This document shows positions 1 to 64,000 of a DNA stretch of 64,000 nt, in pieces (positions within the stretch are counted from its first letter, which is position 1; each line of letters starts with the position of its first letter). The DNA is taken from the NCBI GenBank assembly GCA_029212505.1, contig JARGOS010000006.1:24152-88151 (forward strand). The letters run 5' to 3'. Origin of the DNA: Legionellaceae bacterium. Its GTDB lineage: Bacteria; Pseudomonadota; Gammaproteobacteria; Legionellales; Legionellaceae. The notes below the pieces were generated by a model. It was not told the origin of the DNA, made no database searches, and saw only the letters and a list, made by a program, of their open reading frames with translations. The translations under genes were made by a program, and so were the position numbers.

Positions 1-2942
1 TCCGCATCACCCAGTAAGACAAGGTGGTCATCTAACGTGTCTATAGCGACATTTTTAGTCCACGAAGGCATGGTGTAACTGGATAAAAGTTCACCTGTAA
101 ATTTATGAAAGAAAAAGCAACTGGCTTCAGTTTGTGTTGAATAAGTAGCACCACACGCAATGATTTTGTCGTTGAGGCTAACCAAATCATAGGCATAGTT
201 TTTAATGCGGCTATCGCCAATCATGGCTGACCAATCAAGTACGGCATCAAGTGTTGGTATGCTTGTGGACGGCCATGCACTGGGTTCGCTGGTAGGGTCG
301 CCTGTGGGTAGCCACGTGGGCTCACCTGTGGGTCCAGCGCTTGGGATCCAGGTTGGGTTGCTTGAAGGCTCGCTGGTCGGTTCGCTTGTAGGCCATCCCG
401 TCGGTCCTGCTGTGGGATACCCACTGGGTAATTCTGAAGGTTCAGATGTTGGGTAGCCACTGGGCTCGGATGTTGGGTAACTGGTCGGCCATGCACTGGG
501 TCCTGCTGTAGGATACCCACTGGGTAATTCCGAAGGTTCAGATGTTGGGTAGCCACTGGGCTCAGATGTTGGGTAGCCACTGGGCTCAGATGTTGGGTAG
601 CTGGTCGGCCATGCACTGGGTTCCGCGGTCGGATCACCGGTGGGTAGCCATGTGGGCTCACCTGTGGGTCCAGCGCTTGGGATCCAAGTTGGGTTGCTTG
701 AAGGCTCGCTGGTCGGTTCGCTTGTTGGCCATCCCGTCGGTCCTGCTGTGGGATACCCACTGGGTAATTCTGAAGGTTCAGATGTTGGGTAGCCACTGGG
801 CTCGGATGTTGGGTAACTGGTCGGCCATGCACTGGGTTCGCTGGTAGGGTCGCCTGTGGGTAGCCACGTGGGCTCACCTGTGGGTCCAGCGCTTGGGATC
901 CAGGTTGGGTTGCTTGAAGGCTCGCTGGTCGGTTCGCTTGTAGGCCATCCCGTCGGTCCTGCTGTGGGATACCCACTGGGTAATTCTGAAGGTTCAGATG
1001 TTGGGTAGCCACTGGGCTCGGATGTTGGGTAACTGGTCGGCCATGCACTGGGTTCGCTGGTAGGGTCGCCTGTGGGTAGCCACGTGGGCTCACCTGTGGG
1101 TCCAGCGCTTGGGATCCAGGTTGGGTTGCTTGAAGGCTCGCTGGTCGGTTCGCTTGTAGGCCATCCCGTCGGTCCTGCTGTGGGATACCCACTGGGTAAT
1201 TCTGAAGGTTCAGATGTTGGGTAGCCACTGGGCTCGGATGTTGGGTAACTGGTCGGCCATGCACTGGGTTCGCTGGTAGGGTCGCCTGTGGGTAGCCACG
1301 TGGGCTCACCTGTGGGTCCAGCGCTTGGGATCCAGGTTGGGTTGCTTGAAGGCTCGCTGCTAGGTTCGCTTGTTGGCCATGCACTCGGTCCTGCTGTGGG
1401 AGATCCACTGGGTAATTCCGAAGGTTCGGATGTTGGGTAGCCACTGGGCTCAGATGTTGGATAAGAGGTAGGCCATGCACTGGGTTCGCTGGTAGGGTCG
1501 CCTGTTGGCGTAACACTTGGGTCCGACGAAGGGTAACCACTGGGCATGGCGGAAGGCCAGCTGCTCGGCCAGGCGCTGGGCGATGCCGTTGGAAAACCTG
1601 TAGGGTTACCACTTGGATTGCTACTCGGTGAGTTGGTTGATAAAAACTCAGCTGTAAGTGGGTGTGTTACCGTAATTTCATCTGTAATATCAGTGAAGTT
1701 GGTGATTAAGGTGACATCGATAGGAGTGATGCTGCCAGTAATATCATGATTAATGATGCCGGCATTATAATTAATGGTAAAATCATTTGTAACGCTATAA
1801 AAGCTTAATCCTGAGGGGATATCAGAATCGTCAAGGGTGAAATCGGGGCCAAATTTAACGGTCATGAATTTATCCTTGTTAAAATCGCCGTTGTAACTTC
1901 TAGTCGTACCTGTGTTAACAACTTGGCCCTTTTTGTCTGTGGCTGCTGCTTTAAAAAAATCCAATTGAGTTCCGGCAAGCATTTCTACATCTTGTCCGTT
2001 GAACACGATAGAACCTCTACTACCAGGCGAGCTTGTTAGGCTAAATCCAGCCGCTACAAATTGATTATCGACAAAAGAACCGCTAAAAAAAGAAGTTGTG
2101 CTACTACCCTCAAGTGTTGTTACATTTAAAGTGCTTCCAGTTGTAGCATTTAATTGCAGTATGACACCGTTGTTATCTAAGTTCCCGACGGCAAATAGAA
2201 TGTCGTTTTTTTTGTGAATAGAATTAATTTGGCACTTAATATTAATGCTTGATTGTAATTCTCGAGCCCAGATTAAACCCCCATTATTATCAATTTTTGC
2301 GACAAAAGATTCGCTTGGGCTTCTACTGATGAAACCGCTCGTAACATAATTTTTATCATCCGTTTCTAAGATAGCGGTTAGCGAAACAGTGTCTGATATG
2401 GGGTATTGGTATCTGAATTTTGATGTGCCGTTGGGATAAATACTCATAACCACGGCATCTTTGCCGGCCAGGACTAATGTGTTGTCACTTGAAGCAAGTA
2501 TACCCGAAAATTCAGTAGCTTCTGGTAGCCCACTTAATTCAAAACTATTAAGTAAGGTGCCATTTAACGTTGTGCCACATAAAAACCCATGGGTTATTCC
2601 TTCCTTGATGATGTGACCTGTAGAAAAAGCAGTCTCATTATACCAAGCCGAACCCTGAAAATAAGTGCTTGTACCGGCGGCAACTTGGATATTACTTGTA
2701 AGTTCACCATCGGAGTTTAATACGATAACCTCGCCATCATAATTGGGATGTCCTCTATTATGGTTTCCGGATGCAATAATTGATCCGTCATCAGCGAACG
2801 TTATGCTTACCCCCGCATCTTTTTCATTAAGTCTCCCCTGAAGACTTACCCAGGAATTGGAATTTGATTGGCTGCTTGTTGTTTTTGGCAATAAAGCAAG
2901 CAATCCTAATGCGATTTTTTTTGATGCGCCAAAAAAATCCAT
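1..2942 (-). CDS. Secreted-type beta-propeller-like protein with PT/PS repeats, 3' end outside window
   Basis: The minus strand is open from an ATG at 2942-2940 to the window edge (980 codons, no stop), so the C-terminus lies outside. An AAGGAA box sits about 8 nt before the start. The N-terminus has Lys-Lys then a hydrophobic run (IALGLLALLP), a possible signal peptide. Residues about 30-430 are Gly/Asn/Asp/Thr-rich short strands with recurring 'GxxxNNGxxxxL' style segments, like bacterial beta-propeller or FG-GAP/delta-60 proteins. Residues about 435-900 are a tetrapeptide array of the type xPTS/xPSx (SEPSGYPTSEP and variants). A second propeller-like segment (DLVSLNDKIIACGATYST) begins after it. 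The family is not firmly recognised. The array resembles low-complexity stalks of algal and oomycete surface proteins. I infer an exported or surface protein with two folded parts joined by a stiff Pro-rich linker. Confidence 0.8.
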   Translation of the reverse strand, partial: MDFFGASKKIALGLLALLPKTTSSQSNSNSWVSLQGRLNEKDAGVSITFADDGSIIASGNHNRGHPNYDGEVIVLNSDGELTSNIQVAAGTSTYFQGSAWYNETAFSTGHIIKEGITHGFLCGTTLNGTLLNSFELSGLPEATEFSGILASSDNTLVLAGKDAVVMSIYPNGTSKFRYQYPISDTVSLTAILETDDKNYVTSGFISRSPSESFVAKIDNNGGLIWARELQSSINIKCQINSIHKKNDILFAVGNLDNNGVILQLNATTGSTLNVTTLEGSSTTSFFSGSFVDNQFVAAGFSLTSSPGSRGSIVFNGQDVEMLAGTQLDFFKAAATDKKGQVVNTGTTRSYNGDFNKDKFMTVKFGPDFTLDDSDIPSGLSFYSVTNDFTINYNAGIINHDITGSITPIDVTLITNFTDITDEITVTHPLTAEFLSTNSPSSNPSGNPTGFPTASPSAWPSSWPSAMPSGYPSSDPSVTPTGDPTSEPSAWPTSYPTSEPSGYPTSEPSELPSGSPTAGPSAWPTSEPSSEPSSNPTWIPSAGPTGEPTWLPTGDPTSEPSAWPTSYPTSEPSGYPTSEPSELPSGYPTAGPTGWPTSEPTSEPSSNPTWIPSAGPTGEPTWLPTGDPTSEPSAWPTSYPTSEPSGYPTSEPSELPSGYPTAGPTGWPTSEPTSEPSSNPTWIPSAGPTGEPTWLPTGDPTSEPSAWPTSYPTSEPSGYPTSEPSELPSGYPTAGPTGWPTSEPTSEPSSNPTWIPSAGPTGEPTWLPTGDPTAEPSAWPTSYPTSEPSGYPTSEPSGYPTSEPSELPSGYPTAGPSAWPTSYPTSEPSGYPTSEPSELPSGYPTAGPTGWPTSEPTSEPSSNPTWIPSAGPTGEPTWLPTGDPTSEPSAWPSTSIPTLDAVLDWSAMIGDSRIKNYAYDLVSLNDKIIACGATYSTQTEASCFFFHKFTGELLSSYTMPSWTKNVAIDTLDDHLVLLGDA
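245..1640 (-). repeat. Tandem array of 216-bp units coding for PT/PS tetrapeptides
   Basis: The sequence repeats with a 216-bp period (72 residues = 18 tetrapeptides). For example, the same GGCCATGCACTGGGTTCGCT block recurs at about 823, 1039 and 1255, and a related unit is at 271-487. Neighbouring units are almost identical at the DNA level, so the array is recent and probably variable in copy number. The coding frame is on the minus strand. Because the basic unit is 12 nt with few A/T-rich codons, other frames also stay open by accident. Confidence 0.9.
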
Positions 2943-3184
2943 ATGTAAGTTCCTTAATGTTGGACTATTGTACATTTCCTGGGTGTTTTTTTCTTTTTCC
3001 CCTTACCTTGATGTATTTTCTGGTTGGGAATTGGTCAGTATGGATGTATGCTGAAGTGAAAACGACCCACTTAAGTGGTTGTATTGTACATTATTTAATC
3101 TTTAATGCAATAGGCGAAAGCGTGAATTGATTGAATACAAGGCATTTTTGCTTTTTAGTTTGCGTATTATGTTATCTTTTGTAT

Positions 3185-3313
3185 TTAACTGATTGTTCCG
3201 CTAGTATTTTCCGGATTACTAGTGGTGTCACCGTTTTTGGGCTGAATTTTTTCAAGCTCTATAAGCTTAGGAGTAACATAATTTTTATTCTCGGATGTTT
3301 CGTTGTTATCCAT
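3185..3313 (-). CDS. Candidate lasso-type RiPP precursor peptide (42 aa)
   Basis: This short gene was found by reading the minus strand just downstream of the B2 gene. It codes for 42 residues starting MDNNETSENK. Residues 12-20 are YVTPKLIEL, matching the YxxPxL leader motif that PqqD-type recognition elements (B1) bind in lasso precursors. The tail (residues 25-42) is Ser/Thr/Asn/Gly-rich and ends in Ile-Ser. An AAGGA box lies 12 nt before the ATG, slightly far. The usual Gly and the Thr at position -2 of lasso leaders are not obvious, so the cleavage site cannot be placed. The C-terminal Ser matters because lasso-cluster HPr-kinase-like enzymes phosphorylate a C-terminal Ser in paeninodin-type peptides. 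Its position behind B2, and the kinase, recognition protein and exporter nearby, support the call. That it is a substrate is inference. Confidence 0.6.
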   Translation of the reverse strand: MDNNETSENKNYVTPKLIELEKIQPKNGDTTSNPENTSGTIS

Positions 3314-3411
3314 AATAATATTAAATCCTTTTGATTTTTATGAGAATAAATTTAGTATAAGTATTAATTTTAGATATTACAATTTTCTGTGTCGCTTCAA
3401 TAAACCATGAG

Positions 3412-3903
3412 TTATAAAGCGTTCTCTAGCAGAAGTTGTTTAGATGCATAACTAGAAACAACTTTAAAACTTGTAAAACTATGTTGGCCCGTAATAGCGA
3501 CAGGTCCTGCGGTAAGCCAAGCGTGCGATGCATACCCACTGGGTTTATCAGCATTTTTTGTAAAACCAATGTATAAGATATACGGGATATTTAAGCAGGA
3601 ACACCAAAACTTGGCGACCATGGCCTGCGTTAAGCAATTAGAATCCCAGGGCGTGTATTTTGCGGTGAGTGCAATGGAACGACGTAATTGAATGGCGTGA
3701 TTGCGTTGCTGAGGCGTAATTATGGTTGAGAACATAATATTTTTATGAAGTGTACCAAAATAGGGGGTGAGGTATTTTAAGGGAAAGAGATTGATAAAAG
3801 CACGTGCGATGCCACAGAGCATAAAGTTGATGACAAACAGGCATTTTAATTTAAAACGCATGTTTAAAAAAACATGAGTTTTTCTTTTGAGTACAGCGAT
3901 CAT
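3412..3903 (-). CDS. Lasso peptide biosynthesis B2 protein (leader peptidase, transglutaminase-like)
   Basis: 163 residues, the usual size of a stand-alone B2 protein. B2 proteins are cysteine proteases of the transglutaminase/McjB-C fold that remove the leader from lasso-type precursors together with the B1 recognition protein. Visible hallmarks are the Cys region (DSNCLTQAMVAKFWC), the GIPYxLYIGF-like strand (NIPYILYIGF), and the His motif SHAWLTAGPVAITG. The third member of the triad (Asp) is not clear. The N-terminus has a hydrophobic stretch (CLFVINFMLCGIARAFINLF) that may associate with the membrane. The gene precedes the 42-residue precursor candidate on the same strand. Its divergent partners (HPr-kinase-like gene onward) are now 4.3 kb away because a cassette sits between them. 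The first codons are duplicated near 8190-8232. Confidence 0.85.
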   Translation of the reverse strand: MIAVLKRKTHVFLNMRFKLKCLFVINFMLCGIARAFINLFPLKYLTPYFGTLHKNIMFSTIITPQQRNHAIQLRRSIALTAKYTPWDSNCLTQAMVAKFWCSCLNIPYILYIGFTKNADKPSGYASHAWLTAGPVAITGQHSFTSFKVVSSYASKQLLLENAL

Positions 3904-3986
3904 AATAAAATCCTTTTTGATAAATATTCTTTATGAAAATAGGTGTGTTTGCAAGCGCTAAGTTTGCAAAGGAGGTGTTTTTTCAG
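3863..3986. repeat. Direct repeat, left copy, flanking the RT/TA cassette
   Basis: About 124 bp, matched with few changes by 8192-8318. It spans the first codons of the B2 gene (minus strand), the B2/RT intergenic region and the first 17 codons of the RT reading frame. The shared core includes CTTTTTGATAAATATTCTTT and the following ATGAAAATAGGTG. The two copies bracket the reverse transcriptase, hicAB and hipBA in the same orientation. Confidence 0.85.
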
Positions 3987-5144
3987 TACGCTCATTTATT
4001 AATAAAGGGATTTGATCAAACCGTGGGAAATGGGTTGAGCAACAATACGATATCAACATATCAGGTTTCGATTGAAACCATGCTATCCGACGAGGTTTTA
4101 GAATACGCGTATGTATGGGCGTGTAAACAACGTATGAACCGTTCGCATAATAATAGCATTTGGGACCTGAGGTTTAACTGGAAGCTTGAAAAAGAGCGTT
4201 TGAAATCGCAAGTTAAAAAAAATACCTATACCCTCTCACCCCTGCGACGTTATGTGATAAACGGTGAGTCTGTCGCAAGTTGGGATGCTCTTGATTCGAT
4301 ACTGCTTAAAGCGTTGAGTATCACCTTACAATCATTGTTTTCTAACCAAGCTTATCCAGATTGCACCCATTTAAAAGAAGGTGGGGGTATTCATCGTGCA
4401 CTTCAGCACGTCAACGACAATAAGGCGTGTTATCAACATATTTTAAAAAGCGATGCTTACCAATATTATGATTCAATGGACCATGATGTATTATTGGATG
4501 CTTTAAAAGAAAAAATCAGTTGCCCTGGCTTGCTTCGACTTGTTACTCAATATTGCGAGCGGGTTGAAATACGCGATGGTCATTATTTCCATTTTACGCG
4601 AGGCATTCCAAAAGGCTGTCCTTTATCGCCTTTAATGGCGGCACTGTATTTAAAACCTCTTGATGTGCTAAGTCGTTATGGATGCTATGTCAGGTTTATG
4701 GATGACTGGGTTATTATGGTAAAAACCAAGCATCAGTTGCGTAAGGTCATCAAGTTAACCCATCAAATATTAAATAAATTAAAACTCAAAATGCATCCCG
4801 ATAAAACATTTATTGGGCGTATAAAAAAAGGTTTTGATTTTTTAGGGGTGTATTGTGGTGATATTCCCAAAATTTCAGAAGTAACCCATGAAAAACATCG
4901 TGCTAAACTAGCCCAGCGTTACGCGCAAGGTGCAAGCGAAGCTTGCATTGGTGCCTATATAGAACGATGGACATCGTGGTGTATAAGTGTATTACGCAGT
5001 TGTTGTGGTGGGACCAAAACTTTTTATCAATCCGTGGAGGCCCTGAGGTCCCAATGTAAACAGCCTCCGGATATAAATCAGGAGCACGTTTATGAAGGAC
5101 ATCAAAACACAACCTGTCGTGGACGAACGTTCGTCTTCGACTAA
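3933..5144 (+). CDS. Group II-intron-like reverse transcriptase, unassigned class
   Basis: 403 residues if started at 3933. RT motifs are clear: the motif A region around residues 172-188 (SDAYQYYDSMDH), GIPKGCPLSPLMAALYL (224-240), the catalytic RFMDDW (254-259), and HPDKTF followed by KGFDFLG (288-305). There is no maturase/X or HNH domain after the RT core, and no domain V-like hairpin was seen, so this is not an ordinary group II intron protein. The class with RFMDDWV and FIGRIxxGFDFLG is common in proteobacteria, but I cannot assign its role. Related proteins usually begin near the internal MLSDEVLEYAY (ATG at 4080, 354 residues). The first 17 codons here lie inside the direct repeat, so the N-terminus may be a chimera created by insertion. 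Possible roles are a retroelement or a defence RT. Confidence 0.85.
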   Translation: MKIGVFASAKFAKEVFFQYAHLLIKGFDQTVGNGLSNNTISTYQVSIETMLSDEVLEYAYVWACKQRMNRSHNNSIWDLRFNWKLEKERLKSQVKKNTYTLSPLRRYVINGESVASWDALDSILLKALSITLQSLFSNQAYPDCTHLKEGGGIHRALQHVNDNKACYQHILKSDAYQYYDSMDHDVLLDALKEKISCPGLLRLVTQYCERVEIRDGHYFHFTRGIPKGCPLSPLMAALYLKPLDVLSRYGCYVRFMDDWVIMVKTKHQLRKVIKLTHQILNKLKLKMHPDKTFIGRIKKGFDFLGVYCGDIPKISEVTHEKHRAKLAQRYAQGASEACIGAYIERWTSWCISVLRSCCGGTKTFYQSVEALRSQCKQPPDINQEHVYEGHQNTTCRGRTFVFD

Positions 5145-5298
5145 AAGCTGCAGAACTTATACGCCGCCGACGCTGGTATCGCTTAACCGCGAAGGGCCTG
5201 GGGCTAACGGCGAACCGCATCGAAGCGCTGCCCTGCCAGCACGACTCGGGGCGCGGCGAGCCCTCAATCGATTTGCTAGCCCACGGGCCACCTGCTGA
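5092..5298 (+). CDS. Small ORF after the RT with a YxxPxL-like motif, doubtful
   Basis: 68 codons with a good AGGAG box 7 nt before the ATG, overlapping the RT 3' end in another frame. Residues 23-31 read YTPPTLVSL, the same Y..P.L..L spacing as YVTPKLIEL in the 3185-3313 peptide. The remainder is Arg/Ala-rich and not core-like. The segment from 5145 is much richer in G+C than its surroundings, and two other frames also stay open through it. It may instead be the conserved, perhaps structured, 3' part of the RT element. It could be a second, degraded precursor, but confidence is low. Confidence 0.3.
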   Translation: MKDIKTQPVVDERSSSTKSCRTYTPPTLVSLNREGPGANGEPHRSAALPARLGARRALNRFASPRATC

Positions 5299-5350
5299 CA
5301 ACGGGACCACAGCTAATACGAGGGTACATGGGGACAGCGCCGACGCGAAC
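5122..5350. other. GC-rich segment following the RT
   Basis: By eye this stretch is around 60% G+C, against about 40% on either side. It starts with a perfect 14-nt palindrome (GACGAACGTTCGTC, 5122-5135) and holds several GC-rich short inverted runs (CGCCGCCGACGC, GGGGCGCGGCGAGCCC). An arginine-rich frame (RRRRWYRLTAKGLGLTANR) stays open on the plus strand beyond the RT stop, but without a clear start. This may be the RNA or 3' part of the RT element. From 5351 to 5570 I see no gene and no clear signal. Confidence 0.4.
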
Positions 5351-5570
5351 GGAAAATTAGGGGGCAAACCTATTTATAAAGTATTTTTGTCTAAATCGCT
5401 AGTATGCTTCATTTGGTAAAATAAAACCCGATATCGAGCACAACGACACTCGTGTGATACTTCTCTTTGGAGGAGTGTTCGTCCGCGACAACTGAATTTC
5501 ATGAGATTGCGTGTGAGCCTCTTGTGTCCTACTTTTTGACAAAAGTACACATCGTGTGTATAGTTAAGAT

Positions 5571-5762
5571 ATAAAAAGTGCTGAAATAATAAAAATACTT
5601 AAGCGTGAAGGTTGGGTCATGTGCCACCAAAAAGGTAGCCACTGCCAATTCAAGCACCCGGAGAAAAAAGGCCGGGTGACGGTACCTCACCCCAAAAAAG
5701 ATTTGCCTATCAAAACGGTCAACAGCATTTTTAAACAAGCTAATATAGATAGGAGGGCTTAA
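5571..5762 (+). CDS. hicA: HicA-like toxin (mRNA interferase) without a standard start codon
   Basis: Directly upstream of hicB is an open frame encoding a typical 63-residue HicA: (I)KSAEIIKILKREGWVM, the active-site region QKGSHCQFKHP with the conserved GSH histidine, then TVPHPKKDLPIKTVNSIFKQANI. HicA is a dsRBD-like ribosome-independent RNase neutralised by HicB. At the place where the family has ATG-AAA there is ATA-AAA (5571-5573). The only in-frame codon before it is a stop (5565-5567) plus GAT. The first ATG in frame is at 5619, which would remove 16 residues including the first helix. Either ATA is used weakly, or the toxin has been silenced by a single G-to-A change. The stop overlaps the hicB ribosome-binding region, one base before its ATG. 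Confidence 0.75.
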   Translation: MKSAEIIKILKREGWVMCHQKGSHCQFKHPEKKGRVTVPHPKKDLPIKTVNSIFKQANIDRRA

Positions 5763-5763
5763 C

Positions 5764-6168
5764 ATGCGTTATCCCATTGTGATCCACAAAGACGAAAGTA
5801 GTGATTTTGGTGTAACTGTACCCGACATCCCTGGATGTTTTTCTGCTGGGGATAGTTATGATGAGGCTCTACAGAATGCAATCGAGGCAATTCAGTGTCA
5901 CCTTGAGGGGTTGCTTTTAGATAACGAATCCTTACCTGTTGCTTCGTCTATTGATAACTGGATTAATAATCAAGATTATTTAGGTGGTGTATGGGCTATG
6001 GTTGATGTGGATTTGGCGCAAATTTCTGGAAAAGTGAAGCGTGTAAATATTACTTTGCCCGAACGTGTTTTAAACCTGATTGACCTTTACGGAAAAAGCC
6101 ATGCGATAAAAAACAGATCTGCCTTTCTAACAGATGCTGCTTTAGATTTTATGGCTAACCATAAATAA
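5764..6168 (+). CDS. hicB: HicB family antitoxin
   Basis: 134 residues. The N-terminal HicB fold is plain: MRYPIVIHKDESSDFGVTVP, DIPGCFSAGDSYDEALQNA, then EAIQCHLEGLL. The C-terminal part (VNITLPERVLNLIDLYGKSH, SRSAFL-like) is a ribbon-helix-helix/Arc-type DNA-binding segment. HicB therefore binds both HicA and its own operator. A strong AGGAGG box 7 nt upstream lies within the last codons of hicA, so the pair is translationally coupled. It belongs to the cassette between the direct repeats. Confidence 0.92.
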   Translation: MRYPIVIHKDESSDFGVTVPDIPGCFSAGDSYDEALQNAIEAIQCHLEGLLLDNESLPVASSIDNWINNQDYLGGVWAMVDVDLAQISGKVKRVNITLPERVLNLIDLYGKSHAIKNRSAFLTDAALDFMANHK

Positions 6169-6173
6169 CCACG

Positions 6174-6188
6174 GCCGGAACCTCCGGC
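6174..6188 (+). terminator. Short hairpin after hicB
   Basis: GCCGGA-ACC-TCCGGC is a perfect 6-bp stem 5 nt after the hicB stop. The downstream tract is A-rich rather than T-rich on the plus strand, so intrinsic termination is only possible. The rest of 6189-6530 shows no gene that I can support. Confidence 0.4.
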
Positions 6189-6530
6189 GCATAATAAAAA
6201 ATGTGATGATTTTAGAGATGCCATAACTTAATCAATCAGGGAAACTTTGCCGTATTAGCTATATTTACTCCAGTTAAGCTTAATTATCGCTTAATTGGGT
6301 TGTCATAATCAATTAGAACACGTCAGTACTTTGTTACTACGGATACTAGGACAATGCTTGGCGGACCAAGCTTCAGGACTGACGCCCACGGCGGTGTGCA
6401 TACGCTTCTACGGGTCGATAGTCTTAAACGGCTTTGGGATGTTAGGTCTAGGCTAATTGCTACGAAGTGAGGGAAATAAAGGCTATCCCAGGGGCCTTAC
6501 TATGTATCCCTTTGTAATTTTCGTATTATA

Positions 6531-6593
6531 CTACTACAGTAGGATTATAGGAGTTATGAAATACATGGATTAAATAAAACCTAGTGTAATAGG
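6531..6593 (+). promoter_or_regulatory. Probable operator region of the first hipBA operon
   Basis: Two small palindromes precede hipB: CTACTACAGTAG (6531-6542) and CCTAGTGTAATAGG (6580-6593), with TAGGATT repeated beside both. HipB-type repressors bind such paired inverted repeats over their own promoter. No good -35/-10 pair can be fixed here. Confidence 0.35.
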
Positions 6594-6600
6594 ATTTATG

Positions 6601-6882
6601 ATGGCAAAAAATATAAAAAAAGCAGTTACACCTAATTTAGACCAATCATTAACGCCAGAGTTATTAGGCCAGGTGATTAAAGCAAAGCGCACACAAAGTA
6701 ATTTAAGCATCGAAGATGCCGCGGGGCTCTGTGGTGTTGCAAAACAAACGTTCATGAATATAGAGCATGGCCAACACACGAGTCAATTAGCTACAATATT
6801 AAAAGTTTGCTCAGCTTTGGGCGTCAAAATATTAATTCAATCGTGGCAGCTTGACGATGAGGTGTTCAATGTCTGGCAATAA
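6601..6882 (+). CDS. hipB: HipB-like Xre antitoxin
   Basis: About 93 residues. The centre is a Cro/CI helix-turn-helix: LGQVIKAKRTQSNLSIEDAA, then GLCGVAKQTFMNIEHGQ, then a third helix TSQLATILKVCSALGVKI, as in HipB antitoxins. It should repress the operon and bind HipA. Two ATGs are adjacent (6598 and 6601). The AGGA at 6591 is better placed for 6601. The stop overlaps the start of hipA. Confidence 0.88.
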   Translation: MAKNIKKAVTPNLDQSLTPELLGQVIKAKRTQSNLSIEDAAGLCGVAKQTFMNIEHGQHTSQLATILKVCSALGVKILIQSWQLDDEVFNVWQ

Positions 6883-8167
6883 ACCCTGCTTAGATGTTTA
6901 TTTAGGCACGCAAGTCATCGCTAGATTAATGCTCATAGAAGAACAGTTTAATTGGCATTATACCGATACCTGGCGACAAACAGGCTATGCGATCTCACCT
7001 CATCTCCCGCTTACAGGCAATATTCCATCACTCCATGTGCAGCGGCTTTTGCGTAATTATCTGCCTGAAGGGCAGGGTTTGGAAGCATTGCTTCATACGT
7101 TTCATTTGAGTAAATATAATACTTTTGGGTTGGTTCGAGCGTTAGGTTTAGATATGCCAGGCGCATTGATTATGCTCATGCCCACGCAACATATGCCTCT
7201 TACACATCTTTTTCGAGAAATTTCTGATGCTGAGCTAGAAGAGCGTTTAAATACACGAAATGAATTTAACATGCTTGTCTGGGACCAAAAGCCACGTCTT
7301 TCTGTTGCCGGTGTGCAAGCCAAAATAAACGTAATACTCAATAACAAAAATCAACTGGGTTTTGGTGAAGGAGGATTATGCTCGACCCATCTGCTTAAAT
7401 TTGAAAAGCATAAATATACTCATTTAGTATTAAATGAATTTATTTCGATGAAGCTTGCTAAATATTGCGGCTTAGATGTAGCCAATGTAGAGCTAAAACG
7501 CTACGGACAACATCAAGCACTCTTAGTTGAGCGTTTTGATAGGAAGTTTATTTCGATGGGAGATGTTAAACGTCGTCATGTAATTGATGGCTGTCAGGCT
7601 CTAAATGTGTCACCGGATGATAAGTATGAAAGAAATTTTGGAAGTGGTCAGGATGTAGCGCACATCCGAGACGGAGCGAGTTTAGTACGGTTATTTAAGT
7701 TTGCTGAGCAATGCCTTACCCCAGCCTTGGTTAAACAGCAAATGCTAGATTGGGTCTTGTTTAATCTCATGATTTTTAATTGCGATGCGCATGGTAAGAA
7801 CATTAGTTTTTTTGTAGGACCTCAGGGGGTTACTCTAGCTCCATTTTATGATCTTGTGAATATAAAAATGTATCCTGATTTTGATCAAGAGATGGCTATG
7901 GGGCTAGGGGATGAGTTTGACATGGGCCAGGTTCATGCATATCAGTTAGCTGACTTTGCTGATACGTGTCAACTGCCTCGTTTGCTCGTAGTTAAACGAT
8001 TAAAGCATATGATAAAAAAATTGCTCATGCCTTGGCCTGCTGAAATTAAACACGTGGTGAATCATGATGAAGAGATTCGTTATGTACAGTGCTATCAATC
8101 TTTGGTTAGAGCACGGTGCGAATATTTGCTAGAAGAAGCCGATGATATAGTAGGTATGACGTTATAG
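6869..8167 (+). CDS. hipA: HipA-like serine/threonine kinase toxin
   Basis: About 432 residues. HipA toxins phosphorylate a translation factor (GltX in E. coli) and cause growth arrest. The N-terminal HipA-coupling domain (LDVYLGTQVIARLMLIEEQ) is followed by the kinase part: SVAGVQAKINV, HLLKFEKHKYTHLVLNEF, ALLVERFDR, then the catalytic DWVLFNLMIFNCDAHGKNIS (N-D-x-H-x-KN) and LAPFYDLVN. All key residues are present. Start 6869 is preferred because GAGG lies about 7 nt upstream. It overlaps hipB by 14 nt. It is the last gene in the cassette before the right-hand direct repeat. Confidence 0.9.
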   Translation: MSGNKPCLDVYLGTQVIARLMLIEEQFNWHYTDTWRQTGYAISPHLPLTGNIPSLHVQRLLRNYLPEGQGLEALLHTFHLSKYNTFGLVRALGLDMPGALIMLMPTQHMPLTHLFREISDAELEERLNTRNEFNMLVWDQKPRLSVAGVQAKINVILNNKNQLGFGEGGLCSTHLLKFEKHKYTHLVLNEFISMKLAKYCGLDVANVELKRYGQHQALLVERFDRKFISMGDVKRRHVIDGCQALNVSPDDKYERNFGSGQDVAHIRDGASLVRLFKFAEQCLTPALVKQQMLDWVLFNLMIFNCDAHGKNISFFVGPQGVTLAPFYDLVNIKMYPDFDQEMAMGLGDEFDMGQVHAYQLADFADTCQLPRLLVVKRLKHMIKKLLMPWPAEIKHVVNHDEEIRYVQCYQSLVRARCEYLLEEADDIVGMTL

Positions 8168-8189
8168 CTTGGTTTACAAATGTCGTAGC

Positions 8190-8232
8190 AATTTAAAAAT
8201 AGATGTGTTTTTCTTTTGATGACAGCTATCAT
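8190..8232 (-). pseudogene. Remnant of the B2 gene 5' end
   Basis: Minus strand from 8232 reads MIAVIKRKTHLFLN, nearly the same as the intact B2 start MIAVLKRKTHVFLN. It then loses all similarity. It is a duplicated fragment left at the right end of the inserted cassette. Confidence 0.75.
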
Positions 8233-8318
8233 TAAAAGTCCTTTTTGATAAATATTCTTTATGAAAATAGGTGTTTTTGCAAGCGCTACGTTTGCAAAGG
8301 AGGTGTTTTTTTATTCAG
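8192..8318. repeat. Direct repeat, right copy
   Basis: Matches 3863-3986 in the same orientation. On the plus strand it includes an ATG at 8261 followed by KIGVFASATFAKEVFF, one residue different from the RT N-terminus at 3933. Here the frame continues for only 42 codons to a stop. Downstream lies the HPr-kinase-like gene. The remaining gap to 8472 contains only the candidate promoter below. Confidence 0.85.
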
Positions 8319-8407
8319 GACAAGCGGTTCTGCCAGTTACATATCAGGGATATACATTTTTTGCGTTACCTATAGGGTTATTGTTATAAATTTTTTGATG
8401 CTGCGCT

Positions 8408-8435
8408 TTGACTTGGGTCAGATATCTGGCACAAT
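8408..8435 (+). promoter_or_regulatory. Candidate promoter of the RiPP modification operon
   Basis: TTGACT (8408-8413), 16-nt spacer, CACAAT (8430-8435), 38 nt before the first gene of the operon. The -35 is close to consensus and the -10 is weak. Confidence 0.4.
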
Positions 8436-8472
8436 CAAGCAATAATAAAACCGCACTCAGGGACGGAGTGAT

Positions 8473-9387
8473 ATGTATCTTTACCATGCGTTTGGATTAA
8501 ACATTCAAAGCGCACTTAACCTACCGGAATTATTGGCTTGTCCAAATAACACTAATATTAATCCCGATGTGACCATTCAGTTTGGGGATGTTGCCAAAAC
8601 AGGTTTATCAGAAGTGATGGCTGGTGGCGCATTTTATCAAGCCAATCATGATGAACTTTGGCTCGATGTACCCAACGTTGCACGTTATCTCATAACCCAT
8701 GGCAATTGCATCACGATAGATCCGTATGAACAAGCGGACGAAGACAGCATTCGGGTATTTTTGCTTGGCTCCGGTATGGGGGCATTGTTGATGCAACGCG
8801 ATTTGTTTTTATTGCATGCGAATGCGATTAAAATGGGTGATGCCTGTGTTTCGTTTTCAGGAAACTCGGGGGCGGGAAAATCAACTTTATCAGCGGCCTT
8901 TATGCGTCGTGGTTACTCGGTGCTTGCCGATGATGTGTGCGCGGTTAACCAAGCGGGGCAAGTGATGCCAAGCTTCCCTCACGTTAAATTATGGGCAGAC
9001 TCAAGCTATAAATTAGAGATTAAAACGGATGAGCTTAGACGCATTCGGCCAAAGATCGAAAAATTCGCCGTGCCGCTTAATCAGCAGTTTTATTCAGCCA
9101 ACTTGCCGTTGAAAGTTTTGTATATTTTAAACTCGCATAATCAAGAGACGTTTGAATTTGAAGCGATTGAAGGCATGCATAAAATGCTGCCACTTAAAAA
9201 TAATACGTATCGTTCTCAGTATTTAAAAGGCTTAGGTAAAACCAAAAAGCATTTAAAACATGTTGGCAGTTTAGCCTCACAGGTGGATGTGGTACGTATC
9301 ACACGGCCTCGCGCTGGGTTTCAGCTGGATGAGCTGGTGGATTTAATACAAAAAGATTTGTTAGAGCGAGGCGTGGTCGGTGTCTGA
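8473..9387 (+). CDS. HPr-kinase-like protein of a lasso-type RiPP cluster
   Basis: 304 residues. The N-terminal beta-rich domain (FGLNIQSALNLPEL) and the HPrK C-terminal P-loop fold are visible: FSGNSGAGKSTLSAAF (Walker A, about residues 128-143) then SVLADDVCAV with the acidic pair. Stand-alone proteins of this type occur in lasso clusters, where PadeK/ThcoK enzymes phosphorylate the C-terminal Ser of the precursor. Here the candidate precursor ends in Ser. GGACGGAG provides a strong ribosome-binding site. It is the first gene of a tightly packed operon and overlaps the sulfotransferase by 8 nt. Confidence 0.85.
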   Translation: MYLYHAFGLNIQSALNLPELLACPNNTNINPDVTIQFGDVAKTGLSEVMAGGAFYQANHDELWLDVPNVARYLITHGNCITIDPYEQADEDSIRVFLLGSGMGALLMQRDLFLLHANAIKMGDACVSFSGNSGAGKSTLSAAFMRRGYSVLADDVCAVNQAGQVMPSFPHVKLWADSSYKLEIKTDELRRIRPKIEKFAVPLNQQFYSANLPLKVLYILNSHNQETFEFEAIEGMHKMLPLKNNTYRSQYLKGLGKTKKHLKHVGSLASQVDVVRITRPRAGFQLDELVDLIQKDLLERGVVGV

Positions 9388-10225
9388 ACAGAAAGGAATT
9401 TATTGGCTTGCGTCGTATCCCAAATCAGGCAATACGTGGTTTCGTGTTTTTTTGGCGCATATGCTGGCTGAATCGGATGAAGGTTTAGATTTAGATAGTA
9501 TTCATACCGGAGCGATTGCCAGTGGGCGAGGCTGGATAGATGAAGCCCTGGGGTTTGATAGCGCGAATTTCACGCATGATGATTTAGATGCCCTGCGACC
9601 TGCGGTTTATCGATGGCATGCCGAGCAAGCAACCACAGCCGAGCATCATAAAACGCATGATGCCTACACCTATTTACCGAATGGCGAAGCGTTGATTCCT
9701 GCTCAACACTCACTGGGTGCTGTCTATTTTGTACGTAATCCTTTAGATGTCGCCGTATCGTTTGCCAATCATATGAATTGCTCAATTGATAAGAGCATTG
9801 AGTCGATGCGACAACCTGATTTTTCGTTCTGTAAAGGTAATAAAAAATTGCACGATCAATTACGACAGCAATTATTATCGTGGTCGATGCATGTCAAAAG
9901 CTGGTGTGAGGCAAAAGACATGAATTGCCTGGTGTTGCGATATGAAGACATGAAGCAAGAGCCGATGGAGACGTTTACGCGTGCAGCAAATTATTTGAAG
10001 CTGGATACGTCTGAACAACGAATTCAGCGAGCATTAGAGCACGCGCATATTGATCGCTTGCAAAATTTAGAGCAATCGGATGGATTTAAAGAAAAGCCGC
10101 CCAAAGTGAAGCAGTTTTTTAGAAAAGGTATGGTCGGTGATTGGAAGAACGTACTGACCTCAAAGCAAATTGACACGATTATTCATGATCATGGTGAGGT
10201 GATGGCGACCCATGGTTATATTTAA
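9380..10225 (+). CDS. PAPS-dependent sulfotransferase
   Basis: 281 residues, GTG start overlapping the previous stop. It transfers sulfate from PAPS to a hydroxyl or amine. The 5'-phosphosulfate loop is YPKSGNTW (residues 13-20). The 3'-phosphate motif is FVRNPLDVAVSFANHMN. VLRYEDMKQEP and the terminal FFRKGMVGDWKN (RKGxxGDWKN) are also present, so all cofactor motifs of the sulfotransferase-1 family are there. A PAPS-forming enzyme is three genes downstream. The acceptor is probably the RiPP product, since the gene lies between the kinase and the recognition protein, but the acceptor cannot be read from the sequence. Confidence 0.9.
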   Translation: MSEQKGIYWLASYPKSGNTWFRVFLAHMLAESDEGLDLDSIHTGAIASGRGWIDEALGFDSANFTHDDLDALRPAVYRWHAEQATTAEHHKTHDAYTYLPNGEALIPAQHSLGAVYFVRNPLDVAVSFANHMNCSIDKSIESMRQPDFSFCKGNKKLHDQLRQQLLSWSMHVKSWCEAKDMNCLVLRYEDMKQEPMETFTRAANYLKLDTSEQRIQRALEHAHIDRLQNLEQSDGFKEKPPKVKQFFRKGMVGDWKNVLTSKQIDTIIHDHGEVMATHGYI

Positions 10226-10264
10226 TGGTTATATTGATATAGATATATTTAGGAGCGGGATAGC

Positions 10265-10531
10265 ATGCTAGCAATTAATCAAGATGTGGTGTTTACACAA
10301 ATCGATGAAGATATCGTGATGATGGATCCAAATTCTGGGGAATATCATGGCCTAAATACAGTAGGGGCTGAGCTCTGGAATGCTTTGGATGAAAAACCGA
10401 TGAACCATGATGATATGGTGAGCTACTTACAAAAAGAATATGCGCTTGACGAGCAAACCGCGACAACGGATGTTGGAGCGTTTGTCGATGCGTTGCTAGC
10501 AAAAGAATTTCTTGTGGTGACTGCGGATTAA
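10265..10531 (+). CDS. PqqD family RiPP recognition protein (lasso B1-like)
   Basis: 88 residues forming the PqqD winged-helix recognition element: the beta hairpin DEDIVMMDPNSGEYHGLN, then VGAELWNALDEK, then a helical half ending in VDALLAKEFLVV. B1 proteins bind the YxxPxL leader and pass the precursor to the B2 protease and tailoring enzymes. An AGGAGCGGG box precedes the ATG. The ABC gene follows after 1 nt. Confidence 0.88.
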   Translation: MLAINQDVVFTQIDEDIVMMDPNSGEYHGLNTVGAELWNALDEKPMNHDDMVSYLQKEYALDEQTATTDVGAFVDALLAKEFLVVTAD

Positions 10532-10532
10532 A

Positions 10533-12299
10533 ATGGGCTTTAATCTAAGCAATCTTCGTGTATTAAGCTGTTTGTTGCGCGACCTTTTTAAATTTGATGC
10601 CCGACGTTCAAGTATGACGTTGTGTTTGATGTTTTTAAAAAGTGTGACATCGGGCGTTGGACTGCTGCTTATTTTACCGCTCTTGCAGCTGATTGGTATT
10701 TCGTTAGGGGCAGTAGCGAGTCAAGGGATACTCACCCAATTTAATGCAATGCTTGATCACTTGCATATTCCCATGACGTTGGTGAGTGTACTTGCTGTAT
10801 ATACCGTGATGATAAGTTTGATTGCGCTGCTTGCTTATGTAGAGCAAGTGATGGGAGTAGTCCTGCAACAAAGCTACACGCGCTACCTACGTGCAAGCTT
10901 GCATCGAACGCTACTGATGACCCCATGGTCCTTTTTTTTAAAGCGTAAAATGTCAGATGTGTTGTACAGCTTGACCACGCAAGTGCAAGGGGTGGCTACG
11001 TGTAATTATCAGTTATTAAGTTTGATTAATACGCTGTTTCTTGTGATGGTGTACACGGGCCTTGCCTGTTTGCTCTCTTGGAAAATGACCATGGCGGCCA
11101 TGGGGTGTGCTTTGCTTTTGCTATGCCTGATGCTGCCGTTGCATCGTCTCACATCCAAAGCAGGACGAGACCACTTGCATAAAAATCAATGCATATTCCA
11201 AGCGATTCAGGAGCAATTTTCCGCGCTTAAAATGCTCAAAGGCTCAGGGCTTGAAACACGCTTTATCGATAAGCTTGTAGATGTGAATGCGTCACTTGAA
11301 TATCAAAATCAACGTGTGACTGTGATGACGGCGCGAAGCCGTTTGGTGTATACCTGTGGTTCGGTCATGGTATTGAGTGCGTTGCTCTATTTAGCCATCG
11401 GGGTGATGCATATGCCGCCCGCAAGCTTATTATTGCTTTTGATTGTGTTTGCACGTACGTTACCCATGGTATCAACGGCTCAACAAACGTATCAACGTAT
11501 TTTACATCAATTGCCAGCGTATCTTGGTATCCAAGGCTTAGTACAAGCATGTCAAGTGGAGCAAGTTTTATCTCAGCCAACTGTCCAGACCGTAAAATTT
11601 GAATCACAGATAGAATTTAACTCAGTCAGTTTTGCCTATCCAGCCAAGCCAGATACGTATATTATTCACCATCTTTCGTTAAAACTTACTAAAAATAGCA
11701 CGACGGCTTTCATCGGCCCATCTGGTGCAGGAAAATCGACGTTAGCGGATTTAATGGTAGGTTTGCTTACACCAAGCTCAGGAGAAATTTATATTGATGG
11801 AATGCGATTGGATGCCTCCAATCATACAGCTTGGCAGCGTCATATTGCTTATGTAACCCAAGATGTTTTCTTATTTCATGCCTCGGTACGTGATAATTTA
11901 ACTTGGTTTGGTCATGATGATTATACAGACGACGCACTTTGGCAGGTATTAAAGGCGGCTTCTGCTGATTTTGTGCATGATTTAGATGAAGGACTCGATA
12001 CGATACTGGGCGATCGCGGTGTGCGTTTATCTGGCGGCGAACGTCAACGTATTGCGCTTGCACGTGCGTTATTGATGAAACCAAAATTATTGGTATTAGA
12101 CGAAAGCACGAATGCACTCGATACCCAAAATTTAAAGCATATCCAAGCCGCACTCGCGGCCTTACGCGGTACCATGACCATCGTGATTATTTCACATCAA
12201 GAGGGTATGTGGGCGTTTGCCGATCAAAAAATTAAACTTCAAGCGAGAGAGAAAAAAAGCCATGCATTATTGGACGTTAAGCAAGCGGCAGCAGTGTGA
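10533..12299 (+). CDS. ABC exporter (lasso D-like, fused membrane and ATPase domains)
   Basis: 588 residues. About six membrane helices in residues 25-330 are followed by a nucleotide-binding domain with Walker A GPSGAGKST (about 394), signature LSGGERQRIALARALL and Walker B KLLVLDEST. This is the layout of McjD-type exporters that pump out the mature peptide and give self-immunity. There is no N-terminal C39 peptidase domain, consistent with B2 doing leader removal. Its 3' end overlaps the next gene. Confidence 0.88.
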   Translation: MGFNLSNLRVLSCLLRDLFKFDARRSSMTLCLMFLKSVTSGVGLLLILPLLQLIGISLGAVASQGILTQFNAMLDHLHIPMTLVSVLAVYTVMISLIALLAYVEQVMGVVLQQSYTRYLRASLHRTLLMTPWSFFLKRKMSDVLYSLTTQVQGVATCNYQLLSLINTLFLVMVYTGLACLLSWKMTMAAMGCALLLLCLMLPLHRLTSKAGRDHLHKNQCIFQAIQEQFSALKMLKGSGLETRFIDKLVDVNASLEYQNQRVTVMTARSRLVYTCGSVMVLSALLYLAIGVMHMPPASLLLLLIVFARTLPMVSTAQQTYQRILHQLPAYLGIQGLVQACQVEQVLSQPTVQTVKFESQIEFNSVSFAYPAKPDTYIIHHLSLKLTKNSTTAFIGPSGAGKSTLADLMVGLLTPSSGEIYIDGMRLDASNHTAWQRHIAYVTQDVFLFHASVRDNLTWFGHDDYTDDALWQVLKAASADFVHDLDEGLDTILGDRGVRLSGGERQRIALARALLMKPKLLVLDESTNALDTQNLKHIQAALAALRGTMTIVIISHQEGMWAFADQKIKLQAREKKSHALLDVKQAAAV

Positions 12300-13926
12300 T
12301 CTTGAGTGCTTATTAAACGGCGCTTTTGCACCGTTGAATGGTTTTTTAGATGAAGATGATTATGACAGCGTGTGTGACACCATGCGCCTGCAAGATGGCC
12401 GCTTGTGGCCTATGCCCATCACACTTGATGTGCCTCAAGCGTTTGCTGAGCAGTGCGTTTTAGGGGATGAAATTGTCTGCGTGGATGATGAAAATACGCC
12501 CTTGGCAAGCTTAAAAATAAGTTCTCTATGGCAACCCAATAAAGACCGAGAAGCGCTGCAGGTGTTTGGAACAAACGATAAGCTTCATCCGGGTGTGAAA
12601 TATTTATATGATGAAGCGGGTGCTTGGTATATTGGCGGGCGCGTGACAGCGCTGTCTACGCCCGTGCATTATGATTTTCTTCAGTATCGGCACACGCCTG
12701 CAGAGTTAAAGCAATTATTTAAGCTCTACGGTTGGTCACGCGTGCTCGCTTTTCAAACGCGTAACCCGATTCATCGCGCGCATTTTGAATTAACACAACG
12801 CGCGGCGCGTAAGGCCAATGCAAACTTATTGATTCATCCGGTTGTTGGCATGACTAAGCCTGGCGATATTGATTATGTTTTACGTGTTAAATGCTATGAG
12901 CATGTGATCAAGCGCTACCCGAGCACGCAGCACGCGATGTTGAGTTTGCTACCGTTGGCGATGCGCATGGGTGGGCCGCGTGAAGCGGTGTGGCACGCCA
13001 TCATTCGTAAAAATTATGGGGCGACTCATTTTATTGTGGGGCGTGACCATGCGGGGCCTGGAAATAACAGCCAAAATCAAGCGTTCTATGAGCCTTATGC
13101 GGCGCAAACGCTTTTGCTTGCCCATGCAGACGAAATTGAATTAAATATCATGGCATCTCCGGCGATTGTTTATGTTAAGCAAAAACAGGCTTTTTTGAGT
13201 ACCGATGAGCTGAGTGCGGATGATGTGGTTGAAAATATTTCAGGAACGGCCTTGCGGCAGGCACTGCAATATCGAAAACAGCTTCCGGAGTGGTTTTCGT
13301 TTCCTGAAGTGATTCAAACCCTACAAGCAGCCTACCCGCCCAAGCATGAACAAGGCTTTGCCTTATTTTTCACAGGATTATCGGGTGCAGGAAAATCAAC
13401 ACTGGCTAAAGCGGTGCAAGCAAGATTGTTGGAGGACAATCGCCGTCACGTGAGTTTATTGGATGGTGATGTGGTGCGCCATCATTTATCAGCAGGACTT
13501 GGTTTTTCAAAAAAAGACAGAGATACAAATATTCATCGCTTAGGCTATGTTGCGTCTGAGATTACCAAACATCAAGGCATTGCAATTTGTGCGGCCATAG
13601 CGCCTTATGCCGAGGCACGTCGCCGTGCGCGAATGCAAATTGAACAATACGGGGGCTTTATTGAGATTTATGTCGCAGCAGATATCAATGTATGTAAATC
13701 ACGTGATGTCAAAGGCTTGTATCAAAAAGCAGAAGCGGGCTTAATCACAGGATTTACAGGTGTAGACGATCCGTATGAAATACCCAATAATCCTGAATTA
13801 GTTATTGATACGGCTCATCTATCGATTGTGGAGGCTGTTGATATGATTTTTGATGCATTAAAGCATTTAGGGTTTTATGAGGAAGCTAAAATTGCTAATA
13901 ACATCACGATCGAGGCCCTGGTGTGA
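12262..13926 (+). CDS. Bifunctional sulfate adenylyltransferase / adenylylsulfate kinase (PAPS synthase)
   Basis: About 554 residues from ATG 12262. A longer TTG start at 12217 is less likely. Residues about 1-365 are a Sat-type ATP sulfurylase: FQTRNPIHRAHFE, HPVVGMTKPGDID, MRMGGPREAVWHAIIRKNYG, GRDHAGPG. Residues about 370-554 are an APS kinase: GLSGAGKSTLAKAV (P-loop), LLDGDVVRHHL, GLGFSKKDRDTNI, AICAAIAPY. Together they turn sulfate and two ATP into PAPS, the donor for the sulfotransferase three genes upstream. It overlaps the ABC gene by 38 nt. That it is embedded in a RiPP operon rather than among cys genes argues for dedicated donor supply. Confidence 0.9.
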   Translation: MHYWTLSKRQQCDLECLLNGAFAPLNGFLDEDDYDSVCDTMRLQDGRLWPMPITLDVPQAFAEQCVLGDEIVCVDDENTPLASLKISSLWQPNKDREALQVFGTNDKLHPGVKYLYDEAGAWYIGGRVTALSTPVHYDFLQYRHTPAELKQLFKLYGWSRVLAFQTRNPIHRAHFELTQRAARKANANLLIHPVVGMTKPGDIDYVLRVKCYEHVIKRYPSTQHAMLSLLPLAMRMGGPREAVWHAIIRKNYGATHFIVGRDHAGPGNNSQNQAFYEPYAAQTLLLAHADEIELNIMASPAIVYVKQKQAFLSTDELSADDVVENISGTALRQALQYRKQLPEWFSFPEVIQTLQAAYPPKHEQGFALFFTGLSGAGKSTLAKAVQARLLEDNRRHVSLLDGDVVRHHLSAGLGFSKKDRDTNIHRLGYVASEITKHQGIAICAAIAPYAEARRRARMQIEQYGGFIEIYVAADINVCKSRDVKGLYQKAEAGLITGFTGVDDPYEIPNNPELVIDTAHLSIVEAVDMIFDALKHLGFYEEAKIANNITIEALV

Positions 13927-14993
13927 TGTGGAATGGGGCTGATGTATCAGCTGAAGAATTATGGATTCGTGCTATCTGTCGCTATGCTTTAGGGCATATG
14001 AGCGTGGCAAATTGTTTACCATATTTAGAGCATGCGATGGATGAAACGCATTGTTTGGATTTATTGCATGAGCATCGGTTATATTTATTGGTGTACCAGG
14101 TGCTTTCAAAAGATTTCGATGCGTATGTTGCACCGGATTTTATGCGTGTCTTGCAACAAAAATCGCAGCATATTCTAAAGCAGCAATTAGGCTTAATGCG
14201 TGTTTCAAAAGAACTTCATCATGCGTTTGAAGCGCATCAAATTGAACATATTTTTTTAAAGGGCCCGGCTTTAAATCAAATCTTATGGGGGCGACAGATG
14301 ATGCGTTATTCGGGTGATTTGGATCTATTAATTCAACCGAAAGATATTTTTAAAGCGGAGGCGGTGCTTCAAACATTAAAGTTTACGCATGCATTATCCC
14401 ATAAATTCATCCGAATACATCAAATCTTTCAGCGTTTAAGCATTAGAAAAGATGTGGTGTATCGACGAGCCGATCTGCCTCAGGCGTTGGAGCTGCATTG
14501 GAAAACAAGTGCTACAGAGTTTATTGTAACATCAAATAAGTCACTTCATTTAGCTGACGAAGAATACGCGCTTTATTTATGCTTACATGCTGCGAAACAT
14601 GGTTGGTCTAGACTTATATGGCTGGTTGATATCGTGGCGTTGATACAGGTAAAAAAAATAGATGTAGCGCGTTTACAAGTCTTGGCTAAAGCGTGTCATA
14701 TTGGTCCTGTTGTGGACGAGGCGATTCTTTTAGCTCAGCAATGGCTTGGTATTTCGCTTACCACAAGCGATGCATTTGAAAGGCTTAAAAAGCGCCGCGC
14801 ATGTTTACAAAAGCGTATTAAAATAGGGAAAATTCCGGCCAAAAATAATTGGATACGTACGTTTAGAAAAATTTATTATATGAATCATGTGTGCTCGAAT
14901 AGGTGGTGTCAGTTATGCTTATGGACACAAAATATTTTAGGAGCTATTGTTTCAAAATGCTTGTTATGTATGAGGAAAGAAAAAAATGCATGA
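13926..14993 (+). CDS. Nucleotidyltransferase family protein (NTP_transf_5 type)
   Basis: About 355 residues. A GTG at 13923 is an alternative start; either way it overlaps the preceding stop. The core IEHIFLKGPALNQILWG, then MMRYSGDLDLLIQPKDI, gives the Gly and the D-x-D metal site of the pol-beta-type transferase fold. A helical region (DEEYALYLCLHAAKHGWSRL) follows, as in the uncharacterised nucleotidyltransferases often found with lasso kinases. It could add a nucleotide or other phosphate-linked group to the peptide. No activity can be inferred beyond the fold. Confidence 0.8.
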   Translation: MWNGADVSAEELWIRAICRYALGHMSVANCLPYLEHAMDETHCLDLLHEHRLYLLVYQVLSKDFDAYVAPDFMRVLQQKSQHILKQQLGLMRVSKELHHAFEAHQIEHIFLKGPALNQILWGRQMMRYSGDLDLLIQPKDIFKAEAVLQTLKFTHALSHKFIRIHQIFQRLSIRKDVVYRRADLPQALELHWKTSATEFIVTSNKSLHLADEEYALYLCLHAAKHGWSRLIWLVDIVALIQVKKIDVARLQVLAKACHIGPVVDEAILLAQQWLGISLTTSDAFERLKKRRACLQKRIKIGKIPAKNNWIRTFRKIYYMNHVCSNRWCQLCLWTQNILGAIVSKCLLCMRKEKNA

Positions 14994-15390
14994 TGTTCGC
15001 TGGAAACAGAGGCTTGATAATTACGGAAAAGCTTTAGCTCAATTGAGTAAATTTTTACAAAAAGATAATCTCAACGAATTAGAAGAGCAGGGTTTAATAC
15101 AGGCGTTTGAATATACGCATGAGCTTGCCTGGAAAACTAAAAAAGATTTTTTGGTGTCTCGAGGCGTCGATAATTTATTTGGTTCAAAAGATACTGCACG
15201 CGAAGCATTTAAATTAGGTTTAATCGAGCATGGGGATGTCTGGATGGATATGATTAAAAGTCGAAATCTGACATCGCATACGTATAATGATGTGATTCGT
15301 GACAAAATTATTAAACGAATCATAGAATGCTATTATGGTGAATTTGAATTAAGTTATGAAAAACTGAAACTTCTTGCTGTGGACGAATAA
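14986..15390 (+). CDS. HEPN domain protein, HI0074 family
   Basis: 134 residues, all-helical. It is typical of the HI0074 'nucleotidyltransferase substrate-binding' family: WKQRLDNYGKALAQL, EYTHELAWKTKKDFL, DTAREAFKLGLI, and the RNase motif R-N-L-T-S-H-T-Y (RX4HXY). Such HepT-like toxins are normally paired with a small MNT antitoxin that adds AMP to the Tyr. No small MNT gene is present. The only nucleotidyltransferase is the 355-residue upstream gene, which overlaps it by 8 nt. GAGGAAAG is the ribosome-binding site. Confidence 0.85.
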   Translation: MHDVRWKQRLDNYGKALAQLSKFLQKDNLNELEEQGLIQAFEYTHELAWKTKKDFLVSRGVDNLFGSKDTAREAFKLGLIEHGDVWMDMIKSRNLTSHTYNDVIRDKIIKRIIECYYGEFELSYEKLKLLAVDE

Positions 15391-15499
15391 CATGCTCGCG
15401 ATAATGAATCATAAAAGACAGGCTTCTTAGAACCAGGTACAATTCACCTCAGAAAAATATTAAACATAAAATATTATATTAGCTATTGATAGGTAAGAC

Positions 15500-18400
15500 A
15501 TGGGTCGTTCTCGTTTTGTTCATTTAAGAGTGCACAGTGAATTTTCATTGGTGGATGGTTTGGTGCGTATCAAGCCGTTGATGAATACCGTGACTGATCG
15601 CGGCATGAATGCTGTGGCCGTCACTGATTTTTGTAATCAATTCGCAGCGCTCAAAATGTTCACAGCAGCCATGAAAATGGGTGTTAAGCCTATTTTTGGT
15701 GCTGAACTGCCGTGTCATAATCCTGATAAGCCGGATGAAATCACGTCGGTTGTTTTGTTATGCCAAAACATGATTGGGTATAAAAATTTAACGCGTTTGG
15801 TGTCTCGCGCTTATTTTGAAGGGCAACATCAAGGACAACCACGTATTCAGTATGCTTGGATTGCTGAAGAAGCGGAGGGTTTAATTGCCTTATCTGGCGG
15901 ATTAAGCGGCGAAATAGGACGCGCTTTAGCAGAAGAAAATGACGTGTTGGCCGAGGACGTGGCGAAGCGTTGGTGCGCGTTATTTCCTGAGCGATTTTAT
16001 TTAGAAATTCAGCGTACAGGTCGCCCCGGTGAAGAAGCCTATAACGAACGCGCCGTGCGTTTAGCCGATAAATTAAACCTGCCGTTAGTAGCAACCAATG
16101 ATGTGCGCTTTATTGACTCCAGTGAGTTTGATGCGCACGAAGCGCGTGTGTGTATTCATGATGGGTATACGCTCGCCGATCCAAGACGCGAAAAGCGTTA
16201 CAGCCCCGAACAATATTTACGTTCAGCGGATGAGATGTGTGAATTATTTTCTGATTTGCCTCAAGCGATTGAAAATACGCACGAAATCGCCAAGCGTTGT
16301 ACGGTGAATTTAGAGCTCGGCAATGTTTATTTACCGAATTTTCCTGTACCAGAACAATTCTCTGAAAAAACCTATTTAACACACATGTCAGAAGAAGGGC
16401 TCGCAAAGCGCCTAGGTGTAGCCCATGTATCCGAAGCGCCGCCTGCGTATCGAGCGCGTCTTGAGATTGAGCTGGGCGTGATTAATCAGATGGGTTTTGC
16501 GGGTTATTTTTTGATTGTTGCTGATTTTATTCAATGGGCTAAAAAGCAAGCGATTCCTGTGGGGCCTGGGCGTGGCTCGGGTGCGGGCTCGTTGGTGGCG
16601 TATGTTTTACTTATCACAGATTTAGATCCGCTTGAATATGATTTGCTGTTTGAGCGATTTTTGAACCCCGAGCGGGTATCGATGCCCGATTTTGATATCG
16701 ACTTTTGTATGTACGGTCGCGATCGCGTGATTGATTATGTGGCTGAGCGTTATGGGCGCCAAAGTGTATCGCAGATCATCACGTTTGGTACCATGGCAGC
16801 CAAAGCCGTGATTCGTGATGTAGGCCGTGTATTGGGTCATCCGTATGGCTTTGTCGATAAGCTTGCGAAACTTATTCCGTTTGAATTGGGGATCACACTC
16901 ACCAAAGCTTTGGAAATGGAGCCTGAGCTTGAGCGGCGTTACGAAGATGAAGAAGAAGTCAGAAGTTTGATTGATTTAGCTTTATCGCTTGAGGGAATCA
17001 CACGTAACGCAGGTAAACATGCGGGGGGTGTGGTGATCGCACCTTCGGTATTAACTGATTTTACAGCGGTGTATTGTGAGCAAGGCTCTACGCAGTGGGT
17101 GAGTCAGTTTGATAAAGATGATGTTGAAGCCGTGGGGCTTGTTAAGTTCGACTTTTTAGGGCTTAAAACACTCACGGTGATTGATTGCGCATTGCAAACC
17201 GTGAATAAAACGCGGTCAAAACAGGCGTTAGCGCCGCTCGCGATTGAAACTATTCCGCTGGATGATAAAAAAACGTTTGAATTATTGCAGGCATGTCAAA
17301 CCACCTCGGTGTTTCAGCTTGAGTCACGCGGTATGAAAGACTTAATTCACCGCCTTCAACCCGATTCGTTTGAAGATATTATTGCTTTAGTTGCACTCTA
17401 CCGGCCTGGCCCGTTGCAGTCGGGCATGGTCGATGACTTTGTTGAACGAAAGCATGGCCGCTCGCCCATTGTGTATTTGCATCCAGATTTAGAGCCTATT
17501 TTACAGCCAACGTACGGGGTTATTTTATATCAAGAGCAGGTGATGCAAATTGCTCAGGTCCTGGCAAATTATACGCTTGGCGCGGCGGATTTATTACGTC
17601 GCGCGATGGGTAAGAAAAAGCCTGAAGAAATGGCTAAGCAGCGTGTAATTTTTACCGAAGGCGCTACAGCCCGGGGTGTTGATAAAAAAATTAGCACCGC
17701 GATGTTTGATTTAATGGAAAAATTCGCAGGCTACGGATTTAATAAATCGCATTCGGCGGCCTATGCACTCGTCGCGTATCAGACCGCTTGGCTTAAAGCG
17801 CATTATCCTGCAGCATTTATGGCATCGGTTATCTCGGTGGATATGGATAATACCGATAAAGTGGATATGTTATTACGTGAATGCAAAGAGATGGAACTGG
17901 AGGTGCGACTGCCGTCGGTTGTTCATGGGCAATATGAATTTACGGTGGCTGATGATAAAACACTGATTTACGGCCTGGGCGCACTGAAAGGCGTGGGTGA
18001 GGCCGTGATTGAAGCGTTAATTCAAACACGAGATGAACAAGGTGCTGCTCAAGATTTATTTGATTTTTGTCGCCAAGTAGATTTACGCCGTACCAATCGG
18101 CGCGTGTTCGAGGCTTTGATTAAAAGCGGAAGCTTCGATGATTGGGGTATTGAGCGTTCGGTTCTGCATGCGTCGTTAGATTCAGCGATGAAGCGCGGGC
18201 TAGAATACCATTCCAGCCAAAACAGCGGCCAGGCTGATTTGTTCGGTTTGTTTGGTGAACAAGATGATACACCACCTTATGCAGAGGCGTTGCCTTGGAC
18301 TGTGAAGCAGCGCTTGCAAGGCGAAAAAGATACCTTAGGTTTTTATTTAAGTGGCCATCCGGCGGAATCTTATCGTGTTGAGCTGGGCGAGCATGTTGTA

Positions 18401-18928
18401 CCGATTGCTGATTTAGGAAAAAATCATCTAAAAAAAGCGCGTATCTGTGCTTTGATACGTGGTTTGCGTCGTATCATGACAAAGCGCGGCAAGCAATTGG
18501 TGATTATGGCATTAGAAGACGACAGTGGAACGTTGGATGCCGTGGTGTTTTCTGAAGTGTTTGAAGCGGCTCCCACGCCGCCGGCGTCCGGTGATATTAT
18601 TTGTTTAGAGGGTGAAATCGGCGAAGATAATTTTACCGGTGGGGTGCGTGTCACGGCAACCGCGGTGTATTCGGTTGCTGAAGCGCGCGCACGCTTTTCG
18701 AAAAATTTATCGTTGGATTTAACGCCTGATAATGCCAGCCAGTTTGAACAACTCAAAGCATTGCTTGAGCAATATCCAGGGCGATGCCCGGTTCGGCTTA
18801 AGTATGTCAACGGTGACGCCGAAAAAATCGTACCGTTGCCACCACGTTGGGGCGTGCTTCCCGAAGATGGTTTATTAGAGGCGTTAACAGCATTATTTGA
18901 TACAGATGCTGTGAGCTTGTGTTATTAA
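15500..18928 (+). CDS. dnaE: DNA polymerase III alpha subunit
   Basis: 1142 residues, normal for proteobacterial DnaE. It is the replicative polymerase subunit. Visible parts are the N-terminal PHP domain (HLRVHSEFSLVDGL), the catalytic PFFPV-like polymerase centre with GPGRGSGAGSLVAY and MPDFDIDFC (acidic triad), YQEQVMQIAQ, the FNKSHSAAYALVAYQTAWLKAHY motif, the helix-hairpin-helix region, and the OB fold near LEDDSGTLDAVVFSEVF. AGGTAAG lies before the ATG. It marks the right border of the accessory region and converges on the next gene with only 7 nt between stops. Confidence 0.97.
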   Translation: MGRSRFVHLRVHSEFSLVDGLVRIKPLMNTVTDRGMNAVAVTDFCNQFAALKMFTAAMKMGVKPIFGAELPCHNPDKPDEITSVVLLCQNMIGYKNLTRLVSRAYFEGQHQGQPRIQYAWIAEEAEGLIALSGGLSGEIGRALAEENDVLAEDVAKRWCALFPERFYLEIQRTGRPGEEAYNERAVRLADKLNLPLVATNDVRFIDSSEFDAHEARVCIHDGYTLADPRREKRYSPEQYLRSADEMCELFSDLPQAIENTHEIAKRCTVNLELGNVYLPNFPVPEQFSEKTYLTHMSEEGLAKRLGVAHVSEAPPAYRARLEIELGVINQMGFAGYFLIVADFIQWAKKQAIPVGPGRGSGAGSLVAYVLLITDLDPLEYDLLFERFLNPERVSMPDFDIDFCMYGRDRVIDYVAERYGRQSVSQIITFGTMAAKAVIRDVGRVLGHPYGFVDKLAKLIPFELGITLTKALEMEPELERRYEDEEEVRSLIDLALSLEGITRNAGKHAGGVVIAPSVLTDFTAVYCEQGSTQWVSQFDKDDVEAVGLVKFDFLGLKTLTVIDCALQTVNKTRSKQALAPLAIETIPLDDKKTFELLQACQTTSVFQLESRGMKDLIHRLQPDSFEDIIALVALYRPGPLQSGMVDDFVERKHGRSPIVYLHPDLEPILQPTYGVILYQEQVMQIAQVLANYTLGAADLLRRAMGKKKPEEMAKQRVIFTEGATARGVDKKISTAMFDLMEKFAGYGFNKSHSAAYALVAYQTAWLKAHYPAAFMASVISVDMDNTDKVDMLLRECKEMELEVRLPSVVHGQYEFTVADDKTLIYGLGALKGVGEAVIEALIQTRDEQGAAQDLFDFCRQVDLRRTNRRVFEALIKSGSFDDWGIERSVLHASLDSAMKRGLEYHSSQNSGQADLFGLFGEQDDTPPYAEALPWTVKQRLQGEKDTLGFYLSGHPAESYRVELGEHVVPIADLGKNHLKKARICALIRGLRRIMTKRGKQLVIMALEDDSGTLDAVVFSEVFEAAPTPPASGDIICLEGEIGEDNFTGGVRVTATAVYSVAEARARFSKNLSLDLTPDNASQFEQLKALLEQYPGRCPVRLKYVNGDAEKIVPLPPRWGVLPEDGLLEALTALFDTDAVSLCY

Positions 18929-18935
18929 ATTTTTT

Positions 18936-19664
18936 TTATCCAACATCATCGCGTTCTAACTTATTTACGCTAATCATGGCTTGTATATCATGAATATAAT
19001 CTTGGCCTCGTTCTGAGTAGCTTGTGAGGCCCATCGCCAGCAAATCACCGCGTAAAGTTTTATGTTTTTTTCGTAAATCAGCTCGTATGCTTCTTAATAA
19101 GGCATAGTGATTATTTGTGTTAATATTGAGCAGATAGGCGCGAACAGAATCGTAAGGGGAAGCAAAGGTTTGAACTTCATGGTGCTTATGGCTTGCGCGT
19201 TGTGAGGGCACCATGCCACAACGGGGTGTGAAGCACCATTGGCCAAAATAATTATGACCCAGTCGAGCAAATTTTGAGGTGCCCCATGATGACTCGTTGG
19301 CGGCCTGCGCTAAAATTAACGATGTTGGAACCATGTCTACGCGGTCGAGCAAGGGTTGAATGTTTTGTAAAACAATGGATGGATCTAATGCGTATTGTTT
19401 GGCGACGCGTGTAAGCCAGCGCTTTTCTTGTTTGGTTAAGTGACGTTTTTTTTGCAGAAAAAGCAGCTTACGTCTCTGAGCAAGAACGTGATGATTTGAT
19501 TTTTGTGCTAAAGGAAGCATATAAGCGAAAAAAGCTTCTTTTTTTTCTTTTGTCGTATGACATGCTCTAAAATCAGGCGCAGATACATGAAGTCGTTTGG
19601 ACACGACAAAACATGCGAGTAATACCGATAAAATTATAAAAAACCAACCTATTTTTTTTATCAT
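18936..19664 (-). CDS. Bax-like glucosaminidase domain protein
   Basis: About 242 residues from ATG 19664 (GGAG 7 nt before it). One N-terminal membrane segment (IGWFFIILSVLLACFVV) is followed by a glucosaminidase domain: PTSLILAQAANESSWGTSKFA with the catalytic Glu, then NYFGQWCF, and a C-terminal YSERGQDYIHDIQAMI. It likely cleaves peptidoglycan between GlcNAc and MurNAc while anchored in the inner membrane. It matches E. coli Bax in length and motif order. Confidence 0.85.
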   Translation of the reverse strand: MIKKIGWFFIILSVLLACFVVSKRLHVSAPDFRACHTTKEKKEAFFAYMLPLAQKSNHHVLAQRRKLLFLQKKRHLTKQEKRWLTRVAKQYALDPSIVLQNIQPLLDRVDMVPTSLILAQAANESSWGTSKFARLGHNYFGQWCFTPRCGMVPSQRASHKHHEVQTFASPYDSVRAYLLNINTNNHYALLRSIRADLRKKHKTLRGDLLAMGLTSYSERGQDYIHDIQAMISVNKLERDDVG

Positions 19665-19756
19665 CGTGCTCTCCAAAGCTTGCGTTCGGCATGAGTCTAG
19701 TGATTTTAAGGCCGTAGGGCTATAATTTAAGGATATAATTTGGGGGAATAACTTAG

Positions 19757-21112
19757 ATGAAAACCATGGATGAGCTTATTGCCGCTTCTGAAGCCGATAT
19801 AGGGCCAATACTCACGCAAATGATTGTGGACGGTGATGTAGCTGATCCTGCGTTTGATAATTATATCTTTACACAGCCACCCTCGAATGCTGCGGCCTGT
19901 TTAGCTGCCGCATTAGGCGATAATGAGGTCTTATGTGAACTTGGCTTTCCTCTTAGTTGTATGGATACTGATCGTGCACGGTCCAATCAAGTAGCTAATT
20001 ACAACGTGATTCAAACGTTAATTGAGTACAATCACGTAAGTATATTAAACATGTCGTCGGTACATCGAGTCATATTTAAAAACGCGTCTACGTTCAAGCC
20101 TTATGTGGAACAAGCTCTATCTACAGGAGATTTTCAAGTATTAAATTATTTTGTTCAGCAAAATCCTGGCAAGGTTATGGATTCGCTTAGCCACGAACTG
20201 ATTGATAGGATATTTTATTTAATGGAAACGCAGCATATATCTGTACCTGAAAATCGTGCAGGACTGAGTGCGATTGTGCGTGCATTAATGCAGTATAGCT
20301 CTGAGCATGTCTCCGAAGAGCAGATGCTGCTTTGGCAGACTCAGGTTGCTCGATGGGGCGTTGGTGAGGAGAATGCTGAAGCTGATATGCCGAAAGCATT
20401 AAAGTATCTTACGCGTAGTATTCCGCAAACATGCTGTGACAAAGAAAATATACTCGAGGTTGATTCAGGGGTTCTTGATAACACAAAAGCATGCTTAATT
20501 TATTTTTATGCTCAAAAACGCGTGCCAGAAGAGATGCTGAGTCATGAAGCCTGCTGTGATTTACTTTATCATCTTGAGATAGATAATCTAAGTGAACCAT
20601 CCTCTCGGTACTTAAGGGAGGCATACAAAGTGATGGAGCCGGTATCGATGATGGATAGCATTTTTATGAATCCAGAAGCGGAGTTATCAACACTATCCAT
20701 GCATTTTAAATTTTATACTCTACTTAGCGGCGGTGTTCCAGAAGAAGCCTTGAGTTATTTTGAATCGATACCTAAAGAGGTACGATCAGGTGAGGCCTGG
20801 TTTCATTATAGCTTGGCTGTGCTCAAGCACGTTGATGCTTTGCCTGATGAGATGATTCAAGAAAGTTTAGAAAAAGTCATTTCTGCTTTACAGCATGCTG
20901 AGGAGCTGGGCTCAGATCTTGCTAAAAATTTCCTCGTCAAAAGCTTTGATAAGCATGATGATGGCTCAATTGTGCGAAGTCAGATGCAGGTGGCTGTTGA
21001 TGGGGGGGGTAAACGTAAATTTGATGCGTTTAAGATAGCCTATCAATCTATCGAAGATGATGAAAGCAAGGGTGAATCTAGCGGTCCAAATACGGATCCA
21101 AGCTTCAAATGA
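19757..21112 (+). CDS. Hypothetical helical protein, candidate secreted effector
   Basis: 451 residues, not recognised. It is mostly helical and acidic, with no signal peptide or membrane helix. A segment near residue 210 (ADMPKALKYLTRSIPQ) resembles one Sel1/TPR-like helix pair, and another (SYFESIPKEVRSGEAWFHYS) is similar. The C-terminus is Glu/Ser-rich (YQSIEDDESKGESSGP) and ends in TDPSFK. Short acidic E-block tails are known in Legionella type IV effectors, and this is the first of six similar-style genes, so I infer a possible effector. GGGGGA precedes the ATG. Confidence 0.6.
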   Translation: MKTMDELIAASEADIGPILTQMIVDGDVADPAFDNYIFTQPPSNAAACLAAALGDNEVLCELGFPLSCMDTDRARSNQVANYNVIQTLIEYNHVSILNMSSVHRVIFKNASTFKPYVEQALSTGDFQVLNYFVQQNPGKVMDSLSHELIDRIFYLMETQHISVPENRAGLSAIVRALMQYSSEHVSEEQMLLWQTQVARWGVGEENAEADMPKALKYLTRSIPQTCCDKENILEVDSGVLDNTKACLIYFYAQKRVPEEMLSHEACCDLLYHLEIDNLSEPSSRYLREAYKVMEPVSMMDSIFMNPEAELSTLSMHFKFYTLLSGGVPEEALSYFESIPKEVRSGEAWFHYSLAVLKHVDALPDEMIQESLEKVISALQHAEELGSDLAKNFLVKSFDKHDDGSIVRSQMQVAVDGGGKRKFDAFKIAYQSIEDDESKGESSGPNTDPSFK

Positions 21113-21278
21113 TTGCGGGTTGAACGCATTGATTGGTCGTGAAGTTGGATGTTATTGATGCTCTATTTTAAGTCACCATGTTTATTTGTTGCGTTTCCTA
21201 TGTTTTTCCTGTAAAATTCTTTTATTTTTAATTTGATTGCATTAACTATTAACTATTAACTAGGAATATATTTTTATC

Positions 21279-21953
21279 ATGCCCATCGATACTATTGAAA
21301 AAGAATTGGTCTGTTCACACAAAGGCAAACCGATGGTTGGATTGATTCATAAACAAAATAGCAAGATTGTCTTTGCTCCTTGTATACCTCAAAAAGTATC
21401 GCTTGAACTCGATGAAAACGGAGCAGCACAGTCAGGTACACACATGAGTGATGGCACAGCTATAAATGGTAAGCAGTTGGGTGATATTAATGCCTTGTTA
21501 GAACAAAATCATGTGCCAAGAATGGCTGTTACGTGCACCTCACCGGACGATGATAAATCGTCCCATCAATTATTGTTCAAACAAAAATGTCGACAAACAC
21601 GACCGTCAGAGTGGGGCGGATTTGCCTTAAGGTTAAATGATTCGAATAAAATAGAATATGCCTTTGTATCAGGCGCTTTTAATTCTGGACCAGGTAAAAG
21701 AATAAAAGGGGCGTGCCTATCCCAAGATCTCATCGATAAAGTCGTGCAGGAAACGACTGTTTTAGTCGAACCAGCAGAAGCAAGCGAGGCGCCATCACAA
21801 GCCGGTGTCACAACGTGCTTTGAAACACCGCCACCAAAACGTCAGTGCACTAATGACGCGAGAGTGGGGGGCATGTATTCTTCGACTGAAGTGCCCCCAG
21901 TTCAATTATCACTGGAACCTGAGCCGAATAGCTTTGGAACCCCTGGGGCTTAA
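21279..21953 (+). CDS. Hypothetical protein with basic PPPKRQC motif, candidate effector
   Basis: 224 residues, no recognised domain. The first ~140 residues look beta-rich (MVGLIHKQNSKIVFAPC, EWGGFALRLNDSNKIEYAFV). The last ~75 are Pro/Glu-rich and disordered, and contain ETPPPKRQC, which resembles a eukaryotic nuclear localisation signal. There is no signal peptide. It lies in the effector-like block and is transcribed the same way, with a weak AGGA box. Confidence 0.55.
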   Translation: MPIDTIEKELVCSHKGKPMVGLIHKQNSKIVFAPCIPQKVSLELDENGAAQSGTHMSDGTAINGKQLGDINALLEQNHVPRMAVTCTSPDDDKSSHQLLFKQKCRQTRPSEWGGFALRLNDSNKIEYAFVSGAFNSGPGKRIKGACLSQDLIDKVVQETTVLVEPAEASEAPSQAGVTTCFETPPPKRQCTNDARVGGMYSSTEVPPVQLSLEPEPNSFGTPGA

Positions 21954-22075
21954 TTTGCGATCTAAAAATTATTTATCATGAAAATACCCGAAGGGCATAC
22001 GAGAGTCAGTTGACGCACACGCATTTGTGGTCTATAAATAAACCAATTGATTTTATATAGTTCTTGTGGGGGCGT

Positions 22076-23713
22076 ATGCCAAAGCCAATAATAGATTTTA
22101 GTGCCTTGATGAACATTCGAGATGAATCAGATCGGCTTAAAGCTTGTTTTGAGTTAGCAAGAAATCATCCTGAATTTAAGTGGGATAAAGTTTCTGAAAA
22201 GGCTCCTCTAAGAGTAAAACAAGCACATGCGCAATTATGGGGTTTTTTAAATAGACAGCGTCCATTTACTGACTTCCTCGCGAAAAGAAGTCGTTCGTAT
22301 ATCGAGCGATGGCAGGAGCGCGGTGCATCAACACCTATCACCTCAGATCATATGCCCGTAGGTAATCAAGTCAGCTTGCATCATGCTCATGACCGTTCTA
22401 AACCGCCTGTATCGTTAAGAATTCTTACATGGAACTTAATGAATAAGGCGCATTCCGTTGCGAGCTGCAAAGATCAACGAGCTTTGGCTGCAGGCAAGCC
22501 TTATGCAAATACACCTGAACAAGATTTGGATGAAACCCTTGAGCAATATCTGGAGAGAAAATACACGCAAATAGATCAAATCATGGCGCACCTCACTGCG
22601 CCAAACAATCGAGCAGATGCCATGTTCTTACAAGAAATTGATTTTTTAAAAGATCCGCATCCAAATGATTGGGACAAACAAAAAAAATTAGATTTAAAAA
22701 ACGCCTTTGAATCCAAATTACGTGATGCAGGTTTTGCGTTGGTGATGACAGATGATCGCATGAATGCAAAACCCCAAGCCATTATTTATAACGCTCATAC
22801 GTTGCAATTAGATGGGAGCACACCCTTGACCCCGCTTATGCCCGGAACCCACGTTGGGGGTCAAGATCCAAGAAACACGCTGTTTGAGGCCCAAATGCAA
22901 CATAGATCAACGGGTCAAAAGGTTATTTTAGCCTCAGCTCATTTAGATTTTGAAGGAAATTACTCGACTTCACTTCGAGCACGATCAGCTGAAAAAGCAG
23001 CAGAAGGAGCCATGTATATTTGGGGAGGCGATACTAACCATACGCCAGGTCATCTTATTCAGGGTTTAACGGGTGATTATACTCAGGCGACAAATTATGA
23101 TGCACGGGAAGGTGGCTTTACTTCACATCATACCGGTACTTATAAAGCAAAAGCATATGATGGCATTGGTTTTTGCCCGCCTCCAGGCTGTTTTATTCAA
23201 TCGGTTGAAGAAGGGGGCAATCGCTTTCATGTGGATCGTGCTTCAGGTCGGTTATCGGTCCAATCTTTTCCTCGTTCTACTCATCCTCATAAGTCGTTGG
23301 TGGGTTTCCCGTGGATGAGTCGGCAAAGTATGGTACTGGAGGTTTTGGGGTACAAACAGAAAATTATAGATCAATTTATTCAAGATACACGTCAATATAG
23401 TCAACATGATTGGGCACAACAAGCCGTGGGAAATTTACAGAATGCTCAAACGATCAATAGCATAGCTCATGTACTTCAGAGCGTCCAAGAGCGAGGCGTT
23501 GTAACACACACACACCCATGGCTCAATGAGGCAAAAAGATTAAAAAATGATGATGAGGCTTTGACTCATGCGCTTTCAAGCCCACCTGTTCTTTCTGATT
23601 TTCGAGAGCGATATCAAAAGATAATCCGTCCTTCAGGTCCAGTGCATCGAAATGATGATCATGATGATCATGATGATCATGATGATCATGATGAGATGTC
23701 ATACCGAATTTAA
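22076..23713 (+). CDS. Endonuclease/exonuclease/phosphatase (DNase I-like) family protein
   Basis: About 545 residues. The EEP fold is supported by ordered motifs: LRILTWNLMNKAHS (metal Asn), AMFLQEIDF (QE), RSTGQKVILASAHLDFEG (His), YIWGGDTNHTPG (GDxN) and AKAYDGIGFCPP (terminal D-x-I-like; the last His is not obvious). Such enzymes cut nucleic acids or remove phosphates from inositol lipids or sphingomyelin. A 110-residue N-terminal helical region and a C-terminal region ending in an Asp-Asp-His repeat flank the domain. The substrate cannot be told. In this neighbourhood a phosphoinositide-directed effector is conceivable, but this is inference. Confidence 0.75.
   Translation: MPKPIIDFSALMNIRDESDRLKACFELARNHPEFKWDKVSEKAPLRVKQAHAQLWGFLNRQRPFTDFLAKRSRSYIERWQERGASTPITSDHMPVGNQVSLHHAHDRSKPPVSLRILTWNLMNKAHSVASCKDQRALAAGKPYANTPEQDLDETLEQYLERKYTQIDQIMAHLTAPNNRADAMFLQEIDFLKDPHPNDWDKQKKLDLKNAFESKLRDAGFALVMTDDRMNAKPQAIIYNAHTLQLDGSTPLTPLMPGTHVGGQDPRNTLFEAQMQHRSTGQKVILASAHLDFEGNYSTSLRARSAEKAAEGAMYIWGGDTNHTPGHLIQGLTGDYTQATNYDAREGGFTSHHTGTYKAKAYDGIGFCPPPGCFIQSVEEGGNRFHVDRASGRLSVQSFPRSTHPHKSLVGFPWMSRQSMVLEVLGYKQKIIDQFIQDTRQYSQHDWAQQAVGNLQNAQTINSIAHVLQSVQERGVVTHTHPWLNEAKRLKNDDEALTHALSSPPVLSDFRERYQKIIRPSGPVHRNDDHDDHDDHDDHDEMSYRI
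23652..23693 (+). repeat. Short tandem repeat ATGATGATC x4
   Basis: Four 9-nt copies plus a partial one, coding for Asp-Asp-His units near the C-terminus of the EEP protein. A slippage-prone tract could vary between strains without changing the frame. Confidence 0.9.
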
Positions 23714-23890
23714 ATCGCTGTCGCGAAATAGACGTTTGTCCACCATGTCCTACGTCTCTTGACTTGCTCAAATCTCTTGCATAAGTCTTTCAGACTGTTA
23801 TTATTCTGCGCTTTATAATATTGAGTTAATACTTGTCAAGATCAATCTATTCGGTTGCTATCCATATTGTTTTAATTAAGGGTTTAATGC

Positions 23891-26104
23891 ATGAAAAGTT
23901 CTAAAAATGCTCGTAGTCAAGAGCGTCGCTCTCGTAAAAGCGATGGTGATAGCGATAGCGATAGCGAAAAGAGTAATATAGCTGTTTGGCATAGCGATAG
24001 TGATAGTGATGGTAGCACCACTGCAGTTGCTGGACGTTGTTCTTATAAACGTACTCCTGTGAGCAATACACCATCTGAACCCGCCAGAATTTCCACATTA
24101 ACCGGATGCTCTTTAGTTGATGCGGAGAAAATCATTAGCTATGTGAGAGATCTACGTGGAAGTAATGAAGAAAAAAAAAGAAATGGATTAAAAGGCCTCG
24201 ATATACTCGTTCAGAACACCGGTATTGGGGTAAAAAATGGCTATGCCGTTCGTGAAGCTGGGGGTATACCGGCTCTGGTAAATTATTTCCACGTTGCCAT
24301 TGCTGCCTTTCGTCTTCCAGTCAAGAGTCTAGGACCGAATCGGTTCTTGGGTCGTCCCAAGGATCCTCAAAGCGCTAGATTGCATTCAGATGCACTGCCT
24401 GAGCTAGTTCACTTGATTCGGAATCTTTCTGCGCATCAGGCCAACAGAGAAGCAGTCTGCGAAGCTGGGGCGATTCCTGAGTTACTGAGATGCATGGGTT
24501 ATGTTCCTGATGATACGCGTCACAATATTACTGCGACACTCTTAAGTTTATCACTAGATAATGCATATCGAACTGATATTTCCAAAGCTGGTGGTGTTCT
24601 TCATTTAGTTAGACGGCTCAGTGATGATCATGTTAAAACGCAACAATACGCCTTACAGACGTTGTATAACCTTGCGTTAGATCAAAAGATTAGAGAGGAG
24701 TTTCGCAAAACAGAATGTATTAGACCTTTAGTCAATATATTACGACGTGATGAAGATAAAAATCTACGAAAAAACGCTTTGTTATTGCTGTGCTATACAT
24801 CAAAAAATATAGAAAACCACGCTAAAATTATCAACAGTGGAGCACAAAGTATCTTGCAAAGCTTGTGTACCGACAGCGATGGTGTTATTGCATCTAAAGC
24901 TCAGTTGACACTTGATCGGTGTTCGCCGTACATACAGCGCTTAGAAGCTGAAACCAAAGCTCGCGAAGAAGCAGAAGCTCGAGCTAAAAAAGAAGCAGAA
25001 GCTAAAGCCAGAAAAGAAGCAGAAGCTCGAGAGAAAGCGCGGGCAGAAGCAGTAGCCAAAGCTAAATTAGAAGCTGAGATTCAAGCTGAAGCAGGACAAC
25101 TTCAGGCTGTGGGTGAGCAAATTATTCAGGATGATTATCGAAGATTCATGAGGTTAGTCCAAGAGATTAAACACCCTGATGCCTTATTACCTGATTCACC
25201 GTATGGTACCTTGCTTCACTTAGCCGTTTATCATGGTCGGCCTGAGGTGGTGATCGAGTTATTAAAGCGTTGGGCATCAACCGAGGTAAAAAACAAAGAA
25301 GGTTATACGCCTGCTGAGTTAGCACAACGTACGAAGCAACCTTTGATGCTGTTGCTCTTAGGGGAGCCCGCGAATATATCGCATGCCTTAGAGGCGATCA
25401 ATGCGCGAATCGAAGTTACGTCGATGGTATTAAGTCTGCATGTTATGCGGGCGAATATGTATCACATGTTATCACTCAGTGAGCCGTTACTGTCTCAAAA
25501 AAACATATATCTCAAACAAGCTCGTCAAGATATTGCTCGTGTCCAAAGTAAAGAGCCGAGCGAAGCGTTAGGCTTGTTTGATCAAAAATTATTAAGCTTA
25601 TTGGATGATAATGAAGCCGCGATTGAGGAAGAAAAAGCAGCGGGTTCTAGCCGTGTTAGACATGCCTTGAGAGCCGCGTGGGCAACAGCCGATGCAAGAA
25701 CAACGTTATCCTCCTATAAAAATTTAATTAAAGAAGCGCCGAAAGAAGGCATTAATTATCGAGAATTGGGTGATTTTTATGTTTATCTCGCTGAAAAGTC
25801 CACGCGTACATTACAAATGCAGACAATGTATAGCAAAGCATTACCTCTGTATGAAAAAGCAGTGAATTTAGACCCTCTCGATGAAGATGCTGCACAACGG
25901 CATGAAGATGTTTCGGCGCGAATGGAGGCTGGTAGCTTGAAAGCTTCAACGCAGGCATTGCCGTCACAAGGCATGTTTAAACAAACACCCAGTGACAAAG
26001 TAGCGCCACCGGAAGCTTCAGCATCAACGAGAAAATTTACCCCTGCTCAAAGAGCGGCTATCGATGCAAGAAAAGCCGAGAAAAAAAGCATGAGTCAAAC
26101 TTGA
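23891..26104 (+). CDS. ARM-repeat / coiled-coil / ankyrin / TPR-like protein, candidate effector
   Basis: 737 residues with eukaryotic-type modules in series. The N-terminus is Ser-Asp rich (DSDSDSEKS). Residues about 70-350 hold ARM repeats (VREAGGIPALVNYF, VCEAGAIPELLRCM, ISKAGGVLHLVRRL). About 355-400 is a Glu/Ala/Lys coiled coil (EAEARAKKEAEAKARKEAEA). About 430-500 has one or two ankyrin-like units (YGTLLHLAVYHGRPEVVIEL, NKEGYTPAELAQR). About 615-680 has TPR-like helices (YRELGDFYVYLAEKS, ALPLYEKAVNLDPLDEDA). There is no signal peptide. It shares ARM style with the 1627-residue protein downstream, so the two may act together. Host-directed export is an inference. Confidence 0.75.
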   Translation: MKSSKNARSQERRSRKSDGDSDSDSEKSNIAVWHSDSDSDGSTTAVAGRCSYKRTPVSNTPSEPARISTLTGCSLVDAEKIISYVRDLRGSNEEKKRNGLKGLDILVQNTGIGVKNGYAVREAGGIPALVNYFHVAIAAFRLPVKSLGPNRFLGRPKDPQSARLHSDALPELVHLIRNLSAHQANREAVCEAGAIPELLRCMGYVPDDTRHNITATLLSLSLDNAYRTDISKAGGVLHLVRRLSDDHVKTQQYALQTLYNLALDQKIREEFRKTECIRPLVNILRRDEDKNLRKNALLLLCYTSKNIENHAKIINSGAQSILQSLCTDSDGVIASKAQLTLDRCSPYIQRLEAETKAREEAEARAKKEAEAKARKEAEAREKARAEAVAKAKLEAEIQAEAGQLQAVGEQIIQDDYRRFMRLVQEIKHPDALLPDSPYGTLLHLAVYHGRPEVVIELLKRWASTEVKNKEGYTPAELAQRTKQPLMLLLLGEPANISHALEAINARIEVTSMVLSLHVMRANMYHMLSLSEPLLSQKNIYLKQARQDIARVQSKEPSEALGLFDQKLLSLLDDNEAAIEEEKAAGSSRVRHALRAAWATADARTTLSSYKNLIKEAPKEGINYRELGDFYVYLAEKSTRTLQMQTMYSKALPLYEKAVNLDPLDEDAAQRHEDVSARMEAGSLKASTQALPSQGMFKQTPSDKVAPPEASASTRKFTPAQRAAIDARKAEKKSMSQT

Positions 26105-26117
26105 TAGGAGTTATGTC

Positions 26118-28565
26118 ATGGATCGTCGTTTTAAATCAACCCCAAAATTAGGCTCAGGTTCATTCGAGTTTGAGCGCTTAACGGAACGTGTCAATGAAAT
26201 TACGCAGTCACTGAAGACTGCAGAAGATAGTCTGGTCAGGGCACACGAAAGAAAAAATGCAGCACATAAAAAATTAGGGGAACAAGAAGTAAAACTCAGT
26301 GCATCTATATCTAAACAAGAAAGTTGTGGATCACATCTAATTGAAGCCGAAAGTCATCATTCACATAATGCTCATAAATTTAGCGTAGCAAAGCACAAGG
26401 CTGAAGATCAACAGAAGCGGGCCAAGCAGGTTTCTCAAAAAAAAGAGCAAGCACAACGAACGTTGGCTAATTTAAAAAATAAAAAATTAGCAGAAAAACA
26501 ACGTCTGATTCAGGAAAAAAAAGCTCAGTTAGCTAAAGTCAAAGCAGAGAAGGCGAAATTAAAACAAGAACGTGAAGCAAAGCAACAAAAAGCGATTGAA
26601 ATTAGAGGGTATCGAAGAAATGAGCAGCAATGGCGCATGGTTAATAAAGCGTGGATTAGACATCATTTAAATACTGGCTTACCTAGCAAAGCAATCGCTG
26701 CCGCTGAGCAGGGCGTGAACCATGCATATAGCTGCCTTCATTTAGAACAAACTCAACGTGGTAATAATCCATCCATCGTTCAAAAGCAGGCTTACCGTTT
26801 GCAACAGGCATGGAATGTGCTGAATCGTTTACGTGATAAAACAAAAGACAATAATGTCTACCTTGGTGATGACGGAGGCGATGTTGATGATGGCTATGAA
26901 GATAATGATGCTCATGATATCGAAGAAATAGGTGGCAATGAATCATTCCTTGAACGTGAAATTTATGAAGTGGAGCAGAACTCTGTGGATGTAGATGCCA
27001 TGGATGATGTGCGTGAACTCGATGATGCTTACCAAGAACTTGATGAAGCATTAGATGAAGAAACACAAGATTTAGCATTAAAAGAAGAGGCGATGCATGA
27101 GGCGCAACAAGTCTTAGAGGAAAGTGAACATGGGATGTCTTCTGCACGAGATGATTTGGAAAAAGCAAATCATGATGTTGATATACAACAACAGCTTGAA
27201 AATGAGATGCAGTGTGATGTTGACGCTGCTGAGCAGGAGGAGCTTGAGATTGAATCTCACCTAGAGCAATTAAACGATGAGCTTGATGATGCAAAGCTTG
27301 AGCTAGAGGAAGCGCTAGCATTGGATGAGGTTCAATCGTTAGATAGCGTGGTATCACTGGATGGACCTGAAGATTTGGATGATGTTGTATCGTTAGGCAG
27401 TGTTGTATCGTTAGATAGTATCGCATCGTTAGAAAGTATTGCATCATTGGACGGGCCCGAAGAGCTAGATGCCGAAGAGAACGATTATAGCTCTTTAACA
27501 GATGAGCAGCTCGATGCGATTGCACAAGAAGAGCTAGATGCCGAAGAGAACGACTATAGCTCTTTAACAGATGAACAGCTTGATGCGATTGCACAAGAAG
27601 AGCTAGATGCCGAAAATTCCGCTAATTCAACAAATCAGATGGATGATTTATTTGCCAAAAATTTTGGAATAAATAAGGGTCTACCAGATGGTGCCTTTGA
27701 AGATAATATGTTTGAATTCGGATCCAGAGCACACATTCAGCCTTTTGGATTTGGTGATACGGCCACGAAATATACTGAAGACGAATTAGATGCTATTGCA
27801 CGGGCTGAAATAGAAGAGGAGAAATATAGCCAACCTGATTCATATGACCCCAAAGAAAGCACTGATAGGACTTCAAACCGAAGTGCTTATGGCAGTAATC
27901 GTAGTAATTTTTGGAATGATACTCATCCATCCCCTCCATCTTATGAAAATGAACAGCATGATCGTGCTTCACCTAGCTCTAAAGGTGGTTTTGGTGGGCT
28001 AATGGATGAGCTTCAAGCCATTGGCGGTCATGATACCAACGCGGATAATCAATACGACGAAGAGAGCGACGAGGATAGAACGGAAAAGATAGAAAAACAT
28101 GCTACACAAGACACCAAGCCTAAAAGTGCATTCAAAGATAATAGGTTTGAATTCGGATCAAGATCACACGTTCAGCCGCTTGATCTTAATGGGGTAGCGA
28201 CGGAATACACCGAAGATGAACAGCATGATCCTTCGCCTAGCTCTAAAGGTGGTTTTGGTGGGCTAATGGATGAGCTTGAAGCCATTGGTGGTCATGACAA
28301 GCGCCAAGGTGACGAAGATTACGAAGAAGATGAAATAGAAGAAGAAGAGGAAGCGGAAGAAGAAGATGCAACACACGATACGGATCCTAGTTTTATGAAT
28401 AGAGTTGTTGATGGCTTTAATCGACTGGGATTGATTAATAAAGGTGCTGCAACACAAATAAAATCTGTTAATAACTTTGCTCATAGGGCATTAAATGACG
28501 CTGATAATGCCATAGGTTTAATCACGGGTGATGCTGATGTAAAAGATTTTTTTCCTGGTAGATAA
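26118..28565 (+). CDS. Acidic coiled-coil repeat protein, candidate effector
   Basis: 815 residues, no known domain. Residues about 10-160 form a charged coiled coil (QKRAKQVSQKKEQAQRTLAN). The middle is very acidic (DDGGDVDDGYEDNDAHDIEE; DELDDAKLELEEALALD). Internal repeats follow: SLDSVVSLDGPE-like units, two full 23-residue DAEENDYSSLTDEQLDAIAQ units, and two copies each of FEFGSR-[AS]H-[IV]QP and SSKGGFGGLMDEL. It ends near DTDPSFMNRVVDGF. It follows the ARM/ankyrin gene by 13 nt with a good GGAG box, so the two are probably cotranscribed. The function is unknown; a scaffold or secreted protein is possible. Confidence 0.65.
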   Translation: MDRRFKSTPKLGSGSFEFERLTERVNEITQSLKTAEDSLVRAHERKNAAHKKLGEQEVKLSASISKQESCGSHLIEAESHHSHNAHKFSVAKHKAEDQQKRAKQVSQKKEQAQRTLANLKNKKLAEKQRLIQEKKAQLAKVKAEKAKLKQEREAKQQKAIEIRGYRRNEQQWRMVNKAWIRHHLNTGLPSKAIAAAEQGVNHAYSCLHLEQTQRGNNPSIVQKQAYRLQQAWNVLNRLRDKTKDNNVYLGDDGGDVDDGYEDNDAHDIEEIGGNESFLEREIYEVEQNSVDVDAMDDVRELDDAYQELDEALDEETQDLALKEEAMHEAQQVLEESEHGMSSARDDLEKANHDVDIQQQLENEMQCDVDAAEQEELEIESHLEQLNDELDDAKLELEEALALDEVQSLDSVVSLDGPEDLDDVVSLGSVVSLDSIASLESIASLDGPEELDAEENDYSSLTDEQLDAIAQEELDAEENDYSSLTDEQLDAIAQEELDAENSANSTNQMDDLFAKNFGINKGLPDGAFEDNMFEFGSRAHIQPFGFGDTATKYTEDELDAIARAEIEEEKYSQPDSYDPKESTDRTSNRSAYGSNRSNFWNDTHPSPPSYENEQHDRASPSSKGGFGGLMDELQAIGGHDTNADNQYDEESDEDRTEKIEKHATQDTKPKSAFKDNRFEFGSRSHVQPLDLNGVATEYTEDEQHDPSPSSKGGFGGLMDELEAIGGHDKRQGDEDYEEDEIEEEEEAEEEDATHDTDPSFMNRVVDGFNRLGLINKGAATQIKSVNNFAHRALNDADNAIGLITGDADVKDFFPGR
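27459..27620 (+). repeat. 69-bp tandem repeat
   Basis: Two near-identical 69-bp units start at 27459 and 27528, with a partial third at 27597. Each begins GAAGAGCTAGATGCCGAA and stays in frame within the acidic protein. Confidence 0.85.
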
Positions 28566-28600
28566 ATATCTATAGGCTTGCATTTTTGATGAAGACTGGA

Positions 28601-28621
28601 TCCCGCGGACAAGCCGCGGGA
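28601..28621 (+). terminator. Perfect GC-rich hairpin
   Basis: TCCCGCGG-ACAAG-CCGCGGGA is a perfect 8-bp stem 36 nt after the acidic protein gene. No T-run follows, so it may be a transcription or mRNA-stability element rather than a classic intrinsic terminator. Confidence 0.5.
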
Positions 28622-28739
28622 CGTAAGAATAATATTTAATTTAACTTATGTTCAAATTAACCCCTGGGGATTTTGCATGTGTTTACTAAATAATGTAAAA
28701 GCCTATTTTTAACTTCAACCATGTAGATAAAAAATTATT

Positions 28740-31700
28740 ATGACACCATTAGAAATTTTACAAGATGTTATTAAAGTTGCACAAATTATCCAAAATCAAG
28801 TTGCTTTGGTCGAGAACAATAAGTTGAAATTCCGTTCGTTGATTAAAATGATTGATCGTATTGTTACCTCACTAAAAGGTCTGAGTAGTTTACCTGACAC
28901 TGATCAATTCAAACATAGTTTACTGGATTTGAAGGAGTGCTGTGATGAAACCATCGCTTTTGTTGAAAAAACTTCGTCAAAAGGTCGCTTGGAACGTTTT
29001 ATATATGCCGGAAAGTATGCTGAGCAAATTGAGTCGTTCAAAGCAAAACTTCTTGAGATCGCTCCTATATTACATATTGGGCTTACTTCACAATCATTAA
29101 TGGATCTCGACCGGGATCGTCGCCATGAAGTACTGGATCATCAAGAATTGCTTGCTCAACAAGCAGCGTATTTTTATGAACTTCAAGGGGCTCATTTTAA
29201 TCAACTCGATTCAAGCATGATTGTTTATCAACAAATAAGGTCACTAGAAGAACGTATCGTGCAATTAACACAGCCTCCTGCAACAACGGATCAATTTTTA
29301 TTACCTAAAGAATTGATGGTTAACTTTTCGGATATTGTTTTCCATGAAAAAATTTGTCAAAGCGCTCTAGGTGCACTTTATCATGGCACGTGGCGTGATC
29401 AACCGGTCACCATCAAATGGCTAGAACGTTTAGAAGCAGAACATGAACGTCATCATTTTATACGTGAAGCCAAAGTTATGAGTCGATTGCATAATGACTA
29501 TATCACCCCATTTTATGGAGCTTCATTTGAAAAAACAGGCTTGTGCTTGTTAATGGGCGTGATGGAGAACGGTAATTTAAGTCAAGTGCTGACCACGTTA
29601 AGCGCGCACGAACGTTTTCGTATGGCGCAAGATTTGGCGCGAGGCCTGACGTATTTACATGATCAAGATGTTATTCATGGTGATATTAAACCGGATCATA
29701 TTGGTATTAATCAGTACCAACAAGCGAAATGGACCGATTTTGGTTTGGTTAAGACACGGGCGATGAGTTTGGCCAGTGTTGCGGCGTTCAGTCCAGAAGT
29801 CCGTTGGCAAGCGCCAGAAAGCTGGAAGCGTCGTGCAGAGTTAACGAAGGCTTCTGATATTTACAGTTTTGGATTGTTATTGTGGACACTCATAACAAGC
29901 AAGATGCCGTATGCCTCCATACCATCTCGCAACGTTATGTCAGAAGTAAAACGAGGATTTCGCGAAACAATACCCACGGATATTCCACTAGAACTTGATA
30001 GGCTTATTCAATCCTGTTGGTCCGCGGATCCAGCAGCACGTCCTGTTGCAAGAGATATTTCTCGTCTGTTACAAACCATGACGTATACGCCTCGTGTTGA
30101 TGCTTCTATAGCTGGGCCTACTCAATCAGAACCTGCTATACGAGAAGCCGGTGGTATTACTTCTCTGGTCAAATCACTGGGTGATTTGGATAAGTTTGTA
30201 CGAGAAAACGCAGCTAGTGCATTATTAAGCCTATCTACAAACGCAGTTAATCAAGATGTCATACGTGAAAATGGGGGCATTCCACGGCTAGTAGCGCTTC
30301 TTCGTGATGAATATTTTGTCGTACGAAAACATGCAGCGGGTGTGTTATTAAATCTAATTGAAAATGAATTGAATCAAGCGCTGGTATGCGATGTTGAATG
30401 CATAACCGCGTTATTGAATCTGTTGATTGATAAGGATATTAACGTTCGACAAAATGCTGTATTGGTCATATTGAAATTAGCTGAAACCAAGAAAGGTCAG
30501 GACGTTATTCGTGATGCTGGTGGAATGACTTATCTAGTAACATTACTGAGTGATTTGGATAAGTTTGTACGAGAAAACGCAGCTAGCGTATTATTAAGCC
30601 TATCTACAAACGCAGTTAATCAAGATGTCATACGTGAAAATGGGGGCATTCCACGGCTAGTAGCGCTTCTTCGTGATGAATATTTTGTCGTACGAAAACA
30701 TGCAGCGGGTGTGTTATTAAATCTAATTGAAAATGAATTGAATCAAGCGCTGGTATGCGATGTTGAATGCATAACCGCGTTATTGAATCTGTTGATTGAT
30801 AAGGATATTAACGTTCGACAAAATGCTGTATTGGTCATATTGAAATTAGCTGAAACCAAGAAAGGTCAGGACGTTATTCGTGATGCTGGTGGAATGACTT
30901 ATCTAGTAACATTACTGAGTGATTTGGATAAGTTTGTACGAGAAAACGCAGCTAGCGTATTATTAAGCCTATCTACAAACGCAGTTAATCAAGATGTCAT
31001 ACGTGAAAATGGGGGCATTCCACGGCTAGTAGCGCTTCTTCGTGATGAATATTTTGTCGTACGAAAACATGCAGCGGGTGTGTTATTAAATCTAATTGAA
31101 AATGAATTGAATCAAGCGCTGGTATGCGATGTTGAATGCATAACCGCGTTATTGAATCTGTTGATTGATAAGGATATTAACGTTCGACAAAATGCTGTAT
31201 TGGTCATATTGAAATTAGCTGAAACCAAGAAAGGTCAAGACATTATTCGTGATGCTGGTGGACTTAATTCCCTCATACAGCTCCTGGATAGCCAATATGT
31301 TGATCTACGAAAAAATGCTACTCAAGCGTTACTGCAACTAGCACAAAACACAAGAAACCAGGAAGCCGTGCGAGAAGCCGGTGGACTGATACCTTTAGTT
31401 AAGCGGCTTGGTGATAGCGATGCAATCGTTATGCAGAATGCTTTGGGTGCTTTAGAAAATTTAGCCTTGAACGTCATCAACCAAGATGAGATACGCGCAG
31501 CAGATGGAATTTTGCCCTTGGTGACGTTGCTCGGCAGTCATGAGGTGGTGGTGAAACGACGGGCGGCAGGTGCTCTGGCAAAATTAGCCTCGAACAGAGC
31601 GAACCAGGATGCCGTGAGAGAAGCCGGTGGACTTCTGCCCCTGGTCATGCTGCTTGGTGATCGCGATAGAACCGTGAAACAAAATGCCACCTCAGCTTTG

Positions 31701-33623
31701 CGAAGCTTAGCCAAAAACGTTACAAACCAAGATAAGATACGAGAAGTCGGTGGGATTGAACCCCTGGTCATGTTGCTCGGTGATAATAATGCAATTGTGA
31801 GGAGACGGGCGGCGGGTGTGTTAGAAAACCTAGCCACGAAAGCGGCTAATCAAGATGCCATACGAGAAGTGGGTGGGCTTCTGCCCTTGGTGACGTCGCT
31901 TGGGGGCGATGACTTGATGATGAATCGACGGGCGTCCGGTGCTCTGGCAAAATTAGCCTCGAATACCGCGAACAAGGATGCCATACGAGAAGTCGGTGGA
32001 TTTGTACCCTTGGTGGCGTTGCTCGAGAACAACGATAAAACAGTGAGACAAAATGCTTCGGGTGCTTTGAAAAATCTCGTTTTTTATAACACCACAAACG
32101 AAGATGCCTTACGAGAAACAGATGGATTTAGGGCCTTAGTGAGGTCGCTTGGTGACCATGATGCAATCGTGAAAGAAAATGCTTCAGCGGCTGTGGGATA
32201 TTTATCCGATCATTTAGCTAACAAGAATGCGATAAGAGATGCGGATGGTCTTGTGGCGTTGGTGAACTTGCTTAATGATGAAAGTATGTTAGTGCAAAAG
32301 TCGGCCATTGGTGCCTTAAGAAATTTTATTCGTAATCATGAAGTTAACCAAAATATCATACTTGATATACCTGGTTCAGTGCCAAAAATAATGGATTTAC
32401 TACAGCATCCCAATGATAAAATTGTGGTCTATGCTGCAGGTGCTCTGTCTAGTCTAGCAGGTTGGAAAACGGTATGGGTTAATCAGCGTGGCCAAAATAT
32501 CATGCGAGAACATCATGCGATTCCTATTCTGGTAGCGTTGCTAAAGCGAACGGAAGAACAGATTAATAAAGCTGTTTCCGATGCGCTGATGATGTTAAGT
32601 CGTGATAATGTCGAGAATATACAAGCCATGATTCATGCAGGCGCACGGGCTATTGTAGACGAATTATCCCAAACCAGTAGCAATAGCGATATTCGCGACA
32701 ATGCACATGAACTTTTGTTAGTACTCAATCAAGCAATACCTCCATCACCTGATGTTCATGTTTCTGCTGAATGTGTTGCTAGCATGGGGCAGGTCCAGGC
32801 CGCACTGATTGCATCTGAAAATTTACAAGTTGATTATAGCAAACGCCTAGGCTCGGGTGGTTTTGGCGTTGTTTACCAAGGGAAGTGGCAGAAATTCACG
32901 GATGTAGCCATAAAAAAATTACATGCGACGGAATTATCGCCTGAGGCACTCACGAGTTTTCGAGCTGAAGCTGAGTGTCACGCACCCTTACATCATCCCA
33001 ACATTGTGACTTTGTGGGGGGTATGTGTAGAGCCAGGCAATTACAGTATGGTCATGGAATTAATGGCAGGGTCGTTGCACCGTCTTTTGCATAGCACAAC
33101 GGATTTACCATGGACGATGCGTTTATCCATTGCCAAACACATTACCATCGGCCTATATTATTTGCATGAACATCAAATTATTCATTGTGATTTAAAAAGC
33201 ATGAATGTACTTCTTGATGCGCATGGAAACGCAAAATTAGCGGACTTCGGTTTATCTACGGTGAAGGCTGAAATAGATCCGCCGTCAAGTGAGCAAGCGT
33301 CGGGTACCTTATGTTGGATGGCGCCTGAACTGGTTAGTCGTGGCGAAAAATGTACGATTGCTTCTGATATTTACGCACTTGGCATGACCTTTTGGGAAAT
33401 GAGTAGCCGAAAAGAGCCTTTTCAAGATGAAATTCGTGCTTGCCCCGAATTAATCATGGAATGGATTAGTCAAGGCGAACTTGAGGAGGTTCCTGAAACA
33501 ACGCCGTTAAAGTTTGCAACATTAATTTCGCAATGCCGCGCAAAAGAGGCGCGTCATCGTCCCCTGAATGCCGCGGTCGTTGTTAACGAGTTATCTCAAC
33601 CTGATATGCTTTGCTCTGTCTAA
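28740..33623 (+). CDS. Giant MLKL-like helical / pseudokinase / ARM-array / TKL kinase protein
   Basis: 1627 residues. Residues 1-~180 are helical (LEILQDVIKVAQIIQNQV; DETIAFVEKTSSKGRLERF; a later brace-like helix), resembling the four-helix bundle and brace of MLKL-type proteins. About 195-445 is a kinase fold with VTIKW and DFG, but HGDIKPDHIGI has His where the catalytic-loop Asn belongs, and the Gly-rich loop is lost, so it is probably a pseudokinase. About 460-1335 is a long ARM array (~41-residue units, 'REAGGLxPLVxLLGD'). About 1368-1625 is a kinase with LGSGGFGVVYQG, VAIKKL, HCDLKSMNVLL, DFGLS and GTLCWMAPE, all needed for activity. It is eukaryotic-like in every part and surely of host origin or imitation. 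I infer an exported effector. The promoter and ribosome-binding site are unclear. Confidence 0.85.
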   Translation: MTPLEILQDVIKVAQIIQNQVALVENNKLKFRSLIKMIDRIVTSLKGLSSLPDTDQFKHSLLDLKECCDETIAFVEKTSSKGRLERFIYAGKYAEQIESFKAKLLEIAPILHIGLTSQSLMDLDRDRRHEVLDHQELLAQQAAYFYELQGAHFNQLDSSMIVYQQIRSLEERIVQLTQPPATTDQFLLPKELMVNFSDIVFHEKICQSALGALYHGTWRDQPVTIKWLERLEAEHERHHFIREAKVMSRLHNDYITPFYGASFEKTGLCLLMGVMENGNLSQVLTTLSAHERFRMAQDLARGLTYLHDQDVIHGDIKPDHIGINQYQQAKWTDFGLVKTRAMSLASVAAFSPEVRWQAPESWKRRAELTKASDIYSFGLLLWTLITSKMPYASIPSRNVMSEVKRGFRETIPTDIPLELDRLIQSCWSADPAARPVARDISRLLQTMTYTPRVDASIAGPTQSEPAIREAGGITSLVKSLGDLDKFVRENAASALLSLSTNAVNQDVIRENGGIPRLVALLRDEYFVVRKHAAGVLLNLIENELNQALVCDVECITALLNLLIDKDINVRQNAVLVILKLAETKKGQDVIRDAGGMTYLVTLLSDLDKFVRENAASVLLSLSTNAVNQDVIRENGGIPRLVALLRDEYFVVRKHAAGVLLNLIENELNQALVCDVECITALLNLLIDKDINVRQNAVLVILKLAETKKGQDVIRDAGGMTYLVTLLSDLDKFVRENAASVLLSLSTNAVNQDVIRENGGIPRLVALLRDEYFVVRKHAAGVLLNLIENELNQALVCDVECITALLNLLIDKDINVRQNAVLVILKLAETKKGQDIIRDAGGLNSLIQLLDSQYVDLRKNATQALLQLAQNTRNQEAVREAGGLIPLVKRLGDSDAIVMQNALGALENLALNVINQDEIRAADGILPLVTLLGSHEVVVKRRAAGALAKLASNRANQDAVREAGGLLPLVMLLGDRDRTVKQNATSALRSLAKNVTNQDKIREVGGIEPLVMLLGDNNAIVRRRAAGVLENLATKAANQDAIREVGGLLPLVTSLGGDDLMMNRRASGALAKLASNTANKDAIREVGGFVPLVALLENNDKTVRQNASGALKNLVFYNTTNEDALRETDGFRALVRSLGDHDAIVKENASAAVGYLSDHLANKNAIRDADGLVALVNLLNDESMLVQKSAIGALRNFIRNHEVNQNIILDIPGSVPKIMDLLQHPNDKIVVYAAGALSSLAGWKTVWVNQRGQNIMREHHAIPILVALLKRTEEQINKAVSDALMMLSRDNVENIQAMIHAGARAIVDELSQTSSNSDIRDNAHELLLVLNQAIPPSPDVHVSAECVASMGQVQAALIASENLQVDYSKRLGSGGFGVVYQGKWQKFTDVAIKKLHATELSPEALTSFRAEAECHAPLHHPNIVTLWGVCVEPGNYSMVMELMAGSLHRLLHSTTDLPWTMRLSIAKHITIGLYYLHEHQIIHCDLKSMNVLLDAHGNAKLADFGLSTVKAEIDPPSSEQASGTLCWMAPELVSRGEKCTIASDIYALGMTFWEMSSRKEPFQDEIRACPELIMEWISQGELEEVPETTPLKFATLISQCRAKEARHRPLNAAVVVNELSQPDMLCSV
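30181..31261 (+). repeat. 369-bp unit in three almost identical copies
   Basis: GATTTGGATAAGTTTGTACG recurs at 30183, 30552 and 30921, exactly 369 bp apart. Each unit codes for three ARM repeats (123 residues). Copies differ at only a few bases (for example AGTGCA versus AGCGTA at the start), so the triplication is very recent compared with the other, diverged ARM units in the same gene. Confidence 0.95.
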
Positions 33624-33647
33624 GCGGTAGCATATGTTGAGTTTACA

Positions 33648-33716
33648 TCGGTGTCGCGAAATAGACCAAGCGTTAGAAAATTATCAACAAAAACAAGGCC
33701 TATTTCGCGACACCGA
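33648..33716. repeat. 17-bp inverted repeat, long hairpin after the giant gene
   Basis: TCGGTGTCGCGAAATAG (33648-33664) is perfectly complementary to CTATTTCGCGACACCGA (33700-33716) with a 35-nt loop. A near-identical half site (TCGCTGTCGCGAAATAGAC) lies at 23714 after the EEP gene, so it belongs to a dispersed intergenic repeat. The rest of the gap to 33927 shows no gene. Confidence 0.85.
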
Positions 33717-33927
33717 CATTTAATCCACAGGATCTGTGGGTAAAGATGTGTATAGGTCGTTAGTAGCTAGGTTTTATGCGGGTTTTGCGTGTGTTTTAAT
33801 CTTGGTTCAGCTGGGAAAAACATCATTCGAGTTGTTTGAAATCAGAAGCAAATGCCTTGATTAAATCAAATATCACGTTTATTTATACGTTTGTTAAGAT
33901 CTTTGGACGCTTGGACAAAATTAGCAT

Positions 33928-33957
33928 TTGGGAAGCCGGTGCAGCACATGCTATGAT
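33928..33957 (+). promoter_or_regulatory. Probable icd promoter
   Basis: TTGGGA (33928-33933), 18-nt spacer, TATGAT (33952-33957), 36 nt before the chosen icd start. Confidence 0.5.
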
Positions 33958-33993
33958 GGTTTTTTATTTTAGATTATGCATACGGAGCAAGCC

Positions 33994-35250
33994 ATGTTTG
34001 AGAAAATTCAAGTGCCTGATGCGGGTACAGCGATTACAGTTCAGGCCGATGGGTCATTAAATATCCCGAATCATCCGATTATTCCATATATTGAAGGGGA
34101 TGGTATTGGCGTTGATGTTACCCCTGCGATGCTCAATGTTGTGGATGCTGCGGTGGCTAAAGCTTACGGCGATGAAAAACGTATTGCATGGATGGAGATT
34201 TTTGCAGGCGAGAAAGCAACCAAGCATTATGGTTCAGATGACTGGTTACCCAAAGAAACGTTAGAGGCGATTAAGGCCTTTGTTGTTTCAATTAAAGGGC
34301 CTTTAACCACACCGGTGGGGGGTGGTATTCGGTCGTTGAACGTCGCGATTCGTCAGCAACTTGATTTGTACACGTGCTTGCGTCCGGTACGTTATTTTGA
34401 GGGTACGCCAAGCCCATTACGCGAGCCATGGAAAACCAACATGGTGATTTTCCGTGAAAACTCAGAAGATATTTATGCGGGTATTGAGTATCAAGCCGAT
34501 ACAGCCGAAGCAAAACAGGTGATTGATTTTTTACAAAACACCATGGGTGCTACAAAAATTCGTTTCCCTGAGCATTGCGGTATCGGTATTAAGCCTGTGT
34601 CACAAGAAGGCACCACACGTTTGGTTAAAGCGGCAATTCAATACGCGATTGATCAAGATCGTGATTCAGTGACGTTGGTTCATAAAGGTAATATTATGAA
34701 GTTCACCGAAGGTGCTTTTAAAGACTGGGGATATGATGTTGCACGTGAGCATTTTGGTGCAGAGCTTTATGAAGGCGGGCCTTGGATGTCGTTTAAAAAT
34801 CCTAAAACAGGCCGAAAAATTATGATCAAAGATGTGATTGCCGATGCATTTTTGCAGCAGATTTTATTGCGACCAGAAGATTATGATGTGATTGCGACGT
34901 TGAATTTGAACGGTGATTATATTTCTGATGCGTTGGCAGCGCAGGTCGGTGGTATAGGTATTGCACCGGGTGCGAACTTAGGTGATGGTGTTGCTGTGTT
35001 TGAAGCAACGCACGGAACGGCGCCTAAATACGCCGGTCAAGATAAAGTGAACCCAGGTTCGCTGATTTTGTCTGCAGAAATGATGTTACGTCATTTAGGG
35101 TGGCATGAAGCGGCAGATTTAATTATTCAAGGCATGGAGCATGCAATCAAAGCAAAAACTGTGACGTATGATTTAGAGCGTTTAATGCCGGATGCAACAC
35201 GTTTAAGTTGTTCTGAGTTTGCTGATGCGATGATTCAATATATGGATTAA
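33994..35250 (+). CDS. icd: NADP-dependent isocitrate dehydrogenase
   Basis: 418 residues from ATG 33994 (GGAG 6 nt upstream). An ATG at 33976 would add six residues without a good site. It oxidises isocitrate to 2-oxoglutarate in the TCA cycle. The sequence follows E. coli Icd closely: [36 protein letters not shown] (with the regulatory Ser), [87 protein letters not shown]. It has its own promoter and terminator. Confidence 0.97.
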
Positions 35251-35273
35251 TTAATTTTTTGATACACATGAGG

Positions 35274-35311
35274 GGGATAAAGCGCGTAGACTGGCTTTAT
35301 CCCTTTTTTTT
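35274..35311 (+). terminator. Intrinsic terminator of icd
   Basis: GGGATAAAG (35274-35282) pairs with CTTTATCCC (35295-35303), followed by eight T residues. Confidence 0.92.
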
Positions 35312-35404
35312 GTGTTTTGTTTTTTAATTTATTTTAAATAAAAGCAAGGTTTTGCTGGCTAAATTACCCGGGGGATACTATAAAAATAGTAAGAGGAGTT
35401 TGTG

Positions 35405-35734
35405 ATGCCAAAGGAAATAACGACAGAATCTGTTGAGCGACTCGTCTTGGAATCATCGGTTGTTTCGGTACTTGAAGCACCCAGAAAGTACAACGTAGTT
35501 ATGTATAACGATGATTACACGCCAATGGGTTTTGTGGTTGAAGTTTTAAAAAGATTTTTATTATTAACCGACGAAAAGGCAACGCAGGTGATGATGGAAA
35601 TACATAAAAAGGGACGTGCCGTTTGTGGAGTATATACACGTGATGTGGCCGAAACGATCGTTGAATTGGTTAATGATTGTTCAAGACAAAATCAGTATCC
35701 GTTGTTGTGTGTTTTGGAAGCTGACGAAGCTTAA
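35405..35734 (+). CDS. clpS: ATP-dependent Clp protease adaptor ClpS
   Basis: 109 residues. ClpS binds N-degron substrates and delivers them to ClpA. Signature parts are KYNVVMYNDDYTPMGFVVEVL, the Met/His pocket (MMEIHKKGRAVCGVYTRDVAETI), and a short flexible N-terminus that enters ClpA. AGGAG precedes the ATG. clpA follows after 26 nt, the standard order. Confidence 0.96.
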   Translation: MPKEITTESVERLVLESSVVSVLEAPRKYNVVMYNDDYTPMGFVVEVLKRFLLLTDEKATQVMMEIHKKGRAVCGVYTRDVAETIVELVNDCSRQNQYPLLCVLEADEA

Positions 35735-35760
35735 GCCATAGCCATATAGGAGCAACGACT

Positions 35761-38028
35761 ATGTTAAATAAAGAACTGGAATTCACGCTAAACTTAGCTT
35801 TCAAAGAAGCCCGCGAAAAACGTCACGAATTTATGACCGTTGAGCATTTACTTCTTTCTTTGTTAGACAATCCAGCTGCAGGCAATGTATTGCAAGCCTG
35901 TGACACAAACATCGATATTCTTCGACGTGATTTGATTGAGTTTATCGATGAAACCACACCTAAAATTCCAGAAATTGAGCTTGAGCGTGAAACCCAGCCT
36001 ACGCTAGGATTTCAACGCGTGCTACAGCGCGCGGTGTTTCATGTGCAATCGGCCGGTAAAAGCGAAGTGAGTGGCGCCAATGTGCTAGCGGCTATTTTTA
36101 GTGAACAAGAAAGCCAAGCGGTGTATTTTTTAAGGCGCGAGAACATCACACGATTGGATGTGATTAATTATATTTCTCATGGTATTTCTAAGCAACAGCG
36201 CGATAATTTGAATGATAATATGGGTGTTGCCTTCGATGAAGAAATGATGGGTGGCGAAGGTCAAGAATCACCGCTTGAAAGTTATTGCTTAAATTTGAAT
36301 AAACGTGCGCAAGCGGGAAAAATCGATCCCTTGATTGGACGTGAAGAAGAGGTGCAACGTAGCATTCAGGTGCTTTGTCGACGTAGAAAAAATAATCCTC
36401 TCTTAGTCGGTGAGGCTGGTGTGGGTAAAACCGCGATTGCAGAAGGCTTGGCGCGACGTATTGTGAATAAAGAAGTGCCCGAAGTGATTCAGCACTGCAT
36501 CGTGTATGCACTTGATTTGGGTGCGTTGCTTGCAGGTACAAAATACCGCGGTGATTTTGAAAAACGCTTAAAATCTGTACTCAAGCAACTCAGCGAACAA
36601 GATGGCGGTATTTTATTTATTGATGAGATTCATACCATCATTGGTGCAGGTGCTGCCTCAGGTGGCGTGATGGACGCTTCAAATTTGATTAAGCCGCTGC
36701 TTGCCAACGGCGAACTTAAATGCATGGGATCAACCACCTATCAAGAATATCGCGGTATTTTTGAGAAAGACCGTGCGTTAGCTCGACGCTTCCAAAAAAT
36801 TGATGTGAAAGAGCCCACAGTTGATGAAACGTTTGAAATTCTAAAAGGCCTTAAAGGACGTCTTGAAAAACATCATGGTGTTAAATTCTCGGTGCCCTCG
36901 TTGCGACTTGCAGCAGAACTGTCTGATAAGTATATCCATGACCGTTTCTTACCAGATAAAGCGATTGATGTGGTTGATGAAGCTGGGGCTTATCAAAATT
37001 TATTGACGGTGGCCAAGCGTAAAAAAATTATTAGCGTGACGGAGATAGAAGAGGTGGTGGCTAAAATCGCACGCGTACCCGTTAAGACCGTATCGGCACG
37101 TGATAAAGACGTGCTTAAAAATTTGGAACGTGATTTGAAGCTGCTGGTATATGGACAAAACGAAGCCATCACCGCGTTGTCTTCAGCCATACGATTGGGG
37201 CGCTCGGGTTTGCGCGCCGAAGAAAAACCGGTGGGAAGCTTTTTGTTTACCGGGCCAACGGGGGTGGGTAAAACCGAAGTCACGCAGCAACTCGCGAAAG
37301 TCTTGGGTATTGAGCTGATACGCTTTGATATGTCAGAGTACATGGAAAAGCATACCGTATCTCGTTTAATTGGCGCACCTCCAGGGTATGTAGGTTATGA
37401 CCAAGGGGGGTTATTAACCGAAGAGATTCATAAACATCCTCATGCTATCTTGCTGCTGGATGAAATTGAAAAAGCCCATCCCGATGTCTTTAATTTGTTA
37501 TTGCAGATTATGGATCACGGCACGTTGACGGATACCAATGGTCGAGAAGCGAACTTTAAAAATATTGTACTCGTTATGACCAGTAATGTAGGTGCTCAAG
37601 AAATCAGTCGAAACTCCTTGGGCTTTTCTGAACAAAATAATGTACTAGACGGTGCAGAGGTTCTTAAACGACAATTTACACCGGAGTTCAGGAATCGTTT
37701 GGATGCAATTATTAACTTTACAACCTTGGATACAAGCACCATTGGGCTTGTGGTTGATAAGTTTATCATGGAGTTAGAAGAGCAGTTGAGCCAAAAAAAT
37801 GTCTCGCTCAGCGTGGATAAAGCAGCACGCGCATGGTTAGTTGAACATGGGTATGATAAACACATGGGTGCACGTCCTATGGCCCGTTTGATTCAGGATG
37901 AAATCAAACAACCGTTGGCTGAAGAGTTACTCTTCGGTAAATTGACCAACGGTGGTCATGCGAAGTTGACGTTGAAAGACAAAAAGCTGCATTGTGAAAC
38001 GAACAGTTACCGTGAAGGGGTATGCTAA
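35761..38028 (+). CDS. clpA: ATP-dependent Clp protease ATP-binding subunit ClpA
   Basis: 755 residues, as expected for ClpA. It unfolds substrates for ClpP. The order is an N-domain ([15 protein letters not shown]), AAA module 1 with [13 protein letters not shown] and [14 protein letters not shown], and AAA module 2 with [36 protein letters not shown] and [13 protein letters not shown], then [12 protein letters not shown] and [11 protein letters not shown]. An IGL-type loop for ClpP docking fits near SRNSLGFSE. It is cotranscribed with clpS. Confidence 0.97.
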
Positions 38029-38059
38029 GCGGTTATTTTTTACTCCACGTCGTACCACC

Positions 38060-38089
38060 ATACCCCGTATCTTGCGGGGTATTTTTTTT
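38060..38089 (+). terminator. Intrinsic terminator of clpSA
   Basis: ATACCCCG (38060-38067) pairs with CGGGGTAT (38075-38082) and runs into eight T residues. Confidence 0.92.
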
Positions 38090-38130
38090 GTGATAACATA
38101 CTTTATTTTTTAAACGTCAAGAGAGCTTAC

Positions 38131-38976
38131 ATGATGATACTTAATGGCAAAACGTTAGCGACGCTTGTTGAGGCCGAATTGCGAGAACGTATCCAAAGCG
38201 TGAATGAAAAAGCTCAGCGATTACCTTTGTTGGTGACCATTCAAGTAGGTGATGATCCTGCTTCAACAACCTATGTTAATATGAAAATCAAAGCATGTGA
38301 GCGTGTTGGAATGTTATCAAGGCAACTCCAATTCTCTGATGCGAGAGGATTGACTACGGAAGATATTATACGAACGATAGAACAATTAAATAATGATGTT
38401 GACGTTGATGGTATTTTATTGCAGCACCCCGTCCCAGCCCATATTAACGAACGTGCCTGCTTTGATGCTATTGATATCTCAAAAGACGTGGATGGTGTAA
38501 CAACAGCTGGATTTGGTCGATTAGCTATGGGGGAGGCTGCCTATGCTTCAGCAACACCCGCGGGCATTATGACGCTACTTGAATATTATAATATAGCGCT
38601 TGCCGGCAAACACGCGGTGATCGTTGGTCGTAGCCCTATTTTAGGTAAACCGATGGCGGCCATGCTATTAAACAAAGATGCCACGATTACCGTTTGCCAT
38701 TCAAAAACTCAAAATTTACCCGCGATGATTAATCAAGCTGATCTTGTCATTGGTGCTGTTGGAAGGCCTGAGTTTATTCAAGGTAGCTGGATCAAAGATG
38801 GTGCGGTCGTCATTGACGCAGGCTATCATCCTGCATCTAACACCGGTGACATTGCGTTAGAAACCATTAAAGATCGTTGCTTTGCTTATACACCCGTGCC
38901 GGGTGGTGTTGGACCCATGACGATTGCCATGCTCATGCAACAAACGGTTGTAGCCGCAGAAAAAAAATATTTATGA
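38131..38976 (+). CDS. folD: Methylenetetrahydrofolate dehydrogenase/cyclohydrolase
   Basis: 281 residues. This bifunctional enzyme interconverts 5,10-methylene-, methenyl- and 10-formyl-tetrahydrofolate. TTYVNMKIKACERVGM carries the catalytic Lys. DGILLQHPVPAHIN, KDVDGVT, ATPAGIMTLLEYY, HAVIVGRSPILGKPMA (NADP site) and PGGVGPMTIAML are all present. It overlaps the minus-strand gene at its 3' end by 6 nt. Confidence 0.96.
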   Translation: MMILNGKTLATLVEAELRERIQSVNEKAQRLPLLVTIQVGDDPASTTYVNMKIKACERVGMLSRQLQFSDARGLTTEDIIRTIEQLNNDVDVDGILLQHPVPAHINERACFDAIDISKDVDGVTTAGFGRLAMGEAAYASATPAGIMTLLEYYNIALAGKHAVIVGRSPILGKPMAAMLLNKDATITVCHSKTQNLPAMINQADLVIGAVGRPEFIQGSWIKDGAVVIDAGYHPASNTGDIALETIKDRCFAYTPVPGGVGPMTIAMLMQQTVVAAEKKYL

Positions 38977-41900
38977 AGCTTCATAATCCAGGGATGAAGC
39001 TTCAATTTCATGAACAGATAATTCCCAATTATATTCATCACTGACATCAATCAGTTCGTCGAGTAATTCATCCTGCGTTAGGCAATCTAAATCCAAATTT
39101 TTATTTTGAAAAAGTATGCGTTTAAACGGAAACATTTGATTGTAATTTGGGTTTTTTATGGCTTTCAAGATCGGTTCCATGGCGCGTGTTTCACCCCATG
39201 CGGCTTGAAAGAAACCCAAAGGTGTTACGCGATAGCTGCCGACGATACGCACAAGATTTAAAAAATAAAAGTCAAGTTCGTCATCATTCAAGACTGATTT
39301 ATACGATACGTCTTCGATTAATTTATTGAGTAAGCGACCTTTTTCTCCTCCAAAACTTAGGTAGGGTATATAACTACTTGAATACTCATAGCGACTCAGC
39401 GAAGACATATGCTCAAGACATTGCTCCATCCACATTTTTAATGCTACGGTTTGTGCTTCATTGTTATTTTGCGAAGCATTCGAACGATCGTAAAACATCA
39501 TGGTGCGATTGGGTGATTGATATAGGTGAGGCTCATCATCTTTATGCTCATCATGGTCTAATGCATTGGGAGGTGGTAATGCAACAAAGCTTGGGTTATC
39601 GTCTGTGGTTTGCACCTCGGCATCATAATATTTAGGTTTGATGGTATGCATGAGCACGGACATCATCCTACGCGCTCTCGATTTTTTAGCCATCTCTTCG
39701 GTAAATTGTGTTTCGCGCGTTTCGTAATGTCGTTTGTGACCACCTATTGCTTCATCGTTAATTGATAATAACGCGGTAATACCGGGTGATTTATCTTGAG
39801 GAAATAATTGAGTATAACTATGTTCAATATAACGTATTAACGATGCAAGGGAATGTTTTTCTTCATTCATAAAATTGGGGTTATCGACAATCGACGTCAA
39901 GGTGTTTGCTGCCGTATCGACAGCTTCTAAACTTCCTTCCATCTCTTCCATCATGTTACTAAAAATACTTTGTATTTGAGGGCTAATGCCTTCATGACTG
40001 GAGATCGTATCTCCTGCACGAGCAAGTTTTTGATTAAACGTTCTAAACTCTTTTTTAATTTTATTAAGATAGCGTAGAAAAAAAAGTTTAAACGCTTTTT
40101 CTTGTAAAAAGATAGGATCTAAATCACGCACAGCGGCAATGGCATCTAATATTTTTACGAGTTGAATGAGTTGATCTTCTTCCAAAGGAAGCTTGTAAAT
40201 TTGGCGCATAAATGCCTGAGATGATAAGGGCATATGTCGCGTAAAAAGTTTAACTTGCCAGGAAAAATAAACATAATCCAAGCTATTGGCTTGCCTTGCC
40301 TGAAAATTAATGGCTTCAATTTGCTGTCGACCGGAGCGCTGCATTTTTAAGTTAGGATTAAGATGTACCTCCATGTTGAGTGTGGAACGTGATGTGACGT
40401 AAGAATCAATACTTCCGTCACTATCATCATATGCATGAGCGTATTGAGATTGAGGTGAATAATACATCGCCTCAGGATTTGAGCTTCTTGACATACTTTG
40501 TTCGTTGAGTGCTAGTTGATAACTGTTACCGGTATCTACATCGGTTCGAAGTGCTGCCATCAATAAGGTAAAAAAAGGGATTAAACGCCGCCCGGTGATG
40601 CGCGCGGCATGTGCGCTTTGAAAAAAACGATTGGATTGATCCTGCATGGCAATGGGTTGGATAAAGCGTTTCTCAAGCGAGGCGAGGCCTTCAGCAAACT
40701 TGCTCCAACTGGGTTCACCGTATAATACGGTTCGTTCTTGCAAGGCTGTGACTAACGCTGCACGATCGGCATAAGGCAAGTGCGTAAAAATAATCAGAAT
40801 ATCAATCAGTGTGGTGATGTTATAATTAAGAAAGGGAATATCTCGAAATTTTTTAATATACGGTTGAAAAACATCCACAATGGCATTGTTTCCCTGAAGA
40901 ACCAAGGTTAATTCATTAAAATGTGATGAGAGCAGGTCGGCTGCACGATCGTCCGGCACCGGGATTTTCGCTTCTTTACTTTCACGTTGATAGAGTAATT
41001 TGAACAGGGCAGTATTCAACGTACCCAGCACACGATGTGATGTGTTGGTTAAGTCGGCGAGATTAATCGTATTCATCTGATCATAGCGATACGCTTGATG
41101 CAAATTTCTAACCAGTAATTGAACAGACGTAATATATTTGAGTAATTGTTCTGACTCTTGGTGCACATGCCCAAACATATCTCGATGCACTAAAAACGGT
41201 GCTTCTTGAGGGTTTAAGAGTGAGTTAATTAAAATAAGCACGCGATGACAGTATTTAACACATTCATCGACGGAGAGGTGATGCCCTGTTCTTAAGTCGC
41301 CAGGATGTTGGAGGTTCCATAGCAAGTTACCCAGCGTTATCATGATAAAACGGGCTGAGCGCCAGTTATTTAAAAAATTTCCTTTTTGAACGACGTATTT
41401 ACCTGCAGAGAGCAGGGTATATTGCTTATACGATTCAAATGCCCGCTCAATGTCTGCCAGAGCTTCGGGTAGTGTAACACGTAAAAACGTATCAATCAGG
41501 GTGCGTACTCTGTCCACCGCATTCATGCTCGCCAGCGGTTTTAAAACTTTGGTGTCCATGGTATAAAACGGCAAAACAAAATACATGGTTTTTGCACCGG
41601 GCTCTGGGGCTTCAATTCGTCGAATGCCCGAGTAGCGCATCAGCCATAATTCTTTTTCAAGCTCAAGATAATAGGCTCGTATTAATTTTTGCTCAAACGT
41701 TGGCCTGGGCGTGACACCGGTTTCACGTACACCAAACATCGAGACTTGCTCAATGATTTCTTCCTCGAGCTTGGCATGCTTTTCACCGACGGTTTTCCAA
41801 CCTTTAGACACCACATTAACAGCGCTCGCGAGACCAAGCACAACGCCACCGGCTACAATGGCTGCAGCGGTTTGATTGTGTGCAATGATGGATGTGACGC

Positions 41901-42045
41901 TCATCGCGCCTTCTCTAAACGTTTCAAAACGCTCTTCGACTCGGGCGGGTATGTTCTCGAGAGGGGGCGGATTTCTGTCGGGGCTTTGATTAACGGCCGC
42001 ACGATAGGCCATTTGTAACATGCGTGCTTCGAGCGTTCCAGGCAT
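38971..42045 (-). CDS. Large orphan protein (1024 aa) with one membrane segment, candidate effector
   Basis: Not recognised. Start at 42045 has an AGGAT box 8 nt before it. Residues about 55-80 form one hydrophobic segment (TAAAIVAGGVVLGLASAV). The rest is rich in long helices (LIRAYYLELEKELWLMRYSG; LADIERAFESYKQYTLLSAG), with a disordered patch near 540-570 (SRSSNPEAMYYSPQSQYAHA) and another around 815-860. The C-terminus is acidic and Ser-rich (SVHEIEASSLDYEAS), like type IV effector tails. It stands alone between folD and an LPS gene. An exported or host-membrane protein is possible, but nothing specific can be shown. Confidence 0.65.
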   Translation of the reverse strand: MPGTLEARMLQMAYRAAVNQSPDRNPPPLENIPARVEERFETFREGAMSVTSIIAHNQTAAAIVAGGVVLGLASAVNVVSKGWKTVGEKHAKLEEEIIEQVSMFGVRETGVTPRPTFEQKLIRAYYLELEKELWLMRYSGIRRIEAPEPGAKTMYFVLPFYTMDTKVLKPLASMNAVDRVRTLIDTFLRVTLPEALADIERAFESYKQYTLLSAGKYVVQKGNFLNNWRSARFIMITLGNLLWNLQHPGDLRTGHHLSVDECVKYCHRVLILINSLLNPQEAPFLVHRDMFGHVHQESEQLLKYITSVQLLVRNLHQAYRYDQMNTINLADLTNTSHRVLGTLNTALFKLLYQRESKEAKIPVPDDRAADLLSSHFNELTLVLQGNNAIVDVFQPYIKKFRDIPFLNYNITTLIDILIIFTHLPYADRAALVTALQERTVLYGEPSWSKFAEGLASLEKRFIQPIAMQDQSNRFFQSAHAARITGRRLIPFFTLLMAALRTDVDTGNSYQLALNEQSMSRSSNPEAMYYSPQSQYAHAYDDSDGSIDSYVTSRSTLNMEVHLNPNLKMQRSGRQQIEAINFQARQANSLDYVYFSWQVKLFTRHMPLSSQAFMRQIYKLPLEEDQLIQLVKILDAIAAVRDLDPIFLQEKAFKLFFLRYLNKIKKEFRTFNQKLARAGDTISSHEGISPQIQSIFSNMMEEMEGSLEAVDTAANTLTSIVDNPNFMNEEKHSLASLIRYIEHSYTQLFPQDKSPGITALLSINDEAIGGHKRHYETRETQFTEEMAKKSRARRMMSVLMHTIKPKYYDAEVQTTDDNPSFVALPPPNALDHDEHKDDEPHLYQSPNRTMMFYDRSNASQNNNEAQTVALKMWMEQCLEHMSSLSRYEYSSSYIPYLSFGGEKGRLLNKLIEDVSYKSVLNDDELDFYFLNLVRIVGSYRVTPLGFFQAAWGETRAMEPILKAIKNPNYNQMFPFKRILFQNKNLDLDCLTQDELLDELIDVSDEYNWELSVHEIEASSLDYEAS

Positions 42046-42177
42046 ACATTCATCCTTGAATGTTATTTAATGCCTTCTACTATCGACCAAAATTTTACCT
42101 GTTGTCAATCTTATTATTTTGTTCCTGTTCATGTAGAATCTTGATATGGTTATTTTTTTTGATGTGCCCAAATTTTT

Positions 42178-42924
42178 ATGCTCAGTGTTGTGATTATTAC
42201 AAAAAATGAAGCACGTCGTATTTCACGATGTTTAGAATCGGTGCGTTGGGCTGATGAAATCATTGTACTTGATTCAGGCAGTACGGATGAAACCGTTGAG
42301 ATTGCAAAAACCTTTACACCGCATGTTTTTATCAATACCGATTGGCAGGGGTACGGTGTTCAAAAACAGCGGGCTTTATCCAAAGCCACCGGTGACTGGG
42401 TGCTTCATCTGGATGCGGATGAGTGGGTGGACGAAAAACTCAAAATCCTATTTCTTAAAGTGATGCACGAAGATAAGCATGATGCGTATCGCGTGCCTAT
42501 TCGTTTGTGCTTTTATGGCAAGCCATTACGTTATTCATCAAGCCCAACACGTCATGCTCGGTTGTTTAAACGAGCAGGCGCGAAATTTAGTGATGATTTG
42601 GTGCACGAAAAAATTATATTGCCAGCAGAGGCACGCGTTGGGCAGTTAAAAACGCCTTTGCTGCATGATTCTTTTTTAGATATTCATCATGCCATTCAAA
42701 AAATGAATCGTTACTCGTCGTATTCTGCACAAATCAGTTTAGATAACAAAAAGCGTATGAGTTTATCGCGTGCATGCTTAAGTGCCAGCTGGATGTTTTT
42801 ACGTTGTTATGTACTGCAACGTGGTTTTTTGGATGGCCGTTCAGGTTTTATACTCGCAGTTTTAAATGCACAGGGGAGTTTTTATCGTGGCATTAAACAA
42901 ATTTACCCTGATCAATCGGGTTAA
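42178..42924 (+). CDS. Glycosyltransferase family 2, LPS core type (WaaE-like)
   Basis: 248 residues. It adds a sugar to the LPS inner core at the cytoplasmic face. Motifs of the WaaE/KdtX family are clear: LSVVIITKNEARRISRCLES, WADEIIVLDSGSTDET, GYGVQKQRALSKATGDWVLH and the LDADEWV (DxD-like) site, then ARLFKRAGAKFSDDLVHEK. The next gene starts inside its 3' end, so both are cotranscribed. Confidence 0.9.
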   Translation: MLSVVIITKNEARRISRCLESVRWADEIIVLDSGSTDETVEIAKTFTPHVFINTDWQGYGVQKQRALSKATGDWVLHLDADEWVDEKLKILFLKVMHEDKHDAYRVPIRLCFYGKPLRYSSSPTRHARLFKRAGAKFSDDLVHEKIILPAEARVGQLKTPLLHDSFLDIHHAIQKMNRYSSYSAQISLDNKKRMSLSRACLSASWMFLRCYVLQRGFLDGRSGFILAVLNAQGSFYRGIKQIYPDQSG

Positions 42925-44200
42925 GATAAACTCAGAAAGCTTGCGTAGTTTATCATGTTGGTCGTCATTTTTTATTGTGATGACGGCTTTTATGATTCCT
43001 ATCAGCTCATCGCTTAGGAGTGTGGGCGTTAGTTTGAGCGTGATTTTAGTGCTGCTCGACGCGTCGCGTCATCATGACTTAAAACAGCTTTTTAAGCACC
43101 CTGTTGTTTTAAGCGCGTATATTTTCTTTATGTATACCATGCTTGCATGCCTTTGGAGTCCAGCCAGCCAGCATGAACAATGGATCGTGCTCGAAAAGTA
43201 CAGTAAATTGCTGTATTTACCATTTTTTATGCTTGCGTTTCGTGATTCACGCATCCGTAGTGTTGCACTTCATGCTTTTTTACTCGCGATGTTGATGACG
43301 TGCGTGCTTTTATTATTAAAAGCGGCTGGATTCGTGCATTACGGGGGCGATGATCCGGGTGAAATGTTCCGTAATCATATCATGACAGGTTACATGATGG
43401 CATTTGCCGCTTATCTTGCGGCTTATTTTGCTTATCACGCATCAAACCTGCGTCATCGCATGGGTTATGGCGCTGTAGCATGCTTGATGAGCTATCAAAT
43501 ATTATTTACGGGCACAGGGCGTATGGCTTACATTGCTTATGCGCTCTTGGCCGGATTATGGATTTTTCAGATTTTTTCTTGGAGAAAATCACTGATTTTA
43601 GCCAGTATAGGAGGTATTTTATTGGCGGGTGCTTATGCTATGAATCCTACGATGCAATTTTTAGCACACCAAGTCCGTGATGATTGGACGTTGTATCATC
43701 AGCATAAACGAGACACCTCGCTTGGTTTTCGTCTTCAATTTCATACCTATGCCTATGATTTAGTACAACGTCGTCCGTGGTTTGGCAACGGAACGGGCAG
43801 TTTTTCACATCTGTTTCAAGTTGAAAATCCTGTGCCTGAATGGAGTGCGTCTCGGCCCAAGCTTTTAGAGCCTCACAGTCAATATTGGATGGTGGCTTCT
43901 GAATTGGGTATCACGGGATTATGTTTATTTGTTTTTATGTTGGGGAATTTATGCGCGAGCTGTTGGCGCACGTCCGAGACACGCGCGCTTGGTTGCGCAG
44001 TTTTGTTGCCGATGTTGATGGGTAACGTGACGGACTCTCTGCTGCTATATTCCGGAACGGGCTATTTTTTCTTATTGTTTGCAGCACTCTCGCTCGCCTC
44101 TCATCCTAAAATTTCCAGCACGCTGTGTAATCAAGCTGCCGCACGGGATGCTGCAAGGCTTGCTCCGTCACAAGCCAAGGCTGATGCGATTCAAACATAA
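42887..44200 (+). CDS. O-antigen ligase family membrane protein (WaaL/Wzy_C type)
   Basis: About 437 residues from a GTG at 42887 with AGGGGAG upstream. An ATG at 42866 is in frame but without a site. About ten membrane helices are seen ([47 protein letters not shown]). The large periplasmic loop carries [16 protein letters not shown] with the conserved His of Wzy_C proteins, and [13 protein letters not shown]. It would join O-antigen to lipid A-core. Its last 95 nt run into the convergent hmgA coding region, so its tail ([20 protein letters not shown]) is probably an extension. Confidence 0.85.
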
Positions 44201-45347
44201 AGGCCAGGGTGTTTTTATAACGTACGGGCTTAAGTTCTTTTTGTGTAGCGATGCGGTGCGTATCCGCATCGGGCCCGTGCGGTGTCATGCAGTTATGAAT
44301 GCTTGCGCCACCCACTAAGAACCCCTGTTGTTTGGCGTCGTATTCGCCTCGAATCAGCCCCATAAACTCGCTCATGATATTACGATGAAAATACGGGGGT
44401 CTAAACGTATGCTCGGCCACCATCCAACGAGGTGGGAAAATAACAAAATCCAGATGGGCGACACCGGGAGTGTGACTCGGGGATGTCAGTACGGTAAATA
44501 TTGATGGATCGGGATGATCAAAGCTCACCGTACCTAGAGTATTAAACAAGCTTAAATCATAGCTATACGGTGCATAATTACCATGCCAAGCGACAACATC
44601 GAGTGGCGAGGTATTATTGTGAGATACCCATAATGTATTTTGATATTTACAGATAAGTTCATGATGGGTTATTTTGGCTTTTTCAGGCTTATCAAAATAT
44701 GCCGATGGGTACATAAAATGTCGAGGATGGGCCAGGCCGTTGGCACCTATGGGCCCAAGCTCGGGCAGTCTGAGCGGCGCACCTCCGTTTTCACATAGAT
44801 AACCGGCGGCATGCTGATCTAATAGATCTAAAGCAAAGCTTATACCACGCGGAATCACCGCAATTTGACCGGGTTTGATGTTTAAAACACCCATTTCAGT
44901 ACGTAATATAATCTCGCCATGATAAGGCACGAATAATAATTCACCGTCACGGTTATTAAAAAATCGGTGTTTTTGACTCATCGATTGCGAGCACTGATAA
45001 ATAAATGTATTTAATTTTTTATTACCTGCAAGATGAAACAGGCCATCAATAAAATCATTATGAGCTGTGGGGTGGGGCGACCAGCGCATTGGGTTGGGCG
45101 GTTGAGTTGACGAAAAGGGGTGAATGGGTTGATTTGAAGCAAGCCCATAATCATGATGATCGACCGAAGGTTTTAGGCGGTACAGCCAGCTATGTAAATT
45201 CTCGTGCCTCGCTTGGGTGAATGCGCTGCCGTTCAGTTGCTCAGCAAACAAGCCTTGTGGGCACTGTTGAGGTGAATTTTGATTGCGGGGCAAGGCGCCG
45301 GGTGAGGCTTCTGTTGAATGGTGATTTCCAAATCCGCTAAGCATCAT
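44106..45347 (-). CDS. hmgA: Homogentisate 1,2-dioxygenase
   Basis: About 413 residues from ATG 45347 (GGAG close upstream; a TTG/ATG 4-5 codons earlier is also in frame). It opens the homogentisate ring to maleylacetoacetate in Tyr/Phe breakdown and limits pyomelanin formation. Fe(II) ligands lie in [15 protein letters not shown] and [43 protein letters not shown] and [20 protein letters not shown] match the family. With phhA 6.4 kb away, part of the Phe/Tyr route is in this window. Confidence 0.96.
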
Positions 45348-45450
45348 GCTACGCTCCATCAAGTCTATCGACTCTTCTTATGTATATCTTATGTTTAAAG
45401 CATACTATAATTCAAAAAAATTATCTTAATTCTAACTAAGGGGTTTGTAC

Positions 45451-46179
45451 GTGGCAGGGCATAGTAAATGGGCAAATATTCGTCATCGAAAAGGTGCGCA
45501 AGACGCAAAACGTGGAAAGATTTTTACTAAGTTAATTCGTGAGATCACGGTTGCTGCACGTCAAGGTGGCCCGGATGAAGCGTCGAATTCACGTTTGCGC
45601 GATGCGGTCACCAAAGCGCTCAAATCAAACATGAAGCGCGATACGATTGATAATTCAATCAAACGTGGTGTGGGCGATCTTGATGGCGCTGAGATGATTG
45701 AGATGCGCTATGAAGGCTACGGTCCTGCAGGTGTTGCGATTTTGGTGGATTGTTTATCCGATAATAAAAACCGCACGGTGTCTGAAGTACGTCATGCCTT
45801 TACTAAATATGGTGGTAATTTAGGAACCGATGGCTCCGTTGCTTATTTGTTTAATAAACAAGGCGAAATTTTGTTAGCACCCACGGCTGAGCATGAACGC
45901 GCGATGGATGTGGCGATTGAAGCAGGTGCAGACGATGTGCTATTGGAAGGGGATCAGCTTGAAGTGGTAACCCCGGCAGATAGCTACCATGCTGTATTGG
46001 CGGCGTTCGAAGCTGCTGGATTTGAAGTTGAAGAATCACAACTGACCATGCGTGCACAAACTTCGGTTGAATTGCCCGAAGATAAATTAGAGACATTAGA
46101 AAAATTGATTGACGCTTTAGAAGATCTTGATGATGTTCAAGACGTGCATAGTAACGCCGATTTTCCGGTTGATGCCTAG
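45451..46179 (+). CDS. yebC: YebC/PmpR family DNA-binding or translation-associated protein
   Basis: About 242 residues from a GTG at 45451, giving the standard AGHSKWANIRHRKGAQDAKRG start. An in-frame TTG two codons earlier is less likely. GKIFTKLIREITVAARQGG, DNKNRTVSEVRHAFTKYGGNLG and AYLFNKQGEI are family motifs. YebC proteins were described as transcription regulators and more recently in relief of ribosome stalling. ruvC, its usual neighbour, is absent; a hipBA module follows instead. TATAAT at 45406-45411 is a plausible -10. Confidence 0.95.
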   Translation: MAGHSKWANIRHRKGAQDAKRGKIFTKLIREITVAARQGGPDEASNSRLRDAVTKALKSNMKRDTIDNSIKRGVGDLDGAEMIEMRYEGYGPAGVAILVDCLSDNKNRTVSEVRHAFTKYGGNLGTDGSVAYLFNKQGEILLAPTAEHERAMDVAIEAGADDVLLEGDQLEVVTPADSYHAVLAAFEAAGFEVEESQLTMRAQTSVELPEDKLETLEKLIDALEDLDDVQDVHSNADFPVDA

Positions 46180-46190
46180 GAATAGAAATT

Positions 46191-46259
46191 ATTCTCACTA
46201 TAATAAGAATAATTTGAAAAAAAGCTCGAAAGGGCTATAATTCTTATTATAGTGAGAAT
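46191..46259. promoter_or_regulatory. Paired 20-bp inverted operators around the second hipBA promoter
   Basis: Two 20-nt arms (46191-46210 and 46240-46259) are exact reverse complements, and each is itself an imperfect palindrome (TTCT..AGAA). Between them lies TTGAAA (46214-46219), 16-nt spacer, TATAAT (46236-46241), a near-consensus promoter. The right arm covers the -10. This is a textbook arrangement for HipB-type autorepression, and the long hairpin could also end yebC transcription. Confidence 0.85.
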
Positions 46260-46274
46260 TTTTAGGATTTACGG

Positions 46275-46496
46275 ATGGATACACGTATTATTCAAAGCAA
46301 GAAGGAATTAGCAGAAGTACTTAAAATACGACGGCATCAATTAAAAATAACCCAAAAATCATTGGCTGATTTTTGTAATCTTTCTCATAATGGTATTAGT
46401 CGTATTGAACTTGCTCAATCCGATGTTCAGCTATCAACCCTGTTAAAAATGTCTAAAGTACTCGGTTTTAAACTTGTACTTGAGATGGAATCATGA
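46275..46496 (+). CDS. hipB: HipB-like Xre antitoxin (second copy)
   Basis: 73 residues with a Cro/CI fold: LAEVLKIRRHQLKITQKSLA, DFCNLSHNGISRIELAQ (recognition helix), QLSTLLKMSKVLGFKLVLE. It overlaps hipA by 4 nt (ATGA). It should repress through the paired operator just upstream. It is only distantly similar to the antitoxin at 6601. Confidence 0.9.
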   Translation: MDTRIIQSKKELAEVLKIRRHQLKITQKSLADFCNLSHNGISRIELAQSDVQLSTLLKMSKVLGFKLVLEMES

Positions 46497-47752
46497 AATC
46501 TCTTTATGTTTTTTATGAGAATCAGCGCGTAGGTATTTTTTCACGTGATGATAACTTAGTTTCTTGTTTTTCTTATGATGAGCAATGGCAAATCGGTAAG
46601 CATAGTTTTCCCTTAAGTTTGGTCATGCCATTATCTACCCAAACGTTCAATAATAAAATTACGCTGTCTTTTTTTGAAAATCTTCTTCCCGAAGGAGATG
46701 TGCGTGATGCATTGGAACGTAGTCATCATATCCAAGGATCTTTTGAATTTGTAGAGCACTTTGGCCAAGATTGTGCTGGCGCTGTTACGATTACAGCAGA
46801 TGAAGCTTTTTCGTATAATCCTCATGAAACGACGTTAAAAAAAATAGATATCGAACATATTTATGAGGCAATAAGTAAAAAAAGATCGGTTGTTGAAGTG
46901 GTGTCTCAAATGGAACCGGGATATCTTTCACTGGCCGGTGCACAAGATAAATTTGCAGCTATTTTACAAAACGGCCATATATTTTTACCGTCACATGGAG
47001 CGCCGACGACGCATATTATCAAAACACCCATTCTTCGCCACGGTATTAAAGAATCTGTATATAATGAGTTCTATTGTATGGAATTAGCTCGTGCTGTTGG
47101 TTTGAATGTCGCTTCTTGTGAAGTTTTAGAGGGTGTATATCCTTTGTTTGTAACAGAGCGATACGATCGCACCAAAGATAAAGAAGGCATTATACACAGA
47201 CTACACCAACAGGATTTTTGCCAAGCGCAGGGGATTGTTAGCGAGGAAAAATATGAATTTAAAGGTGGGCCAAGTATCAAGGCAAATTATGAATTACTAC
47301 TTCATCATGTTACCCCAACTCAACGTATGCATGCGTTGCAACAACTTCTGTCTTGGGTGAGTTTTAATTTGCTGATTGGTAATAACGACAGTCACTCTAA
47401 GAATCTCTCATTGTTATGGGTTAAACATAAAAACGAGCTTGCACCATTTTATGATCTTTTATGTACGTCGATCTATAAGAGCTTACATCAAGATTTTTCT
47501 TTTAAAATTGGTGATCGTTATACTTTTTCAAAAATAGGACTGAATCAGTTTACGCTTCTTGAGGAAGCATTAGGGATCAAAAAAGGCTCGTTTACCCAGC
47601 GAATGAAAGATATGAGTCAGCTTATCTTAAAGCATAAAGAGCGCGTTCTTGAGCAAGTCATGGATAAACACCCGAAAGCTAAAATTCCTAAGCGCATCAG
47701 TCAATTGATCGATAAACGTATCAAGGGACTTCATCAACAAGGCATGTCATAA
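46493..47752 (+). CDS. hipA: HipA-like serine/threonine kinase toxin (second copy)
   Basis: 419 residues. HipA motifs are complete: SLAGAQDKFAAIL, THIIKTPILR, YNEFYCMELARAVGLNVA, LFVTERYDR, LHQQDFCQAQGI, and the catalytic FNLLIGNNDSHSKNLSLLW followed by LAPFYDLLCT. The N-terminal coupling domain (YVFYENQRVGIFSRDDN; ENLLPEGDVRD) is present. It would phosphorylate a translation component such as an aminoacyl-tRNA synthetase. It is complete, unlike many degraded copies, and ends 4 nt from the convergent protease gene. Confidence 0.92.
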   Translation: MKSLYVFYENQRVGIFSRDDNLVSCFSYDEQWQIGKHSFPLSLVMPLSTQTFNNKITLSFFENLLPEGDVRDALERSHHIQGSFEFVEHFGQDCAGAVTITADEAFSYNPHETTLKKIDIEHIYEAISKKRSVVEVVSQMEPGYLSLAGAQDKFAAILQNGHIFLPSHGAPTTHIIKTPILRHGIKESVYNEFYCMELARAVGLNVASCEVLEGVYPLFVTERYDRTKDKEGIIHRLHQQDFCQAQGIVSEEKYEFKGGPSIKANYELLLHHVTPTQRMHALQQLLSWVSFNLLIGNNDSHSKNLSLLWVKHKNELAPFYDLLCTSIYKSLHQDFSFKIGDRYTFSKIGLNQFTLLEEALGIKKGSFTQRMKDMSQLILKHKERVLEQVMDKHPKAKIPKRISQLIDKRIKGLHQQGMS

Positions 47753-47756
47753 CCTA

Positions 47757-48419
47757 CTACCTCAAATTAAACAAAACGGCGATGATGCTCATGCCTCCAT
47801 AAATCAAGGGGCTGAGTATCCAGCTTAAAATATGGGTTAATAACAACGCAAGAAGAATAAAAAATCCGTACGGTTCTAATTTGTTGTATTGATAGGCATG
47901 TCTGGGTGAAAGACAAGCGGTTAAAACACGACTACCATCGAGTGGCGGAATAGGCAGCAAGTTTAAAAAAGCAAGTACAAGATTAATCAAGATGCCAGCT
48001 TGGCCGGTCAGCACGAAGTATAAACCAAGTATCGATGTCGCTGGATTGAGTACAAGTCCTATTTTAAATAATACAGCCCACATGAGCGCCATGACAAAAT
48101 TAGACATCGGACCGGCTGCGGCAACCAAGGCCATGTCACGTCGTGGTTTATTTAGATTATTCCAGCTAATGGGCACAGGTTTCGCCCATCCAAACACAAA
48201 TTGAAAATTACTCATCACGGCTACGGCAAGCGGCACCAGTACGGTACCCACCAGATCAACGTGCCTCAAAGGATTCATGCTAAGGCGACCAAGCATTTTA
48301 GCAGTACTGTCGCCACAACGATGGGCAGCCCAGGCGTGCGCGGCTTCATGCAGTGTAATGGCAAGCAGTACAGGAACAATCCAAACAGCGAGGGTCTGAA
48401 TAAAGCTTAAAGTTGGCAT
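47757..48419 (-). CDS. Site-2 protease family (M50) membrane metalloprotease
   Basis: 220 residues, about six membrane helices. Zinc motif LLAITLHEAAHAWAAHRCGD (HExxH) and the third-ligand region NLLPIPPLDGSRVL are present, with the family's MNPLRHVDLVGT and GWAKPVP. It belongs to the short rhomboid-sized S2P group of unknown substrate. No PDZ domain is present. Confidence 0.9.
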   Translation of the reverse strand: MPTLSFIQTLAVWIVPVLLAITLHEAAHAWAAHRCGDSTAKMLGRLSMNPLRHVDLVGTVLVPLAVAVMSNFQFVFGWAKPVPISWNNLNKPRRDMALVAAAGPMSNFVMALMWAVLFKIGLVLNPATSILGLYFVLTGQAGILINLVLAFLNLLPIPPLDGSRVLTACLSPRHAYQYNKLEPYGFFILLALLLTHILSWILSPLIYGGMSIIAVLFNLR

Positions 48420-48490
48420 AATAAAAGCGTATGATGAGCGAATGTAAATTTATAGTATCTAAACAATCAATCAATTAATAGGATTAATTC

Positions 48491-48835
48491 ATGAATACCG
48501 TTCCTCCCTGTCCAAAATGCCAGTCAGATTATGCTTATAAAGATAGTACGCTTTTTGTTTGTCCTGAATGTGAGCATGAGTGGATGGTTGATACGGTAGA
48601 AAAAAGCAGTACACCTCATGAATCTGTGATTAAAGATGCCAATGGACAGGTGCTTCATGATGGAGATACCGTGACGGTGATTAAAGATTTAAAGATCAAA
48701 GGCTCTTCATCGGTTGTTAAGGTCGGTACCAAAGTCAAAAATATTCGTCTGGTTGAGGGTGATCATGATATTGATTGTAAAGTGGATGGCGTGGGCGCTA
48801 TGAAACTAAAATCTCAGTTTGTGAAAAAAGTTTAA
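48491..48835 (+). CDS. yjdM: Zinc-ribbon protein YjdM (PhnA-like)
   Basis: 114 residues. The N-terminal zinc ribbon has [21 protein letters not shown]. The C-terminal domain has [20 protein letters not shown] and [20 protein letters not shown], as in E. coli YjdM. Despite the old name PhnA it is not known to act in phosphonate use, and no phn genes are near. Confidence 0.93.
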
Positions 48836-48871
48836 TTTTAAGTTTAAGTTGAGTTTTAAGAAGGAAGCATC

Positions 48872-50065
48872 ATGATGCATGAAATTATTTGCCCGCATTG
48901 CACGAAAGCATTCAAGATTGACGAAACCGGATACGCAGATATTCTCAAGCAGGTTCGCGATAAAGATTTTGAACAGCAATTACACGCTCGTCTCGAATTG
49001 GCTGAGCAAGATAAAGTGAATGCTGTTGAGCTTGCGAGAACGAAGGTCGCTCGTGATTTGGAAAAGGCCGCAGCATCCAAAGATGCTGAGATTAAAGCGT
49101 TAAAAACTGAGCTTACCGCTGGTGAAGTCAAGCAAAAATTAGCGGTGACCGAAGCCCTTCATGCCCTAGAAAAAGAGCGTGATAAGCTAAAAAACGATCT
49201 TATGCAAGAACAGCTTCAAAAGAAACTCAATGAGCAAGCGCTCAAAGATAAATACGAAACGCAAATCAAAGATCGAGAGGGCGAGATTGAGCGCCTCCGT
49301 GATATGAAGGCTCGTCTTTCAACAAAAATGGTGGGAGAAACCCTTGAGCAACATTGCGAAACTGAGTTCAACCGTCTTCGAGCAACAGCCTTTCCAATAG
49401 CCTATTTTGAAAAAGACAACGATGCACGCTCGGGTAGCAAAGGCGATTATATTTTTCGTGATTTAAATCATGCAGGCACCGAAATTGTTTCAATCATGTT
49501 TGAGATGAAAAACGAAAGTGATGAAACAGCAACTAAAAAGAAGAACGAAGATTTTTTTAAAGAACTCGATAAAGATCGTCATGAAAAGGGGTGTGAATAC
49601 GCGATCTTGGTTTCATTGCTTGAGCCTGATAGTGAGCTTTATAACACCGGTATCGTCGATGTATCGCACCGTTACCCTAAAATGTACGTCGTCCGGCCAC
49701 AATTTTTTATCCCTATCATTACACTCTTGAGGAATGCGGCGCAGAACTCACTCAAATACAAAACAGAGCTCGCACTTGTAAAAGAACAGAGCATTGATAT
49801 CACCCATTTTGAGCGCGAACTTGATGAATTTAAACACGGCTTCGCTCGTAATTATGATTTAGCATCTAAAAAATTTAAAACAGCAATCGATGAGATCGAC
49901 AAAACCATTCACCATCTTCAGAAAACCAAAGATGCACTGCTCGGATCTGAAAATAATTTACGGCTTGCTAATAACAAAGCCCATGATCTAACCGTGAAGA
50001 AGCTCACCAAAAATAACCCTACCATGGCTGCAAAATTTGCGGAGCTCATGCACGATGATGCATAG
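48872..50065 (+). CDS. DUF2130 protein, coiled coil plus nuclease-like domain
   Basis: 397 residues. It starts with a Cys pair ([12 protein letters not shown]), then a coiled coil at about 25-150 ([20 protein letters not shown]), then the DUF2130 domain: [25 protein letters not shown] (D...E-x-K, as in PD-(D/E)XK nucleases), [19 protein letters not shown], and a helical tail. I infer a DNA- or RNA-cleaving fold. GGAAG precedes the start. Confidence 0.82.
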
Positions 50066-50087
50066 CTCTTGCATCTGTTTTGTTTGA

Positions 50088-50804
50088 TTACACAAGGCAG
50101 GTCTTGGCAATGCACCATAAATCAACCCGCGTCACGCCTTCTGCCTTAAGTGCGGCGGCAAGCTCGTTGGCGGTGCTTCCTGTGGTGATTAAGTCATCGA
50201 CCAAGGTCACATGTTGATAAGGCACGGGTTTGATACGAAAGGCTTGTTGAAGGTTACGGCGGCGTTCAGGTGCATCCAGCTTAGCTTGTGAAGGCGTATC
50301 GATGATTTTTTGGATGTGTGATGTGAGGCAAGGCCGCTGAATTGTTTTTGCTAAATGCTGGGCTAAAAGAACGGCATGATTAAATCCACGCTGTTTTAAG
50401 CGTTTTTTATGTGAAGGCACGGGTATTAAGCATTCGGTTTGCGTTATTTGATTGCTATTATTACTCATAATAGAGGTTAAAAATTGGGTTAAATGCAGGC
50501 TTTCACGGTATTTAAAATCATGTAAAAGCGTGCGTAGAGGCTCTTCAAATCGGTAGGTGGCAAACACCTGATCAAGCGCTGGCTTTTTTTTGCTGCACGG
50601 GCTGCATAGGCGTTGTTTTGTGTTAGCTAACGGCGTTGCGCAATGGGTGCAGGCCGGGCCAAGGCGTGGCAGCATGGCTTCGCAAAAAGAACATACAGCA
50701 TATGGTCCGTCATGCAAGCAGCGGCACAAAGCGCACGGTGTTTTTAGACGCAAAAAACGTAAAAGATGTGGTATACTGATTATTTTATTGCTTAGCGCAC
50801 TCAT
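50088..50804 (-). CDS. comF: ComF family phosphoribosyltransferase-like protein
   Basis: About 238 residues from ATG 50804; a longer frame to 50960 enters the divergent bioC. The N-terminal zinc-finger region has CALCRC, CSFCEAM, CTHCATP and CSPCSKK. The C-terminal PRT fold carries VTLVDDLITTGSTANELA. ComF is needed for DNA uptake in naturally competent bacteria, where it helps move single-stranded DNA into the cytosol. It diverges from bioC with 63 nt between starts. Confidence 0.9.
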   Translation of the reverse strand: MSALSNKIISIPHLLRFLRLKTPCALCRCLHDGPYAVCSFCEAMLPRLGPACTHCATPLANTKQRLCSPCSKKKPALDQVFATYRFEEPLRTLLHDFKYRESLHLTQFLTSIMSNNSNQITQTECLIPVPSHKKRLKQRGFNHAVLLAQHLAKTIQRPCLTSHIQKIIDTPSQAKLDAPERRRNLQQAFRIKPVPYQHVTLVDDLITTGSTANELAAALKAEGVTRVDLWCIAKTCLV

Positions 50805-50867
50805 ACGTTCATACGTTCCATGATGTGTTTGGTGTTGGATCTTGGGTTTTGCTTCCTGATGGGTATC

Positions 50868-51725
50868 ATGAGTTTTTCTAAAGAAATTTGCAATGCTTTT
50901 CATCAACGCGCTGCTGGCTACGAAGCGGCGGCTGTTGCACAGCGCACTATAGGCGAACAATTATTTGAACGTTTGTCTTATCTCAAAATTCAACCGCGCT
51001 TTGTGTTGGATTTAGGCTGTGGCACGGGTTTATTCACCAAGCAATTAAAAAAACGTTATCCAAATGCCATGGTTGTGGGTGTTGATTTTGCCGAGGCGAT
51101 GGTACGCGAAGCCAAAGCGCATCAAAGCTGGCGTTCGCATCCTGAATGGCTTCGTGCAGACATGCATGCGTTGCCGTTCGCAAACGGTGTGTTTGATTTA
51201 GTTTTTTCTAATCAAACATTTCATTGGTCACCTGATTATCCGGCATTAATACGTGAAATTAATCGTGTTATGAACCCCGGGGGCTGCTTAATGTTTTCGA
51301 CCGTTGGGCCTGATACGTTCAAAGAACTACGGTTCCAATCTGAAGATGAACAGCATGCGCATGCGAATATTTTTTTAGATATGCATGATGTAGGCGATAT
51401 TTTACTGGCCGAACAATTTTTAGATCCTGTTGTTGATATGGAGCCGCTTGTACTACGCTATAAAACATGGCCTGATTTATTACGCTCGTTGAAGACCCAA
51501 GGCGTTCGTAATATAAATTCTAAACGTAAGCCAGGCTTGACGGGCAAGCAGCATTGGGCTGAATTTGAAGCGATGGTTGAAACAACCCGTACACCGGAAG
51601 GTAAGTATCCTTTGACGTATGAAGTGCTGTACGGCCATGCTTGGAAAGGCAAGCCACGTCAAACCACGCAAGGTATTGAGACCTCAATTCCTGTCTCAAT
51701 GTTGCGGAATTCACGTGTACCCTGA
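50868..51725 (+). CDS. bioC: Malonyl-ACP O-methyltransferase BioC
   Basis: About 285 residues from ATG 50868 (50820 and 50859 are in-frame alternatives). It methylates malonyl-ACP to start pimelate synthesis for biotin. The SAM site is FVLDLGCGTGLFTKQL. FHQRAAGYEAAAVAQ, LFSNQTFHWSPD and the C-terminal PLTYEVLYGHAWKGK are BioC features. No other bio genes are visible here. Confidence 0.9.
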   Translation: MSFSKEICNAFHQRAAGYEAAAVAQRTIGEQLFERLSYLKIQPRFVLDLGCGTGLFTKQLKKRYPNAMVVGVDFAEAMVREAKAHQSWRSHPEWLRADMHALPFANGVFDLVFSNQTFHWSPDYPALIREINRVMNPGGCLMFSTVGPDTFKELRFQSEDEQHAHANIFLDMHDVGDILLAEQFLDPVVDMEPLVLRYKTWPDLLRSLKTQGVRNINSKRKPGLTGKQHWAEFEAMVETTRTPEGKYPLTYEVLYGHAWKGKPRQTTQGIETSIPVSMLRNSRVP

Positions 51726-51746
51726 TGATAATAATAAGGAGCATGT

Positions 51747-52565
51747 ATGGAATTTGTAAGTCGTTATGTTGCGCATATACCCGACGAACGTGGACATATT
51801 GCCTATTCACCTGAAGAAAATGATGTATGGAAGACGTTATTTTTACGTCAAACCACGTTGTTGCCAGGTCATGCGTGTGAAGCTTTTCTTAAGGGGCTTG
51901 CGTTATTACCGTTATCGTCTGAGCGTATTCCTCAACTGCCTGAGGTCAGTGCGCACCTCCGCGCTGCGACAGGGTGGGAGGTTGCACCGGTTGAGGCGCT
52001 CATATCGGCGCGTGCTTTTTTTGAGTTATTAGCCCATAAAAAATTTCCAGCTGCCACGTTTATACGAACCCGCGAAGAGCTGGATTACGTGACCGAACCC
52101 GATATTTTTCATGAATTATTTGGGCATTGCCCAATGCTCATGAATCCGGTTTATGCTGATTTTATCCAAGCTTACGCTGAGCGGGTGTTAACGTTTCCTG
52201 AAGCAGACTGGCCGCTGTTGCAACGTTTTTTTTGGTTTACGGTGGAGTTTGGTTTAATTCAGGCAACCCAAGGCGTAAAAGCTTACGGTGGTGGTATTTT
52301 ATCGTCCATTGGCGAAACGCCATACAGCGTCGACAGTCATGACGCCATGCGTGTGTTGTTTGATCCGATTGCTATTTTTCGCATGCCGTATCGTATCGAT
52401 GCCTTGCAGCCGGTATATTTTGTGATTGAAGATTACAAAACATTATATCACTTTGTTGAAGACGATTGGACGGGTTTAATTGCTCATGCGCGTGAATTAG
52501 GCGAATACGCGCCATATTTTGCTGTAGATGAAGGCAATCCAAACATCCATATTTTAGCGTGTTAA
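51747..52565 (+). CDS. phhA: Phenylalanine-4-hydroxylase
   Basis: 272 residues, catalytic domain only, without the eukaryotic ACT domain. It turns Phe into Tyr with tetrahydropterin and Fe(II). Iron ligands are in IFHELFGHCPMLMN (two His) and FWFTVEFGL (Glu). YVTEPDIFHE, LSSIGETPYS and QPVYFVIEDYKTLY are typical. It was probably cotranscribed with bioC (21 nt gap). It is followed by a short direct repeat GTTAATCGT. Confidence 0.96.
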   Translation: MEFVSRYVAHIPDERGHIAYSPEENDVWKTLFLRQTTLLPGHACEAFLKGLALLPLSSERIPQLPEVSAHLRAATGWEVAPVEALISARAFFELLAHKKFPAATFIRTREELDYVTEPDIFHELFGHCPMLMNPVYADFIQAYAERVLTFPEADWPLLQRFFWFTVEFGLIQATQGVKAYGGGILSSIGETPYSVDSHDAMRVLFDPIAIFRMPYRIDALQPVYFVIEDYKTLYHFVEDDWTGLIAHARELGEYAPYFAVDEGNPNIHILAC

Positions 52566-52597
52566 TCGTGTTAATCGTGTTGATGGAGAGATAAGTT

Positions 52598-53116
52598 ATG
52601 GCTAATGCATGCGATGCCGTGTTGCAGCGAGCGATCAAAGGGGCCGTGTACGGTTCCATGAATGGTGCTGTGGGTTCTTTTTTTGCACCGGTGAGTGCTG
52701 CTGCGGTAGGTGGGGCATCGAGCGCTATCGCGACGTGTGCTTTTACAGGTAGTTTTTTTGCGGTTGCAGCATCGCCCCTTGTTAAGATGACGTTTCAAGA
52801 GGCCTATGATGCGACTCATGATCCCGATGAATCAACGACGAGGATTGCCGCACTGTATGCTTTAACAGCGAGCGAAGTTGGATTAGGGGTTTATTTAGGG
52901 TGTGAGCTTGCCGCCGCTGCCATTGGTTCAAACGCACTTCCTATTTTCACCTGTTATCTTACCGGTGCAATTGCACTCCCTGTCATCTCGGTTTCTGTGT
53001 TGGCACTTGGTATTGATTTTGCGCGGATTGTTCGTCAAGTTGGAGTGCTACGTGAACAGTTACCGTTTTTGATGGTCGACACAGACAGTCATTATAGAGC
53101 TATTTTGAGTTTTTGA
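52598..53116 (+). CDS. Small Ala/Gly-rich membrane protein, paralogue A
   Basis: 172 residues with no known family. Hydrophobic Gly/Ala segments (GSMNGAVGSFFAPVSAAAVG; ALTASEVGLGVYLGCELAAA; AIALPVISVSVLALGI) suggest 4-5 membrane helices with GxxxG packing. It aligns along most of its length with the next gene (GxxxGAVGS, SAAAVGG, TCAFTGSFF, TASEVG). GGAGAG precedes the ATG. The role is unknown; the pair lies before a phosphatase of effector type. Confidence 0.6.
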   Translation: MANACDAVLQRAIKGAVYGSMNGAVGSFFAPVSAAAVGGASSAIATCAFTGSFFAVAASPLVKMTFQEAYDATHDPDESTTRIAALYALTASEVGLGVYLGCELAAAAIGSNALPIFTCYLTGAIALPVISVSVLALGIDFARIVRQVGVLREQLPFLMVDTDSHYRAILSF

Positions 53117-53316
53117 ATTTATGGCATCAAGCATGGTAATCAATCATGTTTTGTTGTGCTGATTTTTTGTGAAAACCTGTCTCGATAGTATTTTATTTAA
53201 TCTTAGTGCTTTACTTTTGGTTTGAAATATTGTATTGTGCCAGCTTTTAGTTGTGCAGATGTATTGATGGCTAATGATGCTTGTCGTTGACGTTATTTTT
53301 TATTGAGGTGTTGCGC

Positions 53317-53766
53317 ATGAGAGATGTCACGGGAGTACCCACAGGATTTTTTACAGGAGCACTCGTTGGCGGTATTGGATCTTATATTCTTCCTGCCACT
53401 GCAGCAGCCGCTGGTGGTACCTTAGGTGTTATGGGCGCGTGCGCGATTACAGGTGCAGCAACATTTTTTGGCGGTAGCTATCTCGTTGACGCAACATTAG
53501 AAAGTGCAACCGACGCATGGAAGAGCAGAGACTTTGGCTTGAGTGCAGCTTGGTTTGTGCTGTCTGCTGCTGAAATTGGCGGGCTTGCATTTTTAGCTGC
53601 TCATGCGGGGGCATTGTGCTTTAACCTTGCGATTGAGCCGCTGTTTTTTTGCGCGCTTTGTGGTACAGGCCCTATGCTTGTGCCCATTTTGATTGCCGCA
53701 GCGTTTGCAGGATTGGTTGCATTAGGTAGTTTGGTGTGTTCTTCGGACCATTCGCTCAGTCTATAA
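53317..53766 (+). CDS. Small Ala/Gly-rich membrane protein, paralogue B
   Basis: About 149 residues from ATG 53317 (GAGG 8 nt upstream). Shared pattern with paralogue A: GFFTGALVGGIGSYILPATA, AAAAGG, GACAITGA, SAAEIGGLAFLA, then a hydrophobic C-terminal part. A glycine-zipper-like membrane protein is likely. The function is unknown. Confidence 0.6.
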   Translation: MRDVTGVPTGFFTGALVGGIGSYILPATAAAAGGTLGVMGACAITGAATFFGGSYLVDATLESATDAWKSRDFGLSAAWFVLSAAEIGGLAFLAAHAGALCFNLAIEPLFFCALCGTGPMLVPILIAAAFAGLVALGSLVCSSDHSLSL

Positions 53767-53791
53767 TTTCACGTTTGGTCTAAATATTTGT

Positions 53792-55567
53792 ATGCCTAGA
53801 AAGAAATCAGCACCCTCAAGGCCCACGTTTGCTCGGTTGGATGTTGCAGAAAATCCCATTGATTTAACCGTCTGCCCGAGCCCGCATGCAGACGCCATCA
53901 CTCAATTTACCGTTGGAGACCTGCATGGCAATGCGATGAAGCTCATTTATGTATTAATACGTAATGGCGTTTGTGCGTTAACCACACCGGAAGACTATCA
54001 AGAGCTTGTTGAGATTTATGCACAATCGTCTGTACTCACGAGAACCGCGTTTGATCGCTTTCATGATTTGATTGAAGCGCGATTAACAGTGATTAATACA
54101 GATATTTTAGTCCGATTAATCGGTGATGTCTTGGCTGATCGTGGTCAAAATGATTGGCTTACACTTGTCATTCTTCAAAAATTACATCATGCAGGCGTTC
54201 AGGTACGCATACTCATGTCGAATCATGATGGTTGGTTTTTAGATGCGCTAGGTTTACATGGTGAGCATGCCAGAAATCAAGCGATCCATAACATGCGTTT
54301 TAACCAGCAAGGACAATCTTTCTTTGGTCTTATCGCGCTACTTCGTGAACAATGGATTTCACAAAAAGATCTCAACATCATCATTCAGGAGATTTATCTT
54401 CCATCATTATTGCTCCTGGATTATTCTCTAAATAAGCGCGGCCAATTAACGATTTTTACTCATGCACCGTGTGATTTAATTTCAATTCAAGACGTAGCTG
54501 ATCAATTGGGTGTTTTATATCAAGGGCCCAGTGTTACTGGACTTCAACGAACACTGGATGAGATTAATCATGAGTTTTTAGTGTGCATTCGTCATGGATT
54601 AACAGGCCATATTTTAAATGCAGGCAGCGCTGCGTATGCTTTGATGTGGATGCGTGAAGATACGCCGAATGCTTGTGGCCCAAGCCTCAACCAGCTCAGA
54701 AATCATCAGGTGATGCGAGGCACGAAAGGTGATTTAATTTTTGTTTACGGACATGATACGCCAAGTGCTCAAGCAACGCGTCATGTGGTACGTCTTGATA
54801 ATGATATAGGCAAGCAGGGCTTAATCAACACGTACGGTGAAAAAGAAATCAGTTACGTGTCCAATGAGCTTTTGATTCAACCATCGCTGCTGGCGTATGA
54901 CTTTAGCCATGATGATTTTAGTAATAAAAAGTATGCTAAAAATATTCAGCTAAAATTGCAGCGTAATCAATTAAACTTTTTAAACAAATTAAGTGTACTC
55001 GAATCAAAGGCTAGCCATGCCGTTGATTTTAATAAAGTCGTTCAGCTTAAGCATGTTGTCGAAAACGTAACGGAAATGCTGGCTCATACCCATACGGATT
55101 TTAAAAAGCCCCTGCCTTTATGGGTTGAGGAAATTAATGCACTGATAACCGATGGATACTTAATAAAACCAACCAAGTCCGTACATCTTAGGTTTTTAGC
55201 CGAAGGAAGAAAATTAAACGTTCTACTTCGTTCGTTGAAGTGGCAAGAAGATAAATATTTTCCTGAGCATGATAAAACAGCATTACGGGCTCGTCGACCT
55301 GAACTCGCTCCTCTTTTTGAGGATAAGCCGACGTATAATTTTGAAAATTTTGTATATGATTTTATGGATGAGTGCAGTGAAAACTTAGCGTTACTATCCC
55401 CTGAGTTCAAACTTGGATTTATGGGGGTTGCGAGTTTTTTACTGGTTGCAACCGTGGTCAGCCCCAACTTGGTTGGTTTGGGTCGGCTCGGTTTATTTGG
55501 CCGTCAGCCATCGGATGATTTTATATTTGAGAATAAAGCCATAAATGCACGCATCATGGGTGCATAG
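53792..55567 (+). CDS. Calcineurin-like (PPP family) phosphatase, WipA/WipB-like effector candidate
   Basis: 591 residues. PPP metal motifs are seen in order: QFTVGDLHGNAMKLI (about 38-52), LVRLIGDVLADRGQND (about 107-122) and VRILMSNHDGWFLD, where SNHD replaces GNHE/GNHD. IFTHAP and FVYGHDTP supply the later His residues. Legionella WipA and WipB are Dot/Icm effectors with the same GDLHGN arrangement, so I place it near them. The middle 350-500 is helical, and a hydrophobic segment near the C-terminus (GFMGVASFLLVATVVSP) may bind a membrane. No clear ribosome-binding site. Confidence 0.75.
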   Translation: MPRKKSAPSRPTFARLDVAENPIDLTVCPSPHADAITQFTVGDLHGNAMKLIYVLIRNGVCALTTPEDYQELVEIYAQSSVLTRTAFDRFHDLIEARLTVINTDILVRLIGDVLADRGQNDWLTLVILQKLHHAGVQVRILMSNHDGWFLDALGLHGEHARNQAIHNMRFNQQGQSFFGLIALLREQWISQKDLNIIIQEIYLPSLLLLDYSLNKRGQLTIFTHAPCDLISIQDVADQLGVLYQGPSVTGLQRTLDEINHEFLVCIRHGLTGHILNAGSAAYALMWMREDTPNACGPSLNQLRNHQVMRGTKGDLIFVYGHDTPSAQATRHVVRLDNDIGKQGLINTYGEKEISYVSNELLIQPSLLAYDFSHDDFSNKKYAKNIQLKLQRNQLNFLNKLSVLESKASHAVDFNKVVQLKHVVENVTEMLAHTHTDFKKPLPLWVEEINALITDGYLIKPTKSVHLRFLAEGRKLNVLLRSLKWQEDKYFPEHDKTALRARRPELAPLFEDKPTYNFENFVYDFMDECSENLALLSPEFKLGFMGVASFLLVATVVSPNLVGLGRLGLFGRQPSDDFIFENKAINARIMGA

Positions 55568-55662
55568 AGGATTGTTCTTTTGGCATTGTAATCAATCACA
55601 AGAATTGCTAGGATCGCTGCATCTTTCATGTACAACGCTACGTTCGTTATGAGGAGTGTGGC

Positions 55663-56313
55663 TTGATCAAAGTACTTATTGTTGATGACCATGAATTAGT
55701 GCGTATGGGTATTCGGCGTTTGCTGGATAATCTACCCGATATTCAGGTGATCGCAGAGGCTGAAAACGGTGAAGCAGCACTTAAACAAGCCAAAACTCAC
55801 TCACCCGATGTGGTACTCCTCGACATGAAAATGCCCGGCATGGATGGCTGGGAAGTGACCCGACGTTTAAAAAAATGCCATTCAGATATCAAAATTATTG
55901 TATTAACCGCCGCAACCACCGATCCGCTTCCTACCCGTATTTTACAATTAGGCGCCATGGGCTACCTTACCAAAGATTCAGCTGCCGAAGAAATGGTGAC
56001 AGCCATACGTAAAGTTTTTCAAGGCCAACGTTATTTGAGTGCTGAAATCGCTCAAAAAATAGCTCTTGAAAGTTTAAACCCGACCGAACTCTCTCCGTTT
56101 GATGATTTATCTGAACGTGAAATGCAAGTGATGTTCATGATCATTGAAGGCCTCACGGTGAATCAAATCGCCGAACGTTTGTTTTTAAGCCCTAAAACGA
56201 TAGGCACCTATCGTTACCGTATGTTCGAAAAGCTGGGCATTCAAAATGATGTGGAGCTTACGCATTTGGCCATGAAACATGGCGCGCTTAAACACCATGA
56301 ACGTCTCAGCTGA
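55663..56313 (+). CDS. letA: Response regulator LetA (GacA/UvrY family)
   Basis: 216 residues from a TTG at 55663 with GAGGAG before it. The receiver domain starts [20 protein letters not shown] with acceptor Asp in [16 protein letters not shown], and Thr/Lys switch residues ([14 protein letters not shown]). The LuxR-type HTH is [20 protein letters not shown] then [20 protein letters not shown]. In Legionella LetA/LetS switches on transmissive traits through RsmY/RsmZ and CsrA. uvrC overlaps, as in other gammaproteobacteria. Confidence 0.94.
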
Positions 56314-58132
56314 ATTACAATCCACGCTCACGAACCTACCTTTGGAACCTGGTGTTTATCGCATGCGCGATGCTGATCATAAGGTGATTTATGTAGGCAA
56401 AGCCACGTGTTTAAAAAAACGTGTTCAAAGTTATTTTAATCCCTCAGGCCAAGGCAGTAAAACACGCGCGTTGGTGCGTCAAATTGTGAGTATTGATGTA
56501 AGCGTAACCCGGAGCGAGACCGAAGCTTTATTACTTGAAAGTCAACTGATTAAAAGCTTACGTCCTAAATACAATGTCCTCATGCGCGATGATAAATCAT
56601 ACCCGTATTTATACGTGAGTTTAAAACATGATTATCCCAGTTTGAGTATGATACGCACCAAAAAAAATCCTCAAGAAAAAGGTTATTTTGGGCCGTATCC
56701 TGGCGTGAATGCTGTGCGAGAAACGCTGAACTTAATTCAAAAAGTGTTTAAGCTACGAAACTGCCGTGACGGAGATTTTGCGACACGCTCGCGCCCGTGT
56801 TTGCAATATCAGATTGGACGTTGCAGAGCGCCGTGTGTGGGGTTAATCTCGAAACAGGATTACGATCAAGCCGTGCTCGACACGACGCAATTTTTACGAG
56901 GAAAATCGCAGCAGCTTTTGAACGAGTTAGGTCAACGCATGAACGAGGCCGTTGATAAAATGGCGTTTGAAGAAGCCGCTAGGTTGCGTGATCAAATGAA
57001 GCATATACGCCATATTCAAGAACAACAGGGCATGACCTTGCGTGAAGGCGACGCCGATGTTCTGGTGAGTTATGTCCGTCCTGGTTTTGCTTGTGTGCAA
57101 TGGGTGGGGGTGCGTGGTGGTCAAGTGCTGGATAGCCAAGTGTTTTTTCCAACGCTTCCTAAAGCAGGCTTAGAGCAAGAAGATTTGGAGCAAGCGGTGT
57201 TTGAGGCATTTATTGCGCATTATTATTTTGATACGCCCGAGCGAATACCGGCACTTATTTTGACTAATCATCCTGTGCAAGAACAAGCTGCATGGGAAGA
57301 GGCGCTACGCGCGCGGCGTGAAAAAGCGTGTAAAATTCAAGTTAATCCACGGGGAGCCAAAGCGCGTTGGCTTGATTTTGCGAACGATAATTTAGCGCGC
57401 GCGGTTGCCGCACGACGCGCATCAAAATTACTCATCGAACAGCGTTATGAGGCCCTACAACAAGCGCTAGGCTTAAAATCAATCTCACGTATGGTGTGTT
57501 TTGATATAAGCCATACGCAAGGGCAAGATACGGTGGCCTCTTGTGTGGTGTTTGATAACCAGGGGCCATGCAAATCAGCGTATCGGCGTTTAAATATTCA
57601 AGGCATTACGCCTGGCGATGATTACGCAGCGATGGAGCAAGCGGTCACACGTTATTTTAGGCGCTTATTACGTGATGACAAGCCTTTGCCGGAGCTTGCG
57701 GTGATTGACGGCGGTAAAGGGCAGGTGTCGATGGCGAAGCTTGCCCTCGATGCCCTGGGGATTCAGCATGTCAAAATACTCGGCGTTGCTAAAGGTCCTG
57801 CTCGAAAAGCAGGTCTTGAGCGTTTAGTCCTGGCAGATGATTTGCAAGAAATGAGTTGGGCACCCGAGTCGCCTGCACTTCATCTATTACAACATATTCG
57901 TGATGAATCGCATCGATTTGCGATCACAGCACATCGAAAAAAGCGTCAAAAAACAACGTTAGGTTCGACATTGCATGATATACCTGGGGTCGGTGAAAAG
58001 CGTCGCCATGCGTTGCTTCATCGCTTTGGGGGATTTCGGGAACTTGCCAAAGCTTCACGCGAAGAAATCGCAAAAGTGGAGGGCATTAGTCATGCACTTG
58101 CGACGCGCATCTATGAACACTTTCATCGCTAA
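56279..58132 (+). CDS. uvrC: Excinuclease ABC subunit C
   Basis: 617 residues (611 if ATG 56297 is used, which fits the family N-terminus slightly better). UvrC makes both cuts around UvrB-marked DNA damage. The GIY-YIG domain ([20 protein letters not shown]) is followed by the UVR motif ([17 protein letters not shown]), the RNase H-like domain ([26 protein letters not shown]) and the final helix-hairpin-helix pair ([29 protein letters not shown]). It overlaps letA by 35 nt. Confidence 0.97.
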
Positions 58133-58214
58133 AAAATCATAAATTAAACTTTCTAAACTTTTATACCTCACAGCCGATAGTATTAAGTAAATGTATATCA
58201 GATGGAGTAATCGG

Positions 58215-58946
58215 ATGAAGAAGTTTAGTCATACCATGGTTTTGCTCGGTGCCTTCTGTGCCACAGGAACGGCTTGGGCTGGCGATTCGCCTTATTATGG
58301 AAAAGGGCTTTGTAATCAACCACAGTTTGAGTGCATTAAAATTCAACGCGGTGATTCATGGAAGCGATTATTTCCAGATGAACAAGAACGCGATCTCGTA
58401 CAGCGTTTAAACCGAAGTTATAACTCACTTTGGGCAGGTAAAGTGATTGTTATTCCTAAAAATTTAAAACAACTCACGCTACTTGACCTCTCGCCTTTTC
58501 CTAAAAAAATTGATGCCGGTGAAAAACAAATCATTGTTGACCAAGATAAATTAGCTTGGGGTGCCTATAATCAAGAAGGGCAGCTGCTGAATTGGGGGCC
58601 AATATCTTCGGGTCGTGATAAATGCTCCGATAGTAATAAATCATGCCGTACGCAGACGGGTATTTATAGGATGTTTAGTAAAGAAAACTCGCACTGTTCG
58701 TCCGATGTGTTTCCTGTTGGGCGCGGGGGTGCACCCATGCCGTATTGCATGTACTTTCATAAAGGTTTTGCCATGCATGGCTCAAGTGATGTTCCAGGCT
58801 ATCGAGCAAGCCATGGCTGCGTGAGAATGTTCACACGTGATGCCAAATGGTTAAACGAAGAATTTGTTGAGATATCAACGGAGGAGAACAATCAAAAAGG
58901 CACCAAAGTGATTGTTCGGACGGTTAATTCTGTAGGGAGAACATGA
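58215..58946 (+). CDS. enhA: EnhA-like L,D-transpeptidase
   Basis: About 243 residues from ATG 58215 (GGAG 8 nt upstream). Signal peptide MKKFSHTMVLLGAFCATG then AWA-GDS. A LysM-like portion (QRGDSWKRLF; WAGKVIVIPKNL) precedes the YkuD domain with the catalytic motif MHGSSDVPGYRASHGCVRM. It cross-links peptidoglycan in the periplasm. The gene order enhA-enhB-enhC is that of the Legionella entry-enhancing locus. Its stop overlaps the next ATG. Confidence 0.88.
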   Translation: MKKFSHTMVLLGAFCATGTAWAGDSPYYGKGLCNQPQFECIKIQRGDSWKRLFPDEQERDLVQRLNRSYNSLWAGKVIVIPKNLKQLTLLDLSPFPKKIDAGEKQIIVDQDKLAWGAYNQEGQLLNWGPISSGRDKCSDSNKSCRTQTGIYRMFSKENSHCSSDVFPVGRGGAPMPYCMYFHKGFAMHGSSDVPGYRASHGCVRMFTRDAKWLNEEFVEISTEENNQKGTKVIVRTVNSVGRT

Positions 58947-59473
58947 TGCGAACCACTCATCGAAATTTAATTTTTCCGTGCTTGATAGCCTCAGCATTGT
59001 TACTAGGCTTCGAGACCTCCTGTTTTGCAGGTCATAAAGATGATGAAACTCGAAGCCCATTAGGTTGTCGAGATGTGGGATATAAATTTGATCTAAACGT
59101 TCTTCAAATTTTACCACGCAGCGTGGGGGACGATCAGTCGCTATACTTCATGTATAACAAGACTGATAAAGCTATCAATTTATATCAAATGCATCAGTCG
59201 GAAAGCAGTCAAAGTGTTTATTTAAATCATGTCATTCGTCCACATCGCTGGGCTGTTTTATCCAGCAGTGAACGTATGAAATACATATGCACGATGGATG
59301 ATAGAAAAACGAGTCATGGAAAGATTGTTGATTGTGCCGATAGCGTCAAAGTGTGTGAATACGCACATGTAAAATACGGCATGAACAATCGCGGTAATTA
59401 CTGGCTTGTACATGGTAACTCGAGGAACGGAGCCGTACGCGAAGTGGTGTACTACGGGATTATTCCAAAATAA
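58943..59473 (+). CDS. enhB: EnhB-like secreted protein
   Basis: 176 residues. Signal peptide (LIFPCLIASALLLGFETSCFA, cleavage before GHKDD). The mature part has two likely disulfide-forming Cys groups (LGCRDVGYKF; ICTMDD; VDCADSVKVC) and no recognised domain. The call rests mainly on its position between enhA and enhC and on its size. Confidence 0.75.
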   Translation: MMRTTHRNLIFPCLIASALLLGFETSCFAGHKDDETRSPLGCRDVGYKFDLNVLQILPRSVGDDQSLYFMYNKTDKAINLYQMHQSESSQSVYLNHVIRPHRWAVLSSSERMKYICTMDDRKTSHGKIVDCADSVKVCEYAHVKYGMNNRGNYWLVHGNSRNGAVREVVYYGIIPK

Positions 59474-59520
59474 AATAATAAAATAATAAAATAATAAAAA
59501 ATTAGTTAAGGAGAAGCTCC

Positions 59521-62500
59521 ATGAGTTCTAGCATGCGTTCTAATATGAGTTCCATAAGAGCAATCACACCATGGCTTTGTCTTATCGCCGCGGTGAACAC
59601 ACCGCTCGCCTACGCAAGTACGGGCATTAATGCATACCGTTCAGGGCATTACATTCAGGCTTCAGAAGATCTTATGCATGCATCAAGACCCAGTGCTGTG
59701 GGTGAGGATTATATGGGGCGCATGTATCTTTATGGCTATGGCGTACTTAAAAACAATCAACGCGCGCTACAAAGCCTGAGAGCTTCGGCTGCACGTGGTT
59801 ATTTGCCTGCTCAAAAAATTGTGGCACGTTATGCGCTGATTCAAGAAAAAGATTTATCTGAGGCGCTCAAATGGTTTAAAAAAGCAGCCGACCAAGGCGA
59901 TCTTCAAGCGCAAATGTATTGTGCGGCAGCTTACCGCTTCGGTTTGGGTGTTCGTAAAAGTGAAGACAAAGCCAGGCATTATGACATTGCAGCGGCTAAA
60001 CAAGGTAATAGCTTAGCCCAGGCAAGCTTAGCCGAGCATTTTTTAGAAAGCCGTCATCGTAAAAATAATAATTTAGGTTTAATTTGGGCCAAGCGCGCAG
60101 CGGAACAAAAAGAGCCGGCCGCGCAATACTTGCTTGGGCGGGTGTATGCCGAGGGAAAATTAGAACCCAAAGATACAGAACAAGCAAGGCAGTTATTTGA
60201 ATTAGCGGTCGCAGGAGGTTATTCACCTGCGCTACAAGGCTTAGCTGATTTGGCTAAACAGGCAGGCGATGAAGCGATGCAAAAATCATGGCAGGACAAA
60301 GCCGATCAAGCCAAAGCCAAAATTTCAGAAAACAAAGAGGTTTTAGCGGCACGCTGGTTAACCGGTGGAAAAGCGTCATCATTGTCTGAAAGCGGTTATG
60401 GTTTAGAAGGCATTTTTACGGCTTGGAACGATCCGCGCGCATTGCGTGAGCATCAGTATAATCAGCCGCCTCAAATGGCAGGCATAAGTCGAGAAAATTT
60501 ATATCAACCCAATTTTAAACTCGTTGAACCGGATAATATTCCATTAACGGATTATTATGACATGTTGGTTCGAAGCTCGGCTGATTCTGAACAAAAATTA
60601 TTACCAGAAAATTTGGATTTTACGGCTTATCCTTTAGCCCAAGAAACCTGGTCTGAGTTATTAGAAGAGCGTGCAACGCTTGGAGACCCAACGGCACAAT
60701 TTGCTTTAGGACAGTTGTATCAACAAGGCCATGGCGTTAAAAAAGACTTAAAAAAAGCCGTGGATTATTATATGGCCGCGGTTGCACAACAAGACTTAAA
60801 AGCAGAATACATACTGGGGCTGTTTTATTTTAATGGCGAAGACGGCAAGCACGATTATCAACAAGCGTTAGGTTGGTTAAACGACGCAGCTTTCAAAGGT
60901 AATCCTGAGTCACAATACATGCTTGGGCGCTTATTAGAGCGAGGCTATCAAACACCCGAAGGTGAATGGGTGGTGAAGCCTAATCGAGATCGTGCGATGT
61001 CGATGTACGCTTTAGCGGCATTTAATCAAGATGCGAAGGGGGCTTATCGCCTGGCTGAAATGTTGGTGCAAGATCAGGCCACCGTCTTAAGCGTTCAAGA
61101 AAAAAACAAACGCCATGAATTGATGAAACGCTTGTATGGCGAAGCGGCGTCTCATGGTGTTGAAGGGGCTGTGTTACCGCTTGCATTTTTTGATGCCATG
61201 AGTAATTCAAAAGAAAAACAAGCGCACGCGTACTTGGTTGCAGAACAAAAAGCAAAATCAGGCAGTCCCGAAGCAGCACTTTTATTAGGTATGTTATATG
61301 ACCGAGGATTAGGGGTTGAACGTGATGAACGCGATGCGGTGCATTGGTACAAGCAAGCAGAATCAAACCCTGTCAGTGCGTTTATCTTAGGAACGTATTA
61401 TGCCCAAGGTCATGAAGTCAGTCAGGATAAAGAACAAGCTGCAACGTTGTTGAAACAAGCGTCTGCAGCAGGGTTTTCGTACGCTGATTTGAACTTGGCT
61501 GTTTTGGAGCATAACCAAGGCCAAGATTTTTTACCAAACTTAAAAAAAGCGCATGACTTAGGCAATACCACGGCGAGTTTGCTTTTAGCGGATTATTCGC
61601 TCGTAGGCACGTCAGATAGCGAGCAAGTAAAAGAAGCACGCACGATTTATCAAGATTTGGCTGAACGTGGAGATAGAAAAGCACAACTTAAACTTGGCTA
61701 TTTACTTGAGCAGGGCTTGGGTGGCAAAGTGGATATGAAAAAAGCCGCGCATTGGTATGAACTTGCAGCCAATCAAGGCCAGGCCACAGCGCAGTATTTA
61801 TTAGGGCGATTAAATCAACTCGGTCATTTAGGCAGCGCACCTAATTATGTGTTGGCCAAGCAATGGTACAGCCGTGCGATGACGAATTATGCACCTGCAG
61901 CGATTGCTTTAGGCTTTATTCATGAAACTGTGGATGATAATTATAAGCAAGCGTTTACCGCTTATGAGTTAGCCGCACACAAATTTAATGTGGTCGGTGA
62001 ATTTGATTTGGGCCTTGTGTATGAGTACGGTAAAGGGCGCCCCGTTGATCATGGTAAAGCAGCAAAACTTTATCAATCAGCGGCAGAGCGCGGGCATGCA
62101 CGTGCTATGGTGCAGTTGGCCGGGCTTTACATGAACGATGAAAATTTACAGAATTACAGAAAAGCTGTCAAATGGTATAAAAAAGCGGCTAAGCAAGGTG
62201 ATCGCAATGCGTTGTATCACCTTGGTCGTTTAGCTGAGCAAGGCCTTGGGTTATCGAAAGATCCTGTATTTGCCTTTCGGCAATACCAAGCCTCTGCAGA
62301 TAAAGGTGATGCACAAGCCATACTTGCCTTAGCGCGCATGCATCAAGACGGTGTGGGCACGGCACAAAACAGTGAAAAAGCCGCGGAGCTTTATCAAGAG
62401 CTCTCGAAGCAAGGCAATGGGTATGCGCAGTATCAGCTTGCCATGTTGTATTATCAAGGTGCTTTGGGTGATGCGAACATGAGCAAAGCCAAAACCTGGC

Positions 62501-62622
62501 TAAAAAAAGCCGAAAATAATGGCTGCCCTCGTGCTCAGCATGCTTTGCAGAAGCTGAATGCTGAAACCAGTGAGAATACGAGCTTTATTGAGCCGCTTAA
62601 CCAGGGTCGAGGGAAAGGTTAA
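59521..62622 (+). CDS. enhC: EnhC-like Sel1-repeat periplasmic protein
   Basis: 1033 residues, somewhat shorter than the ~1200 of L. pneumophila EnhC. A signal peptide (WLCLIAAVNTPLAYA) is followed by about 20 Sel1-like repeats of ~36 residues (KAADQGDLQAQMYCAAAYRF; AAHWYELAANQGQATAQYLL; KWYKKAAKQGDRNALYHLG). EnhC in Legionella binds the lytic transglycosylase Slt and keeps muropeptides from host NOD1. AAGGAGA precedes the ATG, after three AATAAAAT-like units. Its stop overlaps the convergent gene by 4 nt. Confidence 0.92.
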   Translation: MSSSMRSNMSSIRAITPWLCLIAAVNTPLAYASTGINAYRSGHYIQASEDLMHASRPSAVGEDYMGRMYLYGYGVLKNNQRALQSLRASAARGYLPAQKIVARYALIQEKDLSEALKWFKKAADQGDLQAQMYCAAAYRFGLGVRKSEDKARHYDIAAAKQGNSLAQASLAEHFLESRHRKNNNLGLIWAKRAAEQKEPAAQYLLGRVYAEGKLEPKDTEQARQLFELAVAGGYSPALQGLADLAKQAGDEAMQKSWQDKADQAKAKISENKEVLAARWLTGGKASSLSESGYGLEGIFTAWNDPRALREHQYNQPPQMAGISRENLYQPNFKLVEPDNIPLTDYYDMLVRSSADSEQKLLPENLDFTAYPLAQETWSELLEERATLGDPTAQFALGQLYQQGHGVKKDLKKAVDYYMAAVAQQDLKAEYILGLFYFNGEDGKHDYQQALGWLNDAAFKGNPESQYMLGRLLERGYQTPEGEWVVKPNRDRAMSMYALAAFNQDAKGAYRLAEMLVQDQATVLSVQEKNKRHELMKRLYGEAASHGVEGAVLPLAFFDAMSNSKEKQAHAYLVAEQKAKSGSPEAALLLGMLYDRGLGVERDERDAVHWYKQAESNPVSAFILGTYYAQGHEVSQDKEQAATLLKQASAAGFSYADLNLAVLEHNQGQDFLPNLKKAHDLGNTTASLLLADYSLVGTSDSEQVKEARTIYQDLAERGDRKAQLKLGYLLEQGLGGKVDMKKAAHWYELAANQGQATAQYLLGRLNQLGHLGSAPNYVLAKQWYSRAMTNYAPAAIALGFIHETVDDNYKQAFTAYELAAHKFNVVGEFDLGLVYEYGKGRPVDHGKAAKLYQSAAERGHARAMVQLAGLYMNDENLQNYRKAVKWYKKAAKQGDRNALYHLGRLAEQGLGLSKDPVFAFRQYQASADKGDAQAILALARMHQDGVGTAQNSEKAAELYQELSKQGNGYAQYQLAMLYYQGALGDANMSKAKTWLKKAENNGCPRAQHALQKLNAETSENTSFIEPLNQGRGKG

Positions 62623-63161
62623 GCCACCGCTTCGCACCGTTCAAGCTGAGGGCTGAGTATGCTCACCGCTGAGACCGAATTTAAGAGAAGAAGCTTTTTA
62701 GCTTCTTCTTCTGTTATATCCGCAGGAAATAATCTAAGGTTGGGTAGGTATTTATTCAGCAAACTACAAAACGATAATGTTGCAGGTAGGGGGCGAACAT
62801 GTTGGCAGCCAAGCGCTGCAGCTTGCATAGCCTCCGACGGCGTTGCAACCCCAGGTAGATAATGAAAATCGTAAATATTGGCCGTTTGGATTAAGCTTGG
62901 CATAAAGCCAGGACTGCTTCCAAAATGAGCCCCTGCTTTTTGAACGGCTTCTAATTGGTCGGTGTTGAGAATATTGCTGGCGCCCATGCGAAGGCTTGGG
63001 TGTTTTTTAATTGCATCGCTTAAAATAGCTGGCTCGACGTTGTTGAGTTCAACGACTGAAAATCCAGCATCTTCGATGGATTGTAATTGATTGAAAAGCG
63101 AAGCATCCACATCAAGTGTGATGATAACCGATTGTTGATTGATTAAAGATGAAAACTCCAT
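62619..63161 (-). CDS. KDPG/KHG aldolase-like protein, catalytic Lys not conserved
   Basis: About 180 residues from ATG 63161 (GGAG upstream). The TIM-barrel order of Eda is visible: SVVELNNVEPAILSDAIKK, GASNILNTDQLEAVQKAGA, FGSSPGFMPSLI, YLPGVATPSEAMQAAALG. But the Schiff-base position, normally K-F-F-P-A-E, reads HVRPLPAT, with Arg for Lys, and the LEVTLRT Arg is also missing. True Eda activity is therefore unlikely. It may be a degraded paralogue or have another role. Confidence 0.75.
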   Translation of the reverse strand: MEFSSLINQQSVIITLDVDASLFNQLQSIEDAGFSVVELNNVEPAILSDAIKKHPSLRMGASNILNTDQLEAVQKAGAHFGSSPGFMPSLIQTANIYDFHYLPGVATPSEAMQAAALGCQHVRPLPATLSFCSLLNKYLPNLRLFPADITEEEAKKLLLLNSVSAVSILSPQLERCEAVA

Positions 63162-63269
63162 GGTGTATTTTCTCCATCGGCTAGGCCACAGGCTGTTTAG
63201 GATAATCGATGGAGGGGTTGTAATCAAGTTTGGGTGGCATGCTGTTTTGAGCTAAGTTGGCCTGTTGCT

Positions 63270-64000
63270 TTAGGGGCTCGGGTTTGGTTTGTTGTCGTCA
63301 CTTGATGGCTTCAAGTTACTTACGCCTTTTTTGTATTTATTTTGGATTAAAATAATACGTGCTGTTTCGTGGGGTTTTTGACTCTGAACCACTGCATCAC
63401 GATTCGCTTGGGCTGTTTCTCCTGCGAGTAGACCAGCAGCATTGAGTTTAAGCAGGGCTTGTGAAATATTTAATGGTTCTTGACTCTGAACCAGCGCATC
63501 CCGATTCGCCTGAGCTGCGTTGCCTGTGAGCATGCCGGCTTGATGAAAATCAATCAGAGCGGCTGCGACCAGTTGTGGGTCTTGATGTCGAGACACCGCA
63601 TTAAAATTGGCCTGAGCTGCATCACCCGTTAGCAGATGATCCTCATTAAGTTTATCCAAGGCAAATGGAAGATATAGTAGGCTTTTGTGTTGAACCACCG
63701 CATCCCGATTCGCCTGGGCTGCGTCACCGGTGAGCAGGCCGGCTTGATGAAGTTTAGTCAGGATACGTGCAACCCTGACTGGGTCTTCATGTTGAGCCAC
63801 CGCCTCACGATTCGCCTGGGCTGCTTCTCCTGAAAGTAGTCCATCCTTCTTGAGTTCAATCAGGCTGAGTACAATATTATGTGGGTCTTGATGTTGCATC
63901 ACCGTATTAAAGTTAGCCTGGGCTGCATTGCCGGTGAGCAGGCCGGCTTCATAAAGTTTAAAAAGGAGGCCTGCCATCGTGTCAGGGTCGCGATATTGAA
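63270..64000 (-). CDS. 34-residue tandem-repeat protein, 5' end outside window
   Basis: The frame is open to the window edge; an ATG at 63977 is internal because repeat sequence (QYRDPDT) continues upstream. Units of 34 residues read like 'LLTGDAAQANRDAVVQHxxP xxVAxALxKLxxAG' and are seen about six times, so helix-turn-helix solenoid structure is likely. It ends in a low-complexity tail (SDDNKPNPSP). Similar AGLLT/AQANRDA repeats occur in Legionella proteins of unknown function, several of them probable effectors. No domain other than the repeats is in view. Confidence 0.7.
   Translation of the reverse strand, partial: QYRDPDTMAGLLFKLYEAGLLTGNAAQANFNTVMQHQDPHNIVLSLIELKKDGLLSGEAAQANREAVAQHEDPVRVARILTKLHQAGLLTGDAAQANRDAVVQHKSLLYLPFALDKLNEDHLLTGDAAQANFNAVSRHQDPQLVAAALIDFHQAGMLTGNAAQANRDALVQSQEPLNISQALLKLNAAGLLAGETAQANRDAVVQSQKPHETARIILIQNKYKKGVSNLKPSSDDNKPNPSP

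What the first reader, a model, noticed from the sequence alone, without database searches (positions are those of the whole stretch)
3185..3313. Unannotated 42-residue RiPP precursor with YxxPxL leader motif and a Ser/Thr-rich tail
Seen: a minus-strand gene directly behind a B2-type leader peptidase gene, with YVTPKLIEL at residues 12-20 and an 18-residue Ser/Thr/Asn/Gly-rich tail ending in Ser. Known: PqqD-like B1 proteins of lasso clusters recognise YxxPxL, and HPr-kinase-like enzymes phosphorylate C-terminal Ser in paeninodin-type peptides. Inference: this is the substrate of the operon at 8473-14993. It lacks the usual Gly and the Thr at -2, so the cleavage and product may differ from known lasso peptides.
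Basis: partly seen in the sequence, partly recalled or inferred. Interest (0 to 1): 0.85.

Follow-up and report, generated by a model that had tools for sequence, protein, structure and literature searches.

The report
Scattered sulfated lasso-peptide family, Legionellaceae
A 42-residue gene in an apparent uncultured relative of Legionella belongs to a family of short peptide precursors scattered over the genome, which are predicted to be tied into lasso rings and likely phosphorylated and sulfated by one shared set of enzymes; in sister genera some of these genes sit beside a gene that a retroelement appears to mutate and whose protein may be the peptide's partner.

Summary
The ORF is real and is a predicted lasso-type precursor. 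A profile of 35 relatives, realigned without it, ranks it first of 907 window ORFs (29.9 bits; best of 10 shuffled windows 8.3). Of 36 aligned precursors, 17 have a lasso-type cyclase within 3.5 kb, 9 a B1/B2/kinase/sulfotransferase gene and 11 an Lcl_C gene. Predicted core: GDTTSNPENTSGTIS, Gly1-Glu8 ring. The window holds no cyclase; the one lasso-type cyclase found is on contig C19. The genome has one B2, one close kinase, one sulfotransferase and four precursors on three contigs, so maturation likely works in trans. The operon's sulfotransferase and PAPS synthase (in 6 of 9 such operons read) predict a sulfated, phosphorylated lasso peptide. In two sister genera precursor and cyclase precede a diversity-generating retroelement that varies the Lcl_C gene (15/17, 12/13, 11/16 changes at template A). 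Lcl of L. pneumophila is published to bind sulfated glycans; that the peptide is its neighbour's ligand is speculation. Nothing chemical was tested.

The parts
3185..3313 (-). precursor gene A: leader residues 1-27, predicted core 28-42 GDTTSNPENTSGTIS, Gly28 = core 1, Glu35 = core 8, Ser42 = predicted phospho-acceptor
3412..3903 (-). B2 leader peptidase (Transglut_core3 / lasso_biosyn_B2; Cys90 in CLTQA, His127 in HAW)
   Evidence: one full copy per genome in the 7 genus genomes
8473..9387 (+). HprK-like kinase K, Walker A GNSGAGKS at residue 130; the only one found in this genome at E 1e-8
9380..10225 (+). PAPS-type sulfotransferase ST, YPKSGN at residue 13; one hit per genome (E 1e-20) in 7 of 7 genus genomes
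10265..10531 (+). B1, PqqD-like RiPP recognition element; closest solved relative TbiB1
10533..12299 (+). ABC transporter (membrane plus ATPase domains), predicted exporter
12217..13926 (+). bifunctional ATP sulfurylase / APS kinase (PAPS synthase); real start likely inside this ORF
   Evidence: (PRK05537, 818 bits against a cut-off of 669)
13923..14993 (+). NTP_transf_5 nucleotidyltransferase-like protein; sugar transfer as proposed for PsmN is only an analogy
   Evidence: PMC9266682 passages
1..2975 (-). start of a 1662-aa repeat protein (PTSEPS-type repeats) with an N-terminal stretch like a signal peptide (by eye), next gene behind the precursor; runs off the window

Best explanation
[quoted passage not shown] Steps: (1) B1 would bind YVTPKL (inferred from motif and TbiB1 kinship); (2) the kinase would phosphorylate Ser42 of the linear precursor (inferred from paeninodin-type kinases and the near-invariant terminal Ser); (3) B2 would cut K-N|G (inferred from alignment); (4) the lasso-type cyclase at G000:C19:228466-230031, the only one found, would form the Gly1-Glu8 isopeptide (inferred; it carries SAGLDS and SGFGGD motifs); (5) the sulfotransferase, fed by the operon's own PAPS synthase, would add sulfate, and the nucleotidyltransferase-like protein perhaps a sugar (inferred, site and order unknown); (6) the ABC transporter would export it. 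The same set would serve three further precursors on contigs C2 and C20 in trans. Family homology, copy numbers and gene neighbourhoods are shown; every chemical step is untested.
For: Leave-one-out score. Homologs directly upstream of cyclase genes. Tyr, Glu and terminal Ser in 36 of 36 and Gly in 35 of 36; Tyr at -16 in 28 of 36; ring 7 (25), 8 (10) or 6 (1). 56 of 59 further database homologs end in Ser. One B2, one kinase, one sulfotransferase and four precursors in this genome. Sulfotransferase gene next to the kinase gene in 11 of 13 neighbourhoods looked at (20 genomes have a hit). Sulfotransferase in 12 of 18 genomes with a precursor hit and 8 of 75 without. Own cyclase: best NCBIfam model is the lasso cyclase NF033535. 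Among the 31 family genomes common, all 11 with B2 also have a precursor hit (12 have one; 1.4e-7 by hypergeometric count, ignoring relatedness).
Against: No cyclase in the window; own C scores 113.5 bits against NF033535's cut-off of 525, and B1 50.8 against 80. Thr(-2) is absent. The place directly behind B2 is not conserved: G004, with 88% identical B2, lacks the precursor there. The core tail NTSGTIS has no bulky plug residue, so a threaded knot may not hold. Sulfotransferase homologs also occur without lasso genes in the two g2 genomes read (G007, G081); 6 of 18 genomes with a precursor hit lack it (G010, G018, G030, G061, G094, G108; the last two hits carry stops); PAPS synthase is absent from 3 of 9 sulfotransferase operons read. 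B1 copy number was not counted, and distant kinases may have been missed. Tyr/Pro invariance is partly by construction, as the first members were found by that motif.
Confidence: 0.62

Rival explanations
1. The precursor is matured by B1/B2/kinase/sulfotransferase alone into a linear, phosphorylated and sulfated peptide; no ring is made because the cyclase belongs to other precursors.
For: No cyclase near it in the window; 19 of 36 precursors have no cyclase within 3.5 kb in the sequence held, though many of those stretches end sooner.
Against: Gly1 and Glu8 are kept as in relatives directly beside a cyclase; this genome keeps an open-framed lasso-type cyclase with ATP-site motifs.
Confidence: 0.14
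2. Lasso maturation is right but the sulfotransferase and PAPS synthase act on something else (for example a surface sugar or an exported partner protein) and only share the operon.
For: Homologous sulfotransferases without lasso genes in G007 and G081; 6 of 18 genomes with a precursor hit have no sulfotransferase hit, and 3 of 9 operons with it lack PAPS synthase.
Against: In 11 of 13 neighbourhoods looked at, in four genera (g1, g3, g8, g50), the gene lies next to the lasso-type kinase; a sulfotransferase gene was also noted in some Firmicutes lasso clusters (PMC8498205 passage).
Confidence: 0.3
3. The ORF is a dead or chance leftover, not expressed.
For: Absent behind B2 in the nearest relative; no expression data.
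Against: Leader motif, Gly, Glu and terminal Ser all intact; score far above shuffles.
Confidence: 0.06

Closest known systems
Paeninodin-type and other kinase-tailored lasso peptides
   Same: HprK-like kinase and C-terminal Ser (PMC8498205 passages); B1/B2 split (abstract listing of PMC5067487, and recall)
   Different: no Thr(-2), cyclase and precursors apart from the B/kinase genes, several precursors per maturation set, added sulfotransferase and PAPS synthase
BsfA lasso precursor of Bradymonas sediminis (PMC10368454, abstract and passages)
   Same: kinase-tailored, YxxPxL leader, core Gly1, non-Thr residue at -2, acidic residue at core 8
   Different: Ile(-2) there, Lys here (mostly Glu, Ala or Gln in the family); Ser3 is phosphorylated there, the terminal Ser is the likely site here; Asp8 there, Glu8 here
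Pseudomycoidin (PsmK/PsmN; PMC9266682 passages)
   Same: kinase plus a nucleotidyltransferase-like protein
   Different: sulfotransferase and PAPS synthase present here; relation of the NTP_transf_5 protein to PsmN not tested
Diversity-generating retroelements with DUF1566/Lcl_C targets (PMC4159848 passages)
   Same: template-A-biased changes in the 3' end of an Lcl_C gene, RT with GLPIGN(F/L)TSQ
   Different: here placed directly behind a lasso precursor-cyclase pair; seen at three loci in two sister genera, not in the window's genus

Membership tests
lasso peptides | leader YxxPxL motif read by a B1/RRE protein | tested here: met
   YVTPKL at residues 12-17; Tyr in 36 of 36 (partly by construction); B1 related to TbiB1. 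Binding itself not tested
lasso peptides | Gly (or similar) at core 1 and Asp/Glu at core 7-9 | tested here: met
   Gly28 and Glu35, ring 8; family 7-8 in 35 of 36, 6 in one
lasso peptides | Thr at leader -2 | tested here: not met
   Lys; family Glu 18, Ala 6, Gln 5, Ser 3, Lys 2, Gly 1, Thr 1 of 36. Not treated as defining: Ile(-2) is proven in BsfA
lasso peptides | B2 protease and B1 genes | tested here: met
   NF033537 over cut-off; PqqD PF05402 over cut-off, lasso-specific B1 models below cut-off
lasso peptides | asparagine-synthetase-like cyclase C | tested here: inconclusive
   present but on another contig, C19:228466-230031; PF00733 over cut-off, NF033535 best but below its cut-off
lasso peptides | threaded isopeptide knot | not testable with these tools
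   needs MS/NMR
kinase-tailored (paeninodin-type) lasso peptides | HprK-like kinase with Walker A, and C-terminal Ser in the substrate | tested here: met
   GNSGAGKS; Ser42; 36 of 36 and 56 of 59 end in Ser; Hpr_kinase_C itself is below Pfam's cut-off (23.7 against 33.3)
kinase-tailored (paeninodin-type) lasso peptides | phosphorylation of that Ser | not testable with these tools
   needs an assay
HPr-rel-A system (TIGR04352/TIGR04353) | both models over their cut-offs | tested here: not met
   33.5 bits against 200, and 28 against 35
diversity-generating retroelement (relatives only) | TR/VR pair with changes at template A, beside a DGR-type RT | tested here: met
   L035 15/17, L090 12/13, L137 11/16; not in the window genus: 0 of 7 genomes at 1e-30

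The most novel reading that the evidence does not exclude
Legionellaceae run a trans-acting lasso factory: one B1/B2/kinase/sulfotransferase/PAPS-synthase set makes phospho-sulfo lasso peptides from several precursors scattered over the genome, and each peptide is the ligand of the secreted, often Lcl_C-type, protein encoded beside its precursor. Lcl_C is a fold whose L. pneumophila member binds sulfated glycans, and in sister genera its end is hypermutated by a diversity-generating retroelement in the same gene row, so that a bacterial hypervariable receptor is paired with its own sulfated peptide knot.
Probability: 0.18. Interest if true: 0.92.

Novelty: new variant of a known kind. Interest (0 to 1): 0.68.

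Why it matters
Lasso peptides are usually described as compact clusters with one or a few precursors in place (general knowledge); a scattered precursor set served by one maturation operon changes how they must be mined, and the public homologs found here carry no functional name (65 of 65, the window's own included, unnamed or 'hypothetical protein'). A sulfotransferase with its own PAPS supply makes a sulfated lasso peptide a direct prediction; I saw none in the listings and passages. The link to Lcl_C proteins and to a diversity-generating retroelement (no paper held contains both 'lasso peptide' and 'diversity-generating retroelement') would give such retroelements a possible self-made ligand, testable by simple binding.

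Tried and rejected
(1) 'No cyclase, so not a lasso': rejected after the own-genome search found a lasso-type cyclase on C19. The four strongest Asn-synthase hits (C6 and C19:357-372k) lie among sugar-nucleotide and glycosyltransferase-like genes by eye and begin at or near MCGI, so were read as ordinary amidotransferases. (2) Window RT (3933-5144) as part of the system, because a 55-57% identical RT lies directly behind B1 in G010:C7: rejected as lasso-specific. Of the 8 genomes with such an RT at 1e-30, five others were read at one locus each (G003, G030, G064, G082, G011; 4-11 kb) and none shows lasso genes there; G079 was not read. It is an RT_UG4 type. (3) Window RT as the mutagenic RT of a local diversity-generating retroelement: rejected; the 121-base direct repeat shows no A bias. 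(4) G004 B2 as broken: rejected, its stop is at the natural end. (5) Precursor beside each sister B2: motif searches in the B2 loci mostly failed, because the precursors lie elsewhere. (6) Paper search on unlinked lasso precursors gave noise; one search likewise. Limits: the genome search was fully used (12 of 12), so B1 copy number per genome was not counted; no structure prediction and no B1-leader complex was run.

Rows left out of alignment A2 (36 rows): G024 L034:881-1090 (in A1; ends in Ser, lacks the Gly); an identical second copy of L133 (L120, G008:C16); the G002:C59 hit (stop in frame); G005:C88, G005:C48 and G003:C87 hits (found later); hits with stops in G108, G094 and G005:C77 and the weak hit G002:C75; low-scoring ORFs L020:10601-10747, L083:2157-2234 and window 5092-5298. 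L036, L083:3809, L086 and L089 were added from the motif scans. The neighbour families other than Lcl_C, cyclase, B1, B2, K and ST were defined after seeing the neighbours and are not used as evidence.

Full report
What was checked. The ORF is at the stated place with the stated sequence. B2 (3903-3412) precedes it on the same strand. The operon on the other strand reads kinase, sulfotransferase, B1, ABC transporter, ATP sulfurylase/APS kinase, nucleotidyltransferase-like protein. The window lies on contig C4 of an unnamed 1.95-Mb genome; the nine named contigs with a related B2 are MAGs titled Legionellaceae, Legionellales or Gammaproteobacteria bacterium.

Is it a gene? A profile of 35 relatives, realigned without the window sequence, ranks it first of 907 window ORFs, 29.9 bits, E 2.1e-8; ten shuffled windows gave best scores of 2.6-8.3. 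Part of those relatives were found with the window sequence as first query. Against about 5.8 billion public proteins the 36-row profile finds 65 proteins at E 0.01 or better, six of them rows already in the alignment; none has a functional name.

The precursor family. Relatives were found by protein search in the genus, then by profile: 18 of 93 family genomes at E 0.1 (a few weak or with stops) and 7 of 7 genus genomes at E 0.01, with 1 to 5 hits each (own genome 4: C4 window, C2, and C20 twice, 85 kb apart). In the 36 aligned sequences Tyr, Glu and the terminal Ser are in all and Gly is kept in 35; the spacing from Tyr to Gly is 16 residues in 28; the Gly-to-Glu span is 7 in 25, 8 in 10 and 6 in one. 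The residue at -2 is Lys here and Glu, Ala, Gln, Ser, Lys, Gly or Thr in the family; published lasso precursors mostly have Thr, with Ile(-2) proven in BsfA (PMC10368454, abstract and passages). Of 59 database homologs not already in the alignment 56 end in Ser; the three exceptions end in Phe, Ala and Leu, two of which look truncated or frame-shifted by eye.

Neighbourhoods. Within 3.5 kb, 17 of 36 precursors have a lasso-type cyclase, 11 an Lcl_C-domain protein and 9 a B2, kinase, B1 or sulfotransferase gene; many stretches held are shorter than that, so these are lower bounds. In the window the next gene behind the precursor encodes a 1662-aa repeat protein whose N-terminus looks like a signal peptide by eye. 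In the genus, 6 of 24 Lcl_C hits lie within 3.5 kb of a precursor hit, against 0.2 expected by chance, contig ends ignored; 18 do not. That hit list is incomplete: it misses the Lcl_C gene beside the G004 precursor (27.9 bits).

The maturation genes. In the genus each genome has one full B2 (G001 also a fragment) and one sulfotransferase hit (7 of 7). Kinases: one in five genomes, two in G003 and three in G005, the extra ones being 32-38% identical. This genome has one of each. Its cyclase, C19:228466-230031, is on another contig; best NCBIfam model NF033535 (113.5 bits, below its cut-off), with SAGLDS and SGFGGD motifs. In G005 and G006 a second, larger cyclase (615 aa; NF033535 291 bits for the G005 copy) and a following ~410-aa protein (an ATP-grasp in G005) lie directly behind B2. 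The B2-divergent operon order is kept in G001, G002 (without the ABC gene there), G005 and G006 and G003, and is colinear in L021 and L023. Of nine sulfotransferase operons read past B1 (own, L017-L021, L023, L033, L186) six have the PAPS synthase; L017, L033 and L186 do not. L187 and the G004 contig are too short to tell.

Sulfation. The sulfotransferase keeps the PAPS-binding YPKSGN motif and matches cytosolic-type sulfotransferases of known structure. Of 20 genomes with a homolog I looked at 13 neighbourhoods: 11 have it next to the kinase (G000-G006, G008, G059, G055, G013; G004 and G059 judged from coordinates), G007 and G081 do not; 7 were not looked at. It occurs in 12 of 18 genomes with a precursor hit and in 8 of the 75 without; G010 and G030 have precursors and B genes without it. 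A sulfotransferase gene at the start of some Firmicutes lasso clusters is mentioned in a review (PMC8498205, passages). A 2026 review shows no sulfated lasso peptide in the passages found for 'sulfat' and 'sulfotransf' (PMC13352647), and searches for lasso peptide with sulfotransferase or sulfated/PAPS listed none by title and abstract start (one search showed 8 of 610). This is a limited library.

Retroelement link. In G010 (two loci) and G055 the row is precursor, cyclase, Lcl_C gene, template repeat, RT. Template against variable repeat: 15 of 17, 12 of 13 and 11 of 16 differences are at template A, and the RT carries GLPIGN(F/L)TSQ, a DGR-type motif by recall. Two of these three Lcl_C matches are below Pfam's cut-off (26.5 and 23.8 against 34.9). 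The nine Lcl_C proteins aligned are 40-79% identical to the first row, with a variable end, and the own-genome copy matches the solved structure 8q4e (molecule name HbP1) at E 5.4e-8 (that 8q4e is the published Lcl domain is recalled). Lcl of L. pneumophila recognises sulfated glycosaminoglycans (PMC11162425, abstract and passages), and DUF1566 (Lcl_C) is the commonest annotated target domain in one survey of human-microbiome retroelements (PMC4159848, passages). No paper held has both 'lasso peptide' and 'diversity-generating retroelement'. The window genus has no such RT at 1e-30 (0 of 7), so for this genome the link rests on two Lcl_C-neighbouring precursors on C20.

Verdict. Shown: family, anatomy, copy numbers, neighbourhoods, A-biased variation in sister genera. 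Inferred: cleavage site, ring, phosphorylation, sulfation, trans service, partner binding.

Noticed in passing
L035:797-5691, L090:1161-6033, L137:6602-1765: Lasso precursor, cyclase, Lcl_C gene, template repeat and DGR-type RT in one row; most differences between variable and template repeats are at template A.
   Followed up: partly
window 3933-5144: RT of type RT_UG4 (304 bits); a 57% identical RT lies directly behind B1 in G010:C7, but the other relatives read are not near lasso genes.
   Followed up: partly
window 3863-3983 and 8192-8311: 121-base direct repeat (91%) holding the 5' end of B2 and its upstream region; it brackets an insert with RT, a HicB-like ORF and an Xre-like gene (labels by eye) and HipA. 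No A bias.
   Followed up: partly
L032:7721-8467 (G000:C19): The own cyclase gene has a partial copy of its first 34 codons about 0.7 kb upstream, bracketing two small ORFs that look like a toxin-antitoxin pair (label recalled); the same pattern as around B2.
   Followed up: no
window 5092-5298: 68-aa ORF with a second lasso-like leader, SCRTYTPPTLVSLN (14.1-14.7 bits), whose would-be core lies in an abrupt 67% GC stretch (5160-5300) and does not end in Ser; it overlaps the RT end. Possibly a precursor with a replaced core.
   Followed up: partly
L089:6856-7062 (G030): Cys-rich member ending KGCFIKESCCGLVGS, next to a B1 and a cyclase: possibly a disulfide-bearing lasso peptide.
   Followed up: no
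L017:10492-13571 and L020 (G005, G006): B2 followed by a second, larger lasso-type cyclase and a ~410-aa protein (ATP-grasp in G005); no precursor found close by.
   Followed up: partly
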